DNA of 64,000 nt, from positions 558,001-622,000 of the forward strand of contig NZ_JALPRP010000001.1 of assembly GCF_023195915.1 (NCBI RefSeq). Reading direction: 5' to 3'. The translations under genes and the position numbers were made by a program. This document shows, piece after piece, positions 1-64,000 of the stretch. Source of the DNA: Methanoculleus sp. 7T. Lineage in GTDB: Archaea; Halobacteriota; Methanomicrobia; Methanomicrobiales; Methanoculleaceae. Numbering within the stretch: position 1 is the first letter of the stretch; the number at the start of each line of letters is the position of its first letter. The notes under the pieces are model-generated. The model was not told the DNA's origin and made no database searches. It worked only from the letters and a program-made list of their open reading frames with translations.

Positions 1-2
1 AT

Positions 3-227
3 ATCGGGTCAGAAGACTGGATCGACGTCGTCGCCATCGCCGAGATCGTCGCTGAAGAGATGGGTCTCTCCGGTGTCCGGCACCGGTTCACCGGCGGCGC
101 ACGCGGTTGGGTCGGCGATGTACCGAAGATGCAACTCTCGGTCGAGAAACTCAAGAGTCTCGGCTGGCGGTGCGGGACCACCTCGGAAGAGAGCGTGCGC
201 ACGGCAGTCCGCGCCATGCTCAGATAG
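3..227 (+). CDS. C-terminal end of NAD-dependent sugar-nucleotide epimerase/dehydratase (partial)
   Basis: Only the last 74 codons are inside the window; the reading frame is open from the left edge and ends in TAG. The translated end contains EDWIDVVAIAEIVAEEMGL, then GGARGWVGDVPKM and a terminal helix on the pattern LxxLGW. This is the usual C-terminus of extended short-chain dehydrogenases such as UDP-glucose 4-epimerase-like proteins, where a GWxGDV segment lines the nucleotide-sugar site. The NAD-binding N-terminus lies outside, so the substrate cannot be stated. It is followed 86 bases later by apgM on the same strand. Confidence 0.7.
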   Translation: MGSEDWIDVVAIAEIVAEEMGLSGVRHRFTGGARGWVGDVPKMQLSVEKLKSLGWRCGTTSEESVRTAVRAMLR

Positions 228-313
228 GGAAGTTAAAGAGGCTTTTGCCGGCGATAGCGGCAGGGGCGTTCGCCGGCAGCATCAGGCATTATCAGACTAC
301 TGAAAGGATTCAC

Positions 314-1468
314 ATGAAGTACGTCATCATTCTCGGAGACGGCATGGCGGACGAGCCGCTTGCCGAACTGGGGGGCAAGACGCCCCTTGAGTATGCGGAT
401 ATACCGAACATGGACAAGATTGCACGGGATGGCCGGTGCGGGATGCTCCGAACCGTGCCGGACGGGTTTGAGCCGGGGAGCGATGTCGCAAACCTCTCCA
501 TCCTGGGCTACGACCCCCACACCGCCTATACCGGCAGGGGGCCGCTGGAGGCGGCCAGCATGGGAGTCACTCTCCGGGACGGGGAGGTCGCCTACCGGTG
601 CAACCTCGTCGCGGTTCGGGACGGAGTGATGGAGGACTTCAACGCCGGGCACATCTCCAGCGCCGAGGGCGTCGAACTCCTCAAAGACCTGGATGCCGCG
701 CTCGGGGATGTCAGGGTCTACCCGGGGGTCGGTTATCGGAACCTTATGGTCGTTCCCCGGGCGCTCGGTGCCGAGACCACAGCTCCCCACGACATCGTCG
801 GCCGGTCCGTCGGAGACTACCTCCCGCGCGGCGGGGATGCCGAGGTCCTCCTCGACTGCATAGAGCGGTCCCGAGAGGTCTTTGCCGACCACCCGGTCAA
901 CCGGCGACGCCTGCAGGAGGGAAAGACCCCGGCAACCGAGGTCTGGCCGTGGAGCGGCGGTAAGAAGCCGTCGCTTGCACCCTTCCGCGAGAAGTACGGC
1001 CTTGCCGGCGGGGTGATCTCCGCAGTCGACCTCTTAAACGGCATCGCCCACCTCGCCGGGATGGAGGTTATCCGTGTCCCGGGCGCCACCGGGTTCCTGG
1101 ACACCGACTATGAGGCGAAGGCCCGGTACGCGGTCGACGCCCTCGACCGTCTCGACTTCGTCTACATGCACGTCGAGGCTCCCGACGAGGCCGGGCACAT
1201 GGGGAGCATAGAGGAGAAGGTACGGGCGATCGAGCGGCTCGACGAGGCTATCGGGCTCGTCCTCGACCGGCCGGAGACGACCGTCGCGGTCCTCCCCGAC
1301 CACCCGACCCCGATACGGTGTAAGACCCATACAGCGGACCCGATACCGTTTGCGATACTCGGGAAGGGAAGAGACAGCGTCCAGGCGTTCTCCGAACGCG
1401 AGGCGGCGAAGGGGTCGTTCGGGCTCGTGCAGGCCCCGGATTTCCTCTCTTTGTTCTTCTCAAAGTAA
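314..1468 (+). CDS. apgM: 2,3-bisphosphoglycerate-independent phosphoglycerate mutase (archaeal apgM type)
   Basis: Interconverts 3- and 2-phosphoglycerate in glycolysis/gluconeogenesis in the cytoplasm. The 384-residue protein begins MKYVIILGDGMADEPL, with the metal-binding Asp of the alkaline-phosphatase fold in GDGMAD. The putative nucleophilic Ser is in VANLSILGYDP. Later metal ligands are HVEAPDEAGHMG and PDHPTP near the C-terminus. Length matches the archaeal apgM family (about 400 residues), not the 510-residue bacterial GpmI. The frame stays open upstream to 107, but the ATG at 314 gives the conserved N-terminus and has AAAGGA a few bases upstream, so I chose it. It stands alone between an epimerase and a methanopterin gene. 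Confidence 0.93.
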   Translation: MKYVIILGDGMADEPLAELGGKTPLEYADIPNMDKIARDGRCGMLRTVPDGFEPGSDVANLSILGYDPHTAYTGRGPLEAASMGVTLRDGEVAYRCNLVAVRDGVMEDFNAGHISSAEGVELLKDLDAALGDVRVYPGVGYRNLMVVPRALGAETTAPHDIVGRSVGDYLPRGGDAEVLLDCIERSREVFADHPVNRRRLQEGKTPATEVWPWSGGKKPSLAPFREKYGLAGGVISAVDLLNGIAHLAGMEVIRVPGATGFLDTDYEAKARYAVDALDRLDFVYMHVEAPDEAGHMGSIEEKVRAIERLDEAIGLVLDRPETTVAVLPDHPTPIRCKTHTADPIPFAILGKGRDSVQAFSEREAAKGSFGLVQAPDFLSLFFSK

Positions 1469-1534
1469 GCCGGCGGGCAGAATACCCCGGCACCATCTTT
1501 TTGTAGTCTCCGTGTACACCACATCTATTCTGGT

Positions 1535-3082
1535 ATGGAACCACTGACGGCAGAGAAGATCAGCGAGAAGATCCGGGAGATCGAGCAACGCGTCGGACGG
1601 CTCTCTCCGATGCAGAAGATCCTCATCGGGACCGACGGATCGGTAACGAACCTCCTTGAGATGGCGACCGGGCACCCAGTCGGCATCACCACCCTGGTGC
1701 AGGAGGTCGTCGCCGCCGACCCCACGACGGCGGCCGCACTTGAGATCGAACCGGGGGACGAGGTCAACTACCGTGTTGTGGAGTTAAGGGACAGCGTAAC
1801 GGGTGAGGCGCTCATCTACGCGGTCTCCCGCACCCCGCTCAGGAGGCTTGCCCCCGAGTTCAGGCAGGACCTCATGCGGGCCGACATCCCCATCGGCAGG
1901 ATCCTCTGCCGCCACCGGATAGAATCGCGCCGGGAGATCACCGACGCCCGCATCGTTCAGGCCGGGACGGACCTCGCCCGGACGTTCAACATCCACCGGT
2001 GCGAATCGATGCTCTCCCGGAAATACCGGATCATCCACCGCGAGGAGCCGCTGATCGCCATCGAGGAGGTCTTCCCCTGCACGGCGTTTGCGGACGATAT
2101 CAGGGTGCTGGTCGACGCCCCGTCCCGGATCCATATCACCCTGCTCGATATGAACGGCAGATCGGGCAGGGTGGACGGCGGGGTCGGGGTCGCCCTCGAC
2201 GAGCCCGGGTGCGTGCTGGACGCGCGGAAGAGCGAGAACATCGGCGTGCACGGCGGCGATGAGGTGGCCCGCCGCCGGGTTGCCGAGGCCGCCCGGGCGG
2301 TGATGGAGGGACTTTGCCTGCCGGGCGGTGCGGAGTTCACCCTGCATACAACTGCCCAGCGGCACGCCGGACTCGGGAGCGGGACGCAGGTTGCGCTTGC
2401 CGCGGCCGCAGCCCTCTGCCGGCTCTACGACCGGGATGTTCCGGTATACGACCTTGTGAGGGTCGTCGGCCGCGGCGGGACGTCCGGCATCGGTACGGCG
2501 GCGTTCGAGCAGGGCGGGTTCATTGTGGACGGCGGGCACCGGTTCGGCCCCTCGGGGGATAAGCAGGACTTCCGCCCCTCGGCGGCATCGCGGGGCATTG
2601 CGCCGCCGCCGGTTCTCGCACGGCACCGGTTCCCGGAGGACTGGCACATCCTGCTCGTTACGCCGGATATCGGAGCAGGGGCGCACGGCGGACGGGAGGT
2701 CGACATCTTCCGCACGCACTGCCCGGTGCCGCTCGAGGAGGTGCGGGAGCTCTGCCATGAGGTGCTCATGCGGATGATCCCGGGCTTGATCGAGCACGAC
2801 CTCGACCTCTTCGGCTCGGCAATCAATAGGACACAAGCCCTCGGGTTCAAGAGGGTCGAGGTGGCCATGCAACACCCCGTCGTTCCCTCGCTCCTCGAGG
2901 CGACGGTGCAGGCCGGCGCCGCCGGGGCGGGCTTAAGTTCGTTCGGGCCGACGGTCTACGCTGTCGGGGATTCAGGTATGGAGGATGTGGCCCGGGCGGC
3001 GAAGGAGGTGCTCGGCGACCTCGGAGGGTCGGTGATTCTGACGAAAGCGAGAAACTGCGGGGCAAGCATGCGAGAAGAGTAA
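1535..3082 (+). CDS. Chorismate lyase (DUF98)-beta-ribofuranosylaminobenzene 5'-phosphate synthase fusion
   Basis: Two domains are visible in 515 residues. Residues 1 to about 170 look like the archaeal DUF98/chorismate pyruvate-lyase family (SPMQKILIGTDGSVTNLLE, then PLRRLAPEFRQDL and IPIGRIL). From about 190 onward is a GHMP-superfamily RFAP synthase (SRIHITLLDMNG, VDGGVGVAL, the Gly-rich HAGLGSGTQVALA near 278, GRGGTSGIGTAAFEQGG). RFAP synthase joins an aromatic acid to phosphoribosyl pyrophosphate with loss of CO2, an early step of methanopterin synthesis. Known family work places archaeal chorismate lyase just before it, making 4-hydroxybenzoate. The fusion would therefore hold two consecutive steps in one chain, which is inference. 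The ATG at 1535 follows apgM by 66 bases. Confidence 0.85.
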   Translation: MEPLTAEKISEKIREIEQRVGRLSPMQKILIGTDGSVTNLLEMATGHPVGITTLVQEVVAADPTTAAALEIEPGDEVNYRVVELRDSVTGEALIYAVSRTPLRRLAPEFRQDLMRADIPIGRILCRHRIESRREITDARIVQAGTDLARTFNIHRCESMLSRKYRIIHREEPLIAIEEVFPCTAFADDIRVLVDAPSRIHITLLDMNGRSGRVDGGVGVALDEPGCVLDARKSENIGVHGGDEVARRRVAEAARAVMEGLCLPGGAEFTLHTTAQRHAGLGSGTQVALAAAAALCRLYDRDVPVYDLVRVVGRGGTSGIGTAAFEQGGFIVDGGHRFGPSGDKQDFRPSAASRGIAPPPVLARHRFPEDWHILLVTPDIGAGAHGGREVDIFRTHCPVPLEEVRELCHEVLMRMIPGLIEHDLDLFGSAINRTQALGFKRVEVAMQHPVVPSLLEATVQAGAAGAGLSSFGPTVYAVGDSGMEDVARAAKEVLGDLGGSVILTKARNCGASMREE

Positions 3083-3542
3083 ACAGCACTTATAACGGCT
3101 GCGGCATCAGCCCCCTGCTTCATCATAGATCAGTGGGGGTAACTCTCATCATCTGCCGCGTAGCGCTATGTATCGTTCGACGTGCAGGACGTTAATAGTT
3201 CGGCACTCTATCGTCCTTACCTCCGCCACCCAAGAGACTCTGCGGCCGGAAGTCCGTTGACGGGGCGGGTCTTCCGGATCTCTCTATATTCACTCTCAAT
3301 TTAGGAACGGCGCCGTCAATCCGGGAAAAATATAAATAGACAGAGGCCCAGTGTGGAACTCAACGCATCAAGGGAGGGAAGGCAGTATTCTAGAATATCT
3401 ACATGCGGAGGTAACCATAGCAGCCAGCCCGGCAGGGAACCTCCTCCGGACGAGCGAGCAGGACGGCCGGGGCATGACGTCCGAGAACGGACCCCAAAAC
3501 AGGTCCCTCGCCGGCCGGAGTTGCAGCAGGAGGACGGAGTAA
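3083..3542. other. Intergenic region with promoter for the capA-GT pair
   Basis: No convincing gene is seen. A small hairpin (GGCTG 3097-3101 with CAGCC 3108-3112) follows the RFAP synthase stop. A strong TATA-like element lies at 3328-3338 (AATATAAATAG), placing transcription start near 3360 and leaving a leader of about 180 bases before capA. A 63-codon frame from 3351 ends directly before the capA start; it has no recognisable domain and I do not call it a gene. Confidence 0.5.
3328..3338 (+). promoter_or_regulatory. TATA box upstream of capA-like gene
   Basis: AATATAAATAG stands out from the GC-rich surroundings and resembles the archaeal TATA consensus. It implies a transcript starting near 3360 with an unusually long leader compared with most genes in this window. 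Confidence 0.5.
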
Positions 3543-4622
3543 GTGTCGGTGCGGTTGCGGGCCGTCGGAGACGTGCTGCTCTGGACCAAAAACGGCAAAG
3601 GACCATTCGATCTGGTGCAGCACGAACTTCGGCAGAAAGATCTGCTCTTCGGGAACCTGGAGACGGTCCTCTCCGAGAGCGGCACCGAGAGGCGGAAACG
3701 CTGGGTCAATACGACTCCTCCGGAAGCAGGCAAATACCTCAAAGAAGCCGGATTCGATATCCTGAGCGTAGCAAACAACCATACGCTCGACTTGGGGCAA
3801 GAGGGGTTTTTAAAGACCCTCGACGTGCTTGAGGACCACGGCATCGCTTACGTCGGGGGCGCACGGGGCGACGAATCCCCGCGGGGGCTGGTTGTTGAGC
3901 GGAACGGGATAAGGCTCGGGTTCCTCGGCTATACGAGCGGGATGTTCCGGTCGCCGCCGGGGGTTACGGTCTCCAAGCTGAAGAGAAAGACCATCGTCGA
4001 AGATATCAGGGCGCTGAAAGACAGGTGCGACCATGTCGTCGTCTCCCTGCACTGGGGGATCGAGAACGTCTACTACCCCTCTCCCGACCAGGTCAGGCTC
4101 GCCCATAGCCTCATCGACAGCGGGGCGAGCCTCATCCTCGGGCACCACTCGCATACCATTCAGGGTCTGGAACGATATAACGGCGGCCTGATCGCCTACT
4201 CCCTCGGGAACTTCCAGTTCGACATCGAACTCTTCAAGGAGCAGATCAAGAGCACCATGATCCTCTCGGTGGACTTCGACCGACACGGCATCTTGGACTA
4301 CACGGTCATCCCCTGCGTCATCAACGATGATTTCCAGCCCGAGGTGGCGGAGGGGCGAACCCGGGAGATGGTACGGCGCTGGATTACGAAGTGCTCGGAC
4401 CGGGTTCAGAACAGGGGGATCACCAGGAAGTGGTGGTTTGAGGAGATCGGAGAGGAGTATCTGGCATACAACATGGAGAGTTACCGCTACCGGATCCGAC
4501 AGCACGGGCTCGCGCCCCTCGTCGAATGCGGGGTCTGGCTGGTGACGCCGTTCTGCCTGAACTGCTATGCGGGCGTGATCAGGAAGAGGTTGAAACAGCG
4601 GAGTATTGGAGGGAATGCATGA
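3543..4622 (+). CDS. CapA-like metallophosphatase-fold protein (poly-gamma-glutamate synthesis/surface polymer family)
   Basis: The 359-residue protein belongs to the CapA family. Motifs in order: RAVGDVLL at the N-terminus, FGNLETVLSE, then SVANNHTLDLG, LHWGIEN and LILGHHSHTIQG. These Asp/Asn/His motifs form the dimetal site of the calcineurin-like fold. There is no signal peptide, so it is probably cytoplasmic or peripheral. The GTG start at 3543 has AGGAGG about 8 bases upstream, and a stop codon directly precedes it. Its stop overlaps the next GT start in ATGA, indicating one transcription unit. In bacteria CapA homologues act in capsule polymer synthesis; the archaeal role is not known, and a surface-polymer role rests on context. 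Confidence 0.8.
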   Translation: MSVRLRAVGDVLLWTKNGKGPFDLVQHELRQKDLLFGNLETVLSESGTERRKRWVNTTPPEAGKYLKEAGFDILSVANNHTLDLGQEGFLKTLDVLEDHGIAYVGGARGDESPRGLVVERNGIRLGFLGYTSGMFRSPPGVTVSKLKRKTIVEDIRALKDRCDHVVVSLHWGIENVYYPSPDQVRLAHSLIDSGASLILGHHSHTIQGLERYNGGLIAYSLGNFQFDIELFKEQIKSTMILSVDFDRHGILDYTVIPCVINDDFQPEVAEGRTREMVRRWITKCSDRVQNRGITRKWWFEEIGEEYLAYNMESYRYRIRQHGLAPLVECGVWLVTPFCLNCYAGVIRKRLKQRSIGGNA

Positions 4623-5821
4623 AGATTTTACAGGTGACCCCATTCTTCAAGCCGCTCTGGGAGTCGGGAGGGGTTGCGCGGGTTGCATACGACATCTCCC
4701 GGAACCTGCACGAGAACGGGCACGAGATCACGGTTTATACGACAAACCGCAGCATTTACCCAAATGACCTGCCGACGAACCGTCCGACGGGCGTCGACGG
4801 GATGAACGTCTACTACTTTGAGAATTTACGTAAATATGTCCCGAGCGTGACCCCTCCGGTGATGCCCTACCGCATGCCGGCGATCGCGAGGAAGGAGATT
4901 GCGCAGTTCGATGTAATCCATATCCACGACCACCGTACCCTGCTCACCGTTATCGCCTCGCACTACGCAAGAAAGTACGGCATACCGTATGTGCTCCAGG
5001 CCCACGGAGCGCTCCCCCAGGATACGGGCTCTACGCGGATGAAGCGGTTGTTCGACCTGCTCTGGTCAAAGAAGGTGATCCTCGGTGCCGCCGGGGTGAT
5101 CGCGCTCAACGAGACTGAGGCGGAACGCTACCGCGAGTTGGGCGTCGATGAAGGGCGGATCGCGATCGTCCCGAACGGCATTGACTTCGCCGAGTACCCC
5201 GACCTCCCGGCCCGCGGCAGGTTCCGGGCGAAGTGGGGCATCGACGACGCCACGAAGGTCGTGCTCTACCTCGGGCGGCTCGACCCGACGAAGGGGATCG
5301 ACCTCCTGATCCGTTCGTTTGCAAAGGTCGCAGGGGAGTTCGACGACGCTGTTCTCATGCTGGTGGGTGGGGACATGGGCCATAACGAGGAGTTCAGGCA
5401 GCGGGTCAGGTCGCTCGACCTCGACGACCGGGTGATCTTCACCGGGTTCGTGAGCAAGGAGGACAAGATGGCCGCGTTCACCGACGCCGACGTCTTCGTC
5501 ACGCCGAGTTTCACCGGCTTTCCCGTCACGTTCCTTGAGGCATGCCTCTGCGGAACGCCCATCGTGACGACGGGCCGGGGGGACTTGCTCGGGTGGGTCG
5601 ACGGTGCCGTCGGGTTCAATACCGAGTACACGCCGGAGGCACTCGCCGATGCGATCGGGCGCCTGCTCGCCGACGACGCCTTACGGGCCAAGTTCGGCGA
5701 GCAGGCGAAGGAACTCGTCCGGACTAGATACAACTGGCGGGCGATCGTCCATGATATTGAGGCTTTTTATGCAAAGGTTGCGGATAACGGGGCAAGCGTG
5801 GGCTCGCCGTCGGGAGTCTGA
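4619..5821 (+). CDS. Glycosyltransferase family 4 protein
   Basis: The 400-residue GT-B-fold sugar transferase starts MKILQVTPFFKPLWESGGVA, with the Gly-rich N-terminal acceptor loop. The C-terminal half has the nucleotide-sugar site (VVLYLGRLDPTKGIDLL) and the EX7E-type segment SFTGFPVTFLEACLCGTPIV. It probably adds a hexose to a lipid-linked glycan on the cytoplasmic membrane face. The ATG overlaps the capA stop by four bases (ATGA), so the two are likely translationally coupled. The donor and acceptor cannot be read from sequence. Confidence 0.88.
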   Translation: MKILQVTPFFKPLWESGGVARVAYDISRNLHENGHEITVYTTNRSIYPNDLPTNRPTGVDGMNVYYFENLRKYVPSVTPPVMPYRMPAIARKEIAQFDVIHIHDHRTLLTVIASHYARKYGIPYVLQAHGALPQDTGSTRMKRLFDLLWSKKVILGAAGVIALNETEAERYRELGVDEGRIAIVPNGIDFAEYPDLPARGRFRAKWGIDDATKVVLYLGRLDPTKGIDLLIRSFAKVAGEFDDAVLMLVGGDMGHNEEFRQRVRSLDLDDRVIFTGFVSKEDKMAAFTDADVFVTPSFTGFPVTFLEACLCGTPIVTTGRGDLLGWVDGAVGFNTEYTPEALADAIGRLLADDALRAKFGEQAKELVRTRYNWRAIVHDIEAFYAKVADNGASVGSPSGV

Positions 5822-6020
5822 TAGGGCCCCCGAAGCCTCTCTTATCCGGTCTCCTCCCCCGCTCCTCCGGGTGCTTCTCTCAGGAGTCTAGACCGACACA
5901 GTCGTAGGCATTGGGGAAATACAATCAGGGTTTGGCTGTCCTGGTCATTTCATGCCAAGGCCAACCGCCGGCAGAACTCTCATGAGCGAAACAACTGCAA
6001 AAACCGAAAAAAGATTGGGG

Positions 6021-6041
6021 CCGGACCCGGTCCGGGTCCGG
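6021..6041 (-). terminator. Hairpin plus T-run terminator of the first beta-helix gene
   Basis: CCGGACCC (6021-6028) and GGGTCCGG (6034-6041) form an 8-bp stem with a 5-base loop. Read on the minus strand it lies just past the stop at 6055, and a six-T run follows (the A-run at 6007-6012 on the plus strand). It may also serve the convergent GT gene. Confidence 0.6.
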
Positions 6042-6054
6042 ATATACCGGCTGG

Positions 6055-7512
6055 TTACTGGCCGGCAGGCGCGACATTCATGCCTGCAGTCTGAACGTTC
6101 TGGCCGCCTTCAACCAGGAACGCCCGAGCGGAGTCGGAGGTGACCTCTCCCGTGTACTGAACGTTCTGGTTGTTCTTCGCCCAGACCAGCGTGTCAACCT
6201 GGTCGCCGGAGGCGACGATCTCGACCGACGAGTCGCTGAACTGACCGTTCGTGCCGCCGAGGCTTGCACCTTTGCCGTTGATTCCGGCCGGGTTGACCAG
6301 TTGGAAGTTCTTGATCTGGACGTTCTTGGCGAGATCGACCTGGAGGCCGTAGCCGTGGGAGTCGATGCTCGAACAGTTCTCAAGCACGAGGGCGGGGTTG
6401 GCCGAGCGGCTCGGGATGCTGTAGTAGGAGGCGGGCTTCCGGTGGGTGTAGTCGGTCTTCCCGGCGCCGACATCCTTATCGACACAGTTGTAGAGTTTGC
6501 CGCCGTTGGTGGCGTAGAACCCATACAGCGAGTTGCCCTCCGAGACGCAGTTCGTGAACGTCACGTCTGCGTTCGGGGCGTAGTAGCCGCACCCGAAGTA
6601 GTGGGTCGACATGTCACTCTGCTGGTAGGGCCGCGTCGGGTAGGGTTTCTGCCCGTTGTTCCGGCTCACACAGTTCTCAAGGACGCAGTCCACCTTCTTC
6701 GGGTCGAACTCGAAGTGGAACCCGGACTCAAGGTTGCCTTCAGCGAGGCAGTCCTTCACCCGGAGCCCCTCGATGTCGTTTAACTCCGCAAAGTCGAACC
6801 CGGTGATCCAGGGGTTGAACGCTCCGTACTTGCCGCAGTTGATCGCTTGGCAGTTCTCGTAGCGAACATCCTTGATCACCTTGTTCGACGACCCCCAGGC
6901 GTTGTGGAGGAACCCGTACGTCCCGGTGTCTTTGACGGAGCAGTTGATGAACTCGATATCCTCAAGCGTCTTCGCGTACACCGCAGGGTCGTGGATCAGA
7001 AGGTAGACCGCCTGGATACTTGCATCTGCAGTCCCCGCAATGTTGTGGATCTTAGCGTGGCTCGCACGGACGGTCATGACACCGAGCCACTTGACGCCGC
7101 TGCTGTAGCCGGTCCCCTTGATGTGGAACCCGTCAAGCGTGATGTACTCCTGATCGACGTGAAGCCGCCCGTCATGAGTAAACTCAAGGAACGTCGCATC
7201 CGGACCCTGGCCGGAGAGCGTCGTGCCTGCCGCCGGCGCGATGACCCCGGCACAGTTGAACGTACCGTCGGAGAGGACGACCGTACCGCCCTCCGGCAGT
7301 GCGGCAAGCGCTGCCTGGATCTCTTCTTGGTCATTGACGCCGTCACAGACATAGTCTGCCTGGGTCTTCGACAGTTCGGTGCTATCGCTTGCAGCCACGC
7401 TGAGCGTGGCCGGAGTTGCAGACTCCGCCGCACTTACCGGAGTGAATGCCGGAATAAGGCAGCACGCCAGAAGTACTGCAGCCAGTCTTAGTATATTTCG
7501 CCTGTCTGTCAT
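6055..7512 (-). CDS. Secreted parallel beta-helix protein, paralogue 1
   Basis: Exported protein of 485 residues. Residues 1-28 are a signal peptide (basic MTDRRN, hydrophobic core, cut near VSA-AE). The mature part opens with the pectate-lyase-superfamily signature YVCDGVNDQEEIQAAL, then GGTVVLSDGTFNC, followed by repeated beta-helix rungs. Signatures shared with the other paralogues are DTGTYGFL, INCGKYGAF, WITGFDFAELND, ESGFHFE and NNGQKPYP, with many rung cysteines and an asparagine ladder. It has no extra C-terminal domain, unlike paralogues 2 and 6. Enzyme activity (lyase, epimerase or none) is not decided by sequence. The ATG at 7512 has AGAGG about 9 bases upstream. Confidence 0.85.
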   Translation of the reverse strand: MTDRRNILRLAAVLLACCLIPAFTPVSAAESATPATLSVAASDSTELSKTQADYVCDGVNDQEEIQAALAALPEGGTVVLSDGTFNCAGVIAPAAGTTLSGQGPDATFLEFTHDGRLHVDQEYITLDGFHIKGTGYSSGVKWLGVMTVRASHAKIHNIAGTADASIQAVYLLIHDPAVYAKTLEDIEFINCSVKDTGTYGFLHNAWGSSNKVIKDVRYENCQAINCGKYGAFNPWITGFDFAELNDIEGLRVKDCLAEGNLESGFHFEFDPKKVDCVLENCVSRNNGQKPYPTRPYQQSDMSTHYFGCGYYAPNADVTFTNCVSEGNSLYGFYATNGGKLYNCVDKDVGAGKTDYTHRKPASYYSIPSRSANPALVLENCSSIDSHGYGLQVDLAKNVQIKNFQLVNPAGINGKGASLGGTNGQFSDSSVEIVASGDQVDTLVWAKNNQNVQYTGEVTSDSARAFLVEGGQNVQTAGMNVAPAGQ

Positions 7513-7532
7513 GCCATTCAGCCTCTCTGTGA

Positions 7533-7544
7533 GGTAGAACTACC
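7533..7544. promoter_or_regulatory. Inverted repeat at beta-helix gene 1 start region
   Basis: GGTAGAACTACC is a 5-bp inverted repeat with a 2-base spacer, placed between the TATA-like element and the start codon of the 7512 gene. A related GGTAGAGGTACC lies at 18050-18061 upstream of paralogue 3. It could be an operator, but only two copies were noticed. Confidence 0.3.
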
Positions 7545-8020
7545 GTCTTTCAATCACAGTATAAGTATTTTTTTCAAAAAATAAAATTGCATATAATAAA
7601 TATGCCGCCATATAACCCCATGATGCCGGCCCGATTCCGAAACAGGGATATTCTATCCGAGACCGAATTATACAAAATGATATTATACAATTGTTGAGAT
7701 TAAAAACGAAACGTATTAATACTCGCGCCTTTTGGCACCAAACGTCAGGATCTCTTACTCTTGAAGCGCTTTCATTCAGAGCGGATAGAAATTCGGTTCC
7801 GTGCGCCGGTACGATCCGGGGGCTCCGGCTCCCACCTCTCGGCGGTGGCGTGGAACGAAGCATGCATCGGCCCGCCTACCAAGGAATGGCGCCACAGAGA
7901 CCAGGGGCCGCGGAGGCAGGGAATAAAAACGGGTAGGGTGGAGAGGCCGTCAGGGTGAACGCTGCTCAGCCTACCGACTCCAACCGGGGGCTTATCCGCC
8001 CAACAGCGCTCCGGGACGGA

Positions 8021-8030
8021 ATATCTATAT
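8021..8030 (+). promoter_or_regulatory. TATA box of GT gene at 8057
   Basis: ATATCTATAT is centred about 31 bases before the ATG, so the transcript would have almost no leader. Confidence 0.5.
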
Positions 8031-8056
8031 AGACCGTCCTCACAGAGAGTGCGCCT

Positions 8057-9232
8057 ATGCGAGTGGCATGCCTGACCTTCTGGTTCTACGATTACACGAT
8101 TCAGATGGCAAACGAACTTGCCCGGCATACCGACGTGCTGTTGCTGCTTCCCGACTATAAATCGGAGGAGTATCTGGATACCATCGACGGGAAGGTAAAG
8201 GTCCACATCTTCGGCTACTCCGGGCATGCCGGGAGGCTCGGGCCGTCGTGCTACCCCATGCTTCGGGAGATCGTCGCTGCAATCGATGAGTTCGAGCCGG
8301 ATGTCGTCCACTTTCAAGTAAACAACCCCCTGCTCTGCCCCCTCCTCCTCATGCTCAGGAAGTACCCGCTCGTGGCGACGTTCCATGATATCGAGCCGCA
8401 TCCCGGTGAGGACCGCCTCCTCGATATCGGCTCCCTGCTCTACCGGCTCACGCTGCTCATGTCGCGGGTCCTGCCGGACAGGATCTTCGTGCACGGGAGA
8501 GCGCTCAAGGAGGTCCTGATAGAGAAGTATCGCATCCCAGAACAAAAAGTTCGTGTCATCCCGATCGGCGAGCATGAGGTGACGCCGTTTATAAAGTTCG
8601 AGCAGGAGGGTTTGGAGCCTGACGGCCCTCGAGTGCTCTTCTTCGGCCGCATCCATCGCTACAAGGGGCTCGAATGCCTGATCCGGGCGGAACCCCTCAT
8701 CACCCAAGAGGTCCCGGACGTCAGGATCGTCATCGCCGGGACGGGAGAAGATTTCGGCAGGTACGAGGAGATGATGGCAGGCCGGGATGCATTCGAGGTC
8801 TACAACTATAGGATTCCCTATGAAGAGGGCGCCAGGCTCTTCCAGCAGGCAAGCGTCGTCGTGCTCCCGTACATCGAAGCGTCCCAGAGCGGCGTCATAC
8901 CGACCGCATACGGGTTCAAAAGGCCGGTAGTGGTCACGGACGTAGGGAGCCTGCCCGAGGTCGTGGACGACGGCAAGACCGGATACATCGTGCCGCCCCG
9001 CGACCCCGCCGCGCTCGCCGACGCGGTCGCAAGGCTGCTGAAGGATCCGGCGGCGTGTCGACGCATGGGAGAGCAAGGCTACGTAAAACTGAAGACGGAC
9101 ATGGCTTGGCCCACGATCGCAAGGTCACTCTTGGCCGTCTACAGTGAACTGGCGCCCGCTCCGGAGAGGGGGGAGTCACCGGCAGGCGAGGCCTTCGCCG
9201 AAACGGCGCCCATCGCCGATAAAGAACAATGA
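8057..9232 (+). CDS. Glycosyltransferase family 4 protein (variant EX7E region)
   Basis: The 391-residue GT-B protein begins MRVACLTFWFYDYTIQMANEL. It has VVHFQVNNPLL and LVATFHDIEPHPGE in the acceptor half and VLFFGRIHRYKGLECLI in the donor half. The usual EX7E segment is replaced by EASQSGVIPTAYGFKRPVVV, the variant seen in some GT4 enzymes where Gly-Val-Ile-Pro-Thr follows Ser. The C-terminus is a low-complexity tail rich in Ala, Pro and Glu. It is followed 182 bases later by a large membrane protein on the same strand, which may work in the same pathway. Donor and acceptor are unknown. Confidence 0.85.
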   Translation: MRVACLTFWFYDYTIQMANELARHTDVLLLLPDYKSEEYLDTIDGKVKVHIFGYSGHAGRLGPSCYPMLREIVAAIDEFEPDVVHFQVNNPLLCPLLLMLRKYPLVATFHDIEPHPGEDRLLDIGSLLYRLTLLMSRVLPDRIFVHGRALKEVLIEKYRIPEQKVRVIPIGEHEVTPFIKFEQEGLEPDGPRVLFFGRIHRYKGLECLIRAEPLITQEVPDVRIVIAGTGEDFGRYEEMMAGRDAFEVYNYRIPYEEGARLFQQASVVVLPYIEASQSGVIPTAYGFKRPVVVTDVGSLPEVVDDGKTGYIVPPRDPAALADAVARLLKDPAACRRMGEQGYVKLKTDMAWPTIARSLLAVYSELAPAPERGESPAGEAFAETAPIADKEQ

Positions 9233-9414
9233 TCCCCAGCACTTCCGGCCGGAACCGATACGCGAGAATAAGCCTGTCCCGCAACATGCCGAGCGGGCGC
9301 AATACATTAATAGGCGAACCGGATAGTAAGTGCACTGACGAGTCATACGGCCTGGCGGGTGCTGCTGAAGAAGAACATACGCACAGGGCCGGCTAGAGGG
9401 ACACAAGGGGTACC

Positions 9415-11625
9415 ATGCACCTGCTCAATCCGCTTCAGATGAATGACTGGGATAACAAAACGTTTTTCTGGGTCTTCCAGGCGTTCCAACTCGCTTTCAT
9501 CGGGGTAGTCTGCCTCGGCCTCATCGGATACCACGTACCGATCGCAAGAGAGGCTCTGGCATTCCTCTATCTCACCTTTCTGCCCGGGGTCCTCGTGCTG
9601 AAGGCACTCAGGCTCCACGGCCTCGGCACGATCGAGACGGTCCTCTACTCAGTCGGGCTGAGCCTTGCGGTCCTCATGCTCACCGGCCTCGCCGCCAACA
9701 TCGTCTACCCGCTGCTCGGGTATGCACGGCCGTTCTCGTTTGAGATCCTCTTTCTCACGATCGTTGCCGTCGTGCAGGTCCTGCTCTACCTCGCCCTCAC
9801 CAGGGACCGGGGGCATGCCGCTCCGGCCCCCGTGGTCACAGGCTTCTCCGTCCCTCCCGCAGCCCCGTTTCTGATGCTGCTCCCGTTCATTGCGATCATC
9901 GGGACGTACGTGCGCAACGAGTACCACATGGTTACGTTCCTCTTCCTGCTGCTCATCCTGATCGCCCTCGTCGGCCTCGCCGTCGGTTTCGACCGGCTCA
10001 TCCCGGCATCCTGCTATCCGCTGGCGGTCTACTCCATCGCGCTCGCGCTCCTCTACCACACCTCGCTGATATCGGGGTACGTCTGGGGCTACGACATCCA
10101 TCACGAGCTTCACCTCGTGAAAAGCGTGCTGATCCCGGGGCTTTGGGACATGACCATCCCGTACAACACCAACGGAATGCTCTCCGTCGTTGCGCTCGTC
10201 CCCATCTACTCGCTCATCTGCGATCTGGACCCCGTCTGGGTCTTCAAGATCATCTATCCCCTCCTCTTTGCGCTCGTGCCCCTCGGACTCTACCGTGCGG
10301 TCGAGAAACAGACGAACGCGAAGATCGGGTTTTTCTCGATGTTCTTCTTCGTCTCGTTCTTCACCTTCTACACCGAGATGATCTCTCTCGCCCGCCAGCA
10401 GATCGCCGAGATCTTTCTTACGCTGACGATCCTTGCGATGATCGACAAGTCCATGGACCGCAAGCGGCGGGCGTTTCTCATGGTCGCCTTCGGCTTTGCC
10501 ATGATCGTCTCACACTACGGACTGTCGTACATCTACCTCTTCTCGCTCGTTCCGGCATGGCTGCTGCTGGTCGGTCTTGAACGCCTGCATGCTTGGCTGC
10601 CGGAAAGGCTCACGGGAAGGCTGGGATTCCTGAAGCCAGACCTGCTCGCTCCGTCGGGAACCGGCGGGAACATGCCGCATCGGACGCTCGTCCTTCCCTA
10701 CATCCTCGTCTTTGCCGTCATCGCCTACTTCTGGTACTCGACGGTAGCCGAAGGCACGGCGTTTGCCACCATCGCAGGCATCGGAGATAAAATCGCAAAC
10801 ACCCTCTTTGCAGAGGCCTTCAACCCATCAACCGCCCAGGGCATGCACATCCTCACCAGCCAGTCCATCACGCCCCTGCACAGCCTGGCAAAAGTCGTCC
10901 ATATCGCCACCCAGGGGCTCATCGCCGTCGGGCTGCTCGCAACCCTTCTCAAGCGCGAGCGGTGGCGCATCGAACCCGAGTACCTCGCCGTCTCGCTCGT
11001 CTTCCTTCTCATCAACGTAGCAGGCATAATTGTCCCATTCTTCGCAAGTTCGCTCAATACCAGCCGCCTCTACCACATCACCCTGATCTTTCTTGCCCCG
11101 TTCGCGATCATCGGCGGCATAGCGCTCTACGAAGCCGTTACGGAAAAGATACGGGCCGTCAGAGCCGCTCCCCTCATGGGAACGGCATACCAGGCGCTGT
11201 CGGCGTTCTTCGTCGTGTTCCTCCTCTTCAACACCGGGCTCATCTACCAAGTCGTAGACGACAGCCCGACGTCGCTGGCACTCGAGACCACCCAAGACAA
11301 GCCGGTCTTCAACGGCCAAGAGGTGCAAGGGGCGAAATGGCTCATCGCCGAAGGGAGCAGACGTCCCATCTACGTCGACGGAACACGCTGGTGGCTCCTG
11401 TTAGGGTTCGATCCCGACCACCAGCGCTATCTCCCGATGAACGCGTCGCTGATGGAGCCGAACTCATACCTCTACTTCGGCACGTACAACGCCGTAAGAG
11501 AGAGCGTCCGAATCGAGATACAGGAGCACGCGGTCACGACGGCGGGCTACACCGATGCCGGGCGGTTCGTCGGGGATCGGCATAAGATCTACGACAATGC
11601 CGGCTCCGTCGTCTACTATCGGTGA
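9415..11625 (+). CDS. Large multi-spanning membrane protein, DUF2206/GT-C-like
   Basis: The 736-residue protein is dominated by many hydrophobic helices (at least twelve by eye) and ends in a soluble extracytoplasmic segment of about 110 residues with VQGAKWLIAEGSRRPIYVDG. I recognise it as resembling the archaeal DUF2206 family, whose architecture (long luminal loops, many TM helices, C-terminal globular part) is like polyprenyl-phosphate-sugar-dependent GT-C transferases. The loop segment GYVWGYDIHHELHLVKSVL has the acidic/His pattern often found in the first external loop of such enzymes. A role in transferring lipid-linked sugars outside the cell is inferred from context. Start ATG at 9415 has AAGGGG upstream. 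Confidence 0.7.
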   Translation: MHLLNPLQMNDWDNKTFFWVFQAFQLAFIGVVCLGLIGYHVPIAREALAFLYLTFLPGVLVLKALRLHGLGTIETVLYSVGLSLAVLMLTGLAANIVYPLLGYARPFSFEILFLTIVAVVQVLLYLALTRDRGHAAPAPVVTGFSVPPAAPFLMLLPFIAIIGTYVRNEYHMVTFLFLLLILIALVGLAVGFDRLIPASCYPLAVYSIALALLYHTSLISGYVWGYDIHHELHLVKSVLIPGLWDMTIPYNTNGMLSVVALVPIYSLICDLDPVWVFKIIYPLLFALVPLGLYRAVEKQTNAKIGFFSMFFFVSFFTFYTEMISLARQQIAEIFLTLTILAMIDKSMDRKRRAFLMVAFGFAMIVSHYGLSYIYLFSLVPAWLLLVGLERLHAWLPERLTGRLGFLKPDLLAPSGTGGNMPHRTLVLPYILVFAVIAYFWYSTVAEGTAFATIAGIGDKIANTLFAEAFNPSTAQGMHILTSQSITPLHSLAKVVHIATQGLIAVGLLATLLKRERWRIEPEYLAVSLVFLLINVAGIIVPFFASSLNTSRLYHITLIFLAPFAIIGGIALYEAVTEKIRAVRAAPLMGTAYQALSAFFVVFLLFNTGLIYQVVDDSPTSLALETTQDKPVFNGQEVQGAKWLIAEGSRRPIYVDGTRWWLLLGFDPDHQRYLPMNASLMEPNSYLYFGTYNAVRESVRIEIQEHAVTTAGYTDAGRFVGDRHKIYDNAGSVVYYR

Positions 11626-11639
11626 GGAGGGGAACTTGC

Positions 11640-11655
11640 GCCGGCTAAAGCCGGC
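11640..11655. terminator. Short hairpin between convergent genes
   Basis: GCCGGC (11640-11645), loop TAAA, GCCGGC (11650-11655). It sits in the 45-base gap between the convergent membrane-protein and flippase genes. There is no long T-run, so a terminator role is tentative. Confidence 0.35.
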
Positions 11656-11670
11656 CTGCGTAGAAAAGAG

Positions 11671-12912
11671 TCATACCCACCCTTTCTTCTTCAGAATCAC
11701 GCCGGTCAGGAGCGTGCCGGCCGCATACGTGGCAAACCACGCATACCCCATACCGATGAGGCCGAACCGATGCATCAAGGTGTAGCCGAGTCCGAGCAGG
11801 GCAACGCTGACAAACCCGCTGATGATAAGAAGGCTTCGGATGTCGTTCCTGACCTTCGCAATGGATATGAACGTCTGGCAGATGGAGACGAATATGGCCG
11901 ATAGCGCAAGCACCCGGAGCAGGACCAGCCCCTCGACGTAGTCCTTGCCGATCAGATTGAGGATCTGCTCCCCGAAGAGCGAGAGCCCGATGATTGCGGG
12001 TATGAGCAGGGCGAACATGCTCGCAAGCGTCCGGAGCACGCTCTTCTTCATCTCACCTCCGTGGCTGCCCTCGACGAAGAGAGAGGTCGTGAACGCATAC
12101 GGGATCATGAAGAGGATCGAGACGATTGCGTAGGTGATGTAGTAGTTGGCGGTGCTCTCCGCTCCAAGCACATGGAGCACCATGATCGGGATGACCATAT
12201 TCGGGGCTGCCATCAGTATCCCGGCGATGTAGGCACCGGCGGAGAACTGCCATGCTTCCCGCAGGAAGGCCCGATCCACACCTATTTCCGGCCGTATGGA
12301 GCACCGGGCGAGGAGGGCGAGCGCGAGGAAGAGCCCGAGGACGAACGAGAAACCAAAGGAACTGAAGATACCCATCGCTCCGAGGAAGACCAAGGGAAAG
12401 AGAAAGAGGATCCTCGAACCGTAGAGCAGGTTCAGGACAAAGTAGTACTCGGACTTCCGGAGAGCGTTGAACGCACCTTCAAGGACCCAGGTGATCGAGT
12501 AGGCTCCGAGGAAGGCGAGGTAGAGCGGGGCGATTGTCCGGACGACGACGAGTTCCGGAGATATGACGTCCACCAAAGCGACGAAGACCAACCCTGCGCC
12601 GAGCGCCACCGCCGTCGGCACGAGGATGGCGGTTCCGAGCACCTTGTTCTTGTCGCGCTGAGGAAAGAACCGGATCACCGACTGGTCGAGACCGAGTCGG
12701 GAGATAAGGATGAGAAGCCCCATGGACGACATCAAGGCGGTTGCAATACCCACATCCGCCTGCGAGTAGAGCCGGGCCGCAATCATCCAGAAGAAGAACC
12801 CAAAGCCCGCTGCGACGAACGACGACGCCATGATGAAGAACGAATTCCTGATAAGCGGCTCTTTCAAGTGCTGCCTGATCTCACTGAAGTTTTTGGGTAA
12901 CGCTACTGCCAT
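11671..12912 (-). CDS. Oligosaccharide flippase (Wzx/MATE-like polysaccharide biosynthesis protein)
   Basis: The 413-residue integral membrane protein has about twelve helices. It opens with a short amphipathic stretch, then LIRNSFFIMASSFVAAGFGFFFW and ARLYSQADVGIATAL, the classic first-helix region of the polysaccharide-transporter family (RNs...aRlys.advGiatal). It would move lipid-linked oligosaccharides across the cytoplasmic membrane. It is the first of two flippases in the island. A TATA box at 12936-12943 lies about 27 bases before the ATG, so the mRNA is probably leaderless. It ends tail-to-tail with the DUF2206-like gene. Confidence 0.88.
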   Translation of the reverse strand: MAVALPKNFSEIRQHLKEPLIRNSFFIMASSFVAAGFGFFFWMIAARLYSQADVGIATALMSSMGLLILISRLGLDQSVIRFFPQRDKNKVLGTAILVPTAVALGAGLVFVALVDVISPELVVVRTIAPLYLAFLGAYSITWVLEGAFNALRKSEYYFVLNLLYGSRILFLFPLVFLGAMGIFSSFGFSFVLGLFLALALLARCSIRPEIGVDRAFLREAWQFSAGAYIAGILMAAPNMVIPIMVLHVLGAESTANYYITYAIVSILFMIPYAFTTSLFVEGSHGGEMKKSVLRTLASMFALLIPAIIGLSLFGEQILNLIGKDYVEGLVLLRVLALSAIFVSICQTFISIAKVRNDIRSLLIISGFVSVALLGLGYTLMHRFGLIGMGYAWFATYAAGTLLTGVILKKKGWV

Positions 12913-12935
12913 CGGCCGCCATTATCTGGCGGCAC

Positions 12936-12943
12936 CTATATAG
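12936..12943 (-). promoter_or_regulatory. TATA box of the flippase gene
   Basis: CTATATAG (same on both strands) is centred about 27 bases upstream of the start at 12912, the distance expected between TATA and the transcription start itself. This suggests a leaderless mRNA. Confidence 0.5.
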
Positions 12944-13090
12944 ATGTATCCACAGCTCCGACCTCCTTCGGGCCGCAGGACCGCCGGAAGGGGCCCTTTA
13001 GGATCGGCACGGCGACGCGGCGCTCACCGGAACAGACAGGCAATCCTGAGACCCGCGCCGGTGCGGCGTAGGGGATGAACAGTCGCGGTT

Positions 13091-13126
13091 AAAAATAAGG
13101 CGGGAGGGGGTTGCCCCCGGCTCCCG
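13091..13126 (-). terminator. Terminator of beta-helix/dockerin gene
   Basis: On the minus strand, GGGAG-CC-GGGGG, loop CAA, CCCCC-TCCC form a long GC-rich stem just past the stop at 13136. It is followed by TTATTTTT. Stem plus T-run is a convincing transcription stop. Confidence 0.65.
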
Positions 13127-13135
13127 ATACAGACA

Positions 13136-15730
13136 TTAGAGAGAGGATACCCTGCCGAAGAAGAAGTCGGCAAGCAGGGCAACATCCTTCCAGTCCACGG
13201 TGCCGTCTCCATTGAAATCAGCGGCCGTACTGGATTTGGTTTTTCCCTGCGCCATATCGGCGGCAATCGTCACGTCGGCCCAGTCAACGCTGCCATCTCC
13301 GTTGAGGTCTCCCTTGACGGGAGCCGGCCGGGATCCGACGACGATCTCCTTTCTCATAACGTTGTTGTTCTCATCGCTCTCTGCAATCCGGTTGACATCA
13401 TCCACGTGAGCCTTCACGGTGTGGGTGCCGAGGGCTGCCTTCCAGGTTGCGCCGGCCGAACCGCCGCTGGCGGTCACCGTAACCGATGCACCGGGGGCAA
13501 TCGCCGCGGTATGGGTGTCGGACCAGACGCCGGGCCCTGCGGCCCCGTCATCGAACGTGAAGAGGACGCCGTGTTTCACACCCGCAGGCGTGGGGGCGGT
13601 CCCCTGGTTCTTGATCGTGGCCCGAAGGGTCACCGCACTCCCAGGGGCCGGATTTGCCGGGTCCCAGGAGATGTCGGTCACCACAAGGTCCGGTTTCCCC
13701 GAAGGGGCCGGAGTGGTTGGCGTCGGGGTCGGGGTCGGGGTCGCGGACTTCGCGACCGTGATCTGCTCGGTGCGGACGTTGTTGGTCTTGTCGCTCTCGG
13801 CGATCCGGTTGACATCGTCTACCTGAGCCTTCACGGTGTGGGTGCCGAGGGCTGCCTTCCAGGTTGCGCCGGCCGAACCGCCGTTTGCGGTCACCGTCAC
13901 CCAGGCACCCGGCGCAATCGCGTCGGTGTGGGTGTCGGACCAGACGCCGGACCCGGCGGCCCCGTCATCAAACGTGAAGAGGACGCCGTGTTTCACACCC
14001 GCAGGCGTGGGGGCGGTCCCTTGGTTCTTGATCGTGGCCCGGAACGTCACCGCACTCCCGGGGGCCGGGTTTGCCGGGTCCCAGGAGATGTCGGTCACCA
14101 CAAGGTCCGGTTTCCCCGAAGGGGCCGGGGTGGTTGGCGTCGGGGTCGGGGTAGGCCCAGGAACGGTCGGGGTCGGCGTCGGTACCGGCGAACCGGTGGA
14201 CGTCACCTTCACGTTCCGGAGGGTTACCTGACCGGCCGAAACCGTGCCTACAATGGTCACTCCAGAGGAGCCGGCGGGGAGGGTCTTTGAGACGATCTCC
14301 ATGTCCTTGACTAAGACGTTCCGGGTGCCGTAGCCCTCGATCACGAACGGCTTTGCGGCATCAGAGACGATCTGGCCGGAGAAGACGGTGTTCTCGTTCT
14401 CCTTCGCCCAGACCAGCGTCTCCGCCCGGTTGCCTGACGCATAGATGCTCACCTCGGCATTGTCGAACTGACCGTTCGTGCCGCCGAGGCTTGAACCCTT
14501 GCCGTTGATCCCGGCAGGGTTGATCAGGTGGAAGTTCCGAATCTTCACGTTGTTCGCGAGATCGACCTGAAGGCCGTAGCCGTTCGAGTCGATGCTCGTG
14601 CAGTTCTCCATCACCAGCGAGGGGTTGACCGAGCGGCACGGGACGGCATAGTAGCCGGCCGGCTTTCTGTAGGTGAAGTCGGTCCTCCCGGCGGCGGTGT
14701 TCTTCTCAACGCAGTTGTAGAGTTTGCCGCCGTTGGTGGTGTAGAACCCGTTCATGGAGTTGCCCTCAGCCGCGCAGTTAATGAACGTCACGTCTGCGTT
14801 CGGGGCGTAATAACCGCACCCGAAGTAGTGGGTCGACATGTCGCTCGGGTTGTAAGCCTTTGTGGGGTAGGGTTTCTGCCCGTTGTTCCGGCTCACACAG
14901 TTCTCGAGGACACAGTCCACTTTCTTCGGGTCGAACTCGAAGTGAAACCCGGACTCGAGGTTGCCTTCAGCGAGGCAGTTCTTCACCCGAAGCCCCTCGA
15001 TGTCGTTTAACTCCGCAAAGTCGAATCCGGTGATCCAGGGGTTGAACGCTCCATACTTGCCGCAGTTGATTGCAGCGCAGTTCTCGTAGCGAACATCCTT
15101 GATCACCTTGTTCGTCGTCCCCCAGGCATTGTGGAGGAACCCGTAGGTTCCGGTGTCTACGGCCTTACAGTTCGTAAACTCTATGTCCTGGAGGGTAGGA
15201 GCATATACTGTCGGATCGTGAATCAGGAGAAAGACTGCCTGAATGCTCGTATCCGCGGTGCCCGTGACGTTGTGGATCTTAGCGTGGCTTGCACGGACGG
15301 TCATGACACCGAGCCATTTGACGCCGCTGCTGTATCCGCTGCCTTGGATGTGGAAGCCATCCAGGGTCACATACTCACGGTCGACGTTGATGCGTCCATC
15401 GCGGGTGAACTTCAGGAACGTCTCCGATTCACCTTCCCCCTTGAGAGTCGAGCCTGCTTTGGGAGCAATGATCCCAGCACAGTTGTATGTGCCGCTAGTC
15501 AGGAGGACAACACCGCCGGATGATGGCAGGGCATTCAGTGCTGCCTGAATCTCCACATGATCATTGACCCCGTCACAGACGTAGGCAGCCGATGCTTTAT
15601 CGGCCGCACTGCTGTCCTTTGCAGCCACGACAACTGTGGAGGGGGTCGTCTCGAGTGCTCCGACAATCGGGACAAGCCCGACGATCAGAAACACTGCGAT
15701 TAGAAGCTTCGTTGTCCGTCTATCTCGCAC
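13136..15730 (-). CDS. Secreted parallel beta-helix protein with two CARDB domains and a dockerin, paralogue 2
   Basis: Modular exported protein of 864 residues. Domains: signal peptide 1-24 (MRDRRTTKLLIAVFLIVGL), beta-helix core about 30-510 (YVCDGVNDHVEIQAAL, WITGFDFAELND, ESGFHFE, NNGQKPYP), Pro-Thr linker, CARDB 1 about 526-642, Thr-Pro linker, CARDB 2 about 665-781, and a type I dockerin about 805-864 with two calcium-loop repeats (GDLNGDGSVDWADV and ADFNGDGTVDWKDV). The frame stays open upstream to 15847, but GTG at 15730 has GAGGTGA about 3 bases upstream and gives an N-terminus aligned with paralogue 1 (MTDRR versus MRDRR). A dockerin implies docking to a cohesin; none is in the window. 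A Pro-Thr linker before CARDB is probably glycosylated (inference). Confidence 0.88.
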   Translation of the reverse strand: MRDRRTTKLLIAVFLIVGLVPIVGALETTPSTVVVAAKDSSAADKASAAYVCDGVNDHVEIQAALNALPSSGGVVLLTSGTYNCAGIIAPKAGSTLKGEGESETFLKFTRDGRINVDREYVTLDGFHIQGSGYSSGVKWLGVMTVRASHAKIHNVTGTADTSIQAVFLLIHDPTVYAPTLQDIEFTNCKAVDTGTYGFLHNAWGTTNKVIKDVRYENCAAINCGKYGAFNPWITGFDFAELNDIEGLRVKNCLAEGNLESGFHFEFDPKKVDCVLENCVSRNNGQKPYPTKAYNPSDMSTHYFGCGYYAPNADVTFINCAAEGNSMNGFYTTNGGKLYNCVEKNTAAGRTDFTYRKPAGYYAVPCRSVNPSLVMENCTSIDSNGYGLQVDLANNVKIRNFHLINPAGINGKGSSLGGTNGQFDNAEVSIYASGNRAETLVWAKENENTVFSGQIVSDAAKPFVIEGYGTRNVLVKDMEIVSKTLPAGSSGVTIVGTVSAGQVTLRNVKVTSTGSPVPTPTPTVPGPTPTPTPTTPAPSGKPDLVVTDISWDPANPAPGSAVTFRATIKNQGTAPTPAGVKHGVLFTFDDGAAGSGVWSDTHTDAIAPGAWVTVTANGGSAGATWKAALGTHTVKAQVDDVNRIAESDKTNNVRTEQITVAKSATPTPTPTPTTPAPSGKPDLVVTDISWDPANPAPGSAVTLRATIKNQGTAPTPAGVKHGVLFTFDDGAAGPGVWSDTHTAAIAPGASVTVTASGGSAGATWKAALGTHTVKAHVDDVNRIAESDENNNVMRKEIVVGSRPAPVKGDLNGDGSVDWADVTIAADMAQGKTKSSTAADFNGDGTVDWKDVALLADFFFGRVSSL
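13386..13736. repeat. CARDB-encoding direct repeat, copy A
   Basis: About 350 bases, nearly identical to 13803-14153 at a fixed offset of 417 bases. Both encode CARDB plus part of the Thr-Pro linker. A third, inverted copy is at about 29116-29433 in paralogue 6. Confidence 0.8.
13803..14153. repeat. CARDB-encoding direct repeat, copy B
   Basis: Second copy of the 350-base repeat; only scattered base differences from copy A are seen on inspection. The high identity suggests recent duplication or gene conversion. Confidence 0.8.
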
Positions 15731-16254
15731 TATCTCACCTCTCGGGAGATACTGCATTATCTGATGCCTGTGATTTAAAAGGTTTTTCAAATAAGTCAGA
15801 GAACGCTTTGGGACCTTTTTTGGAATACAAGCAGGCATTTTCATCAAAATAACTAATTTTTGAATAAAATGAATTTCAAATCAAAATGAGAAAATATATA
15901 TTCTAACACCGAATTTAGCGCGCATACCCCCGAAGAACACGCGCCCCGAGAGATAACTTCCGAGGGTACCGATGACGGTTGAACAGACTCTTGATACGCA
16001 ATATAATATCTTAAATTGTATAAAACAGACTGAAATAAAGAGAACACATAGTACCACTGACCCCGGCGGCATCGAACCCCTGCCGCACCCCGGTGCGGCA
16101 CCCCGACCTCCACGTCAACCGGCCACAGAGACCAGGCCGTAATCACCTGGAAATGAGAGTCTTGCCGGCCGTCTTCAACCGGAAGGTCCGATAGGAACCG
16201 ACATCGGACGACAGAGTATGCGGTGCGATCATCAAGCAGAAGAGAGATCCGGCG
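15731..16254. other. AT-rich intergenic region upstream of the dockerin gene
   Basis: No gene is supported. Around 15775-15783 the minus strand carries CTTTTAAAT, a TATA-like element about 45 bases above the GTG at 15730. The region 15840-15910 is markedly AT-rich. The rest up to the end of paralogue 3 at 16255 shows nothing recognisable. Confidence 0.45.
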
Positions 16255-17913
16255 TCACCGACCTCCCGGAACGACCGCCACATTCTCAAACGTCACCGCA
16301 CCGGCAGGCACCGTATTTGTGAGGACTACGCCGTTGGTGTAAGGCGCAAGACTTGCGGAGACGATCTCCATATCCTTGATCCGGACCTTCCGGGTGCGAT
16401 CACCCTCGATCACAAACGGCTTTGCGGCATCAGAGACGATCTGGCCCGAGTACTCGACGTTCTCGTTGTTTCTGGCCCAGATCAGTGTCTCCGCCCGGTC
16501 GCCGGACGCGTAGATGTTTATCACGGAGTTGGCGAGCGGCCCTCCGTGCGACCCGCCAAGGTTTGTCGCCTTCCCGTCGATCCCGGCCGGATTCTCCAGG
16601 TGGAAGTTTCGTATCCAGACGTCGCTTGCGAGGTCGATCTGAAGGCCGTAGCCGTTCGAGTCGATGCTTGAGCAGTTCTCAAGCACCAAGGACGGAGCCA
16701 CCGACCGGGTCGGGGCGGCGTAGAACGATGCCGGTTGGATAATCCGGTAATCGGTCTTCCCGGCGCCGACGCCTCGGTCGACGCAGTTGTAGAGTTTGCC
16801 GCCGTTGGTGGCATAGAACCCGTGCCGGCTGTTTCCCTCCGAGTAGCAGTCGATGAAGGTGATGTCGCCCCGAGGAGCGTAGTAGCCGCACCCGAAGTAG
16901 TCCTTGAAGTCGGGCGTGGTCGGGTAGGGCTTCTGCCCGTTGTTCTTACTGATGCAGTTCTCAAGGATGCAGTCCCTCTTCTCGGGATCCCACTCGAAGT
17001 GGAACCCGGACTCGAGGTTGCCCTCGGCATAGCAGTTCTTCACCCGGAGCCCCTCGATGTCGTTTAACTCCGCAAAGTCGAATCCGGTCACCCACTGGTT
17101 GAACGCTCCGTACCGGCCGCAGTTGATCGCAGCGCAGTTTTCGTAGCGGACATCCGTGATCACCTTGTTCGCCGTTCCCCAGGCGTTGTGGAGGAACCCG
17201 TATGTCCCGGTATCCACAGCCTTGCAATTGACGAACTCGACATCCTTGAGCGTCGGTGCATAGATGCTCGGGTCGTGGAGCAGGAGGAAGACCGCTTGAG
17301 TACTCGCATCGGCAGTTCCCTCGACGGCCAGAACCTTTGCATGGCTCGCATAGAGGGTGATCACGCCGAGCCAGCGATCGGTCTCGGTATCCGAGTAGCC
17401 GGTGCCCTCGACATAGAAGTTATAGAGCGTGACTGATTCTTGGGATACGTTGAGCCGTCCGTTCCGGCTGAACTTGAGGTACGTCGCGTCCGGCCCTTCC
17501 CCTTGGAGCATGGTGTTTGTGCGAGGGTAGATGCTCCCGGCGCAATTGAACGTGCCTTCGGTCAGAGTAACCGTGCCGCCCGACGGGGGCAGTGCATCGA
17601 ACGCAGATTGGATATCGCGTTGATCGTCGGTGCCGTCGCATCTGACGTCGGCTCGGGTTTTCGATACAGGGCTGCTGTCGCTTGCCGCGACAACGATCGT
17701 CGGCCCGGGCACCTCCGGGGGCACAACCGGCGTCGTGGGCAGCGGGGTAACCGGTGGGAATGGAGGAGGAGGCGGGGGAACCGGTCGCAGCGGATGGAAG
17801 TAGATGACCAGCACGGCGACACAGATTACGGCCAGTATGATTGCGACGGCAATGATGATGCGCCTGCCTCTGCCTCCGAGATGCGGTTTCGCTGTCATGG
17901 AATTATCGACCAA
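16255..17913 (-). CDS. Membrane-anchored parallel beta-helix protein, paralogue 3
   Basis: The 552-residue protein has a basic N-terminus (GGRGRR), a single strongly hydrophobic segment at about 19-39, then a proline-rich stalk (41-70) and the beta-helix core (VRCDGTDDQRDIQSAF, DTGTYGFL, WVTGFDFAELND, ESGFHFE, NNGQKPYP). The uninterrupted hydrophobic segment without a clear cut site suggests an N-in membrane anchor that holds the helix on the outer face, unlike the secreted paralogues. The start is uncertain: TTG at 17913 has AAGGAAG at good spacing, whereas the in-frame ATG at 17898 does not. TATA-like element (CCTTAAATGG on the minus strand) at 18060-18069. Function beyond probable polysaccharide binding or modification is not evident. 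Confidence 0.82.
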   Translation of the reverse strand: MVDNSMTAKPHLGGRGRRIIIAVAIILAVICVAVLVIYFHPLRPVPPPPPPFPPVTPLPTTPVVPPEVPGPTIVVAASDSSPVSKTRADVRCDGTDDQRDIQSAFDALPPSGGTVTLTEGTFNCAGSIYPRTNTMLQGEGPDATYLKFSRNGRLNVSQESVTLYNFYVEGTGYSDTETDRWLGVITLYASHAKVLAVEGTADASTQAVFLLLHDPSIYAPTLKDVEFVNCKAVDTGTYGFLHNAWGTANKVITDVRYENCAAINCGRYGAFNQWVTGFDFAELNDIEGLRVKNCYAEGNLESGFHFEWDPEKRDCILENCISKNNGQKPYPTTPDFKDYFGCGYYAPRGDITFIDCYSEGNSRHGFYATNGGKLYNCVDRGVGAGKTDYRIIQPASFYAAPTRSVAPSLVLENCSSIDSNGYGLQIDLASDVWIRNFHLENPAGIDGKATNLGGSHGGPLANSVINIYASGDRAETLIWARNNENVEYSGQIVSDAAKPFVIEGDRTRKVRIKDMEIVSASLAPYTNGVVLTNTVPAGAVTFENVAVVPGGR

Positions 17914-18049
17914 TCCGTTCTTCCTTCAACGTCGCCATGGTGCCGCACAGCCGTCTCTCCGACTGTGCCGGTGATCGGGGGAGTTCGCCGCACCGGGTGC
18001 GGAATAGAGAGTGGGCACAGTGCTTCCTGCCCGGTTCATACCCCTATGA

Positions 18050-18061
18050 GGTAGAGGTACC
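18050..18061. promoter_or_regulatory. GGTAGAGGTACC motif upstream of paralogue 3
   Basis: It resembles the inverted repeat at 7533-7544 (shared GGTAGANNTACC) and abuts the TATA-like element at 18060-18069. A shared regulator of beta-helix genes is possible but rests on two sites. Confidence 0.3.
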
Positions 18062-18187
18062 ATTTAAGGGTTTAGTCGGTCGCTCCTGCTGAAGAGCGGC
18101 ACTCGCAGGGCCGGATGGCAAACAACCCGATTTCTCGCATCCGCCTCGGCCGGAGGAACGAACAAGGGACATCCCGAAACACCCCCC

Positions 18188-19750
18188 TCAGACGTGAAGA
18201 TGAGCCTCACCGGCCGGCAGGACCTTAAGACCCGCTAGAGTTACATCCTCTGCCTTCGCCCCCGTAATCAGGACCGGCCGGGGGGAATCGGAGAATATCT
18301 TGCCAGAATACGTGATGTTTGTGTTGTTTGTGGCATACACCAGCGTCTCCGGCCGATCTCCCGATGCCGTGATTTCGACGGTCGAGTTGAAGAAGCCTGC
18401 CTTGACCGTCGAATTTACCGGGAGTTCACCGGGAAGACACCCCAATACCGCCCCTTTGCCGTCGATACCCGCCGGATTGGCCAGGGTGAAGTTTCCGATG
18501 AGAGCATTCTCCACGCCGCAGACGAAGAGGCCCCAGCCGTTCGAGTCGAGGCTCGTGCAATAGTCCATCACAAGGGAGGGATTCTCGGAGACGGGCATGG
18601 ACCGGAGGATGCAGTAAGATATAGGCTTTGCAGAGACCCCAGTTGTCGGGAGTCGGCCTGTGCCGCTCTCGGTGCAGTTATACAGAAGCATCCCGGCCGG
18701 GTTGCTGATAAAGTAGCCAAATGCGCTGTTTCCTTCGGCCCCGCAGTTTATCAGGGATATCTGTCCCCCGGGGAGGTAGAAGCCGGACCCGAAGAAGTCA
18801 GGGTCGCCTACTCGGTAGGTTTCGGGATAGGGTTTCTGTCCGTTGTTCCTGCTTGAGCAGTTGATGAAGACACAGTCCCTCTTCTCGGGGTCCCACTCGA
18901 AGTGGAACCCGGACTCCAGGCTCCCCTCTGCGGAACAGTTGCTCACGCGGAGAGTTTCGATGCTGTTTAACTCTGCAAAGTCGAATCCGGTCACCCACTG
19001 GTTGAACGCCCCGTATCGGCCGCAGCCGGTCGCGTGACAGTTCTCATACCTGACGTTTTTGATTGTCGTATTCTCCGAGCCCCAAGCATTATGGAGGAAC
19101 CCATACGTCCCGGTATCCACGGCCTTGCAGTTGACGAACTCGATATCCTCGAGCGTTGGGGCGTAGACGTTCGGGTTGTGGAGCAGGAGAAAGACTGCCT
19201 GAATGCTTGCGTCCGCAGTACCGGTAACGTTGTAGACCCGAGCGCTGCCGGCATAGATGGTGAGAACGCCGAGCCACTGGCCGAGGTCGAGGGTCGTGTT
19301 CGTGCTCATATTCGTGTAGCCGGCCCCTCTGATATGGAACCCGTCCAGGGTGACACGCTCCTCCGAGACATTGAGGATCCCGTTCCGGCTGAACTCAAGA
19401 TACGTCGCGTCCGGCCCCTGCCCGAGAAGCGTCGTTCCCGCCGCCGGGAAGATGCTCCCGGAACAGTTGAACGTGCCGTCGGAGAGGACGACCGTTCCGC
19501 CGTCCGGTAGCGCATCGAGCGCTGTCTGGATCTCCGTTTGGTCGTCGAACCCGTCGCAGGCGTAGTTCGCCCGGGCCTTAAACGCCGGACTGCCGTCGCC
19601 TGCCGCCACAACAACCGGCGCTGCAGCAACACTCTGGACAAGCAGGAGGACAAACATGATCAGGACGGGGGCCGATCGGTACCTCGCGGTACCGAGTGCC
19701 CCATGTGTGCTCGCCGGACCTATAGGCCCTGAAGATGGACGTAGCGTCAT
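18188..19750 (-). CDS. Secreted parallel beta-helix protein, paralogue 4
   Basis: The 520-residue protein has a long basic N-region and hydrophobic core (about 28-43) ending SVAAA, a likely signal peptide. The beta-helix core follows: YACDGFDDQTEIQTAL, GGTVVLSDGTFNC, DTGTYGFL, WVTGFDFAELNS, ESGFHFE, NNGQKPYP. The C-terminus has further rungs and no accessory domain. The frame is open upstream to 19858, but the ATG at 19750 has GGGAGGGTGAGG directly ahead, so it is preferred. It lies in the same direction as paralogues 1-3; the 274-base spacer to the next gene argues against tight coupling. It is the most divergent of the four minus-strand copies in the middle of the chain (an IETLRVSNC rung replaces IEGLRVKNC). 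Confidence 0.83.
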   Translation of the reverse strand: MTLRPSSGPIGPASTHGALGTARYRSAPVLIMFVLLLVQSVAAAPVVVAAGDGSPAFKARANYACDGFDDQTEIQTALDALPDGGTVVLSDGTFNCSGSIFPAAGTTLLGQGPDATYLEFSRNGILNVSEERVTLDGFHIRGAGYTNMSTNTTLDLGQWLGVLTIYAGSARVYNVTGTADASIQAVFLLLHNPNVYAPTLEDIEFVNCKAVDTGTYGFLHNAWGSENTTIKNVRYENCHATGCGRYGAFNQWVTGFDFAELNSIETLRVSNCSAEGSLESGFHFEWDPEKRDCVFINCSSRNNGQKPYPETYRVGDPDFFGSGFYLPGGQISLINCGAEGNSAFGYFISNPAGMLLYNCTESGTGRLPTTGVSAKPISYCILRSMPVSENPSLVMDYCTSLDSNGWGLFVCGVENALIGNFTLANPAGIDGKGAVLGCLPGELPVNSTVKAGFFNSTVEITASGDRPETLVYATNNTNITYSGKIFSDSPRPVLITGAKAEDVTLAGLKVLPAGEAHLHV

Positions 19751-20353
19751 CCTCACCCTCCCGAACCCGAACCAAAGTGGCCGCCGATACGAAGCCCCTG
19801 TCGAGTTTGCTGCAGGTTTATCGCAAGCAAAGGGGAGGATCGATGAATCCAGCCGCACCGTGCCGGCAATGTGCCGATCAGCTCACAACTGCGCAAGAAC
19901 ATAAAGCCTGATCCCCATCGCCACCAAACCTTCGTAAAGCGGACATTCTCGCGCAACCAGCAGCGTCGGCCGGTATCGGAGAGGTTACGCTCGGGGAATG
20001 GTGCTCTACGATTATAAATGTGATCCTATAACCCGACACCAGGCACCTTCATCGGATCCGCATCTCGATTGGGATTTGCAGCCTGCGGCTCAGTGCTCGG
20101 AGAGGTCTCCCCCAAACCTCCGTCGGCCGATGCGGCCTCGTCAACACCCTGCACAGACGAGGGTGTGCAAATTCAGCACCGGCATCAGCACCTCGAACTC
20201 CGTAACACACCCGATCCCACGACCGACATTAAGGCAGCCTATCCCAATCTGTGCTTTTCCAATATCATTCGGATAACCGAGTTGTCGCTCCGGAGGCACC
20301 GAGGCACGCAACCACAACACCTATATACAATCATGGGGGAGGGGAGGGACGGG
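19751..20353. other. Divergent intergenic region
   Basis: About 600 bases between paralogue 4 and the GT at 20354. Frames present have poor coding character and I see no domain. The only recognisable element is the TATA box at 20318-20326 for the downstream GT. Confidence 0.45.
20318..20326 (+). promoter_or_regulatory. TATA box of the GT-epimerase-aminotransferase unit
   Basis: ACCTATATA lies about 30 bases upstream of the ATG at 20354, supporting that start over the in-frame ATG at 20333. Confidence 0.5.
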
Positions 20354-21463
20354 ATGAGGATCTGCTATCTCGCCACGTGGACCGCGAGCACCGAGAAAAT
20401 GGCAAAATATTTTGCAAAGAGGGGAAACGAGGTCCATTTCATAACATTCGACGACCCGATGTACGACTACGACCCCGAAGAAGTTTTGGTGCACGACCTG
20501 CGCAAGTCCGGGAGATGGCCGATACATCGCAAACTGCTCAATTCGATCCTCTATCGGACAATCAGAGCACGGCGAGAGATTAACAGGATTCAACCGGATA
20601 TCATCCACTCGCATTACGCTACAGAATACGGCATCATCGGTTTGCTCTTGAGGAGGCACCCGTTCGTCCTGTCGGTATGGGGTTCTGATGTCCTGATCGA
20701 CCTCAAAGGCCGGATGGGCCCCCTTATCCTTCAAGTTCTCAGGGCCGCAGACCATGTCCACTGCGACGGGAGAAATACATACCAGGCGGTTATCGAGCAG
20801 GGGATCCTCCCGCCGAAGGTGTCGCTCATCTATTTCGGGGTGGATACGGAAAATTTCAGGCCGAACTCGCCCGACGAAGGGCGGCCGAGAGAGGAGGGCA
20901 ACCCCGTAAAGCGGATCATCAGCACTAGGATGCACCGCCCAATCTACGACGTCGGCACACTTATCGAGGCCATCCCGCTTGTTCTCAAGGAGTACCCGGA
21001 TGCACAGTTTACTGTCGTGGGAGGCGGACCTTTGAGGGAGACCCTCATGGATACCGCAAAGAAAGCGGGCATCGACGGGGTAACCGATTTCCCCGGCGTT
21101 GTCCACAACAAAGACCTGCCGCATCTGCTCAACGCTGCAGACATCTACGTCTCGACGTCGCTCTCGGACTCGGGCCTCGCCATCAGCACCGCAGAGGCGA
21201 TGGCATGCGGCCTGCCCGTGATCATCACGGACTTCGGGGATAACGCGAACTGGGTTGAGGAGAACAAGAACGGATTTGTCATACCGGCCCGCTCCCCAAA
21301 GGCGCTGGCGGAGAAGATCGTCTACCTCTGCAAGCACCCGCTGGAGCGAGAGCGGATCGGGAAGAATAACTGGCTCAAGATGTCGGAGGAGTACAACTAC
21401 TACAGAGAGATGGAGAAAATCGCTGCTGTATACTCGTATTTAATGAACGGAGGGGGAAAATGA
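20354..21463 (+). CDS. Glycosyltransferase family 4 protein
   Basis: GT-B sugar transferase of 369 residues from the ATG at 20354 (MRICYLATWTASTEKMAKYF). This start is preceded by GGGGAGGGACGGG and lies about 30 bases from a TATA box. Motifs: DIIHSHYATEYGIIG and LSVWGSDVL in the N-half, then TRMHRPIYDVGTLIEA, FTVVGGGPLR and the EX7E-type SDSGLAISTAEAMACGLPVI. The SVWGSDVL segment occurs in GT4 enzymes of exopolysaccharide loci. Its stop overlaps the next gene (ATGA), giving a unit with an epimerase and then an aminotransferase, which suggests it transfers an unusual, possibly amino-, sugar (inference). Confidence 0.87.
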   Translation: MRICYLATWTASTEKMAKYFAKRGNEVHFITFDDPMYDYDPEEVLVHDLRKSGRWPIHRKLLNSILYRTIRARREINRIQPDIIHSHYATEYGIIGLLLRRHPFVLSVWGSDVLIDLKGRMGPLILQVLRAADHVHCDGRNTYQAVIEQGILPPKVSLIYFGVDTENFRPNSPDEGRPREEGNPVKRIISTRMHRPIYDVGTLIEAIPLVLKEYPDAQFTVVGGGPLRETLMDTAKKAGIDGVTDFPGVVHNKDLPHLLNAADIYVSTSLSDSGLAISTAEAMACGLPVIITDFGDNANWVEENKNGFVIPARSPKALAEKIVYLCKHPLERERIGKNNWLKMSEEYNYYREMEKIAAVYSYLMNGGGK

Positions 21464-22416
21464 AGGTACTGATCACCGGCGGCGCAGGCTTTGTCGGGTC
21501 GCATCTCTGCGATACGTACACGAAACGAGGAGATACCGTCCTGTGCCTGGACAACTTCCTGAACGGCAACCTGACCAACATCCGGCACCTGCTCACGTAC
21601 CGGAACTTCAAACTGATTAATGGGGATATCAAGAACTTTGATCTGCTGGAAAAACTGATGCGGGATGTGGATGCCGTCATTCATCTGGCAGCGCAGATAC
21701 ATGTCGACCGCTCCATCATAGAACCGAGACTAACCTATGAAACAAACGTTCTCGGGACGCAGAACGTGCTTGAGGTGGCCCGGATGTACGATGTCGGGAA
21801 GGTAATCCATGCCTCCACAAGCGAAGTCTACGGCTCCGCCCAGTACTCTCCGATGGATGAAGCGCACCCACTAAACGCACCGCATCCCTACGGAGCAAGC
21901 AAAATCGCGGCAGACCGGATGTGCTATGCATACATCAACACCTACGGGATGAACATCGCCGTCGTCCGGCCGTTCAACATCTACGGTTCGCACCAAAAGG
22001 ACTCCGGGTACGGGGGGGCAATCTCCATCTTCATCCGGAGGGTGCTCAACGGGAGCCCGCCGATCATCTATGGTGACGGAAGCCAGACAAGAGATTATAC
22101 CTACATATACGACATTGTGCGGGCATACGACATCCTCCTCAACTATGAGGGGACGCTGACGGAACCGATCAATTTCGGGACGGGCACCGAGATCAAGATC
22201 ATCGATCTCGCGAATACAATCATCGATCTCTGCGGGAAAGAGATCGAGCCGGTCCATGTGGACCCAAGACCCGGAGAAGTGCAGCGGCTCATCGCCGACA
22301 TCTCGAAGGCCAGAGGATTGGGCTGGAAGCCCGAGTACTCGATCAGCCGGGGGCTCGAAGAACTCGTCGACTGGTATAGGAACTATCGGTTTGAAGAGTG
22401 GACAAAACCACGCTAG
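21460..22416 (+). CDS. NAD-dependent nucleotide-sugar epimerase/dehydratase (extended SDR)
   Basis: The 318-residue Rossmann protein opens MKVLITGGAGFVGSHLCD (GGxGFxG). Other motifs: HLAAQIHVDRS, the SDR Thr/Ser-Tyr-Lys triad (ASTSEVYG, then YGASK), VRPFNIYG and RDYTYIYDIVRA. The pattern is typical of UDP-glucose 4-epimerase and dTDP-glucose 4,6-dehydratase relatives; which reaction it runs is not decidable here. It overlaps the GT by 4 bases and is followed 134 bases later by a DegT-type aminotransferase. A 4-keto intermediate made here could be the substrate for that aminotransferase (inference). Confidence 0.88.
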   Translation: MKVLITGGAGFVGSHLCDTYTKRGDTVLCLDNFLNGNLTNIRHLLTYRNFKLINGDIKNFDLLEKLMRDVDAVIHLAAQIHVDRSIIEPRLTYETNVLGTQNVLEVARMYDVGKVIHASTSEVYGSAQYSPMDEAHPLNAPHPYGASKIAADRMCYAYINTYGMNIAVVRPFNIYGSHQKDSGYGGAISIFIRRVLNGSPPIIYGDGSQTRDYTYIYDIVRAYDILLNYEGTLTEPINFGTGTEIKIIDLANTIIDLCGKEIEPVHVDPRPGEVQRLIADISKARGLGWKPEYSISRGLEELVDWYRNYRFEEWTKPR

Positions 22417-22550
22417 CAAGGTTTCCATCAGTCTTCGCCGTCGCCGCCCATCCGGAATCTCCCGAAAGTATCTTATACCCCAAGGCGGGACAACTGCCCG
22501 TCTCGACTCGTAGCGACGGAGACTCCGAGACGGCACAAGGAGGGCATGAC

Positions 22551-23678
22551 GTGCAGGTACCACTTTTCCAGATATTCTGGAACGACGGCGATATCGAAAA
22601 GATCGGGGATGTGATCAAGCGGGGTATGTTCTGGACGACCGGCCCTGATGTCGAGAGATTCGAAAGAGCAATCTGCGATTATATCGGCGCGGGATACTGC
22701 ACGACGTTCAACTCCGGCACTTCCGCACTTCACGCCGGGCTCTTGGCTCATGGAATTCGTGGGGGCGATGAAGTCATCGTCCCCTCGTTCACCTTCATCG
22801 CGACCGCGAACGCACCGCTCATGGTGGGCGCAAAACCGGTCTTCGCAGATATCAACAGAGAGAACTTGGGGTTGGACCCGGAAGATGTGCAGGAGCGGAT
22901 CACCGAAAAGACAAAAGCGATCATTCCCGTTCATTACGGTGGATGCCCGTGCTCGATTGAAGCGTTGCGCGAGATCGCCGCAGATCACAACCTCCTCCTC
23001 TTCGAAGATGCGGCAGAAGCGTTCGGAGCCGGAGTGCGGGGCGCAAGGGTCGGAACCTTTGGAGATCTGGCTATGTTCAGTTTCTGCCAGAACAAGGTCA
23101 TCACGACCGGAGAGGGAGGCGCCATCGTCACAGACTCAAAGGACCTTGACGAACGGTTGAGGCTGATCCGGTCTCACGGGCGGCAGGAGCACGGTAACTA
23201 CTTCTCCTCGTCGGAATGCGCGGATTACGTCGGTTTAGGATTCAACTTCAGGATGCCGGATATTCTGGCGGGTCTCGGGTTGAGCCAACTGGAGAATGTC
23301 GATAAGATCATTGGGATGAGACGCCGCTGTGCAGAGTGCTACAGGCAGGAACTATCGGGAATCAGTTGGATCGAGGTTCCGGAGACTCCTCCGGGGGACT
23401 TCAACGTATACCAACTCTTCTCGGTCCTGGTCGACGGGGCCGGCATGACCAGGGACGACGTCATTAAACAGTTACAGAACTTCAACATAGCATCAAAGGT
23501 GTACTTCTCCCCGGTTCACCTGACGCGCTACTACCGAGATACGTTCGGATATACCGGAGGGGAACTGCCCGTCACCGAGGAGATCGCCGGGAAGGTGCTC
23601 AGCCTGCCGATGTATCCGACCCTGCAACGCCCCGAGATCGCTTACATCGCGCATGTGTTGCGGAACATGGGGGGTTGA
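22551..23678 (+). CDS. DegT/DnrJ/EryC1/StrS-family sugar aminotransferase
   Basis: PLP-dependent aminotransferase of nucleotide-linked keto-sugars, 375 residues. Signatures in order: FNSGTSALHAGLLA (phosphate-binding), PSFTFIATANA, LFEDAAEAFGA, and the cofactor Lys in SFCQNKVITTGEGG. The C-terminal domain has FNFRMPDILAGLGLSQLENV. The frame is open to 22398, inside the epimerase, but GTG at 22551 is preceded by AAGGAGG with 7-base spacing and gives the conserved start VPLFQ. It probably makes an amino sugar for the surface glycan, together with the epimerase directly upstream. Confidence 0.9.
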   Translation: MQVPLFQIFWNDGDIEKIGDVIKRGMFWTTGPDVERFERAICDYIGAGYCTTFNSGTSALHAGLLAHGIRGGDEVIVPSFTFIATANAPLMVGAKPVFADINRENLGLDPEDVQERITEKTKAIIPVHYGGCPCSIEALREIAADHNLLLFEDAAEAFGAGVRGARVGTFGDLAMFSFCQNKVITTGEGGAIVTDSKDLDERLRLIRSHGRQEHGNYFSSSECADYVGLGFNFRMPDILAGLGLSQLENVDKIIGMRRRCAECYRQELSGISWIEVPETPPGDFNVYQLFSVLVDGAGMTRDDVIKQLQNFNIASKVYFSPVHLTRYYRDTFGYTGGELPVTEEIAGKVLSLPMYPTLQRPEIAYIAHVLRNMGG

Positions 23679-23801
23679 TGATGGCTCCGCCAATACAATT
23701 GCGCCTCCTAAAGACCGGATACGGCACCCGGGCCGACGCAGAGGCGACCGGCCATATTCCCGGCCGGCCTCACGGGAGAGCTCCTGCATGGGAGGATGCG
23801 G

Positions 23802-24941
23802 ATGGTTGCGAGTGAGGAGATGCTCACCCCCGGCATGGCACAGGAAAATCCCGCATTATGGGACCTGTTTACCGGAAAAGAAGAGTATGACCCGGCGGTC
23901 GTCGACCGGTTCGGGCGCGTGCCACCCAACGCCTGCGGAAGTGAGGATTTCTTTGCACCTCTCGTCTCTCAGTACCTCATCGAGCGCGGATGCGAGTTTG
24001 AGTATCCTGACGGGCAACCCTTTGCAGTCTGCCTTACCCACGACATCGACCACATATACCAATCGCTTCTTGAGAAAGGGCTGACCGCTGCCGCGGCAAT
24101 CCGGGACGGGAGATTCCAGAGCGCTCTACAGACGATCCGCCAGATTCAAAACAGACGCCACCCATGGTGCAACCTCCGTGCGATCGCCGAGATTGAGGAG
24201 CGTTACGGGGCTAGGTCGAGTTTCTTCATCTTGGCGCTGGATCCCGCCGACCAGGATTATACCTACGATGCTTCGGATCTGGAGAGCGACCTAGGAGAGA
24301 TAGCAGACGAGGGGTGGGGAGTCGGGTTGCATGGGGGATACCTAGCATCGAACGGCCTTGAAGGGCTCCTAAATGATAAAAGGAGGCTTGAGAAGATCCT
24401 CGGAAAACCGGTCCTCGGCTACAGAGCCCATAACCTCAGGTTCAAAGTGCCGGAAACCTGGGAACTGCTCGCAAAGGCGGGATTTCGGTACGACACCACC
24501 TATGGACATGCGGGCCGTGCCGGTTTCCGGAACGGCATGTGTCACCCGTTTCGGCCGTTCAATCTGAACACCGGCCGATTTGTCGACATTATGGAACTAC
24601 CTCTCGCGATCATGGACCGGACGTGCCTCACGTATCTGCAACTTGACGCTCGCACTACCTATGATCTTGCAGTCCGGCTGATCGATACCGTAGCGGCATG
24701 CCGCGGTGTGCTGACCATCCTCTGGCACAACACCACCATGGACGGGGCGCTTGTCGGAGCGTACGAGAAGATTCTGCAGCACTGCTCGGAACGCGGGGCA
24801 TGGATAACGAGCGGAGAGGAGATCTGCTCGTGGTGGCAGAAGCAAGGCACCTGCCCCTCCCCTCAAAAAGAGCAGTCGTCCACGCCGAGGCGAACCTATT
24901 CGCCCCAGCCGCCGGTACACTCCGGAGCAGCGGGGCAGTAA
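23802..24941 (+). CDS. Polysaccharide deacetylase (NodB-like, CE4-related) family protein
   Basis: The 379-residue protein carries CLTHDIDHIYQSLLEKG, the THDxD metal motif of CE4-like deacetylases. Later motifs are VGLHGGYLAS (His as metal ligand), GYRAHNLRF and LWHNTTMDG, the last probably the catalytic His region. There is no signal peptide, so it likely acts on nucleotide- or lipid-linked N-acetyl sugars in the cytoplasm. ATG at 23802 has GGGAGG 6 bases upstream; the ATG at 23796 abuts that site and is less likely. The C-terminal 25 residues are Pro/Ser-rich. It follows the aminotransferase by 123 bases in the same direction. Confidence 0.8.
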   Translation: MVASEEMLTPGMAQENPALWDLFTGKEEYDPAVVDRFGRVPPNACGSEDFFAPLVSQYLIERGCEFEYPDGQPFAVCLTHDIDHIYQSLLEKGLTAAAAIRDGRFQSALQTIRQIQNRRHPWCNLRAIAEIEERYGARSSFFILALDPADQDYTYDASDLESDLGEIADEGWGVGLHGGYLASNGLEGLLNDKRRLEKILGKPVLGYRAHNLRFKVPETWELLAKAGFRYDTTYGHAGRAGFRNGMCHPFRPFNLNTGRFVDIMELPLAIMDRTCLTYLQLDARTTYDLAVRLIDTVAACRGVLTILWHNTTMDGALVGAYEKILQHCSERGAWITSGEEICSWWQKQGTCPSPQKEQSSTPRRTYSPQPPVHSGAAGQ

Positions 24942-24961
24942 CTGTTGCACCCCGCAAGGGA

Positions 24962-24969
24962 CATATATA
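24962..24969 (+). promoter_or_regulatory. TATA box of beta-helix paralogue 5
   Basis: CATATATA lies about 75 bases above the GTG start at 25040, implying a leader near 50 bases. Confidence 0.45.
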
Positions 24970-25039
24970 GAGGAAGAGACATTGAGAGCACCACGCTGCG
25001 ACAGACTGCAGATACCTTCACAGGGGTCGTCTTGGTGAG

Positions 25040-26509
25040 GTGAGAGAACTGAACCGCGTGTATCTATCCATTCTCCTGATACTGGCGGTTATCCTTGCCA
25101 TAACCGCCGTCCATCTCGGCAACCGGGCCGCACCGGAGATTACACCTAGTGGGAGTGCCGCGCAGGCGCCGAGGGTCACGGTGGCCGCAAGCGACAGCAG
25201 CGCCGCCGCTCGGGCGTCGGCCGACTACCTCTGCGACGGGGTGGACGACCAACAGGAGATTCAGACGGCCCTCAACGCCCTTCCTGCCACCGGCGGAGAG
25301 GTTGTTTTGACCAAAGGGACGTTTCGGTGTACGGAGAACGTCGTCATGCCGGCCAATGCCGCCCTGCTCGGTCAGGGCGCCGGGGAGACGGCCATCGAAC
25401 TCGAGAATTCGATAATACACCTGAAACATGAGAACGCATCCCTGCAGGATCTCAGTGTCTCAGGATACCGGTATGATTGGAAACACCGGTGGGACGCCCC
25501 GGTGTTTATCACGGCAAGTAACGTCTCCGTTCGTGACGTCGCAGGAACCGCGGACAACACCGTGCATGCGGTCTTCTTTGTGGCAAGTATGGACGCGACC
25601 GATGACGGCAAGGTCGTCGAGAACATCGAGTTCTCCGGATGCAGTGCGCTCGACCCCGGAACGTTCGGCTTTATGCTCAGCGCGTCGCAGGGCGCGACGA
25701 ACAAATTGATACGAAACGTCACGTTCGTTGACTGCGAGGCGATCAACTGCGGACGGTACAGCCAGTTCGATCCGTGGGTCACCGGGTTCGATTTTGCCGA
25801 GCAGAACGACATAGAAAACCTGCAGGTGATCCGGTGCCGTGCCGAGGGGAGTTGGGAGTCAGGGTTCCATGTCGAGTCGCCTCGGAGTAAGACCAACGTC
25901 GTGATGATCGACTGCATCAGCAAAGAGAACGCACAGAAAGAGAAGACCGGAGTGGCTGAACCCGCCTTTGGGGCAGGGTATCTGGTGAACGGAGATATGC
26001 GCCTGACAAACTGCACATCGGAGGGGAACCATGTCGGCTTCTATTGCAGCGGCGGCGGTTTTGAAGTAGTCGACTGCACTGATAGGGATTCCCTGTTCGG
26101 GTATGCGCTCAGTAACCTGACTTCTCCGGCGGGGGTGCGCTTGACGTCCTGCAGTGCTACTGGGGAGTTGTATCCGATCTTCTTCGGCAGAGGGGATATG
26201 GTCGATGTGGCGCTTGAGAATCTTACACTCTCATCCGGCAATGCATCAGGCGAGGAAGCAGGTATTACCGTTGCGCGTGGCGTCCTGAACGCATCAGAGA
26301 TAGCAGTATCGAACTCAGATATTCGAGGATACCGATACGGCATAAACAATACCGCAGAAGGTGCCGTGCAGGTCAGAGACGTGGAGGTCGCCGGGGCCGT
26401 CGTAGATTTCATCAACTGCGATGTCCTGGACGAACCGGCATCGACTCCAATCACATCCGTGTTTTTCCGCGCGATAACTCTGCCGCGCCACCTTCGTCCG
26501 GGGCTTTAG
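25040..26509 (+). CDS. Exported parallel beta-helix protein, paralogue 5
   Basis: The 489-residue protein has a hydrophobic N-terminus (about 8-27, YLSILLILAVILAITAVHL) without a strong cleavage site, so it may be anchored. The core shares YLCDGVDDQQEIQTALNAL and GGEVVLTKGTFRC with paralogue 6, forming a second subfamily. The WVTGFDFAEQND and ESGFHVE signatures are kept; the NNGQKPYP motif of paralogues 1-4 is reduced to KENAQ. Start is uncertain: GTG at 25040 has GGTGAG abutting it; a second in-frame GTG at 25058 is possible. There is no accessory domain. It is in the same direction as the deacetylase upstream. Confidence 0.8.
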   Translation: MRELNRVYLSILLILAVILAITAVHLGNRAAPEITPSGSAAQAPRVTVAASDSSAAARASADYLCDGVDDQQEIQTALNALPATGGEVVLTKGTFRCTENVVMPANAALLGQGAGETAIELENSIIHLKHENASLQDLSVSGYRYDWKHRWDAPVFITASNVSVRDVAGTADNTVHAVFFVASMDATDDGKVVENIEFSGCSALDPGTFGFMLSASQGATNKLIRNVTFVDCEAINCGRYSQFDPWVTGFDFAEQNDIENLQVIRCRAEGSWESGFHVESPRSKTNVVMIDCISKENAQKEKTGVAEPAFGAGYLVNGDMRLTNCTSEGNHVGFYCSGGGFEVVDCTDRDSLFGYALSNLTSPAGVRLTSCSATGELYPIFFGRGDMVDVALENLTLSSGNASGEEAGITVARGVLNASEIAVSNSDIRGYRYGINNTAEGAVQVRDVEVAGAVVDFINCDVLDEPASTPITSVFFRAITLPRHLRPGL

Positions 26510-27426
26510 GACTATACCTCCCTCACCGTTTCCCTGATGCCTGCGGACATCCGGAGCGTTCACACTTGCCGATTGCCGCACCTTGCAACACGCCCTCAGC
26601 GGCGTCGAAGCCTTCCAACCCCGCTCATCAGGGAACCTCGTGCTCCGCGCCTCCGAGGTTGGATTCGAGCACTATCAGGTGCGAAGAAGAGAACTTGAGC
26701 ATCGTCGGATACGAAGGCAACGGGGTCCGAGCACCGGAGTGCATCGAACGACAGGCGGCAGTATTAGGGTGCGATGCGGCCGGCAAATTAAAGCAAGGGA
26801 AAACCGATACGGCAGATTCCCGAATGTCCTGCGCCCCGTCGGTTTTCCCCCGCACCATGATAAGGATTGTCTCCCACATCCTCCGGCATGAGAGGAGGCT
26901 CCATCGCACCCCGGTGTTCGTGTACCGATTGCTCCGCCGGGCACATAACGAGTCTTCTCGCGCTGCTCACGCCATGGAGCACCGCCCACCGCGTGGAGAG
27001 ACCTAGGTAAAGCCATGTTCATACCCCGGCCCCCCTTGCGAGCCGGATGCATCGCTGATTTACCGACCGTTTTGGGACCTCCCCACCGTCAGATTAGGCG
27101 ACGTTTTATATTCTGCGAAATTTGCGGTGCATTTCGAGAACTATTCCGTATTGGAGGAGTTCGAGACGAGGTGTACCCTCTGGCCGAGATCGATTATGGG
27201 ACGTGTCCAACTTATATATATAATATACGTAGATATACAAAGTCAACATATAGAGCCTCATTTAAATAATAAATCAGATTTTGGGATATTAATTTGAAAA
27301 ATGCCCGATATGTGAGTGATTACATTCCAAAATGATTTTATACCATTCTACTCAACTAAGTTTGTCCAATCAACCCACGCGTACAGACGACTCTTCGCGG
27401 ATTGGGCCAAACTTTGGGGTTTGCAT
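26510..27426. other. Long intergenic region between beta-helix paralogues 5 and 6
   Basis: About 900 bases. Several frames are open on both strands in the first half (for example 26566-27006) but no domain, good start signal or biased composition supports them. From about 27205 to 27300 the DNA is strongly AT-rich with a long TATA-like run (27209-27235), a likely promoter and possible regulatory region for paralogue 6, with a leader near 170 bases. Confidence 0.45.
27209..27235 (+). promoter_or_regulatory. AT-rich promoter of paralogue 6
   Basis: Alternating TATA sequence (TTATATATATAATATACGTA within the range) amid GC-rich DNA. Several overlapping TATA boxes could be used. Confidence 0.4.
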
Positions 27427-29724
27427 ATGGAAAGCAATGTTCTAATGAAACTATTACTGGGAGCTGTGCTCATCGTCAGCTTGGCCCACGTTGCCGGGGC
27501 GGCCACTATGACCGTGGCCGCAAGCGACAGCAGTGCCGCTGCCAGAGCATCGGCCGACTACCTCTGCGACGGGGTGAACGACCAGCAGGAGATTCAGGCG
27601 GCCCTCAACGCCCTTCCTGCCACCGGTGGAGAGGTTGTTTTGACCGAAGGCACCTTCCGGTGCACAGGGAACCTTGCACCCAAAGCTCATTCGACGCTGC
27701 GGGGGCAGGGCGATTCGAAGACATCGCTTGTCTTTACAAACAGCGCCCGTATCCTGGTCGACAAGGAGTACGTCACGCTGGAAGACTTTTCAGTCTCCGG
27801 TAAAGGCTACACCGTCAACCCATGGGGCGGGGTTATCACCGTCAGGGCGAGCCACGCTGCTGTGCGCGATATCACCGGGACTGCCGACAGTTCGATTCAA
27901 GGCGTATTTTACGTGATAAGCGAAGCCGACAGCGGGTATCGCCAGCAGATCACCGACCTTGAATTCACCAGATGCAAGGCGATCGACCCCGGCACATACG
28001 GGTTCCTTATGAGCGCCTCCGAGTACAAGACCATCAAGGATGTCGTCTTCACCGAATGCGAGGCTATCAACTGCGGCCGGTACAGCCGGTACGACCCCTG
28101 GGTCACCGGGTTCGACTTTGCCGAACAGAACGATCTCGAGAACGTCGAGATAGTTCGGTGCCGTGCAGAGGGCAGTTGGGAGGCCGGGTTCCACTTTGAG
28201 ACCATGCCAAACAAGGTCAATGTCCGGCTTATCGACTGCATCAGCAACAACAACGCACAGATACAGAAAGTCACCGGCACTGAGCCGAGCTTTGGTTCTG
28301 GGTACCTGGTGAGCAAGGATATCTCGTGCATCAATTGTACTTCGGAGAACAACTTCATCGGGTTCCTCTGCTCTTCGGGTGGAAACACGATTGAGGGGTG
28401 TTCCGACGTAGGTTCCGACTATGGTTTCAGCATCGTAGGTACGTCGAGCCTGAAGATCGTCTCGACTTCGCTCGCCGGAGAGGCACGGCCGGTCCAGATT
28501 CGGAGCGGTTCCGCAAATCTTCTCCTGGACGGCCTGAAGATCACCTCGGGCGGCAGCACCGGGTCCAACCCCGGAATCAATGTCGAGTCGAGCGTTGCAC
28601 GGGCGGACTCGATTCTGGTGAAAGACTCGAGCATCCAGGGATACCGCTACGGCGTGTATAACGGTGCACCGGCCAAAGTGCAGGTCCAGAACGTCGCTGT
28701 CAGCGGGGCCTCGACTCCGTTTGTCAACTGCGCGATTCTCTCCACGCCTACACCGACGCCAACACCAAAACCAACTCCGACACCTACGCCAACGCCTACA
28801 CCCACACCAACTCCAACACCAACTCCAACACCAACTCCAACACCAACACTAACACCCACACCGACACCGACGCCCGTATCCGAACCGACGGCATCCGTCC
28901 GGTTCACCTCCTTCCCATCTGGGGCCGCAATCTACCTTGACGGCAAGTATGTGGGCGCCACCCCCGCCACAATCCCGGGGATCACCATGGGCACGCACGC
29001 CGTGGAGATGAAGAAGGACGGCTACCAGCCCTGGACCTGGACACTCCGGGTAACCGAGGCCTGGACGGCGCAGACGTTCAGCTTCAACCCGACGCTGAAC
29101 CCTGCTCCGACGGCAAAGCCGGACCTTGTGGTGACCGATATCGCTTGGGTTCCGGCAAACCCGGAATCAGGCGATGCGGTGACGCTTCGGGCCACGATCA
29201 AGAACCAGGGGCCCGTTGCCACACCTGCGGGTGTGAAACACGGCGTCCTCTTCACGTTCGATGACGGGGCCGCCGGACCAGCGGTCTGGTCCGACACCCA
29301 CACCGACGCGATTGCGCCGGGTGCCTGGGTGACGGTGACCGCGAACGGCGGTTCGGCCGGCGCAACCTGGAAGGCAACCCTCGGCACTCACACCGTGAAG
29401 GCTCAGGTAGACGATGTCAACCGGATCGCCGAGAGCGACGAGACCAACAACGTCCGCAGCGAGCAGATCACGGTTACCGGGGCAGAACAGACGCCCGAAC
29501 CGACGGCATCCGTCCGGTTCACCTCCTTCCCGTCAGGGGCCGCAATCTACCTTGACGGCAAGTATGTGGGCGCCACCCCCGCCACAATCCCGGGGATCAC
29601 CATGGGCATGCACGCCGTGGAGATGAAGAAAGACGGCTACCAGCCTTGGACCTGGACACTCCGGGTGACCGAGGCCTGGACGGCACAGACGTTCAGCTTC
29701 AACCCGACATTGGAGCGGGCCTAA
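27427..29724 (+). CDS. Secreted parallel beta-helix protein with PEGA-CARDB-PEGA tail, paralogue 6
   Basis: Modular exported protein of 765 residues. Domains: signal peptide about 1-25 (MKLLLGAVLIVSLAHVAGA in its core), beta-helix about 27-435 (YLCDGVNDQQEIQAALNAL, WVTGFDFAEQND, EAGFHFE), a Thr-Pro repeat linker 439-484, PEGA 1 about 485-556 (FPSGAAIYLDGKYVGATPAT), CARDB about 563-685, and PEGA 2 about 690-761. Tandem Thr-Pro linkers and PEGA domains are typical of archaeal cell-surface proteins. The frame extends to 27316, but ATG at 27427 gives a normal signal peptide; ATG at 27445 is the next choice. Ribosome-binding signal is weak at both. It ends in a hairpin that contains its stop codon. 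Confidence 0.85.
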   Translation: MESNVLMKLLLGAVLIVSLAHVAGAATMTVAASDSSAAARASADYLCDGVNDQQEIQAALNALPATGGEVVLTEGTFRCTGNLAPKAHSTLRGQGDSKTSLVFTNSARILVDKEYVTLEDFSVSGKGYTVNPWGGVITVRASHAAVRDITGTADSSIQGVFYVISEADSGYRQQITDLEFTRCKAIDPGTYGFLMSASEYKTIKDVVFTECEAINCGRYSRYDPWVTGFDFAEQNDLENVEIVRCRAEGSWEAGFHFETMPNKVNVRLIDCISNNNAQIQKVTGTEPSFGSGYLVSKDISCINCTSENNFIGFLCSSGGNTIEGCSDVGSDYGFSIVGTSSLKIVSTSLAGEARPVQIRSGSANLLLDGLKITSGGSTGSNPGINVESSVARADSILVKDSSIQGYRYGVYNGAPAKVQVQNVAVSGASTPFVNCAILSTPTPTPTPKPTPTPTPTPTPTPTPTPTPTPTPTPTLTPTPTPTPVSEPTASVRFTSFPSGAAIYLDGKYVGATPATIPGITMGTHAVEMKKDGYQPWTWTLRVTEAWTAQTFSFNPTLNPAPTAKPDLVVTDIAWVPANPESGDAVTLRATIKNQGPVATPAGVKHGVLFTFDDGAAGPAVWSDTHTDAIAPGAWVTVTANGGSAGATWKATLGTHTVKAQVDDVNRIAESDETNNVRSEQITVTGAEQTPEPTASVRFTSFPSGAAIYLDGKYVGATPATIPGITMGMHAVEMKKDGYQPWTWTLRVTEAWTAQTFSFNPTLERA
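28744..28878. repeat. Low-complexity Thr-Pro-encoding repeat
   Basis: Roughly 135 bases of ACNCCN hexamer repeats encoding about 22 Thr-Pro units. Such arrays are prone to slippage in 6-base steps, which would change linker length without shifting the frame. Confidence 0.85.
28881..29094. repeat. PEGA-encoding direct repeat, copy 1
   Basis: About 214 bases, nearly identical to 29496-29709 with scattered synonymous changes. Together they bracket the CARDB domain. Confidence 0.85.
29496..29709. repeat. PEGA-encoding direct repeat, copy 2
   Basis: Second copy of the PEGA repeat at the 3' end of the gene. Recombination between copies would delete one PEGA plus the CARDB. Confidence 0.85.
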
Positions 29725-29758
29725 TGGATATCGGAGGATCCTCCTCCCGTATCCATTA
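29722..29758 (+). terminator. Long hairpin that contains the stop codon of paralogue 6
   Basis: TAATGGATA (29722-29730) pairs with TATCCATTA (29750-29758), and the inner GGAGGATCCTCC (29733-29744) is itself a palindrome. The TAA at 29722 is the stop codon. It lies between convergent genes; no T-run follows, so it may be a processing or stability element. Confidence 0.5.
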
Positions 29759-29878
29759 ATGGACAGACAAAGCCCGCCCGCAGCAGAGCAATCCCCAGTC
29801 CACACCCTTACAACTCAGGTTCCGGTAGACGAGACGACCCGGCCGCTTTTGTGTTGCACACGAAAGAGCACACAAACC

Positions 29879-31621
29879 CTATGCAAGGTGCATGAGCCTG
29901 ACAGCTATCAGCAGGGTAATAACCTGTACTTTCTCCATGAGATCTCCGTCCCTGAAGAGATCCCGCGCATCCTGCGCTATTCCAGGATAATTGCCCAGGG
30001 CATCCGCGCCCGCTTCAAACTCTGCATTCACGCTCTCCCGGAGTTTGGGATTCGTCTTCCACCAGTGCCGGGTCGGGTTCATGCCGACGCGTCCGCTTCC
30101 GATAACCTTTCTCACGATCCACCGGCCCCGGTTGTAGTATGTGAGCACGGAGTGCGGATACTTCGGAGGCAACCCATAGCGTTCCCAGGGATACCGGGAG
30201 AACTCGGGGAGATACCGGTTCATCCATTTGAGATAGATGGTGCCGTTGTAGCGGAGTTTAGGGTGTATCCTCATACAGTAGTCGAAAAAATCAACATAGA
30301 GAAATGGCGACGAGAACTCGGTAAAGTGTTCGATCATGCGATTTCCGTTGACCGCTGCATTCACTCCCCGATTCAGCAGAACAAACTGCTCATAGGACTC
30401 GTACTTCCGGCCGTCCAGTTCGGTCACATCGAGGAGTCTCGGGAGTAATCGTGTCGAATACGCAAATTCTCCAAGATTACTCAGATCTACTGCAGTGGGC
30501 CTTGGCGCTTCTAGGAGATCGCCCTTCAATACTTCACCCACTTCACCGGTATGAACGAGCCCATAGTCCTGAAAGGAGAGCGCTCGTAAAGAGGTGTAGA
30601 GGTGTGCCGCTCCGCCATACAACGTTAGGCCTCCGTTCGCACCGACGATCTCGCGAATATTCCTCGTTAAGTAGTTGCCGTTATCCAACGAGAAGAAGAT
30701 GAAGTCAAAGTTATGGTCGGAGGAGATCTTTTTGGCGATGACTTCATCCGCATAACCGCTCTCACAGAAACAGAAGCAGGTGACCGGAGAGAAACGGCAC
30801 CTCTTGGCATACCCGACATTTATCCGCGAATCAAGCCCTCCGCTCAGTGTCGCAACATGTGAGTAGCCGTACTCGAGGTCTTTCTCATACTCCATTCGGA
30901 TTGCTTCGGTGAAGAGGCGATCCAGTTCCCCCAGTATCTCCTCTTCGTCCCCTTCAATACACGGCGCGCCCGATATCGAGTAGTATGTGTGAAGCGCAAC
31001 TTCACCGTCTTTATGCACCAAGACACTCCCCGGCGGGAGTTTCCTGACGCCTTCAACCAATGTTCGGTCCTCAAGCATATATCCAAGCGAGAGGAGACCG
31101 TATGCCCCGCCAACATCAACGGACGGGGCAAAGCCCAGCACCCGCATGCCTTCGGCCACCGCCTTTAGGTCGGACGCAAAGACCAGCGTATCCGTATCCG
31201 CATCGGCAAAGTAGTAAACCGGTTTCTGAGCAAGATGGTCGGTAAAAACCAGCGTCTCATGTGCATCCGGGTCGTAGATGTATCCGGAAAAATTTCCTCT
31301 CAGGCGGTCGGCAAACGACCAACCGCACTCTTCCTGTAGTGCATAGAGGATATGCGCACAGTCAGCGGCACGATACCGTCTGGAGAGCTGCCGGAGGTTA
31401 AAGATCACTCCGTCCATGCAGACGAGTTTGCCGCAAACAATGTCGAAGGCTTTATCGTTTGCAAATTTATTGACAGAAAACCGACCCATCACGCCGTGTT
31501 GGGTCCTCATATGGTTCCGGAGATACGCAGTCGCCGGCTCCCGGTGGAAAAAGTCCGAGAGATCGAGATCATGAAAAAGCCCCTTATCCGATACAATTCC
31601 CCATATACCCGGCAAACGCAT
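29879..31621 (-). CDS. Asparagine-synthase-like amidotransferase lacking the N-terminal Cys
   Basis: The 580-residue protein has the asparagine-synthase plan: an N-terminal Ntn-type domain (about 1-200) and a C-terminal ATP-pyrophosphatase domain with TLSGGLDSR near 259. Canonical enzymes start Met-Cys-Gly and use that Cys to hydrolyse glutamine; here the start is MRLPGIWGIVSD, without Cys, so glutaminase activity is probably lost and another amine donor or reaction is used. Such proteins occur in polysaccharide and natural-product loci. Its ATG overlaps the preceding flippase stop by one base (TAATG), so both are probably co-translated. The role in glycan amidation is inferred from context. 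Confidence 0.8.
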   Translation of the reverse strand: MRLPGIWGIVSDKGLFHDLDLSDFFHREPATAYLRNHMRTQHGVMGRFSVNKFANDKAFDIVCGKLVCMDGVIFNLRQLSRRYRAADCAHILYALQEECGWSFADRLRGNFSGYIYDPDAHETLVFTDHLAQKPVYYFADADTDTLVFASDLKAVAEGMRVLGFAPSVDVGGAYGLLSLGYMLEDRTLVEGVRKLPPGSVLVHKDGEVALHTYYSISGAPCIEGDEEEILGELDRLFTEAIRMEYEKDLEYGYSHVATLSGGLDSRINVGYAKRCRFSPVTCFCFCESGYADEVIAKKISSDHNFDFIFFSLDNGNYLTRNIREIVGANGGLTLYGGAAHLYTSLRALSFQDYGLVHTGEVGEVLKGDLLEAPRPTAVDLSNLGEFAYSTRLLPRLLDVTELDGRKYESYEQFVLLNRGVNAAVNGNRMIEHFTEFSSPFLYVDFFDYCMRIHPKLRYNGTIYLKWMNRYLPEFSRYPWERYGLPPKYPHSVLTYYNRGRWIVRKVIGSGRVGMNPTRHWWKTNPKLRESVNAEFEAGADALGNYPGIAQDARDLFRDGDLMEKVQVITLLIAVRLMHLA

Positions 31622-33093
31622 TACCTCCCAGACACGAGAGAATAGATTAGATCTTTAAGAATGTTTTTATCCTCGTTCGATAGCAGCAGACCGTAGACTG
31701 CTACGGCAAACCCGAGCAGAATAAAAATCCCAAGGAGATTCGCATCGGCAATTCTGGCGCCCGCAACATACAGGATAACTCCTATAAACGCGAGGCCGTA
31801 GATCCTGCCGTACCACCCGTAGTCTACTTTAAAAGAGAGATATTTGACCAGTAACCTCACGTAGAGGGCCGAACCCCCCACAAGGGAGACAAAGGTCGCA
31901 AGGGCTGCGCCCAGAATGCCGTATTGAGGGATGAGCATCAGGTTCAGGCTGCCGTTGACGACCAGCATAACTGCGCTCACTCCCATGACGAGGTCGGGCC
32001 GGCCTATCGCCGCAATCGACCCCCCGACGGAGGTCTCAACTCCTCCCCGTATCACCATGCCGGTGAGCAGGATCTGCATGGGAAGGATCGCGGCTTGGAA
32101 CTCGTCTCCAAAGAGGCCGCAAACAATCGGGTGTGCAAAGAACGCGACGCATAGGCCGCCGAGGATAAGAATCATCGAACAATACTTCATGCTCTTGTCG
32201 ATCATCGTATGAAGTGCGGCATGGTTGTTCTCCTGCCAGTGCGAGGATGTCGCCGCATACGTTATCTTCTGAACGGAGAGAGGTATCAGCCCGAAGAACC
32301 TGCTGATCATGATCGCGACCGCATACAGCCCGACATCCGTCGATGTCAGGAAGAACCCGATGAGGAGCGTATCCAGTTCATTGTTAATGTCGTTGATAGC
32401 CCCCGCCGTGAGCATCTGAAAGCCGAACCGCGCGAGACTCTTTGCGGCGGGAACAAAGTATTCCAAGGTAAATGAAAAGTACTGCCTGCTCATCAGGAGA
32501 AGATACAGAGAACTTGCAACCCATGATGAGGCGATGCCGATCACGGCGCCGGCGACGCCTGCCCCGGCCACAATGAACCCTAAGGTTACAATGACCATGG
32601 TCCCGCTCTGGATCATCATCGACAGCGCATAGTGCTTCATCTCCCGTATGCCGTTAAAAAGACCGAGCAGAACCCCTCCCACCAGTGCGAACGGGTAGAC
32701 CGGAGAGAGGAGCCGGAGGAGATCGGCAAGTCCTGGCATGTCAAACGGGCCGCTCGCCAGTTCGGGGAAGACCGCCATCAGGAGCGTGAGGCATATGCCG
32801 ACGGCAAGCGAGAGTAGGATGCCTGCAGAGACCGATCGGCTCATTGCCGCCCTGTCGGTTCTCTGCTCGGCAGTATACTTGGTGACCGCCGCCGGGAGGC
32901 CCATCGACGCGCCGAGCATTATGATGCCGTAGACCGTCGATGTCATGCGGTACAGCCCGAGATCATCGGGCCCGAGGTACCTGCCCATGACGACGACGAT
33001 GACGAACCCCACCAGCATGCTGGCTATGGATGCTATGAAGAGCATGCTCACGTCGAGGGCAAACCTTCGGGTCTCCGGAACACTCGCCACCAT
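31621..33093 (-). CDS. Oligosaccharide flippase (Wzx-like, polysaccharide transporter family)
   Basis: The 490-residue membrane protein has about fourteen helices. The start is VSMLFIASIASMLVGFVIVV followed by MGRYLGPDDLGLYRMTSTV, the family's signature after helix 1 (aRyLGpedlGly). It would translocate the lipid-linked repeat unit made by the island's GTs. It is the second flippase here, and it is only distantly like the one at 11671-12912, so the locus may build two different glycans. A TATA-like GATATATAC (minus strand) lies at 33152-33160. It is coupled to the amidotransferase by TAATG. Confidence 0.88.
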   Translation of the reverse strand: MVASVPETRRFALDVSMLFIASIASMLVGFVIVVVMGRYLGPDDLGLYRMTSTVYGIIMLGASMGLPAAVTKYTAEQRTDRAAMSRSVSAGILLSLAVGICLTLLMAVFPELASGPFDMPGLADLLRLLSPVYPFALVGGVLLGLFNGIREMKHYALSMMIQSGTMVIVTLGFIVAGAGVAGAVIGIASSWVASSLYLLLMSRQYFSFTLEYFVPAAKSLARFGFQMLTAGAINDINNELDTLLIGFFLTSTDVGLYAVAIMISRFFGLIPLSVQKITYAATSSHWQENNHAALHTMIDKSMKYCSMILILGGLCVAFFAHPIVCGLFGDEFQAAILPMQILLTGMVIRGGVETSVGGSIAAIGRPDLVMGVSAVMLVVNGSLNLMLIPQYGILGAALATFVSLVGGSALYVRLLVKYLSFKVDYGWYGRIYGLAFIGVILYVAGARIADANLLGIFILLGFAVAVYGLLLSNEDKNILKDLIYSLVSGR

Positions 33094-33151
33094 GCAAGAA
33101 CCACCGTCCAGCAGCAGTTATATGAGAAGATTGAGTAGACATGGCGGGACA

Positions 33152-33160
33152 GTATATATC
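33152..33160 (-). promoter_or_regulatory. TATA box of the flippase-amidotransferase pair
   Basis: GATATATAC on the minus strand, about 63 bases above the ATG at 33093, so a leader near 35 bases is expected. Confidence 0.45.
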
Positions 33161-33289
33161 TCTTGCTGGGAGCCCTTTTCCCCCACATTGAACACTGACC
33201 GCGAATGAATAGGTTTCATATGGCGATTTGCCCCGGAGAGCGGCCAAGCCCGCCTGCAGAGCGGCTCCGGAGGGGAGGTTAAGAGCCGG

Positions 33290-35167
33290 CTATTGGAAGA
33301 GGTAGCCCTTTACGGTTCGGGAGTCGTATATCCGTGAGAATCCGGCTCCCATGAGGTCGGAACCTAGGCTGTAATCAAGCCTGTAGGTCACCGAGTACAG
33401 AGTAAACGGTTCGTCTTCAACGACGCTCCTGATCAATACCAAATTCCTGGATAGCCCCCCGTAGTTGCGCGAGTAGACCTCGTCATCGAACGGGATAGTG
33501 GCGTTAAGCACCCACTTCTGGCTCTCTGCGTAGTATCTGTCGGTCTTTATCGGTGACTGACTGACATTTGCAACCGTGCTGTACGCATCGATCTCGGACT
33601 CAAAAAGGGCGTTACGCGTGCTATTGGGAGAGATGAGCGGATCCCAGTGGTCCCCTATCGGGTTCGTGACGGCTAAGTATGCAAAGACGATTACGATGAG
33701 CACCGGTATCGCGAACGATACGATCTCCCCCCGATGCTTCCATTGCCCGCCCACCAGGAGTATGGCAAAAGCCAGGGGGCCGCCGAGAAGAATCCCCGAG
33801 AAGTAGAACCATCGGTCGGGGATAATAGCGAAACCGATAAGAAACGCTGCGATGGTTATGGCGAAGGGGACAAGACCCGCGAATGCGGCGATGAACTGGC
33901 GGGGCGTGCCCTTCGTCGAGACCATGAAGAAGACACCGATCAGCGAGAAGAAGAGCGGCAGGTATAACCCCAGATTGTTATAGGCCTCCTCCACCGGCGA
34001 TGCGAGCGTGTGACCCACGAGTTCGGCCGGAGCCACTTGGAAGTAGTTGATACTGAACGATTCGGCCAGGAGCCCGGCAAGGTGGCTCATGGTGACCGTA
34101 TCCACGAACCACCATGCCAGCATCGCTGCAGTGAAGATGACCGGGACGGAGATCGGGATGCAATTTACTCCGTCTCCTCCATGAAACCTCCGATAAATAC
34201 GGGATGCTCCCCAGATGGTAAAAAGAACAATAGCCATGCAGAGGGCGGAAATTGTATGCGTGAGAATTAACGTTCCCAGTACAAGGCCCATGAGCACGGC
34301 AAAGATCCGAGACCCGTTCCTCCAGCGGAAAAGCAGGTAGAGTGCAATCAAAACGAAAATTGCTGCGAACGCGTTCGGAATGGACCAATAACTCATGTAT
34401 ATGTGATACGGCGAGAGGGCCACCATCAAGGATGCGAGCATACCCACCTTCCGACTCCGAAAGACGGCAACCCCTAAGAGATAGACAAAGAGCACGTTGC
34501 AGGTGATCTGCATCAGGCTCACGGAGAGAAGGGCTGCAACCTTATAGCCAAGTCCCGTCAGGATCGCAGTCTGCCCGATGAGTAGGTGGAAGAGGGGGAA
34601 GTGAGCATAATTGTAATCCTGCAGGAGGTAATGGTTCTCTATGAGGTGGTCTGTGAACATCTGGTGGAACCAGGGGTCCATACCCACCACGCCGGGATAG
34701 TTCACGACCTGGGACCAGGAGACCGATACGCCGAGCAGGATGATCTGTAGCAGGATGAACCCGGACGCCCGTCGGGTGGAACAAAGTATTTCGCAGACCA
34801 GCACGCCCGCCATAAGTGCAACGGTGATCAGGTAGCCGGAAGGCCGCTGGTAGGCATCCGCATGATAGTAGAGCATCAGAATACCGGCGATGAAAAGCGC
34901 CCAGAACCCTATAGCGAAGAGTGAGAAGATCGTTCTCCGCGAGCAGGGGAATCCGAGGGCCGGTTGCGTATGCGACCTCATGAAAAGCCAAGATGTACAG
35001 GGGACAAAAGCGAGGATTCCAAAGAGGAGAGAGACGATGCTCCCGTTGACGGCACCCCGGGCCAATTGGATGACTGCGGCGGCGGCCCCGGTGCCGGCGA
35101 GGAGCAGGTCCAGCCTCTGCGGGAGGCTTGGACCGCTCTGCCGGACCTCGAGCGGATTTTTACTCAT
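33290..35167 (-). CDS. Multi-spanning GT-C-like membrane glycosyltransferase (unassigned family)
   Basis: The 625-residue protein has about thirteen hydrophobic helices and a C-terminal soluble segment of about 110 residues. A first external loop reads GVVGMDPWFHQMFTDHLIEN, an Asp/His-rich pattern as in dolichyl-phosphate-sugar-dependent transferases (oligosaccharyltransferase and PMT relatives), and HFPLFHLL follows. I cannot name the family with certainty. Architecture is similar to the protein at 9415-11625 but the sequence is not clearly related. The ATG overlaps the upstream GT stop (ATGA at 35164-35167) and is preceded by AAGGGGG, so it belongs to the minus-strand GT operon. Confidence 0.68.
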   Translation of the reverse strand: MSKNPLEVRQSGPSLPQRLDLLLAGTGAAAAVIQLARGAVNGSIVSLLFGILAFVPCTSWLFMRSHTQPALGFPCSRRTIFSLFAIGFWALFIAGILMLYYHADAYQRPSGYLITVALMAGVLVCEILCSTRRASGFILLQIILLGVSVSWSQVVNYPGVVGMDPWFHQMFTDHLIENHYLLQDYNYAHFPLFHLLIGQTAILTGLGYKVAALLSVSLMQITCNVLFVYLLGVAVFRSRKVGMLASLMVALSPYHIYMSYWSIPNAFAAIFVLIALYLLFRWRNGSRIFAVLMGLVLGTLILTHTISALCMAIVLFTIWGASRIYRRFHGGDGVNCIPISVPVIFTAAMLAWWFVDTVTMSHLAGLLAESFSINYFQVAPAELVGHTLASPVEEAYNNLGLYLPLFFSLIGVFFMVSTKGTPRQFIAAFAGLVPFAITIAAFLIGFAIIPDRWFYFSGILLGGPLAFAILLVGGQWKHRGEIVSFAIPVLIVIVFAYLAVTNPIGDHWDPLISPNSTRNALFESEIDAYSTVANVSQSPIKTDRYYAESQKWVLNATIPFDDEVYSRNYGGLSRNLVLIRSVVEDEPFTLYSVTYRLDYSLGSDLMGAGFSRIYDSRTVKGYLFQ

Positions 35168-36438
35168 TGCTGCCCCCTTGGCCGCGTATCCCCGGAATCA
35201 AGCGGTGAGGGGGCACCGTTGGTGTTGTTTGCCAAGGTGCCGGCCACATCCGCAGCTACCTTCTCCCAAGTATGATTTGCCGTGACATATGCGCATCCGC
35301 GGTATCCCATCTCCCTTCGGAGGCTTTCGCTCGAGAGCAGACGATGCACGGCATCGGCCAGTTCGCGGGGGTCCTCGGGCGCCACAGCGATGCCGCCCCC
35401 GGATCGCGTCAGCAGTTCGGTGATGCCGTTTATCCTGCTCGCTATAACGGGCCTCCCGCACGCGAGGTACTCATAGATCTTCAACGGCGAGAGGCCGATG
35501 CGCTCGTTCCTCCGAGAGATGAACGGGGCGACACAGATGTCGCTAGCACCGATGTAGAGCACAACATCCTCATAGGGGACCGCACCGGTGAAACGGATAT
35601 GGTTGAGGGCGCCAACCGAGGCAGCCAGGGATGTCCACGCTTGCCGCATCGCGCCGTCGCCCACAAGCAGAATACAGACGCAGGGGTCTTGAGAGATTAT
35701 ATCGGGTACGGCTTGGATGAGATACTCAACGCCCTGCCACGGTGCGAAGTTGCCGACAAAACAGACATACCGGTCTTCGACGGGCAGGCCGAGGAGGCGT
35801 CTGGCCTCATGCCGGTCCCGGGGAAAAAAGATATCGGTGTTGGCGCCGTTGGCTATGACCGATACTCGTGCCTCAGGCAGGCCGTACCGGTCGATGAGGT
35901 ATGTCTTGATCCCCTCGGTGACGGCAACGACAGCGTCGGCCTTGCCGACAATATAGCGCTCGGAGAATTTTGCAAGCAAGCGGTTCATACGGTCCCGGAT
36001 GGAGGATCGTTGGACCTTCCGGGATCCGGTGGTACAATCTCGGCTCCATTCCAAATCGAATTCATCGTCCGCAATGCCGTTGACCTCACAGACCAGCCTT
36101 GTTCCCCGAAGCGTCTTGAAGAAGAACGCTCCCAGTACACCGAAAGGAGTGTTCCTGGTGTATACGGCATCGTACCGTTTGAAGAGCGAGAGGTAGAGGA
36201 TGGTTCCCAGATACTGCAGATAGAGGAGCGGAGTATTCCGTGCCGATATACGCGAACAGGTGATCTTCGGGGCGGATAGGCCGCCCCCCGCCCATGTAGA
36301 GAAGATATGCACCTGATGGCCCTGCCCGGCAAGATTCCGCACCAGTTCATACACGTGGACGGACCTGCCGTTGGCAGCATCCGGAGGGAAGACTGGCTCC
36401 AGCGATAGTACACGCACCTTTAGAAACAACCCCGTCAC
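35164..36438 (-). CDS. Glycosyltransferase family 4 protein
   Basis: The 424-residue GT-B transferase starts with KVRVLSLEPVFPPDAANGRS and VHVYELVRNLAGQGHQVHIF. The donor half has YVCFVGNFAPWQGVEYLI and the EX7E-type ERIGLSPLKIYEYLACGRPV. In many glycan operons this GLSPLKIYEYL form accompanies amino-sugar or mannose transferases; specificity is not assigned here. The GTG at 36438 has no clear ribosome-binding site but a TTTAAG element lies about 25-30 bases above it, so a leaderless mRNA is possible; GTG at 36417 is the alternative. It overlaps the next membrane gene by 4 bases. Confidence 0.86.
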   Translation of the reverse strand: MTGLFLKVRVLSLEPVFPPDAANGRSVHVYELVRNLAGQGHQVHIFSTWAGGGLSAPKITCSRISARNTPLLYLQYLGTILYLSLFKRYDAVYTRNTPFGVLGAFFFKTLRGTRLVCEVNGIADDEFDLEWSRDCTTGSRKVQRSSIRDRMNRLLAKFSERYIVGKADAVVAVTEGIKTYLIDRYGLPEARVSVIANGANTDIFFPRDRHEARRLLGLPVEDRYVCFVGNFAPWQGVEYLIQAVPDIISQDPCVCILLVGDGAMRQAWTSLAASVGALNHIRFTGAVPYEDVVLYIGASDICVAPFISRRNERIGLSPLKIYEYLACGRPVIASRINGITELLTRSGGGIAVAPEDPRELADAVHRLLSSESLRREMGYRGCAYVTANHTWEKVAADVAGTLANNTNGAPSPLDSGDTRPRGQQ

Positions 36439-36535
36439 TGGGTTGACACGACTTATCCACTTAAACCTTTCTGATGCCGATAGACCGGGTACGGGAAACC
36501 GAGATGGACACCGCGGTATCCGCCCAAGTCGAGCC

Positions 36536-37732
36536 TCAACCTGCAGGGGTAGAATCCCCGAGGATCCGTCTGTACCGCTCGACGGCCACAGAGAATACGT
36601 ACTGCTGTTCGATTAGACGGCGTCCGTTCTCCGCAATCCCCTCACGGTCATGGTGCGTGCAGGCCCGGGAGACGCCCTCGGCGATCGCCGCGGGGGATCG
36701 ATCGTCCAGAAGGAACCCCGTTACGCCGTCACGGATGAGATCGGGGATACCTCCGACCGGCGTAGCGAGCACAACACAACCGCATGCCATCGATTCCAGC
36801 ACAATGTTGGGGAGCCCCTCAAATGCAGAGGGCACCACGACTGTTTGTATCTCGTTGAGGTACCGGGGAAGATCACCGTTGTCTACTCGCCCGGTACAGA
36901 TCACCTGATGGCGGATACCCTTGGCCGACAGTATTCGAGCCACTTCGGGCGCCAAGTGCCCGTATCCGATGATCACCGCTTCAGCATCGGAGTCCGGCAG
37001 GACGGCGGGGAGAGACTCTGCAAACGCGAGCACTCCTTTCTCCTCGGAGAGGCGCCCAATAAAACCCGCCCGAAACCTCCGCTCTTCCAGGTTCGTGGTA
37101 CGCGCAAAAAGGCCGGCATCAACGTACAGACCGCCGGTCTCAATCTTGTGCCGATACTTCTCAAGATGATAGCGCGACACCATAATCGGGCTCTCCGGGA
37201 CAATCCTGCTTGCTGCGGCGTAGGTGATCCGCTCAACCAACTCAAACATCCGCCCTTTGAGGGGAGTCGCCCGTTTGTCATCCATCTTGAGGACCGCTGA
37301 AGGCCGGCCATCGGTTCTCAAAATGATCTCTTTTCCTGCCAATCTCCCAAAAAGGATGGGAAGAAGACAGAGGTCCGAGCCGAATGCAAAGACTACCGTG
37401 TCTCCCCCTATTTTGAGGAGGAGCAAGAGCACCCGAAGTTGGTGGAGAATATGGTAGAATATGTTCACATAAAGGGGCTCTTCAACCAGCCGATCCTGGA
37501 CCTCCACGATGCGTACTTCGTCATCTCGATAATGGAGGCCCCCTTCTTTCGTGGCTATCCAGACAGTCGAGTCGGCACAGGCTTTTAAGATCGCGATCAA
37601 CTTCTCGGCCGGATAGAGGGCCTGATCTCTCCGCCACCGCCCGGTTACCAGTACGATAGTCCGCCGAGCGGTCATGGTCCCCGTCCTTGGGGCCGGGAGA
37701 CCGCTCTCATCGCCTGTGCTCTTATCGGGCAT
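36536..37732 (-). CDS. Glycosyltransferase family 4 protein
   Basis: GT-B transferase of 398 residues. The N-terminal 20 residues are a hydrophilic leader; then TIVLVTGRWRRDQALYPAEK. The donor domain has FRAGFIGRLSEEKGVLAF, EAVIIGYGHL and the EX7E segment SAFEGLPNIVLESMACGCVV. A hydrophobic patch (about 95-125, rich in Leu) may let it associate with the membrane. The ATG at 37732 overlaps the upstream GT by 11 bases; the alternative TTG at 37741 is less likely. It is the third gene of the chain of four GTs reading leftward from the GT2. Confidence 0.86.
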   Translation of the reverse strand: MPDKSTGDESGLPAPRTGTMTARRTIVLVTGRWRRDQALYPAEKLIAILKACADSTVWIATKEGGLHYRDDEVRIVEVQDRLVEEPLYVNIFYHILHQLRVLLLLLKIGGDTVVFAFGSDLCLLPILFGRLAGKEIILRTDGRPSAVLKMDDKRATPLKGRMFELVERITYAAASRIVPESPIMVSRYHLEKYRHKIETGGLYVDAGLFARTTNLEERRFRAGFIGRLSEEKGVLAFAESLPAVLPDSDAEAVIIGYGHLAPEVARILSAKGIRHQVICTGRVDNGDLPRYLNEIQTVVVPSAFEGLPNIVLESMACGCVVLATPVGGIPDLIRDGVTGFLLDDRSPAAIAEGVSRACTHHDREGIAENGRRLIEQQYVFSVAVERYRRILGDSTPAG

Positions 37733-38921
37733 GCTGTTCAAGGACCTCTCTGTAGACCTGCTCGGTCAGTTCCGCGTTTCGCTCCCATGAGTAGTCATAA
37801 TACCGGTCTGCGAGGGCTTCTCGCGCGCACTCGCCCATCGCATGCCGAACATCGGCGTTTCGGACCAGATAAATGAGTTTCTCCGCCAGGTCGACATAGT
37901 CCCCGGTGTTCACGTACAAGCCGTTATAGCCGTCGCGGACGATTGCTTGGAGCGATTTCAATGCGCTTACTACCAGGGGCAGGCCGCAGGCCGAAGCCTC
38001 AAGAAGAACCAGGCCGAATGCTTCCGAGATCGAGGGGAGCACAAAGATATCGGCCGCATTGAAGTACATTGCTTTCCGCTTGCCGTAGACCGGCCCGGTG
38101 AATATGGTGTTTCCCTCGATTCCGAGTACCGGCACCCGGGCTTGAAATTCAGCCCTGAACGCCCCGTCACCGACGATAACGAGATATGCTTCGGGGCACG
38201 CTACAAGGACTCGCTGCATAGCCTCAAGGAGGATGTCCAGGCCTTTTATCGGCAGCAGAGCGCCGACGAAGAGGATGACCGTCGCGTCTCTCGGCAACCC
38301 GAGAGTCCGCCGGCACTCATCCTTCCGGCAGGCGACCTCGAGTTCCCGGAGGTCGATCCCGTTTCTGACAACGGTTACATTCTCAGCATACCGTTCCAGG
38401 TGTTCCGACTGCTCCACACTCTGCTCGGAAAGTCCGATGATCCGGTCGCTTCCCGAGAGGACCATGTCGTAGAAGAGGCGATCAGTCAAGTAAACGCAGA
38501 ACCTGCGCACGGCGCTTCCGAAATCGCAGGTGCAATCGTTATGGTACGTGGTCACGAGCGGGATGCCCTTCGATCGTGCATACCAGTATGCCACAAGAGG
38601 AGCGGGCAGGTTTCCCATATGGGTATGGACGATATCTAATTTCCTTTTGGTGAAGTGAGGTCGGAACAGCAGGGATAGCGACATCGGAGCCTGCCCGATA
38701 GTGAACGCCTTGCGGTAGCGCACGATCTCGACCCCGCCGTACTCCTCCGAATAACTTTGGCCATCGTCAGAGGACGTAAACACTACGACCTCGTGACCGC
38801 GTCGCGCCATTTGGAGCGCAAGGTTAAGCGCCACACTTCCCCCGCCCCCGTCGAGGCGGACGATCTCACCGGTGACAGGGTCAACATGCGGGAACTCGGT
38901 CTTGAAGTAGCCTATCCTCAT
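37722..38921 (-). CDS. Glycosyltransferase family 4 protein
   Basis: The 399-residue GT-B transferase begins MRIGYFKTEFPHVDPVTGEI with the glycine-rich LDGGGGSVALNLA acceptor loop. Other motifs: IVHTHMGNLPAPLVAYW, TTYHNDCTCDFG, ILFVGALLPIKGLDILL and the EX7E-type SISEAFGLVLLEASACGLPL. The start lies 41 bases inside the upstream GT, an unusually long overlap, but it gives the conserved N-terminus. It is probably expressed from the same message as its neighbours and acts at the cytoplasmic membrane face. Confidence 0.88.
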   Translation of the reverse strand: MRIGYFKTEFPHVDPVTGEIVRLDGGGGSVALNLALQMARRGHEVVVFTSSDDGQSYSEEYGGVEIVRYRKAFTIGQAPMSLSLLFRPHFTKRKLDIVHTHMGNLPAPLVAYWYARSKGIPLVTTYHNDCTCDFGSAVRRFCVYLTDRLFYDMVLSGSDRIIGLSEQSVEQSEHLERYAENVTVVRNGIDLRELEVACRKDECRRTLGLPRDATVILFVGALLPIKGLDILLEAMQRVLVACPEAYLVIVGDGAFRAEFQARVPVLGIEGNTIFTGPVYGKRKAMYFNAADIFVLPSISEAFGLVLLEASACGLPLVVSALKSLQAIVRDGYNGLYVNTGDYVDLAEKLIYLVRNADVRHAMGECAREALADRYYDYSWERNAELTEQVYREVLEQHAR

Positions 38922-40056
38922 CCGCCAGCACCCGATACCATTGCTCGACTTCTCCTGCCAGGGTTGCCCAGTCGTACCTCCGGATATGCTCTTCGATACC
39001 CTGCAGCGTATCTCTGCAGCGCCCCTTGTCCCCGAGCAACTCGATCAACCCTTCTGCCAGTTCTGCGACGTTATTCGGCCTGAAAAGGCGGCCGCCCTTC
39101 CCTCCCTCCGTTATCTCGCGTATCGGGGGAATATCCGACGCCACATAGGGCGTTCCGGAGGCTAACGCCTCGATAACGACGATACCGAAGCCTTCCACCG
39201 TGCTCGGAAGGGCAAAAACGTCGGAGGCCGACAGAATCCGTTTTACGTCGTCATGATGCTCGACGAACCCCATAAACTCAACGTGCTTCTGGAGGTCCAT
39301 TTTTCTCACAAGATCTCTCAAATTCTCCTCTTCGGGGCCCGAACCGATTATTTTCAGCATTACATCAGGTATTTCCTTTTTAACGAGGGGCAGTGCGGAG
39401 ATCAGAAGGTCTATCCGCTTGTACCTCACTAATCTGGCCACCGTACAGATCGTCGGGGCGGCATAGGGTTCGGCCCGGATCTGCCGATAACTCGGGATAT
39501 CGATCCCGTTATAGATCGTGGCCATATTCTCCGCCTTAAAATGTCGATTTTGGAGATTGTCCCGTGTATAATTGCTTACCGCAATGATCAAGTCCCAGGA
39601 CTTTGCCCGCGTATATCGCTCAAGGACCTCTCCTAAAACCCCGGAAAGCCCGATGTTTTGTATCCATCTGTTGATCCAGACGTCATGATACGTTATGACG
39701 CAGGGTATCCCCAAGGAAGTCCCGATCTTCCACGCTACCGGATATGATAGAAAGTTGGTGCCTTCGATGATGTCGAGGTCCTGCTGCTTCCCGAGTTCGA
39801 CGGCGTCGCGCATGAAACTCAACCGCTCAGAGAGCGATCCTGCCTGAGTGTAGTTCTTGCTCCTGCCGGTGCGAAGGACCTGCACCCCTTCGACCTCGTC
39901 CACCGCTCCGACACCGTCCTCGCGAGCGGCAATGACGACAACCTCATGAGAGCGTGCGAGGTTTCTGCTCAGGTGATATGTTCTCGCCTCTATGCCGCCC
40001 CGGATCTCCAGGTTCTCACTTTTGGGAAAATACTCCGAGATGATGCCGATCTTCAT
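38881..40056 (-). CDS. Glycosyltransferase family 4 protein
   Basis: The 391-residue GT-B transferase starts MKIGIISEYFPKSENLEIRG with the RGGIEARTYHLSRNLA acceptor loop. Motifs: ITYHDVWINRWIQ, ICTVARLVRYKRIDLLI and the EX7E-type STVEGFGIVVIEALASGTPY. The frame is open to 40143; the ATG at 40056 has GGTGAT at 6-base spacing, so I chose it. Its end overlaps the next GT by 41 bases. It follows the GT2 gene by 108 bases on the same strand. Confidence 0.88.
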   Translation of the reverse strand: MKIGIISEYFPKSENLEIRGGIEARTYHLSRNLARSHEVVVIAAREDGVGAVDEVEGVQVLRTGRSKNYTQAGSLSERLSFMRDAVELGKQQDLDIIEGTNFLSYPVAWKIGTSLGIPCVITYHDVWINRWIQNIGLSGVLGEVLERYTRAKSWDLIIAVSNYTRDNLQNRHFKAENMATIYNGIDIPSYRQIRAEPYAAPTICTVARLVRYKRIDLLISALPLVKKEIPDVMLKIIGSGPEEENLRDLVRKMDLQKHVEFMGFVEHHDDVKRILSASDVFALPSTVEGFGIVVIEALASGTPYVASDIPPIREITEGGKGGRLFRPNNVAELAEGLIELLGDKGRCRDTLQGIEEHIRRYDWATLAGEVEQWYRVLADEDRLLQDRVPAC

Positions 40057-40164
40057 GTTATCACCGCGCGTGTGTCCCGCGCCGCTCAGGCTCCAGGCAA
40101 GCGGCTCCGCGAACATAGGTATGCCGGTCTTTCCAGCGCTCACGTAATCCCAAAGTACTCCCCC

Positions 40165-41046
40165 TTACACCATCGTATGAAGGAATATCACCAGAGATTT
40201 CAGCACCAAGCCGGAATTCACCAAGAACAACCCGAGGTTGATCAGGATCACGCTCGCAAGGCCGGGCAGGATCGGAAACGAGGATCCCATGAGGTACTCG
40301 GAGATCGAGTGAGCGCCCATAGAAAATCCCAGGAGGGTTATGATCGCACCTGGGATGAAAAAGGCCACCAGGGGGTTTCGGAAACATGCCATCTCGAATA
40401 CGATCCCTAGGACGGACAACCCATGAAGCAACGGATGTTGGGTGGATGTATCCCCGATGTCGTAGCGGACGTTGATCGGGGTTTCCGCGACCCGTAAATT
40501 GTGCTCTCGGGCTTGGATCAGGATCTCGGAGCCGGCGCTCATCCCATTGCCGCTGACTTTGATGGAGTCTATCGCCCGCTTCCCATATGCACGGAAACCA
40601 CTCTGGGAATCGGTTGTCTCAACGCTTCCTGCCATGTTTGTAGCGAGGTCAAGGACTTTCATGCCGAACTTTCTGTAAGAGGGGATGGCGCCGTCGGCCT
40701 CTTCCACAAAACGAGATCCTATGACGATATCGGCGCCGGCGTCCAGTAGGCCAAGCAAATCCGGGATTTCTCCGGGATCGTGCTGACCGTCCGAATCGAT
40801 GATGATCAGTCGATCCGCATGCAGGTTCCGAGCGGTCTCGAATATCGTCCGGAGAGCACCTCCATATCCTTGGTTTTCGGGATGCTTTACGACAAGGGCT
40901 CCCAGTGCTTCGGCGATCTCACCAGTGGCATCCGATGAGCCGTCATCGATGACGATAACGCGGTCGACATGCTTTCTCGTCCCGAGAATCGTCTTCGCGA
41001 TGAACTTCTCCTCGTTAAAGGCAGGCATAGCTCCGATAATCAACAC
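40165..41046 (-). CDS. Glycosyltransferase family 2 (dolichyl-phosphate-mannose/glucose synthase-like)
   Basis: GT-A transferase with a C-terminal membrane part, 293 residues. The catalytic domain has AMPAFNEEKFIAKTI, VIVIDDGSSDATGEIAE and the DxD-like IIIDSDGQHDPGEIPDLL; about 215 onward holds two or three hydrophobic helices. This plan is typical of archaeal enzymes that load a sugar from a nucleotide onto polyprenyl phosphate for GT-C enzymes, so it could feed the two membrane transferases in the island. The frame is open to 41106; GTG at 41046 has GGGGGAA about 5 bases upstream and gives the conserved start. A TATA-like GTTTAAGAC is at 41158-41166 on the minus strand. Confidence 0.85.
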   Translation of the reverse strand: MLIIGAMPAFNEEKFIAKTILGTRKHVDRVIVIDDGSSDATGEIAEALGALVVKHPENQGYGGALRTIFETARNLHADRLIIIDSDGQHDPGEIPDLLGLLDAGADIVIGSRFVEEADGAIPSYRKFGMKVLDLATNMAGSVETTDSQSGFRAYGKRAIDSIKVSGNGMSAGSEILIQAREHNLRVAETPINVRYDIGDTSTQHPLLHGLSVLGIVFEMACFRNPLVAFFIPGAIITLLGFSMGAHSISEYLMGSSFPILPGLASVILINLGLFLVNSGLVLKSLVIFLHTMV

Positions 41047-41348
41047 ATATTCCCCCGAAAACCTAGTTGTCGGGCTAGGAAACCAGTACGCAGTGTCAGG
41101 CCGCATTTATCCGGACAGAAGATCTGTACGGCGACGGCATACCTCACCGTTAGGGAAGTCTTAAACTGAGATTGAAGCGATCCGCACTTCACCCCATCAT
41201 CCTTCCGCTCAACCTGTCTTGTTATCGAGGAGCAGCACCAAGGGTGAAACAATTCCAAGAGAGAGCACCAGCTGCGCGTAACGACCTTCCCCCTTAACGT
41301 ATGGCAACGACACGTCCTAACAGCGCCATCTATTTAGTGATGCCGGTT

Positions 41349-41391
41349 GGCCCCAAGCAAGTAGGGAGACTGCCGTTACTTGTTTGGGCCC
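41349..41391. repeat. Long imperfect inverted repeat (hairpin)
   Basis: GGCCCCAAGCAAGTA (41349-41363) and TACTTGTTTGGGCCC (41377-41391) pair over 15 positions with one mismatch and one G-U, around a 13-base loop. It lies far from any stop codon, so it is not a simple terminator. Confidence 0.6.
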
Positions 41392-41803
41392 GCGCGAAAA
41401 CACTCTAAAGAGGACCGGTGTACCCCTAAATTCACGGGCGCAAAGTGATTCGCCCCGATCAGTGAGAACTAAGACTCAATTAAGCTGCATGCGAAGGTAG
41501 TCGGAGAGATGGGTTAAACAATGGGAAGGATACATCTGCTCCCGATTACCACGAAACAAATCGACTGTAAATGATAATGAGGGAAAACATTACGCCCCAA
41601 CAGGTTTTCCGACGGGATCGTCCACCGTTTGCGGTTTGTGGGAGTGGGTTTGGTCCGGGCCGATACGGCGCCTCTCATCGGACAGACGGACCGGATATCT
41701 CCCGCATCGGATGCGCGAACCAAAAGAAATGGGACGGCCTTACGGACGTCGACCAGGACAGGCGTCCGACTCCCGAATACATGATTCGGCCGGTCGGTGG
41801 AAT

Positions 41804-41813
41804 TGTATATAAT
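41804..41813 (+). promoter_or_regulatory. TATA box of the zinc-finger gene
   Basis: TGTATATAAT about 27 bases above the ATG at 41836, the geometry of a leaderless transcript. Confidence 0.5.
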
Positions 41814-41835
41814 GGAATACAATATTTGTTAACAT

Positions 41836-42477
41836 ATGTCCAGAAAGAAGGAAGTCACCATCGGGATCACCATCAACCTCGAGAATTATGAGAACCTTCG
41901 CCTCGAGGTCGAGGGTGATGTGGAGACCCGTGAGGATGTGGACGACCTTATCATGTTCCTCGACGGGATGCTCGCTCGACTCGGGCGCGGCGATCCGGTG
42001 ACCGCCGAGAGGGTGGACGCATACCGGCGGCGCGTGCTGACGGCACGCCCTGCGGAACCGCAGGCACCCGCTGCCGAACCGGCACCGGAGGCAGAGGTTG
42101 TCGAGACAGCGGCACCGGAAGCAAAGGTTGTCGAGACAGTGGCACCGGCGGCCGCCGAGGCGGCACCGGCACCCAGGCCGGAGGAGAAGGCCTGCCCCTC
42201 ACCAAGCGTCATCGAGACGGCAATCCCACCGGCACCGGAACACCCAAAGCCACCCCGGATCCCCAAACCGCCCGTAAAACCGGCAGAGGAAAGCCCCGCG
42301 CAGCCGCAGCCGATCCCGGAGCAGGCGCAGCCGCAGCCCGAGCCGGCCAAGCCGCCTGCAGCCCCGTCGGAGGATGTCTGCGAGATGTGCGGAGCAGAAG
42401 TCACAAAATCGCAGGCAAAACTCTCACAGCTCTTCATGAGCAAAACCCTCTGCAAAAAGTGCATGGAACAGCCATAA
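41836..42477 (+). CDS. Hypothetical protein with C-terminal four-Cys zinc motif, next to orc1/cdc6
   Basis: The 213-residue protein is not assigned to a named family by me. Residues 1-70 are a small alpha/beta domain (VTIGITINLENYENLRLEVE, then an acidic helix). Residues 70-180 are an Ala/Pro/Glu-rich disordered linker with imperfect repeats (VVETAAPEAKVVETVAP). The C-terminus has CEMCG and, after 24 residues, CKKC, a probable zinc-binding pair. The TATA box lies one promoter distance from the ATG. It is 70 bases upstream of orc1/cdc6 in the same direction, so an accessory role in replication or nucleic-acid binding is possible but not shown. Confidence 0.7.
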   Translation: MSRKKEVTIGITINLENYENLRLEVEGDVETREDVDDLIMFLDGMLARLGRGDPVTAERVDAYRRRVLTARPAEPQAPAAEPAPEAEVVETAAPEAKVVETVAPAAAEAAPAPRPEEKACPSPSVIETAIPPAPEHPKPPRIPKPPVKPAEESPAQPQPIPEQAQPQPEPAKPPAAPSEDVCEMCGAEVTKSQAKLSQLFMSKTLCKKCMEQP

Positions 42478-42519
42478 CCTCTGTATGCTCTGCACGATCG
42501 GAAGATAACAACCTGGAGG

Positions 42520-42528
42520 TTATATATA
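42520..42528 (+). promoter_or_regulatory. TATA box of orc1/cdc6
   Basis: TTATATATA about 24 bases upstream of the ATG at 42548; a leaderless mRNA separate from the upstream gene is likely. Confidence 0.5.
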
Positions 42529-42547
42529 CTACAATACCGAGGATTGT

Positions 42548-43681
42548 ATGATGAAGAAGAACCTGCTCATGTGGGACGAGACGCTTTTTCGGGACCCCGA
42601 AGTCTTCGAGATCGATTATGTCCCCGAGCAGTTCAACCATCGCGACGCCCAGATCCGGGAACTCGCCTTCCAGGTCCGGCCCGGCCTGCGGGGAGTGCGG
42701 CCCCAGAACACCATCTGCCGGGGCCTCCCCGGGACAGGGAAGACGACGAGCGTGAAGAAGGTCTTCGCCGAGATCGAGGAGACCACAAAGAAACTGGTCC
42801 CGGTCTACATCAACTGCCAGATCGACAACACCAAGTTCGCCATCTTCTCACAGATCTATCGGCGCGTCACCGGCCATCTGCCGCCGGCGTCGGGCACATC
42901 GTTCAAGCAGGTCTTCGATGCCATAGCCCGGACGCTCCTCCGGGAGGAGCAGGTGCTCTTGGTAGCGCTGGACGATGCAAACTACCTCCTCTATGAGAAC
43001 GAGATCAACCGTGTTCTCTACCCCTTGCTCCGCTCCCATGAGGCCTATCCGGGGGTTCGGATCGGTGTGATCGCCATCGTCAGCGATATGTCGGTCAGCC
43101 TGCAGAGCGAGGTGGACGCCCGGGTAGCGTCGGTCTTCCGGCCCACCGAGATATACTTCCCCCCTTACTCAGAGGAGGAGATCCACGGCATCCTCGAGGA
43201 GCGGGTCCTGCAAGGGCTCTACCCGAACGTCCTTCGGCCCGAGATACTGGACCTCGTGGTGGAGCAGACGATGAAGAACGGCGACCTCCGGGTCGGCATA
43301 GACCTGCTCAAACGGGCGACCCTGAACGCCGAGAAAGAGGCACGCCGCTGTGTCGAGCGGGAGGATGTCTGCAAAGCCTATGAGGTCTCCCGATATCTGC
43401 ACCTTGCATACTCGATTCGGGCGCTCAGGGATGATGAGAGAGAGGTGTTGGCCGGGATCGCAGAGATGTCGGCCCGCGACGACCGCGAGATGAGCGCCGG
43501 CGACGTTTACCGCTTCGTAAAAGATCAGGTGGGGGTCGGTTACACCAAATATTACGAGATGATCCGAAAGTTTGATGCAATGCGGCTCTTAAACCTCCAC
43601 TACCGTCAAGGTAGGGGACGAACACGGCTGATCAGTCTCCGCTACGATCCCAAGCGTGTGCTCGAACACCTGCGGCAATAG
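42548..43681 (+). CDS. cdc6: Orc1/Cdc6-family replication initiator
   Basis: The 377-residue AAA+ ATPase starts with FDRDP-like VFEIDYVPEQFNHRDAQIRE, the usual lead-in of archaeal Orc1/Cdc6. Walker A is GLPGTGKTTS near 61; the Walker B region reads LVALDDANYL, with Asp-Asp where Asp-Glu is common. Sensor/lid residues lie in FPPYSEEEIHGIL and GDLRVGIDLLKRA. A winged-helix DNA-binding domain occupies about 290-377 (YEMIRKFDAMRLL...). It would bind origin repeats and load MCM helicase. Candidate ORB-type repeats lie about 2.3 kb downstream at 45934-46025. Methanogens of this order often carry more than one initiator, so this may not be the only one. Confidence 0.9.
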   Translation: MMKKNLLMWDETLFRDPEVFEIDYVPEQFNHRDAQIRELAFQVRPGLRGVRPQNTICRGLPGTGKTTSVKKVFAEIEETTKKLVPVYINCQIDNTKFAIFSQIYRRVTGHLPPASGTSFKQVFDAIARTLLREEQVLLVALDDANYLLYENEINRVLYPLLRSHEAYPGVRIGVIAIVSDMSVSLQSEVDARVASVFRPTEIYFPPYSEEEIHGILEERVLQGLYPNVLRPEILDLVVEQTMKNGDLRVGIDLLKRATLNAEKEARRCVEREDVCKAYEVSRYLHLAYSIRALRDDEREVLAGIAEMSARDDREMSAGDVYRFVKDQVGVGYTKYYEMIRKFDAMRLLNLHYRQGRGRTRLISLRYDPKRVLEHLRQ

Positions 43682-43745
43682 CAGACTTCGGTTTCATAAT
43701 CCTTATCTATTCTGCCGCCGTTTGTACTCTGATGAGGTTTTCCAC

Positions 43746-44693
43746 ATGCTCAGCGTGAACGAACTGGCACTGGATATTTTTGAAGAACTCTTTGAATACG
43801 CCGAGGAGTTCCATGCCGTCCCGCACGAGCTCGACAACGGTGCACGCATCGTAGACTGCGGCGTCAGCACCACGGGCGGCTATCTGGCGGGAAGACGGTT
43901 TACCGAGATCTGCATGGGCGGGCTCGGCGAGGTCGACATCACCATGGGTCGGATCAAGGACGTCCCGATCCCATTCATCGAGGTCAGCACCGATTTCCCG
44001 GCTATCGCATGCCTCGGAGCCCAGAAGGCGGGCTGGACGATCAACGTCAACAAGTACTTCGCCATGGGTAGCGGCCCCGCACGGGCGCTCTCCTTAAAGC
44101 CCAAGCACACCTACGAAGTGATCGACTACGAGGACGAGTTTGACTACGCGGTCATCTGCCTCGAGAGCGACCACCTCCCGAACGCCGGCGTGATGGAGAA
44201 GATCGCCGACGCCTGCAACGTAGATGTCGCGAACACCTGCGCGGTCGTCGCCCCGACGGCGTCGATCGTCGGCTCGACCCAAGTCGCCGGCCGCTGTGTC
44301 GAGACCGCGGTCTACAAACTGAACGAACTCGGCTTCGACACGAAGAAGATCACCGCCGGTATCGGCCATGCCCCGATCGCCCCCGTCAAGAAGGACGGCA
44401 CGAAGGCGATGGGCTGCACCAACGACGCCACGATCTACCACGGCAGCATCATGCTGACGATGAACGCCCCGGAGATCAAGGACTACCTTGACAAGATCCC
44501 GAGCAACAAGTCCCGGGGATACGGAAAACCGTTCTACGATATCTTCAAGGAAGCCAACTTCGACTTCTACCAGATCGACACCTCGCTCTTCTCTCCGGCC
44601 GAGGTCGTCATCAACGAGCTCTCCGAGGGTGCCGTCTACCATGTGGGAGCCGTCAACCCCGATGTGACGCTGAAGTCCTTCGGGTTCATCTAA
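43746..44693 (+). CDS. mch: Methenyl-tetrahydromethanopterin cyclohydrolase
   Basis: Reversibly hydrolyses N5,N10-methenyl-H4MPT to N5-formyl-H4MPT, the third step of CO2 reduction to methane, in the cytoplasm. The 315-residue protein has the length and motifs of the family: VDCGVSTTGGYLAGRRFTEI, GGLGEVDI, KAGWTINVNKYFAMGSGPAR and GIGHAPIAPVKKDG. The frame is open to 43656, inside the space after cdc6; the ATG at 43746 has GATGAGG about 9 bases upstream and gives the correct N-terminus. A T-run follows the stop. It is transcribed alone, as usual in methanogens. Confidence 0.96.
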   Translation: MLSVNELALDIFEELFEYAEEFHAVPHELDNGARIVDCGVSTTGGYLAGRRFTEICMGGLGEVDITMGRIKDVPIPFIEVSTDFPAIACLGAQKAGWTINVNKYFAMGSGPARALSLKPKHTYEVIDYEDEFDYAVICLESDHLPNAGVMEKIADACNVDVANTCAVVAPTASIVGSTQVAGRCVETAVYKLNELGFDTKKITAGIGHAPIAPVKKDGTKAMGCTNDATIYHGSIMLTMNAPEIKDYLDKIPSNKSRGYGKPFYDIFKEANFDFYQIDTSLFSPAEVVINELSEGAVYHVGAVNPDVTLKSFGFI

Positions 44694-44697
44694 ACTC

Positions 44698-44704
44698 TTT
44701 TTTT
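44698..44704 (+). terminator. Oligo-T terminator after mch
   Basis: Seven T in a row directly after the mch stop codon, an archaeal oligo-T transcription stop signal. Confidence 0.5.
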
Positions 44705-44862
44705 GCGATTAAGTTCGCGGGATTCCTTTCCGCGTACTCAGACGATCGTCCCTGCGGGCGGGAGCCATGAAGGACGGGAGAGCCCGCGCACGGCGGCCTT
44801 GGAAATCCCCAGCGGGCAACATGTTTATCCCTCACGGTGTGAAACACTATAAGGCATCCGCG

Positions 44863-44936
44863 GGGCTTGTGGTCTAGTTGGTTATGACGTCGCCCTTACA
44901 CGGCGAAGATCTCCGGTTCGAATCCGGACAGGCCCA
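44863..44936 (+). tRNA. tRNA-Val (anticodon TAC)
   Basis: Cloverleaf of 74 bases. The acceptor pair is GGGCTTG with CAGGCCC (one T-G pair), discriminator A. The D-arm contains GTCTAGTTGGTTATGAC. The anticodon arm is CGCC-C-T-TAC-A-C-GGCG, with T33 before the anticodon TAC, which reads valine GTA. The T-arm is CCGG-TTCGAAT-CCGG. No intron and no encoded CCA. A weak TATA-like element (ATGTTTATC) lies about 40 bases upstream. Confidence 0.95.
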
Positions 44937-45521
44937 TTATTTTACAGCCATTTTGAAAAATAAGACATATGCGCTGAAATTTATCCTCCGGAGATAAAAT
45001 ATAGCCCAATCGAGTAAAAAGGGCGTGTTAATAACGGATCCCCTGAGATACTCGTAATCCTGGGAACCAACTGAAACTTTTAGGGCCTTCCTCATAGCAA
45101 AAAGTGGTATCAAGTGCCGTTATCTTCGATAACCAGACCTACCGCCTGCTCGCATAAGGGATCTCCCTTCTTACAGCACACGGCTGCATAAGGATTCGGG
45201 GTTAGAAGTGTTCAGTGATCGAAGATCCCCCTGATGTAGAGCACTCTTACGCACGGTTTCGGAGAATTGGGCATTATGTGGCGTCAAATTGTTGACACGG
45301 CTTCCCTCCGGGTATCGCGCCTCGGGGGAGGGACCGGGAGGTGTATCCGGCGGGACGGCGGATGCATGAGCACCGAAGGTGCGAGAAATGACTCCCCGAA
45401 GAGGAGGAGTTCGAGAAGACCTCTAGTCTTCGAAGGGGTGTCCCCCTCCCGGTTGAGGCATTTTGGGACGACCTCAACCAATATATACAACCGCATTACC
45501 AGACCACCATCGTGGTGTGAC
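44937..45521. other. Intergenic region between tRNA-Val and the Mop gene
   Basis: About 585 bases. No gene or duplicate of the tRNA 3' end (which would mark an integrated element) was noticed. The only element is a TATA box (CAATATATACA) at 45478-45488, about 40 bases above the Mop start. Confidence 0.45.
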
Positions 45522-45731
45522 ATGAAGTTAAGCGCAAGAAACCAACTCCCCGGAAAAGTAGCGAAGATTGAGACAGGGATGGTCACTGCAGAGGTCGTCA
45601 TCGCGCTGGACGGCGGCGGCGAGCTCACCTCGGTCATCACCAAAAAGGCCGTTGAGAACCTCGGGCTTACCGTCGGCAAGAAAGTCTACGCTGTGGTCAA
45701 GTCGACGGAGGTCATGGTCGCCGTCGACTAA
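45522..45731 (+). CDS. Molbindin-like protein (single Mop/TOBE domain)
   Basis: The 69-residue protein is one Mop domain: MKLSARNQLPGKVAKIETGM, then EVVIALDGGGELTSVITKKA and the ending VYAVVKSTEVMVAVD. Such proteins bind molybdate or tungstate as oligomers and buffer the oxyanion in the cytoplasm. The long open frame extends to 45267, but ATG at 45522 gives exactly the family length and lies about 40 bases from a TATA box. It is about 10 kb from modABC in this window. Formylmethanofuran dehydrogenase and formate dehydrogenase of methanogens need Mo or W. Confidence 0.9.
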   Translation: MKLSARNQLPGKVAKIETGMVTAEVVIALDGGGELTSVITKKAVENLGLTVGKKVYAVVKSTEVMVAVD

Positions 45732-45743
45732 GAAAAGCCCTCC

Positions 45744-45749
45744 TTTTTT
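45744..45749 (+). terminator. Oligo-T run after the Mop gene
   Basis: TTTTTT 13 bases past the stop of the molbindin gene. Confidence 0.4.
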
Positions 45750-45933
45750 CCTCAAGCCGGAGCGGTGCGCCCGAGCCGCCCGACGGGATCTGCCGGAGTG
45801 GTTTTTGCATCCGCAATTGCTCTTCAAACCAGAGGGATAGCGGGGACGGCCCGAACGGCCGGGAGATAATCATAGGCTTCAGCGAGAGGTATAGAGAATA
45901 TAGAGATTCTAGACAATCGTTGGAGAATAGTAT

Positions 45934-45955
45934 AACCCCCCGATTTCCACTGGAG
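45934..45955 (-). other. ORB-like motif 1 (possible Orc1/Cdc6 binding site)
   Basis: On the minus strand: CTCCAGTGGAAATC followed by GGGGGG and TT. This matches the archaeal origin-recognition-box layout, TCCAGTGGAAAC then a G-string, at all but a few positions. Confidence 0.5.
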
Positions 45956-46012
45956 ATTTGGGTAAACCCCCAGTAGTTGCCCAGGAAGACCCGGGCGCCG
46001 CCTGCGCCGGCC

Positions 46013-46025
46013 ATTTCCACTCCGG
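46013..46025 (-). other. ORB-like motif 2
   Basis: ATTTCCACTCCGG on the plus strand; it shares the 9-base ATTTCCACT with motif 1 in the same orientation, exactly 70 bases downstream. The G-string is not retained on the same side. Confidence 0.35.
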
Positions 46026-46214
46026 GGAATTGTCGCACATTCTCCCGGAACCTGTAGCAATAGAGCAATTTAAGGGGGGCGAGCCGCTACGGCTCACGGT
46101 CTCATGATAGCAATGAGGATCGGAAGGGCGCACCCGAATGCCACCACAAGGGGGCGTTCCAGCGGCGCCGAAAGATACGAGAGAAGGGGATTGTAAGCGA
46201 GGAAGCGAGAGGGG

Positions 46215-46661
46215 TTACCCCTCATCCTCCACCGCGTCGAACCAGACGGGGTCGGGACAGTCCGGCCGGCCGCCGTAGTTGATGGTGATCTCCTCGCCTT
46301 TTCGGATGGCGCGGCGGGCGTAGATGCGAATCTCGCCCCCGGCAACGTCGCAGACATGGTCTGCGTTCGCATGGTAGGAGTGGTTGTAGAGCGACCCGCA
46401 GCCCAGCGCCACGGCGGCGAGCTCCGGGCACTCTCCCCAAGCAAAGTAGTAGTCGAAGAGATGCGTCCGATCAAGGAGTCTCTGCTCATCCGCTCCACCC
46501 AGCACGATCACCGGGCAGACCTCGATCAACTCATCGGCCGCGATATCCCTGCGGGCGAATACCCCTCGACCGCGGGTGCTCGTCGAACCGACGTATATGA
46601 CATCGGAAGGGTATACGGCTTCGTCTCTCGCCGGACCCATCCTATCGGCACCATCTATCAT
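46215..46661 (-). CDS. SET-domain protein (lysine methyltransferase-like)
   Basis: The 148-residue protein is little more than a SET domain: GRGVFARRDIAADELIEVCP (N-terminal strand), GCGSLYNHSYHANADHV (NHS, SAM site) and IRKGEEITINYG (the ITxNY end). In eukaryotes SET proteins methylate lysines of histones and other proteins; some archaeal members act on DNA-binding proteins. Substrate here is unknown. The frame is open to 46793; ATG at 46661 is the most sensible start. It flanks the ORB-like region, and the adjacent ABC genes are divergent. No post-SET Cys cluster is present, though there is a final CPDPVW segment. Confidence 0.85.
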   Translation of the reverse strand: MIDGADRMGPARDEAVYPSDVIYVGSTSTRGRGVFARRDIAADELIEVCPVIVLGGADEQRLLDRTHLFDYYFAWGECPELAAVALGCGSLYNHSYHANADHVCDVAGGEIRIYARRAIRKGEEITINYGGRPDCPDPVWFDAVEDEG

Positions 46662-46932
46662 GGTATCGCTGTATTTCCTATCTCTTGGGTGCTCAAACCC
46701 CTGCAGAGACGGCAGGAGAGTTCCCCGTACGCAGGCTCCCGTGCACATCGACCGTACAAGCGCGGCGGACGGTGCGCCTTTTGAAGCCGGCAACGTGTGG
46801 GATTATAGAGATCTGTTCGATGCGGGCAAAAAGGATGCGGGGCACGGGCATGCAGCCGGCCGGAGACGGTCTGGGTGAAAGGGGATTTTGGCCCTTAAGG
46901 GAGCAGAGTCTGGGGGATGAACGAGCGAAAGA

Positions 46933-47886
46933 ATGTTGTATCCGCACGACTTCTCTGACTCATCGGGAGGAGAGAAGATCGAAGACACCATCATAGCGCG
47001 CGGCTTGGAGAAGCGGTTTGAGGATCTCATCGCGGTCGACCGGATCGCATTCCGGGTCAAGAAAGGGGAGGTCTTTGGGTTTCTCGGGCCGAACGGGGCG
47101 GGAAAGACGACGACCATGAAGATGATCCAGTGCGTCTCCCCAAAGACCGGCGGCACCCTCGAGGTCCTCGGCATGGATGTGGATACCCACCATCGAGAGA
47201 TTAAGAGCCGCCTCGGCGTGGTGCCGCAGGAGACCAACCTCGACCCAGACTTCTCAGTCTACCGAAACCTGCTGGTCTACGCCCGCTACTTCGGCATCCC
47301 GAAACGAACGGCAGAGCGGCGGGCTGAAGAACTCCTCGCGTTCATGCAACTTGAGGAGAAACGGGACGTCCTGATCGACAAACTCTCAGGCGGTATGAAA
47401 CGGCGGCTGATCATCGCGAGAGCCCTGATCAACGCACCCGAACTTCTCATCCTCGACGAACCGACCATCGGGCTCGACCCGCAGGCACGGCACCTGATCT
47501 GGGAGAAACTCCGGAGCCTTCAAGCGGGAGGAAACACCCTCGTCCTCACCACGCACTACCTAGACGAAGCCGAACGCCTCTGCGATCGTCTGGTGATCAT
47601 GGATCACGGCAAGATCCTCGTCGAGGGTGCGCCGGCGGACCTCATCAGGGAGCATGCCGGAAGCGATGTCGTCGAAGTGGAGCGGACGCCCGTGGCGATC
47701 GCCCGCCTGACCGAGTTGGGCGTGACGTACGACGTCGCCGGCGACACAATCCAGGTCTTCACGAACCGGCCCCACGACGTGGCACGCGAACTGCTCGAGG
47801 TCTGCCGGCACGAGGCGGTTACGGTTCGTCCGGCGACCCTCGAGGATGTCTTTCTGCGGTTGACCGGCCGGAGCCTGCGGGAGTGA
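46933..47886 (+). CDS. ABC transporter ATP-binding protein (DrrA-type exporter)
   Basis: The 317-residue ATPase has Walker A GPNGAGKTTTMK, Q-loop GVVPQETNLD, signature LSGGMKRRL, Walker B LLILDEPTIGLD and switch His in TTHYLDEAERLC. A C-terminal extension of about 80 residues (VVEVERTPVAIARL...) is usual in drug/lipid-type ABC-2 systems. It is followed after 7 bases by its permease, so the pair forms one exporter. The substrate is not deducible. The N-terminal 20 residues are poorly conserved and the ATG at 46933 has only a weak ribosome-binding site. Confidence 0.9.
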   Translation: MLYPHDFSDSSGGEKIEDTIIARGLEKRFEDLIAVDRIAFRVKKGEVFGFLGPNGAGKTTTMKMIQCVSPKTGGTLEVLGMDVDTHHREIKSRLGVVPQETNLDPDFSVYRNLLVYARYFGIPKRTAERRAEELLAFMQLEEKRDVLIDKLSGGMKRRLIIARALINAPELLILDEPTIGLDPQARHLIWEKLRSLQAGGNTLVLTTHYLDEAERLCDRLVIMDHGKILVEGAPADLIREHAGSDVVEVERTPVAIARLTELGVTYDVAGDTIQVFTNRPHDVARELLEVCRHEAVTVRPATLEDVFLRLTGRSLRE

Positions 47887-47893
47887 GCAAACG

Positions 47894-48661
47894 ATGATCG
47901 ATATCACCGGGAGGGTGCAAAGCGTCTGGCGAAGGAATTGGGACGCCTTCCTCAGGACCTACCGGGTGAACTTCATCCCGCCGTTCGTCGAACCGGTCCT
48001 CTACCTTCTGGCCCTAGGGTACGGCCTCGGGACGTATGTCGAGTCTGTCGACGGGATACCCTACCCGGTCTTCATCGCACCGGCGCTCGTCTCGATCTCG
48101 GTGATGTACTCGTCCTTCTTCGAGTGCACCTACTCGTCGTTCGTCCGGATGTACTACCAGAAGACGTTTGACGCCATCATCGCGACGCCGGTCAGCATCG
48201 ACGAGGTGATCGCGGGGGAGATGCTCTGGGGCGCCACGCGGGGGATGATCTATGCGACGCTGATGCTTCCCGTCCTGTTCCTCTTCGGCGTCGTGGCTAT
48301 GCCGTCGTCCCTGCTCCTCATCCCCTTCGCGTACCTTGCAGGTCTCCTCTTTGCAGGTATCGCGATGTGCTTCACGGCGATCACGCCGAGCATCGATGCG
48401 CTGAACTACCCTTCGTTCCTCTTCATCACCCCGATGTTCCTCTTTTCGGGAACGTTCTTCCCCCTCGATCTGCTTCCGGAGCCGATTCAGTACTTCGCCC
48501 TCGCCGCGCTTCCGCTCACGCATGTCGTCGGCATCAACCGGGCGATCACGCTCTCGACCTTCTCGCCGGTCAATCTCTTCAGCCTCGCTTGGATTGCAGT
48601 CGCCACCGTGTTCTTCTTCGTTCTCGCCGTCAGGCTGATGAGGAGACGGCTGATTGTGTGA
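47894..48661 (+). CDS. ABC-2 type exporter permease
   Basis: The 255-residue membrane protein has six helices. Family motifs: RTYRVNFIPPFVEPVLYLLA near the start, FFECTYSSFVRMYYQKTFDA, and the helix-5 SGTFFPLDLLPEPIQYFA followed by LPLTHVVGINRAIT. It forms the transmembrane half of the exporter with the upstream ATPase (7-base gap). A homodimer is expected since only one permease gene is present. Exported compound unknown. Confidence 0.9.
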   Translation: MIDITGRVQSVWRRNWDAFLRTYRVNFIPPFVEPVLYLLALGYGLGTYVESVDGIPYPVFIAPALVSISVMYSSFFECTYSSFVRMYYQKTFDAIIATPVSIDEVIAGEMLWGATRGMIYATLMLPVLFLFGVVAMPSSLLLIPFAYLAGLLFAGIAMCFTAITPSIDALNYPSFLFITPMFLFSGTFFPLDLLPEPIQYFALAALPLTHVVGINRAITLSTFSPVNLFSLAWIAVATVFFFVLAVRLMRRRLIV

Positions 48662-48757
48662 GAGCAGTCGCCGTTCTCCGGAGAGCGGAGCGCGTATAGC
48701 CTATGCTATCTCGGAAAGGTAAGGAAAGGCCGCATCGGGCATGTTTAAAAAAAGGGG

Positions 48758-48934
48758 TTAGAATCGGGGTTTCCTGTGCTTCGGGAGGCAGTCGCGGCAG
48801 TAGACGGGCCTGCCCTCGGTCGGCTGGAAAGGAACTTCGCACTCTTTGCCGCAGTCGGAACAGACTGCCTTGTGGAACTCGCGGGGGCGATCCTGGTACG
48901 ACCGCGGACCCCGGCTCGAATATCTCTCTTCCAT
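48758..48934 (-). CDS. CxxC-x17-CxxC mini zinc-binding protein, copy 1
   Basis: The 58-residue protein has an Arg/Ser-rich head (MEERYSSRGPRSYQDRPR), then AVCSDCGKECEVPF and GRPVYCRDCLPKHRKPRF, four Cys in two CxxC pairs with 17 residues between. This matches the small CxxC-x17-CxxC zinc-binding family common in methanogens. The ATG at 48934 gives exactly the same length as copy 2 (177 bases each). GTG at 48949 is possible. Possible nucleic-acid binding is suggested by the basic ends, not shown. Confidence 0.8.
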   Translation of the reverse strand: MEERYSSRGPRSYQDRPREFHKAVCSDCGKECEVPFQPTEGRPVYCRDCLPKHRKPRF

Positions 48935-48977
48935 TGGGATTTCACTCACGTTGAGAAACCGTATTCACACAAACGAC

Positions 48978-49154
48978 TCAGTACCGGGGTTTCCTGTGCT
49001 TCGGGAGGCAGTCGCGGCAGTAGACGGGCCGACCCTCCGTGGGCTTGAAAGGAACTTCGCACTCTTTGCCGCAGTCGGAACAGACTGCTTTATGGAACTC
49101 GCGGGGGCGGTCCTGGAACGAGCGGGGACCCCTGCTCGAATATCTCTCATCCAT
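48978..49154 (-). CDS. CxxC-x17-CxxC mini zinc-binding protein, copy 2
   Basis: Near-identical 58-residue tandem copy of the gene at 48758-48934 (MDERYSSRGPRSFQDRPR, then the same four-Cys core). Only about five residues differ, so duplication is recent or kept by gene conversion. A TATA-like CTATATATG lies at 49201-49209 on the minus strand and would give a leader of about 25 bases. The frame extends to TTG at 49190, which I consider less likely. Confidence 0.8.
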   Translation of the reverse strand: MDERYSSRGPRSFQDRPREFHKAVCSDCGKECEVPFKPTEGRPVYCRDCLPKHRKPRY

Positions 49155-49496
49155 ATACTTCAACCATGCAGATAGTCTGCACATATACAACTACCTACGG
49201 GCATATATAGGTGCGTCTCATAGACCTAAGGCAAGTTTCGCTGCCCCGTCCGACTCCCTCACCAGGACGCCAAGCGACTTCGTCCTTCCCCGGTGCGATG
49301 ACAGGATTCTCTCGGTGAGAAAGTCTCCAATAACGTGGTCGTTTGCTCCTGCAAAGAGACCTGCGGCACAATGCTTTTATCGATACCATCCTACCGAATG
49401 ATCACCCAACTATGGCACACATTAAACCGATCTCTTTTGCAACCCGGCAAAACGCCGGTTCTCTCCCGGAGACGGGACTGAGGTGGGCGGCTCGGC
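49155..49496. other. Intergenic region with a possible coding remnant
   Basis: Contains the TATA box for the CxxC gene. On the minus strand from about 49377 to 49218 a frame reads with protein-like composition (AGANDHVIGDFLTERIL, then RTKSLGVLVRESDGAAKLAL, stop) but has no usable start codon, so it may be a decayed gene or chance. Confidence 0.4.
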
Positions 49497-51488
49497 ATGA
49501 CTGACGAGATACATACAGACGAACCCCCCGATAGCAGACACAGGGGAAAACACCGGGACAGGCGGACGATAGGTCCTGTCCCCAACCTGGAAGAGTATGT
49601 GAAATCCGACTGGTGGCGGGGCATCTTCAATCACCTCTACCTAAAGACCGACGGCGACGTCGTCGACGACCAGCGGATCACTGGAAACGAGATCGATCGG
49701 ATAACTCGGATCCTGCACCTCCAGCCGGACGAGGCGATCCTCGACCTCTGTTGCGGCCAGGGAAGGCACACCCTCGAACTTGTGCGCAGAGGCTATGATG
49801 TCGAAGGACTCGACCAGTCGCACTACCTGATCCAGCGGGCCCGGTCGACTGCAAAGAAGGAGGGGTTGCAGGTCAGGTTCCGCGAAGGAGACGCGCGCCG
49901 GCTGCCGTACCGTACCGACACCTACGACGTCGTCCTTGTCCTCGGGAACAGTTTCGGCTACTTCGACTCGGTCGAGGAAGACCTGAGGATCCTCATGGAA
50001 CTCCGGCGTATCCTCAAACCCTGGGGCCGGGTGCTCCTGGATGTTGCCGACGGCGAGTACCTGAAAGAACATTTTCAGGCCAGATCGTGGGAGTGGATCG
50101 ATTCTACAATGTTCGTCTGCCGGGAGCGGTCCCTCTCGCTCGACAGGCAGCGCCTGATCTCAAGGGAGGTGATCACCGACGTCAATAAAGGCGTCGTGGC
50201 CGACCAGTTCTATGCCGAACGTCTGTATACCCCCGAAGCGCTCCGGCAACTCTTGGAAAGGGCAGGTTTCTCAGACATCGCTTTCCACGACATCGCCACG
50301 GAGTCGCAACGAAACCAGGACCTCGGTATGATGGAGCGCCGTCACATCGTCACCGCGGTCCTCAAGAAAGAGTGGTCGACGGCGAGATCGAGAGGGCAGG
50401 AGAGGGCGAAACACGTCGCGGTGATGCTCGGCGATCCCGCCAAGCCCGACGCCTTAAAGCCCTCCTGCGTCTTCGATGACGACGATTTCTACACCATCGA
50501 CCAGATGAAGGCGGCCCTTCGGGAACTGAAAGGCTACCGGTTTACCTTCCTGTGCAAACACGACACGATGATCCAGGACCTCACAAAACTGAAGGGGAAG
50601 GTGGACTATGTCTTCAACCTCTGCGATGAGGGATTCGACAACGACCCAAGAAAAGAGCTCCACGTTCCGGCGCTTCTGGAGATGCTCGGGATCCCGTATA
50701 CGGGATCGGGGCCGCAGTCGCTCGCATACTGCTACGACAAATCGCTCGTGCGCGGCGTCGCGAAGGAGATGGGGATCCCGGTGCCGGACGCCTGCTTCAT
50801 CACCCCCGGTGACCGCACCTACGATGTCGGGATGAAACTCCCGGCGATCGTCAAGCCGAACTCGGGCGACTCCTCGTACGGCATCACGCAAAAGAGCATC
50901 GCCCACACTATCGAAGAACTCGCCGACGTCATAAACTCCCTGCGGACGACGATCGGATACGACCGGTCGCTCCTTGTCGAGGAGTTCCTCACCGGGAAAG
51001 ATATCAGCGTCGGCATCATCGGGAACCCGTCTGGGTACTGCACGGTCCTCCCCATCACCGAGGAGGACTACTCCGCACTACCCCCCGAGCTTCCCCGGAT
51101 CTGCGGCTACGAAGCGAAGTGGCTCCCCGATTCACCGTATTGGAAGATCGTATCAAGGTCCGCGGACCTCCCCGAGGAGACCGAGAAGATGGTCGTCAGG
51201 TGCTGCCTCGCCCTCTTTGAGCGCTTGGAGTGCCGCGATTACTGCCGTTTCGACTGGCGCTTGGACGAACACGGCAACCCGAAACTCCTCGAGGTCAACC
51301 CGAACCCAGGCTGGTGCTGGGACGGCCACCTCGCAAAGATGGCGAAGTATGCAGGCATCTCGTATCCTGAGATGCTTGGGCGGATCCTGAAGGCGGCAGA
51401 GGAGCGGAGCGGGATGGAGCAGAACACAGGGGCGCGGGAGGCTGAGAAGGAGCCCCTCCCGCTCGACCTTAACCAGCAGACGGCCTGA
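49497..51488 (+). CDS. SAM methyltransferase-ATP-grasp (D-Ala-D-Ala ligase-like) fusion
   Basis: The 663-residue protein has two enzymatic halves. Residues about 30-295 are a class I methyltransferase (ILDLCCGQGRHTLELVRRGY near 80, then EGDARRLPY and VLVLGNSFGYFD). Residues about 305-640 are an ATP-grasp domain of the D-Ala-D-Ala ligase type (VDYVFNLCDEGFD, YTGSGPQSLAYCYDKSL, IVKPNSGDSSYGI and the metal site CRFDWRLDEHGNPKLLEVN-PNPG). An archaeon without murein does not need D-Ala-D-Ala, so it probably makes another methylated, amide-linked small molecule or modifies a peptide. A preceding hydrophilic 25-residue head looks disordered. The ATG at 49497 is the first in-frame start, with TGAGGTG upstream. 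Confidence 0.87.
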   Translation: MTDEIHTDEPPDSRHRGKHRDRRTIGPVPNLEEYVKSDWWRGIFNHLYLKTDGDVVDDQRITGNEIDRITRILHLQPDEAILDLCCGQGRHTLELVRRGYDVEGLDQSHYLIQRARSTAKKEGLQVRFREGDARRLPYRTDTYDVVLVLGNSFGYFDSVEEDLRILMELRRILKPWGRVLLDVADGEYLKEHFQARSWEWIDSTMFVCRERSLSLDRQRLISREVITDVNKGVVADQFYAERLYTPEALRQLLERAGFSDIAFHDIATESQRNQDLGMMERRHIVTAVLKKEWSTARSRGQERAKHVAVMLGDPAKPDALKPSCVFDDDDFYTIDQMKAALRELKGYRFTFLCKHDTMIQDLTKLKGKVDYVFNLCDEGFDNDPRKELHVPALLEMLGIPYTGSGPQSLAYCYDKSLVRGVAKEMGIPVPDACFITPGDRTYDVGMKLPAIVKPNSGDSSYGITQKSIAHTIEELADVINSLRTTIGYDRSLLVEEFLTGKDISVGIIGNPSGYCTVLPITEEDYSALPPELPRICGYEAKWLPDSPYWKIVSRSADLPEETEKMVVRCCLALFERLECRDYCRFDWRLDEHGNPKLLEVNPNPGWCWDGHLAKMAKYAGISYPEMLGRILKAAEERSGMEQNTGAREAEKEPLPLDLNQQTA

Positions 51489-51579
51489 CCCGCCACATCT
51501 TCACCGGATCGGGAGCGACCCCATTGCTCCAACTCCGGCGAATAAATTTATTTTTCAGCGAGACCACTATCCCCCGCAG

Positions 51580-52743
51580 ATGGTGCTGCCTGAGAGCGAT
51601 ATTACCTTTGAGAGGTACGCACAGGAGGCCGGAGCGCTCGCAAGAGACGTGGAAGATGAGATCGCACGCGAAGAGCAACGGCAATCGTCCCTCCTTTCCT
51701 ACGACGACCGGCTTCACGCCACAGGCCCGTTCATCCTCGCCGCGGTCCTCGTAAACCTCTTCTTCCTGCTCTTCCTTCCCCGGTATATACTCTACTGGAT
51801 CGTATCGAGTTTCGTCCTCTACATGGTGAACCCCTTCATCCTGATGGTCCCGACCGAAAGGGGAAAGACGGCCGTCTCGGACGGGAAGGCTATTTTGGAG
51901 ATCCTCAGGTCGATCCGGTATGCCGGGGGGATCCCCTGCGCCGTGGCCGGCGACGCAAGGACGCTCGGGAAGGTGCTCTGGGACACCTTCTTCATCAACT
52001 GCCAGCCCCTCGCCGTCGGGTTCGGGCTGATATTCGGGATCGACGTCCTCTTCGCGCTCTCGGGCAACCTGACGGGGTCCTTAAATCCGGAGACGGCGGC
52101 GCTGATCACGCTCCAGTCCCTTGCAATCATCCTCTTCTACGCAGGGATCTGGTGCGTCAAGCCCTACACAACAAGTTTCTTTCTCTCGCTCGACGTGATG
52201 CGGATGAGCCTGCGGGAGAAGATCCGGGCCGGGTGGCGGGCGGCGACACGGGTCGTCCTCCTCGTCGCCGCTTTGGGAACCGCGAGCGGGATCCTTGCCA
52301 TATCCGCGATGCTCCTTCCGGGGATGACGTTCTCGGCGTTTCTTGCCTCGGTCGACCTTGCTCTCGGATGGGTATTCCTTCCAATCGCCGCCATATTCAT
52401 CTCGCAGGTCATCATCGCCAGGTACCTGCAGGGGGCCTACAGCCGGGAACTCCTCCTGCAGGTGGGCGACTACAAGGTCCACGTCTGGCGGGACGGGATC
52501 CTAAACCGGCTCGCCGCATTCCCGAAAACCCCGGAGGAGATCAGAGACCTAGATCACCTGGAAGGGCTCATGGCAGAACTTAAATGCATGCAGAGCGACT
52601 ACCAGCGGATGAGGGTGTATACGTCCGAACATCACGACCTCTTCGGCTTCTTCCCGGTCTACCTCGTCCTGCCCGATGTTCATCTTATTCGAGACAGGTA
52701 CTCCTTCACCCCATCCAGAGAGATGGATGCCTCGAAGGCTTGA
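51580..52743 (+). CDS. Membrane protein of unknown function
   Basis: The 387-residue protein starts with a 40-residue charged, coiled-coil-prone segment (ARDVEDEIAREEQRQSS). It has about seven hydrophobic helices from 50 to 290, and a C-terminal cytoplasmic part of about 100 residues. I recognise no family motif. A TATA-like AATAAATTTATTT lies at 51540-51552, about 30 bases above the ATG at 51580. It stands between the fusion enzyme and nifB in the same direction, with 91- and 49-base gaps. No function is proposed. Confidence 0.75.
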   Translation: MVLPESDITFERYAQEAGALARDVEDEIAREEQRQSSLLSYDDRLHATGPFILAAVLVNLFFLLFLPRYILYWIVSSFVLYMVNPFILMVPTERGKTAVSDGKAILEILRSIRYAGGIPCAVAGDARTLGKVLWDTFFINCQPLAVGFGLIFGIDVLFALSGNLTGSLNPETAALITLQSLAIILFYAGIWCVKPYTTSFFLSLDVMRMSLREKIRAGWRAATRVVLLVAALGTASGILAISAMLLPGMTFSAFLASVDLALGWVFLPIAAIFISQVIIARYLQGAYSRELLLQVGDYKVHVWRDGILNRLAAFPKTPEEIRDLDHLEGLMAELKCMQSDYQRMRVYTSEHHDLFGFFPVYLVLPDVHLIRDRYSFTPSREMDASKA

Positions 52744-52792
52744 GGCGTCACCCATCAGTATATAACATCACCTGACGCATAGATCATAAGTT

Positions 52793-53704
52793 ATGGCCGA
52801 CGAATCGTATCGGACCGCAACGGTCCAGGGCAGGGAGGTCCCCTACGATCCGGAGCAGCTACGGAAGATCAGCGAGCACCCCTGCTACTCCGACAAGGCG
52901 TGCCACGCCTTCGGCAGGTGTCACCTCCCCGTCGCCCCGAAGTGCAACATCCAGTGCAACTACTGCGTGCGGGACTTTGACTGCGTGAACGAGAGCAGGC
53001 CGGGTGTGACAAGCAGGGTTCTTCCCCCGAAGGAGGCTCTCGATCTCGTCAGGGACGTCATCAAGGAGTACCCGTACGTGAAGGTGATCGGCATTGCAGG
53101 GCCGGGCGAGCCGCTTGCAAACCCAGAGACGTTCGAGGCGCTGCGGCTGGTCCACGAGGAGTTCCCGCACCTGATCATGTGCATCAGCACAAACGGCCTC
53201 TTGCTTCCGGAGTCGATAGAAGTATTGGCGAAGTACGACGTTGGGAACGTTACGGTCACGCTCAACGCTATCGACCCCGCGATCGGGGAGAAGATCTACT
53301 CTTGGGTCGAGTACGACGGGAAGAAGTACCACGGGCGCGAGGCTGCCGAGCTCCTCCTCTCCCAGCAACTGAAGGGGATCGAGATGGCGGTCGCAAAGAA
53401 GATGTTCGTCAAGATAAACACCGTCTACATCCCCGGGATCAACGACGAGCACATCCCCGAGATCGCGAAGAAAGTCGGCGAGATGGGAGCGTTCACCTTC
53501 AACGTCATCCCGCTCATCCCGCAGTACAAGTTCGCCGGGATCACCCCGCCCACCCCGAAGGATAAGCGGGAGATGCAGGACCGGTGCGCTCCCTACATCA
53601 AGCAGATGCGCCACTGTGCACGCTGCCGGGCGGACGCGATCGGGAAACTCGGCCAGGACGTGCAGTCCTGCGTCTACCGGGATCTGAAAGAGAAGCAAGC
53701 GTAA
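52793..53704 (+). CDS. nifB: NifB-type radical SAM protein (stand-alone)
   Basis: The 303-residue protein has HPCYSDKACHAFGRCHLPVA, the radical-SAM cluster motif CNIQCNYCVRDFDCVNE and GIAGPGEPLANPETFEAL. The C-terminal cluster ligand region reads CARCRADAIG. NifB builds the 8Fe-9S-C precursor of nitrogenase cofactor from Fe-S clusters and SAM. Archaeal versions lack the NifX-like tail of bacterial NifB, as here. No nif structural gene is in the window, so the protein may serve a nitrogenase elsewhere or a related cofactor. It lies 1.4 kb from modABC on the other strand; Mo supply would fit. Confidence 0.9.
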   Translation: MADESYRTATVQGREVPYDPEQLRKISEHPCYSDKACHAFGRCHLPVAPKCNIQCNYCVRDFDCVNESRPGVTSRVLPPKEALDLVRDVIKEYPYVKVIGIAGPGEPLANPETFEALRLVHEEFPHLIMCISTNGLLLPESIEVLAKYDVGNVTVTLNAIDPAIGEKIYSWVEYDGKKYHGREAAELLLSQQLKGIEMAVAKKMFVKINTVYIPGINDEHIPEIAKKVGEMGAFTFNVIPLIPQYKFAGITPPTPKDKREMQDRCAPYIKQMRHCARCRADAIGKLGQDVQSCVYRDLKEKQA

Positions 53705-53758
53705 CCCCGGGGCATCCATACTTTTTCTAAAACGCAACGTTCCGATACCGATAGGACT

Positions 53759-54604
53759 ATGACAACGATCAAGCTCCGACCCGGCCAGTCGTTCGACCTC
53801 GACCTGACACTCTCCTGCGGTCAGGCATTCCGCTGGGAGAAGGCGGAGGGATGGTGGCAGGGGGTCGTCGACGGCCGCGCCATCCGGATTCGGCAGGACA
53901 CAGGCCTTCTCACGTTTTCCGGGGCGGACATTAGGTTCGTCCGAGACTACTTCAGGCTCGATCAGGACCTTCCCGCTATTCTCTCATCCATCGACCGCGA
54001 CCCGGCGATCGGCGCCGCTATCCGCGAGTGCCGCGGCCTCCGGATCGTCAAGCAACAACCCTGGGAGTGCCTGGTCTCGTATATCTGCGCCACGAACACG
54101 AACATCCCGGCGGTGAAGCGACGGGTCGCGCTCATGGCCGAGCGCTACGGGAGACCGATAGACGGGCCGTTCGGAGCGGCGTACGCGTTCCCGGAACCGG
54201 AGGTGCTCGCAGGGGCCTCCTGCGCGGACCTCCGGGACTGCAAACTCGGCTACCGGACGGAGTATGTCTCCGAAGCCGCCGCCTTTGCGGCGGAGCACCC
54301 CGGCTGGGCGGAGACGGTCGCCGCCCTCCCCTTCGAAGAGGCGCGGCAGGTGCTGATGAAGTTCCGGGGCGTCGGGCCGAAGGCGGCGGACTGCGTGCTG
54401 CTCTTTTCGTTCGGGTTCTTCGAGGCGTTCCCGGTCGATGTCTGGATACGTCGGATCGTGGCGGAGACCTACCTGCCTGACCTTACGGGGAGGAGTTGCA
54501 CCCCGGCGGAGTATGAGCGGATCCGGCGATTTGCGCGGGAGCACTTCGGGGAGTACGCCGGGTACGCGCAGGAGTACCTCTACTGCGTGCGACGCACGCA
54601 GTGA
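53759..54604 (+). CDS. ogg: 8-oxoguanine DNA glycosylase (OGG1-type, HhH-GPD)
   Basis: The 281-residue DNA-repair enzyme starts with the OGG N-terminal domain (FDLDLTLSCGQAFRWE...WWQGVVDGRAIRI). The helix-hairpin-helix GRGVGPKAADC-like segment (FRGVGPKAADCVLL) has the catalytic Lys at 208, and FPVDVWIRR supplies the Asp at 227. The Lys-Asp spacing of 19 is the same as in human OGG1. It excises 8-oxoguanine from DNA and nicks the strand by beta-elimination. It stands 54 bases after nifB and converges with the membrane-protein gene at 54608. Confidence 0.9.
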   Translation: MTTIKLRPGQSFDLDLTLSCGQAFRWEKAEGWWQGVVDGRAIRIRQDTGLLTFSGADIRFVRDYFRLDQDLPAILSSIDRDPAIGAAIRECRGLRIVKQQPWECLVSYICATNTNIPAVKRRVALMAERYGRPIDGPFGAAYAFPEPEVLAGASCADLRDCKLGYRTEYVSEAAAFAAEHPGWAETVAALPFEEARQVLMKFRGVGPKAADCVLLFSFGFFEAFPVDVWIRRIVAETYLPDLTGRSCTPAEYERIRRFAREHFGEYAGYAQEYLYCVRRTQ

Positions 54605-54607
54605 GGC

Positions 54608-55045
54608 TCACTCCTTCCTGTTTTGGAGCCGTTGCCAAACGAGCCCGGCTACAGCCAGCAGGGTGAGGATGCCGACACCAATGAGACGATCGATGCGCAC
54701 CCCGCCCACCGAGATCACGGGCGAAGCAGTGGCGACAGCAATCTTGCCCCTTACCAGGGGCGGCACAAATTCCCTGTCGGCAGCGAGATCCCGGGACCGG
54801 GACATCGTCGTGTTGTAAACGTGCGCCCTCACCTCCGGGGGCATGCTCTCCAGAAATTCGGGGCAGACCTGCTCGTAGTACTCGCCGAGGGTTGCGTTCC
54901 GCTCCAGCATCTGCTCGTATATCTGTGGGTGCGACTCGTTGAACGAATATTCGATGGGGATCTCCCGGCCTGCAGCCGGCTCAGGCATGAGAGTAATAAC
55001 TACCAGCAGTGCAAGGAGGAGAAAAAGGGCCCGGTGATTGTGCAT
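54608..55045 (-). CDS. Small exported/membrane-anchored protein of unknown function
   Basis: The 145-residue protein has an N-terminal signal (MHNHRALFLLLALLVVITLM, cut near PAAG). A hydrophilic middle (about 30-110) has potential N-glycosylation sites (FNES, RNAT, YNTT), and a C-terminal helix (about 115-140) ends in a positively charged tail, so it is type I anchored. No family recognised. ATG at 55045 chosen over the upstream frame to 55072 because the hydrophobic segment starts right after it. It lies downstream of modC with a 105-base gap, so a link to molybdate uptake is only positional. Confidence 0.65.
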   Translation of the reverse strand: MHNHRALFLLLALLVVITLMPEPAAGREIPIEYSFNESHPQIYEQMLERNATLGEYYEQVCPEFLESMPPEVRAHVYNTTMSRSRDLAADREFVPPLVRGKIAVATASPVISVGGVRIDRLIGVGILTLLAVAGLVWQRLQNRKE

Positions 55046-55149
55046 CAGACCTATCGTGAGCACCGGAGGCATAAAGTCGTGCCGGGATCAGGCTCAGGAG
55101 AGCCTCAACCCGCCCGGCATTCCGGGATCTCCACAATCCTTTCTCTCGC

Positions 55150-55863
55150 TCACCTCCCGGCGAAACTTGCAATGAACGCGTTATCCCGCATACCGAGCAC
55201 CTCCTCCGGCGTCCCGTCGGCCGCCACCCTCCCCTCATCGATGAGGCAGAGGCGGTCGGCGAGTTCGAGGACATCGCGGAGGGTGTGCGTAACAACGATG
55301 CACGGGATGCCGGCATTTCGGATCTGCTCGCGGAGCTCCTTCCGCATCGTCCCTTGGGCCCGCATATCGACGGCGGCGAGCGGCTCGTCGAGGAGGAGGA
55401 GTTCGGGTTCGAGCACCAGCGCCCGGGCGAGGGCCACCCGTTGCCGCTGTCCCCCCGAGAGACGGCCGACGTTGACGCCCGCGAGGTCGGAGAGGTGCAT
55501 CGCTCGAAGTTGCTCCGCCACAGACCTGGCTATCTCCGGTTTTGGGACCTTCCTGCACCGGAGACCGAACGCCACGTTCTCGGCGACGGTCATGTGCGGA
55601 AAGAGGGCGTAGGACTGGAAGAGGTGGCCGATGTTCCGGTTCTCTGTGGGGACATTGATCCGCTCCTCGTCCGAGAAGAGCGTCCTGTCCCCGAGGATGA
55701 TCTCGCCCGCGCCGGGGGTGAGGATGCCGGATATCAGGTTCAGCACCGTGGACTTGCCCGCCCCGTTCTCCCCGATGAGGACGAGGGTCTCGCCCTCTTC
55801 AACCGAGAGCGTGACGTCGAGAGCAAAATCCCGGAGCCGCCGGACGGCATGAATAGAAAGCAT
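55150..55863 (-). CDS. modC: Molybdate/tungstate ABC transporter ATP-binding protein
   Basis: The 237-residue ATPase has Walker A GENGAGKSTVLN, Q-loop HLFQSYALFPHMTV, signature LSGGQRQRVALARAL, Walker B LLLLDEPLAAVD and the switch in VTHTLRDVLEL. It powers import of the oxyanion bound by ModA. It lacks the C-terminal TOBE regulatory domain of bacterial ModC, so the separate Mop gene at 45522 might take over molybdate sensing or storage (inference). Its ATG overlaps the modB stop by one base (TGATG), a typical coupling. Confidence 0.88.
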   Translation of the reverse strand: MLSIHAVRRLRDFALDVTLSVEEGETLVLIGENGAGKSTVLNLISGILTPGAGEIILGDRTLFSDEERINVPTENRNIGHLFQSYALFPHMTVAENVAFGLRCRKVPKPEIARSVAEQLRAMHLSDLAGVNVGRLSGGQRQRVALARALVLEPELLLLDEPLAAVDMRAQGTMRKELREQIRNAGIPCIVVTHTLRDVLELADRLCLIDEGRVAADGTPEEVLGMRDNAFIASFAGR

Positions 55864-56705
55864 CAGTATTTCCTCCGGGCGACGACCTTCACCGCGGCGA
55901 TCACGGCAAACGATATCACGACGAGGATGATTGCGAGGCTGATCGCGGCGGATAGATCGCCCTGCATCGTCGTATAGATCGCAAGCGGCATCGTCTGAGT
56001 CCGGCCTTGGAAGTTCCCGGCGAACATGATCGTGGCGCCGAACTCGCCGAGCGCCCGGGCAAACGAGAGTATCGCCCCGGAGATGAGCCCGCCCCACGCG
56101 AGCGGGATGGTGATCCGGAGAGCGATGATCCATGGGGACGCTCCGAGGGTCCGTGCCGCATCCTCGTAGAGGCGGTCGACCGCCTCGAAACTCGCCCTTG
56201 CCTGCCTAATGTAGAACGGCGAGGCCACAAAGACCTGAGCTAGGATCACAGCGACCGTGGTGAAGGCGATATTGACGCCGAAGACGTCGAGGTATTGACC
56301 GACCACGCCCCGGCGGCCGAACGCCATCAAGAGCGCGATGCCCGCCACCGCCGGCGGCAGGACGATCGGAAGGTCGGTGAGGGTGTCGACGATCACCTTG
56401 CCGGGATAATCGCGCCGGGCGTTCACCAGAGCAAGCGGCGTCCCGAAGAGGACGACGATCACCGTGCTCACCGTCGCAGTGGCTAGGGAGAGAGAGAGCG
56501 CATCGAGTACCACCGGTTCGGCAAGCGAACGGAAGAACGCCTCCGGCGATATGCGCAGGAAGAGCGAGACTACCGGTATCGTGACGAAGAGAAGGAAGAG
56601 CGAGAGAAGGGCGGCAACGAGGAGGGTGAAGAACCCCCTCCTAAACAGCGTCCGGCTGCCGTGCCCGAATATCTCACTTTCCTGTCGGAATCGGGTCAAA
56701 TCCAT
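55863..56705 (-). CDS. modB: Molybdate/tungstate ABC transporter permease
   Basis: The 280-residue protein has six or seven hydrophobic helices and a 25-residue hydrophilic head. The EAA-loop (YEDAARTLGASPWIIALRITIPLAWGG) docks the ATPase. LPIVLPPAVAGIALLMAFGRRG is characteristic of ModB/WtpB. It starts 32 bases inside the end of modA and its stop overlaps modC. It probably forms a homodimeric channel. Confidence 0.9.
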   Translation of the reverse strand: MDLTRFRQESEIFGHGSRTLFRRGFFTLLVAALLSLFLLFVTIPVVSLFLRISPEAFFRSLAEPVVLDALSLSLATATVSTVIVVLFGTPLALVNARRDYPGKVIVDTLTDLPIVLPPAVAGIALLMAFGRRGVVGQYLDVFGVNIAFTTVAVILAQVFVASPFYIRQARASFEAVDRLYEDAARTLGASPWIIALRITIPLAWGGLISGAILSFARALGEFGATIMFAGNFQGRTQTMPLAIYTTMQGDLSAAISLAIILVVISFAVIAAVKVVARRKY

Positions 56706-57501
56706 ATTCAGTCAGGATGGCGCTGCCGTCCGGACCCCGGACGAATGCTATGAACGACTCTGCTTCAGCCTTGTGCGATGAACCCGCAAGGATGCCGAGC
56801 GGATAGGTGGCCATGACGTTGTACTCGGACGGAATGTCGATCCGCGTCAGTTTGTCCCGATCGTCCTTCGAGATATCCGATTTGTAGACGATCGCGGCGT
56901 CCGCCTCACCGAGCATCAGCTTGGGCACTACGGAACTCACCGCGGTCTCCTCGGAGATGACGTTGCCCATGAAGGCTTTCTTGTATGCCTCGCCGTATGC
57001 GGGGTCGGCGGCCATCTTGTCGAGCATCTGACGGGTGTAGTCACCGAAGGGGACATCCTTGGTGCCGATGACAAGTTTCACGCCCGGGTTTGCCAGGTCG
57101 GCAAGGCCGGTGATGTTTGCCGGGTTATCGACCGGGACGACCAGGGCCAGACTGTTGCCGAGGAACGGGGCCACGGTGTCGTTCTCCATGAACCCGGCAC
57201 CCTGGAGCGCTTTCATGTGCTTTGTGCTCGCGGAGACGAAGATATCGGGGTTCGCTCCCTGCTCGACCTGGGTGCGGAGGGTCTGCGAACCGTCGAAGAC
57301 GAAGTCGACCTTGACGTTTTCGTTCTGTGCCTCGTAGGCTTTGCCGATATCCGTGAAAGCCCCTGTGAGCGATGCGGCCGTGAAGACGGTCAGGGTTGTC
57401 GACTCGGGGGCCTCGCCGGCGGTTGTACACCCTGCAACCAGGAGAGCGGCGATGATCAGGAGGCTTACTGCAACAAAAGTTGCTGAGGTTGACGTTTTCA
57501 T
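56674..57501 (-). CDS. modA: Molybdate-binding lipoprotein
   Basis: The 275-residue extracytoplasmic binding protein starts with a lipoprotein signal (LLIIAALLVAGC, Cys at 25). The family motifs are VFTAASLTGAFTDIGKAYEA, DFVFDGSQTLRTQVEQGANPDIFVSAS and GEADAAIVYKSD. These Ser/Asp/Tyr residues line the oxyanion site of ModA. It binds molybdate or tungstate outside the cell and delivers it to ModB. It is first in the modABC unit. Upstream TATA-like ATTAAATATC (minus strand) is at 57535-57544, and AGGTG stands before the ATG. Confidence 0.93.
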   Translation of the reverse strand: MKTSTSATFVAVSLLIIAALLVAGCTTAGEAPESTTLTVFTAASLTGAFTDIGKAYEAQNENVKVDFVFDGSQTLRTQVEQGANPDIFVSASTKHMKALQGAGFMENDTVAPFLGNSLALVVPVDNPANITGLADLANPGVKLVIGTKDVPFGDYTRQMLDKMAADPAYGEAYKKAFMGNVISEETAVSSVVPKLMLGEADAAIVYKSDISKDDRDKLTRIDIPSEYNVMATYPLGILAGSSHKAEAESFIAFVRGPDGSAILTEYGFDPIPTGK

Positions 57502-57916
57502 AAAAACACCTAACTCATAAGGGATTACGGCCCCAGATATTTAATTTAGTGTACTTTGCGCCCATATCAAAGGGATTTTGTTTACACCCGCCGGCAGTAT
57601 TAAAAGGATGCGATGTTCCTATGAGCAGTATCATCCGAACATGGAGAGAGCCGGAGCAAACGAAAAAGGAGCGGGGAAAATTTTTGCGTCGATCAACCCC
57701 GTGAGATTGAGAAAAGGTACGATGTGGCACCCGTTCTGCCCCCGCCCGGGAGGCATTCCAAAATAATCCCTTACCGGAGACGAGGGACCATTGCTTAAGT
57801 TCCGACTCCGGATTTAGATTATGCGTTAGGACAGTTCTCCAACCGGAGTAACAGGACTGCAGAGATGCTCCCGGCCTCGCACCTGTTGCACGCAAGAGCG
57901 AGGCGGCGAGAGGGAA
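57502..57916. other. Intergenic region upstream of modABC
   Basis: No gene is supported. A TATA-like element for modA lies at 57535-57544 on the minus strand; a clear molybdate-dependent operator palindrome was not found. Confidence 0.4.
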
Positions 57917-58195
57917 TCAGGCACGCCGCCGCTCGACCTCTTCCAGGATCTCGCGACGGACCCCTTCGATGCGCTCGTTCACCATCCGGACAAGGGGTTC
58001 GTCGTCGGAACTGTAGAATGGGGCTTCCCGGTGCCGCACCTCCTCAAGCGTCCGGGCTTTCGTCAGTTCGCCGATGACGGACTGAGCCATATTTGAGTAT
58101 TCGCCGCTGTCGACCTTCTCCTTTAACCACCGGTAGAGGTGGCCCGGCAGCCGCACACCCACCTGCTTGCTTGAGACGTTATTAGGGGACTCCAT
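57917..58195 (-). CDS. Ribbon-helix-helix (CopG-like) DNA-binding regulator
   Basis: The 92-residue protein starts NNVSSKQVGVRLPGHLYRWL, the short beta-ribbon followed by a helix typical of CopG/MetJ-like regulators, then EYSNMAQSVIGELTKA. The rest is a charged helix. It would act as a dimer of ribbons in the major groove. The promoter region carries two kinds of repeat (58221-58235 and the hexamers at 58208-58282) that fit self-repression. No toxin gene is adjacent; the neighbour at 58435 is divergent and encodes a zinc-ribbon protein. Confidence 0.82.
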   Translation of the reverse strand: MESPNNVSSKQVGVRLPGHLYRWLKEKVDSGEYSNMAQSVIGELTKARTLEEVRHREAPFYSSDDEPLVRMVNERIEGVRREILEEVERRRA

Positions 58196-58220
58196 CTTCT
58201 CTATTCAGGTATCTTGGTAA

Positions 58221-58235
58221 TGCAATAATATTGCA
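58221..58235. promoter_or_regulatory. Perfect inverted repeat in the RHH promoter
   Basis: TGCAATA-A-TATTGCA, a 7-bp inverted repeat with a 1-base spacer. It lies between the TATA-like element (AAAAATAAAAAC on the minus strand, 58238-58249) and the expected start site, where a bound repressor would block transcription. Confidence 0.6.
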
Positions 58236-58256
58236 CTGTTTTTATTTTTCTTGTTA

Positions 58257-58282
58257 GATACCACTAGATACCAATAGGTATC
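58257..58282. promoter_or_regulatory. Helically phased GATACC/GGTATC hexamers
   Basis: GATACC at 58257 and 58267, and its complement GGTATC at 58277, start exactly 10 bases apart. A fourth GGTATC is at 58208-58213 near the start codon. One-turn spacing suggests cooperative binding on one face of the helix, as usual for RHH proteins. Confidence 0.65.
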
Positions 58283-58434
58283 ATTAAACGATCGGGAATC
58301 CTATGGTGGTGTATGAAACGGAGTAGGCGGGTCGGCCTGTGCTTGCAGGGGAGCGCTCCCCGGCAAGCGCGAAAGGCACAAGATAGCATCGCCCCGGAGA
58401 GGATCAGCCTCGCCGGGAACAGGGGGACCGGTGT

Positions 58435-58746
58435 GTGCGCGCGTCAGACAGGATCCTGAAGGCAACATCCCCATTGGATGGCGCCGAAGATACCGACGGG
58501 GACGCACCACCTTGCCCCTTCTGTGGGTGCAGACATCACATCGAGGATGTTATTGCTGCGAGTCCGCGGGTCCATGCCGTCCATCAGTGTCTCAAGTGCG
58601 GCCGCTGGTTCGACGACTCCGGGCCGGCATGCCCCCGCTGTCGATCCTCAGGGGAACTCCTCGGGTATGTCGACGGCCCCGGCCGAGGCCTGTATGCACA
58701 GTACCGTTGCCGGCGCTGCGGCCACGGGTATATGCTCAAGGTATGA
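58435..58746 (+). CDS. Hypothetical multi-zinc-ribbon protein
   Basis: The 103-residue protein has four CxxC-type pairs: PPCPFCGC, HQCLKCGRWF, ACPRCRSSG and YRCRRCGHGYM. Two zinc-ribbon-like units are probable. Start is GTG at 58435 with GGGGGACC ahead. It has no other recognised domain. It is divergent from the RHH regulator, whose repeats lie in the shared upstream region and might also control it. A role in nucleic-acid or protein binding is possible from the zinc ribbons only. Confidence 0.65.
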   Translation: MRASDRILKATSPLDGAEDTDGDAPPCPFCGCRHHIEDVIAASPRVHAVHQCLKCGRWFDDSGPACPRCRSSGELLGYVDGPGRGLYAQYRCRRCGHGYMLKV

Positions 58747-59063
58747 TTGGTGTCCATCGGACCTGTCTGTGGGAAGAACAGGAGAAGTGCCTATGCAACA
58801 AGAGAATTTGCCAGGCGAGAGGTATGACCGCCGATCAAGATCTGCAGTCGAACGCCTGAAGAAGACCATATACGGCACACCTTGATCGCCAAAAGTCCTT
58901 CCTGCTCACAAATCCGCTAGATGCCCCAAACGAGTCGCTGCCCCCGTTCGCGCCCGATAAGGCTCCCGAGCACCCCATAGAGATCGTATTATGCTCCCGC
59001 CGTATCTGCAGGGGATTCGCTTGATGAAGAGAACGCACCGGCAATAAAAGAAGAGGAGACCGT
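58747..59063. other. Intergenic region downstream of the zinc-ribbon gene
   Basis: Converges with ahcY. I see no supported gene, repeat or RNA in these 317 bases. Confidence 0.4.
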
Positions 59064-60290
59064 TTAGGTCCCGATCGTCCAGCTGTTCATGTAAGTCTCC
59101 TGCTCGGGCGTCAACCGGTCGATCGAGAGGCCGAGCGCGGCGAGTTTCAGCCGGGCCACCTCCTCATCGATCGCCGAGGGGACGTCGTGCACGCCGGGAG
59201 CGAGATCGCGGCCGTGCCTTGCGATAAACTCGGCGGAGAGCGCTTGGACGGAGAAACTCAGGTCCATCACCTCAATGGGGTGGCCCATGCCCTTCGGCGT
59301 TGCGAGGTTCACGAGCCTTCCTTCGGCGAGGACATGGACCGCCTTACCGCCGAGCATGTAGGTATCGATGCCGTCCCGGTGGACGGTGGAGTCCGCGTGC
59401 GACGCGAGCCATTCGACGTCGATCTCCACGTTGAAGTGGCCTGCGTTGGCGAGGATGGCCCCGTCTCTCATCTTCGGGAAGTGCCCCTCCGTGATGATGC
59501 TTGTGTTTCCGGTGGTGGTGACGAAGATGTCGCCGAGGGGTGCCGCCTGGTCCATCGTCATGACGTCGAACCCGTCCATATGCGCCTGTAGCGCCCTCCG
59601 GGGGTCGACCTCGGTCACGATGACGCGGGCGCCGAGGCTCCGCGCCTTCTGTGCAAGTCCCCGGCCGCAGTAGCCGTAGCCTGCAACGACGAACCGCTTG
59701 CCGGCGATGAGAACGTTTGTGGTGATCATGACCGATGCAAGCGAACTCTCCCCGGTGCCGTGGACGTTGTCGAAGAAGTGCTTCATCGGGGTGTCGTTGA
59801 CGGCGATGACCGGGAATGCAAGCGCCCCGTCCCGGGCCATCGCGCGGAGCCGGTGGATGCCGGTCGTGGTCTCCTCGCACCCGCCGATGATCGAGTCCAG
59901 CACCTCCTGCCGCTCGGTGTGGATGCGGTGGATCAGGTCCATACCGTCGTCGATGGTGATGGCGGGACGGGCATCGAGCACCTTGTCGATTGCCGCATAG
60001 TAGTCCTCAACGCCGGCGCCTCGCCGGGCATAGGAGTGGATCCCTTCCCGGGTGTTGAGCGCCGCCGAGACGTCGTCCTGGGTCGAGAGGGGGTTGCACC
60101 CCGTGATGTGCACCTCCGCACCACCCGCCGCCAGGGTCTCGACCAGCACCGCAGTCTTTGCCTCGACATGCAGGGCCATACCGACAGTCATGCCGGAGAA
60201 AGGCCTCTCCTCAACAAATCGCTTCCGAATGGACGAGAGTACCGGCATATACTGCCGTGCCCATGCGATTTTTAAATCTCCAGACTTCAT
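59064..60290 (-). CDS. ahcY: Adenosylhomocysteinase-family protein (S-adenosyl/S-inosylhomocysteine hydrolase)
   Basis: NAD-dependent hydrolase that removes the product inhibitor of SAM methyltransferases, 408 residues. Motifs: IAWARQYMPVL at the start, AALNTREGIHSYARRG, GCEETTTGIHRL, NAM-like AVNDTPMKHFFDN-VHGTGES, the NAD-binding VVAGYGYCGRGLAQKARSLGA and VHRDGIDTYMLGGKAVHVLAEGRL. In Methanocaldococcus the homologue was shown to prefer S-inosylhomocysteine; which substrate applies here is not readable. ATG at 60290 has GGTG then T5 before it, the same short leader element as modA. A TATA-like GTTTAAGTAA lies at 60357-60366. Confidence 0.92.
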   Translation of the reverse strand: MKSGDLKIAWARQYMPVLSSIRKRFVEERPFSGMTVGMALHVEAKTAVLVETLAAGGAEVHITGCNPLSTQDDVSAALNTREGIHSYARRGAGVEDYYAAIDKVLDARPAITIDDGMDLIHRIHTERQEVLDSIIGGCEETTTGIHRLRAMARDGALAFPVIAVNDTPMKHFFDNVHGTGESSLASVMITTNVLIAGKRFVVAGYGYCGRGLAQKARSLGARVIVTEVDPRRALQAHMDGFDVMTMDQAAPLGDIFVTTTGNTSIITEGHFPKMRDGAILANAGHFNVEIDVEWLASHADSTVHRDGIDTYMLGGKAVHVLAEGRLVNLATPKGMGHPIEVMDLSFSVQALSAEFIARHGRDLAPGVHDVPSAIDEEVARLKLAALGLSIDRLTPEQETYMNSWTIGT

Positions 60291-60800
60291 AAAAACACCA
60301 GACCGGTTTCCTGCCCGGATATTTCTCCGGTTTGCCTGTAGAGATATCTTCCTGCATTACTTAAACATGAGGGATTCCACCGAAGGGAAGGGTCTTCGGG
60401 GTCAGGCACAGTTGTGTCCGCCCTCAACGCCCGGCTGCCGGATACCTGCCGGTCAAACCTCCAAAATCTTCACCTCCCAAGACTCCACCCCTGCAGAACG
60501 TCTGGTCGCACGAACTGCGCACGGCTTTCCACCGGATATCGTCATGACTGCCCCCGTCCCTTGCGGGAGGAACTTACCGGTATCCCCCTGCGGGGCAGGG
60601 AGCCCGCCCCCCGCCCCGTCGGCCCCTCCCCCGGGGGCGATAAACGCCCGGTGGCACAGCGGGCGTTCGAGCACCGGAGGTGCGCTGGCCGCCACGGTCC
60701 ACTGCACCGGCCTTCCCTTCAGAGATTTTACCGCATCAGAAGCCTAATGGATTACCCCCAAACCAAACCCTCATGACCTGCCGCCTCCCAACCAGTACCC
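60291..60800. other. Intergenic region between ahcY and hisF
   Basis: Holds the ahcY TATA box at about 60357-60366. A minus-strand frame at 60453-60707 (84 codons, Gly/Pro-rich) has GC-rich third positions, but it lacks a start signal or recognisable domain, so it is not called. Confidence 0.4.
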
Positions 60801-61607
60801 ATGGTTTTGACGAAGCGGATCATCCCCTGCCTGGACCTCAAGGACGGGCGGGTTGTCAAAGGCACGCACTTCGTCGGCCTGCGCGACGCGGGCGATCCCG
60901 TCGCGCTGGCCCAGCGCTACAACGAGCAGGGTGCCGATGAAGTGGTATTCCTCGATATCACCGCATCAAAGGAGCACCGGAGCACCATCATCGACGTGGT
61001 GCAGCGGGCATCGGACCAACTCTTCCTCCCGCTCACCGTCGGCGGCGGCATCCGGACGATTGAGGACATGCAGCAGGTCCTCAGGGCGGGCGCGGATAAG
61101 GTGAGCATCAACTCAAGCGCCGTCCAGAACCCGGAGTTGATCTCCCAAGGCGCTGAGCGGTTCGGGACCCAGTGTATCGTCGTCGCCGTAGACGTCCGGC
61201 GGAACTACGCGATGGAGCCGGAGAAGACCCCTATCGCCCTCGCCGACGGGCGGGAGTGCTGGTACGAGGTCGTCACCCACGGCGGGAGCAAGCCCACAGG
61301 GCTCGACGCAATCGCGTGGGCTCGGGAGGTCGAGGAGCGCGGGGCCGGCGAGATCCTGCTCACCAGCATGGAGACCGACGGTACAAAGGAGGGGTTCGAT
61401 ATTCCGGTCACGAGAGCAGTCTCGGAAGCGGTCGGCATCCCGGTGATCGCAAGCGGCGGCGTAGGCACGCTCGAACACTTCTACGAAGGATTTGCAGAAG
61501 GAAAAGCCGACGCCTGCCTTGCGGCAAGCGTCTTCCACTACGGCGAGTTCACCGTCCGCCAGGTGAAAGACTACCTGGCGGGACGGGGTATCCCGGTACG
61601 GCTGTAA
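60801..61607 (+). CDS. hisF: Imidazole glycerol phosphate synthase subunit HisF
   Basis: The 268-residue (beta-alpha)8 cyclase makes imidazole glycerol phosphate and AICAR from PRFAR with ammonia from HisH in histidine synthesis. Motifs: [21 protein letters not shown] with the first catalytic Asp, [22 protein letters not shown] and the second Asp in [12 protein letters not shown], then [15 protein letters not shown] and [11 protein letters not shown]. Length is as in the family. Its 3' end overlaps the convergent pheT by 59 bases. No other his gene is in the window. Confidence 0.96.
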
Positions 61608-63204
61608 GGTCGAGTGCGAACGCGGCTACCGGGTGTTCGAGGTCGAACGCGTTCAGAACCGCCGGGTGAATCTCTCCAAACACCCCAACTATTCTTCCGT
61701 CGACGATGATATCGCCCCGGCGGCCGTCGATGAATGCAGGGTCGGCCGACTCGACGACCGAATACGAAAGCGAGAGTTCCCGGCAGAGGACATCCGCCGC
61801 CGCGTACGCCTCCGAGAAGTCGGCGGCCGGATGGATGCTGACCGCGGCGACCTTCTGGTAGGTGGTGCAATCCTCCACCACGTCGCCCACCGCAAAGAGC
61901 CGTTGCGGAAGCTCGCGGTGCTTGTTCGCCTGGAGCATCTCCATGAGCAGCGGGAGAAGATCGGTTCGGACCACGGTCTGCTCCTCGCTGATCGGGTGGA
62001 GCACCCGCAAGGTCCCGGGCAAGGGCTCCCGCCGCATGTTCTCGTAGAGCACCCGCTCGTTCGTGAGGGTGAACGGCATCATCTCAAGGTAGCCGAGGCC
62101 GACCATGACCGATCTCACCGCTCCCGCGATGGCGGTTATCGGGTGCTCCTGCGCGACGGTCGAGGTGGCCGGGAGGGCGGCATCGAAGTTCTCGACGCCG
62201 TAAGCGATCGCCACGTCCTCAAAGATATCCCAGTCGTGGAGGATATCAGCCCGGTAGCAGGGGACGAGGACCCTGACGCGGAAGTCTCCATCGGGTTCTG
62301 CGCCGAACCGCATCCGCGCGAGGAGCCGCGCCATCTCCTGCGGCGAGAGGGAGAGGCCGAGGAGAGACGCGCACTCCTCGACCGAGACCACCCGCTGTGC
62401 CGGTGCGAGCGTAGGCATTTCCTGCCCGTCGACGGTGACCGTCTCGATCGTCGCCCCGGCCTCGGCAAGCGCGGTGCAGATGATGTTCACCGCCGTCATC
62501 ACTGCTTTCTTGTCGGTGCCGGTGCAGTCGAGCAGTATGTTCTTCGTCGCCGTCGTGACCTTTGTTAACTCACCGTTGATGATAGGCGGGAACGAGAGCA
62601 CCCGGTCTTCGGCATCGACGATCAGCGGAAACTTGGGGAAGCCCTCCACCAGGTGAGCGTAGTCCCGGCCCTTCGGGTGTTCGGCGAGGATCTCCTCCAT
62701 CGTCATCTCCCGGTCGAAGTCCAGCGGGACGAAGGACCGGTCGCGGGGAGAGGCGATGTAGCGGAAGGGCGGCGTGACCGCGTCGAGGTCGTGGACGCCG
62801 ATCGCCACTTTGCCCCGGCCGCGCCCGACCGCCCAGTGGAGGGCCTCTTGGAGGCTCATCAGGCTCTCGATCGCCTCTTCGTCGAGATCGACGTTCCGGA
62901 TCACCGCTGAGGCAAGGCACGGCCGGATGTCTGCAAGACCCGGATCGACCGTGAAAGCGATGCCCGAGGGGCGGACGGTGTAGACCGGCAGCCCCTCCTC
63001 GATCCCGAGGAACCCGCGCATCGCCCGGGCGACACCCTCTGCGGAGTAGAGGTCGGGCCGGTCAGGGAAGAACTCGACGTCAACGTGGTCTTCCTCGATC
63101 CGCTCGATGTCCGCCCCGATCATCGGGATACGCTCGATGATCGTCTGCCGGTCGGTCCCGGTCAGCCGTTCCAGATACCGATAAGGTAACGTAATAATTG
63201 CCAT
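61549..63204 (-). CDS. pheT: Phenylalanine-tRNA ligase, beta subunit (archaeal type)
   Basis: The 551-residue non-catalytic subunit of the heterotetramer carries tRNA-binding and editing (B3/B4) domains. It starts [14 protein letters not shown], with [27 protein letters not shown] in the N-terminal domain. The central part has [25 protein letters not shown], and the C-terminal half [21 protein letters not shown] and [16 protein letters not shown]. The archaeal/eukaryal type is about 550-600 residues, shorter than the bacterial 800, as here. Start follows the pheS stop after one base (TGA-G-ATG). The 3' end overlaps hisF by 59 bases tail-to-tail. Confidence 0.95.
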
Positions 63205-63205
63205 C

Positions 63206-64000
63206 TCACCGCCTCCCGCCGTAAGTGGGCATATCGCGGATCCACTCGACGTCGCTCCGGTAGAGCTGCCGGAGATCCCGCAGGCCGAGCCTGAGCATCG
63301 CGACCCGGCTGATCCCGAGGCCCCACGCGAGCACAGGGTGCTCGATCCCGAAGGGCGCGGTCACCTCCTGCCTGAAGATGCCTGCGCCGCCGAGTTCAAC
63401 CCAACCAAGACCGTCAACATAGACCTCGGGCTCCACGGAGGGCTCGGTGTAGGGGAAGTAGCCGGGCCGGAACCTGACCTTCTCAAAGCCCATCTTCCCG
63501 TAGAACTCCTTTAAGAACCCGAGAAGGTGGCGGAAGTTGACGTCCTCATCCATAACGACCCCTTCGAGCTGCTCGAACTCCGCAAGATGGGTGGGGTCGA
63601 TCGCTTCCCGCCGGTAGACTCTGCCGATGCAGAACGCCCTCACCGGAGGATTTGGATGCATTGCCAGGTGCTGGATGGAGAGGCTCGTCGTGTGCGTCCG
63701 AAGCACGCACTGCTCCGCCTTTGCGGCGCTCCAGGTGCCTCCCCACCCGGTTGAAGAGGTCTCGCCGCCGTGCTCGTGCATGTCGCGGACGCGCTCATAT
63801 CCCGCCGGGAGCGGCCAGCGCTCGCCGAGGAAGAAGGTGTCCTGCATCTCCCGCGCCGGATGGTCCTGCGGCTGGAAGAGGGCGTCGAAATTCCAGAACG
63901 AACTCTGCACGATCCCGCCCGCCATCTCCGTGAACCCCATATCGAGGAGGACGCGGCGCATCTCATCGAGGAGGCGCTGGTAGGGGTGGGTCTTCCCGGG
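63206..64000 (-). CDS. pheS: Phenylalanine-tRNA ligase, alpha subunit (C-terminal part, runs off the window)
   Basis: Catalytic class II core with motif 2 region [24 protein letters not shown], then [19 protein letters not shown] and motif 3 [23 protein letters not shown]. Upstream of the internal Met at 63961 the frame continues as [13 protein letters not shown] to the right edge, a normal PheS segment, so the gene is partial and its start lies outside. It is directly upstream of pheT (one-base gap), the usual pheST unit. Confidence 0.95.

Follow-up and report, generated by a model that had tools for sequence, protein, structure and literature searches.

What does a gene do that joins a methyltransferase (MT) to an ATP-grasp ligase of the D-Ala-D-Ala ligase (Ddl) type in an archaeon? 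One such gene lies in the window, i.e., the whole stretch of 64,000 nucleotides analysed here. The original prediction took both of its halves to be intact and its product to be a small-molecule or peptide-modifying enzyme. The fusion combines two known folds and forms a discrete, widely transferred family, whose product is probably an undescribed small molecule.

One gene encoding two conserved domains

The gene is a single ORF of 663 residues with an ATG start and a TGA stop (Table 1). As predicted, an MT is fused to a D-Ala-D-Ala-ligase-type ATP-grasp, and both Pfam domains score far above their cut-offs: Methyltransf_25 at residues 81-177 (E 3.8e-20; 72.8 bits, cut-off 27) and Dala_Dala_lig_C at residues 423-631 (E 5.2e-25; 88.6 bits, cut-off 24). 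The motifs LDLCCGQGR(H), KPNSGDSSYG and EVNPNPG, on which the prediction was based, are all present. The ORF is confirmed as a real fusion, rather than a product of chance, stop read-through or misassembly: orthologues with this architecture in one ORF occur both across the genus and outside its family, some of them in single-contig genomes. In-frame TGA codons flagged in a few genomes were dismissed as consistent with matches extending beyond the natural stop. Comparison of the window fusion with eight orthologues gave dN/dS values of 0.07-0.15 for both halves, which are under strong purifying selection.

Table 1. Features of the fusion gene, with window coordinates, strand and supporting evidence
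Feature	Coordinates	Strand	Evidence
Ribosome-binding-like GAGGTG	49480..49485	+	Sequence; 11 nt 5' of ATG
Fusion CDS, methyltransferase/ATP-grasp	49497..51488	+	663 aa; orthologous single ORFs elsewhere
MT half, residues ~23-292	49563..50372	+	Pfam, AlphaFold elements, NmbA alignment
SAM-binding motif DLCCGQGRH, residues 83-91	49743..49769	+	D83, C86, G87, G89 invariant in 67 sequences
GNSFGYF, residues 150-156	49944..49964	+	Invariant in 67/67; SFGYF also in NmbA
Inter-domain linker, residues ~293-303	50373..50405	+	pLDDT <50 at residues 296-301
ATP-grasp half, D-Ala-D-Ala-ligase fold, residues ~304-640	50406..51416	+	Pfam, Foldseek
FDDDDF acidic motif, residues 326-331	50472..50489	+	At DdlB Glu15 (substrate-1 amine site)
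KPNSGDSSYG, residues 453-462	50853..50882	+	K453 = DdlB K144 (ATP), 67/67
NPNPGWCWDGH loop, residues 601-611	51297..51329	+	Alignment to DdlB, 67/67

An AlphaFold2 model built from an alignment of 67 sequences has two confidently folded domains (mean pLDDT 86) joined by a short low-confidence linker at residues 296-301; with a pTM of 0.56 for the fusion protein, the predicted placement of the two domains relative to each other is uncertain. No RNA elements were detected between 45 and 55 kb of the window, and a promoter and terminator scan, whose consensus is bacterial while the host is archaeal, returned no sites. The sole PADLOC match was to the methyltransferase part of mads_2, which is generic, and a defence system was rejected.

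Active sites of the two halves

The ligase half belongs to the ATP-grasp superfamily (Dala_Dala_lig_C), as shown by its score above the Pfam gathering threshold and by its Ddl fold. A Foldseek search against the PDB with this half returned the Ddl structures 3r5x/3r23 as best matches (target TM-scores 0.79-0.84, 23-24% identity). Escherichia coli DdlB, with its sequence checked against 1iov, was used as the active-site reference and compared with 67 diverse fusion sequences; the roles of its residues in ATP and Mg binding, the transition state and the acceptor site are what we take to be established Ddl knowledge. DdlB K97, K144, E180, K215, R255, D257, N272 and G276 are identical in 67/67 fusion sequences, and the position of E270 is Glu in 65 of them and Asp in the other two. 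The ATP/Mg and transition-state residues being kept, phosphoryl transfer and the chemistry of a tetrahedral intermediate should work. Both halves look catalytically intact, as first proposed, with the catalytic residues kept and no active-site residues lost for the ATP-grasp chemistry.

The acceptor site is altered. DdlB Ser281, at the carboxylate site of D-Ala2, is replaced by Gly (G610), Tyr216 of the omega loop by Trp (W542) and His63 by Glu, each in all 67 sequences; position 216 is Phe in D-Lac ligases. In the loop that contains N601 (DdlB N272, Mg) and G605 (DdlB G276, oxyanion), the segment PNPGWCWDGH follows the Mg-binding Asn with no exception in the 67 sequences. F326, D329 and D330 of the FDDDDF motif are invariant, and the position of DdlB Glu15 is Asp in 66/67. 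Considering that the catalytic residues are kept and the acceptor residues replaced, the enzyme would be expected to form acyl phosphates and amide bonds with an acceptor that is different and fixed. All NCBIfam Ddl/Van models among the matches listed score far below their cut-offs, the best reaching 132 bits versus 243, which together with the loss of Ser281 and Tyr216 bears out the original view that the ligase half is no D-Ala-D-Ala ligase of murein synthesis.

The MT half, a Rossmann core with a beta-rich cap, is a class I SAM-dependent methyltransferase, as identified by this core, motif I and an acidic residue after beta2 (D106, invariant in the 67-sequence alignment). Its N-terminal segment LGPVxxLExxVxxDWWRxIFN is conserved, and from its conservation GNSFGYF is the probable active-site motif. 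The best solved relative is PDB 9RI2 (E 3e-25), i.e., NmbA, which was shown to methylate bacillithiol at its cysteinyl nitrogen (PMC12719100), a role with genetic evidence from a mutant (PMC6282198). Synthesis of bacillithiol needs BshA-C. BshC (PF10079) was found in none of 21 genomes (the window genome and 20 relatives), in a search that detected its positive controls, so bacillithiol is ruled out here as the substrate of the fusion. Further matches of the MT half include N-methylating daptide and glycine/sarcosine methyltransferases.

Distribution, transfer and gene context

The gene occurs in most genomes of the window genus at 80-92% identity. In its phylum, Halobacteriota, the ligase half has matches in 82 of 393 genomes. 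Orthologues at 56-91% identity, almost always single ORFs of ~630-810 aa, are present in about 60 of the 82, and the rest have just fragments or distant ATP-grasps at 28-40%. The fusion had been viewed as a matter of archaea, and of Methanomicrobia in particular, which proved too narrow: scanning a species-level genome collection gave at least 507 confirmed relatives, mostly from uncultured organisms and many of them bacterial, and those among the matches listed, which include 80 loci, are mostly 57-82% identical. The listed loci come from records of Planctomycetota, Thermodesulfobacteriota, Atribacterota, Zixibacteria, Cloacimonadota, Spirochaetota, Acidobacteriota, Chloroflexota, Omnitrophota and Nitrospirota among bacteria, and of Lokiarchaeota, Jordarchaeia and Methanophagales among archaea, all at 62-70% identity; individual assignments may be wrong because many records are metagenome bins. 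Several listed loci lie on contigs of >100 kb, and the surroundings are bacterial in L125 (arginine decarboxylase and a sigma-54-type regulator) and L099 (heptosyltransferase-like and AlaS genes). The bacterial frequency is low, at 7/247 Desulfobacterota-type and 4/149 Planctomycetota-type genomes. Bacteria and archaea are intermingled in a tree of the 67 sequences, in which two genomes from the phylum of L125 and three methanogens from a different family share one fully supported branch. Transfer of the fusion between domains is the simplest reading. The fusion is a discrete family that spans methanogens, ANME and Asgard archaea as well as many bacterial groups.

At some loci the gene is missing or damaged. 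In the nearly complete genome G005, from the window genus, both the fusion and the next gene, encoding a membrane protein, are missing between collinear flanks, and in the nearly complete, single-contig genome G023 the MT half is frameshifted (L028:4810-6802). That next gene, at 51580-52743 of the window, encodes a predicted membrane protein of 387 aa directly 3' of the fusion; in G036 it is not between the fusion and NifB. A 191-nt direct repeat (48744-48934 and 48964-49154, 88% identical) lies between an ABC permease gene and the fusion, with a third, partial copy elsewhere in the genome; sequence matching it occurs in G005 at the point of the missing fusion. At L167:6981-11908 (-) the fusion is seemingly split, with N- and C-terminal fragments around an ATP-grasp/GNAT/KamA block, through either decay or misassembly.

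The fusion survey that had been suggested revealed that the domains are far from always separate, nearly every orthologue being fused. Matches to the ligase half fall at ≥56% (fusion) and then at ≤40% (free-standing and often paired ATP-grasps), with a gap between. A ligase half alone at similar identity was found in none of 393 Halobacteriota, 247 Desulfobacterota and 149 Planctomycetota genomes, where some matches were contig-edge fragments. The Desulfobacterota genome G533 (locus L142) encodes an orthologue of the MT half alone, with 282 aa, which is 48-51% identical and keeps 71 of the 81 positions invariant in the fusion. It follows two adjacent SET-domain genes (L142:8938-10641; gaps of 6 and 15 nt) in what is likely an operon. 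The sole ATP-grasp match in G533, at 30%, is elsewhere in the genome; as this MT lacks a close ATP-grasp partner, methylation could be independent of the ligase.

In several archaeal families, the nearest free-standing ATP-grasps adjoin KamA-type radical SAM aminomutases and GNATs. At L166:7883-9982 a KamA-family aminomutase and a D-Ala-D-Ala-ligase-type ATP-grasp form one ORF of 700 aa; next come another ATP-grasp and an ORF resembling an acetyltransferase. In two related genomes, a GNAT joined to an AdoMet-decarboxylase (AdoMetDC)-like domain lies beside an ATP-grasp at L168:248-1327 (-) and L167:9549-10442 (-), in the latter case also adjoining a KamA-type aminomutase; read by eye, the pyruvoyl-serine region of the AdoMetDC-like proteins looks altered. 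These KamA, GNAT and AdoMetDC-like contexts point to small amino-acid or amine conjugates as the chemistry of the subfamily. One genus of a Methanosarcinaceae-like family (L165 in G287, genus g54 of family f8) has a 706-aa ORF with an ATP-grasp of the subfamily in place of the MT fusion.

The fusion itself has no conserved partner. Clustering of neighbours at the ~80 loci among the matches listed revealed no conserved partner gene, and no precursor peptide, transporter or peptidase is conserved beside the fusion in dozens of lineages, in a search that was systematic for ORFs of ≥70 aa. NifB, an OGG-type glycosylase and an ABC transporter were considered as partners and rejected as synteny within the genus or family only. 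A SET-domain gene 2.7 kb from the window fusion (46215-46793, -) lies near the fusion throughout the genus, and the same SET family is directly 5' of the MT-only orthologue in L142; as a lead it was set aside, being near the fusion within the genus only. At a few loci the neighbours are nevertheless informative. Genes of the AstE/aspartoacylase type lie next to the fusion in L086, L125 and L129, and in L125 are followed by genes for another ATP-grasp, a gamma-glutamyltranspeptidase, an N-formylglutamate amidohydrolase-type protein and a GNAT-nitrilase. At L130 the fusion has a 7TM_transglut gene and an ATPgrasp_ST ligase on one side and a further gene lacking Pfam matches on the other. Settings with KamA, AstE or polyamine genes are found either around relatives or at only a few fusion loci.

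Proposed reaction and comparison with known systems

We tentatively propose, at slightly less than an even chance, that the fusion is a self-contained cytosolic bifunctional small-molecule enzyme, joining an amino acid to an amine through an acyl phosphate and then N-methylating it. The ATP-grasp half would convert the carboxyl of an amino acid, or of an amino-acid-like acid, into an acyl phosphate and join this to an amine lacking the alpha-carboxylate of D-Ala2. After ligation, the MT half would transfer a methyl group from SAM to the N of the aminoacyl amine, as NmbA does, and so yield an N-methylated aminoacyl-amide or pseudo-dipeptide. The order of the steps, the amine acceptor, N rather than O, S or C as the target, and the product are what we infer; by analogy, NmbA, which acts on an already ligated aminoacyl-amide, suggests a ligate-then-methylate order at least as much as the scheme first proposed, in which one partner would be methylated and the other ligated. 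The two activities appear coupled, the halves being fused in nearly every orthologue with both at dN/dS ~0.1, and the lack of a conserved partner gene fits a self-contained enzyme using common metabolites.

The amine could instead be a polyamine or diamine, yielding an N-methylated aminoacyl-polyamine in the manner of a glutathionylspermidine-type ligase. The invariant acidic FDDDDF motif and the aromatic-acidic acceptor loop (WCWDGH with W542) would suit such a substrate, genes for AdoMetDC-like, spermidine synthase, arginine decarboxylase or saccharopine/carboxynorspermidine-dehydrogenase-like proteins lie a few kb away in L125, L129 and L158, and L167/L168 have a GNAT joined to an AdoMetDC-like domain next to a related ATP-grasp. 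However, such genes are outside the fusion operon (divergent or >700 bp distant) and occur at just a few of the ~80 listed loci, polyamine genes are common, and the AdoMetDC-like proteins are changed at the pyruvoyl-serine region as judged by eye; we consider this unlikely. Of the two roles first predicted, the small-molecule enzyme is still the best reading, and the peptide-modifying (RiPP-like) one is disfavoured because no precursor or other neighbouring gene is conserved. In that role, a residue would be methylated and ligated onto a ribosomal peptide or protein, in keeping with the co-occurrence of ATP-grasp and UbiE-like methyltransferases in some graspetide loci (PMC8939145) and with the probable operon of the free-standing MT relative and two SET-domain genes. 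Besides the missing precursor, transporter and peptidase genes in dozens of lineages, the ATP-grasp is of the Dala_Dala_lig type and the gene is dispensable, being cleanly absent in G005, making modification of a peptide or protein improbable.

Two unrelated reactions of different pathways might also share one chain for the sake of expression or stability. The low pTM and the predicted disordered linker would allow this, as would the MT alone in G533, but the fusion is near-universally retained over a very wide range of phyla with frequent transfer, and the ligase half was never alone at similar identity in the genomes of the three phyla searched, apart from contig-edge fragments; we give this arrangement only a small chance. 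That the fusion is a genuine D-Ala-D-Ala or D-Ala-D-Lac ligase carrying an accessory methyltransferase is very improbable: the Pfam score and Ddl as the closest solved fold speak for it, but every NCBIfam Ddl/Van cut-off listed is far from reached, Ser281 and Tyr216 are replaced in 67/67, and at least one bacterial carrier (L100) has a separate gene (2299-3459) resembling a true Ddl.

If the bifunctional small-molecule enzyme is the right reading, its product may be a previously undescribed metabolite, an N-methylated aminoacyl-amide that could be a thiol, an osmolyte or cofactor-like, made by one gene from common precursors and spread by transfer, which we regard as possible but doubtful. With similar reserve, this metabolite might be common to methanogens, ANME, Asgard archaea and many uncultured bacteria. 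Identity of 57-82% across archaea and many bacteria, with ~100 invariant residues, is a strong sign of a specific unrecognised metabolite. The automatic label 'D-alanine--D-alanine ligase', likely for such proteins, would mislead. Because the fusion is a single gene with both active sites assayable with SAM and ATP, and because one family carrying it, apparently Methanosarcinaceae-like, probably has genetically tractable species, a widespread gap in the genomes of methanogens and of the deep biosphere can be tested directly. No characterised member of the fusion family was found in the open-access literature searched, though an earlier mention of it may exist in an older ATP-grasp survey, and the parts consulted of a survey of archaeal fusion and fission (PMC11237513) do not mention the architecture.

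The fusion shares with Ddl (PF07478) the ATP-grasp fold and the catalytic Lys/Arg/Asp/Glu/Asn set, but differs in having Ser281, Tyr216 and His63 all replaced in 67/67 and an MT fused on. The closest free-standing ATP-grasps, from archaea (L162-L171), are 28-40% identical to the ligase half and, as in the fusion, have Arg at DdlB position 259 (8/8 compared) and, in most, Trp at 216; unlike the fusion, a solitary gene, they lack an MT domain and sit in conserved clusters that include an aminomutase. Synthesis of mycosporine-like amino acids combines the MT MysB and the Ddl-like ligase MysD, with MysA and MysC as partners; neighbours of this kind were noticed at none of the loci read. The stand-alone, NRPS-independent ATP-grasp amide ligases TabS, DdaF and fungal Cp1B (PMC12568646) likewise activate a carboxyl as an acyl phosphate and condense it with an amine to pseudo-dipeptides, as proposed for the fusion, but they belong to other ATP-grasp branches, lack an MT domain and lie within pathway gene clusters. 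Membership of the NmbA family has been limited to >25% identity, E <1e-20, similar length and coverage >80% (PMC12719100); at 31.5% and E 3e-25 the MT half is within the first two limits, and the fused protein is much longer. NmbA of Chlorobaculum tepidum (CT1040, N-methyl-bacillithiol synthase) is a stand-alone protein of 266 aa that keeps only 34 of the 81 MT positions invariant in the fusion family, whereas the MT half here is fused; the two nevertheless share the class I SAM-dependent type, a related cap, 31.5% identity over 216 residues and the SFGYF motif.
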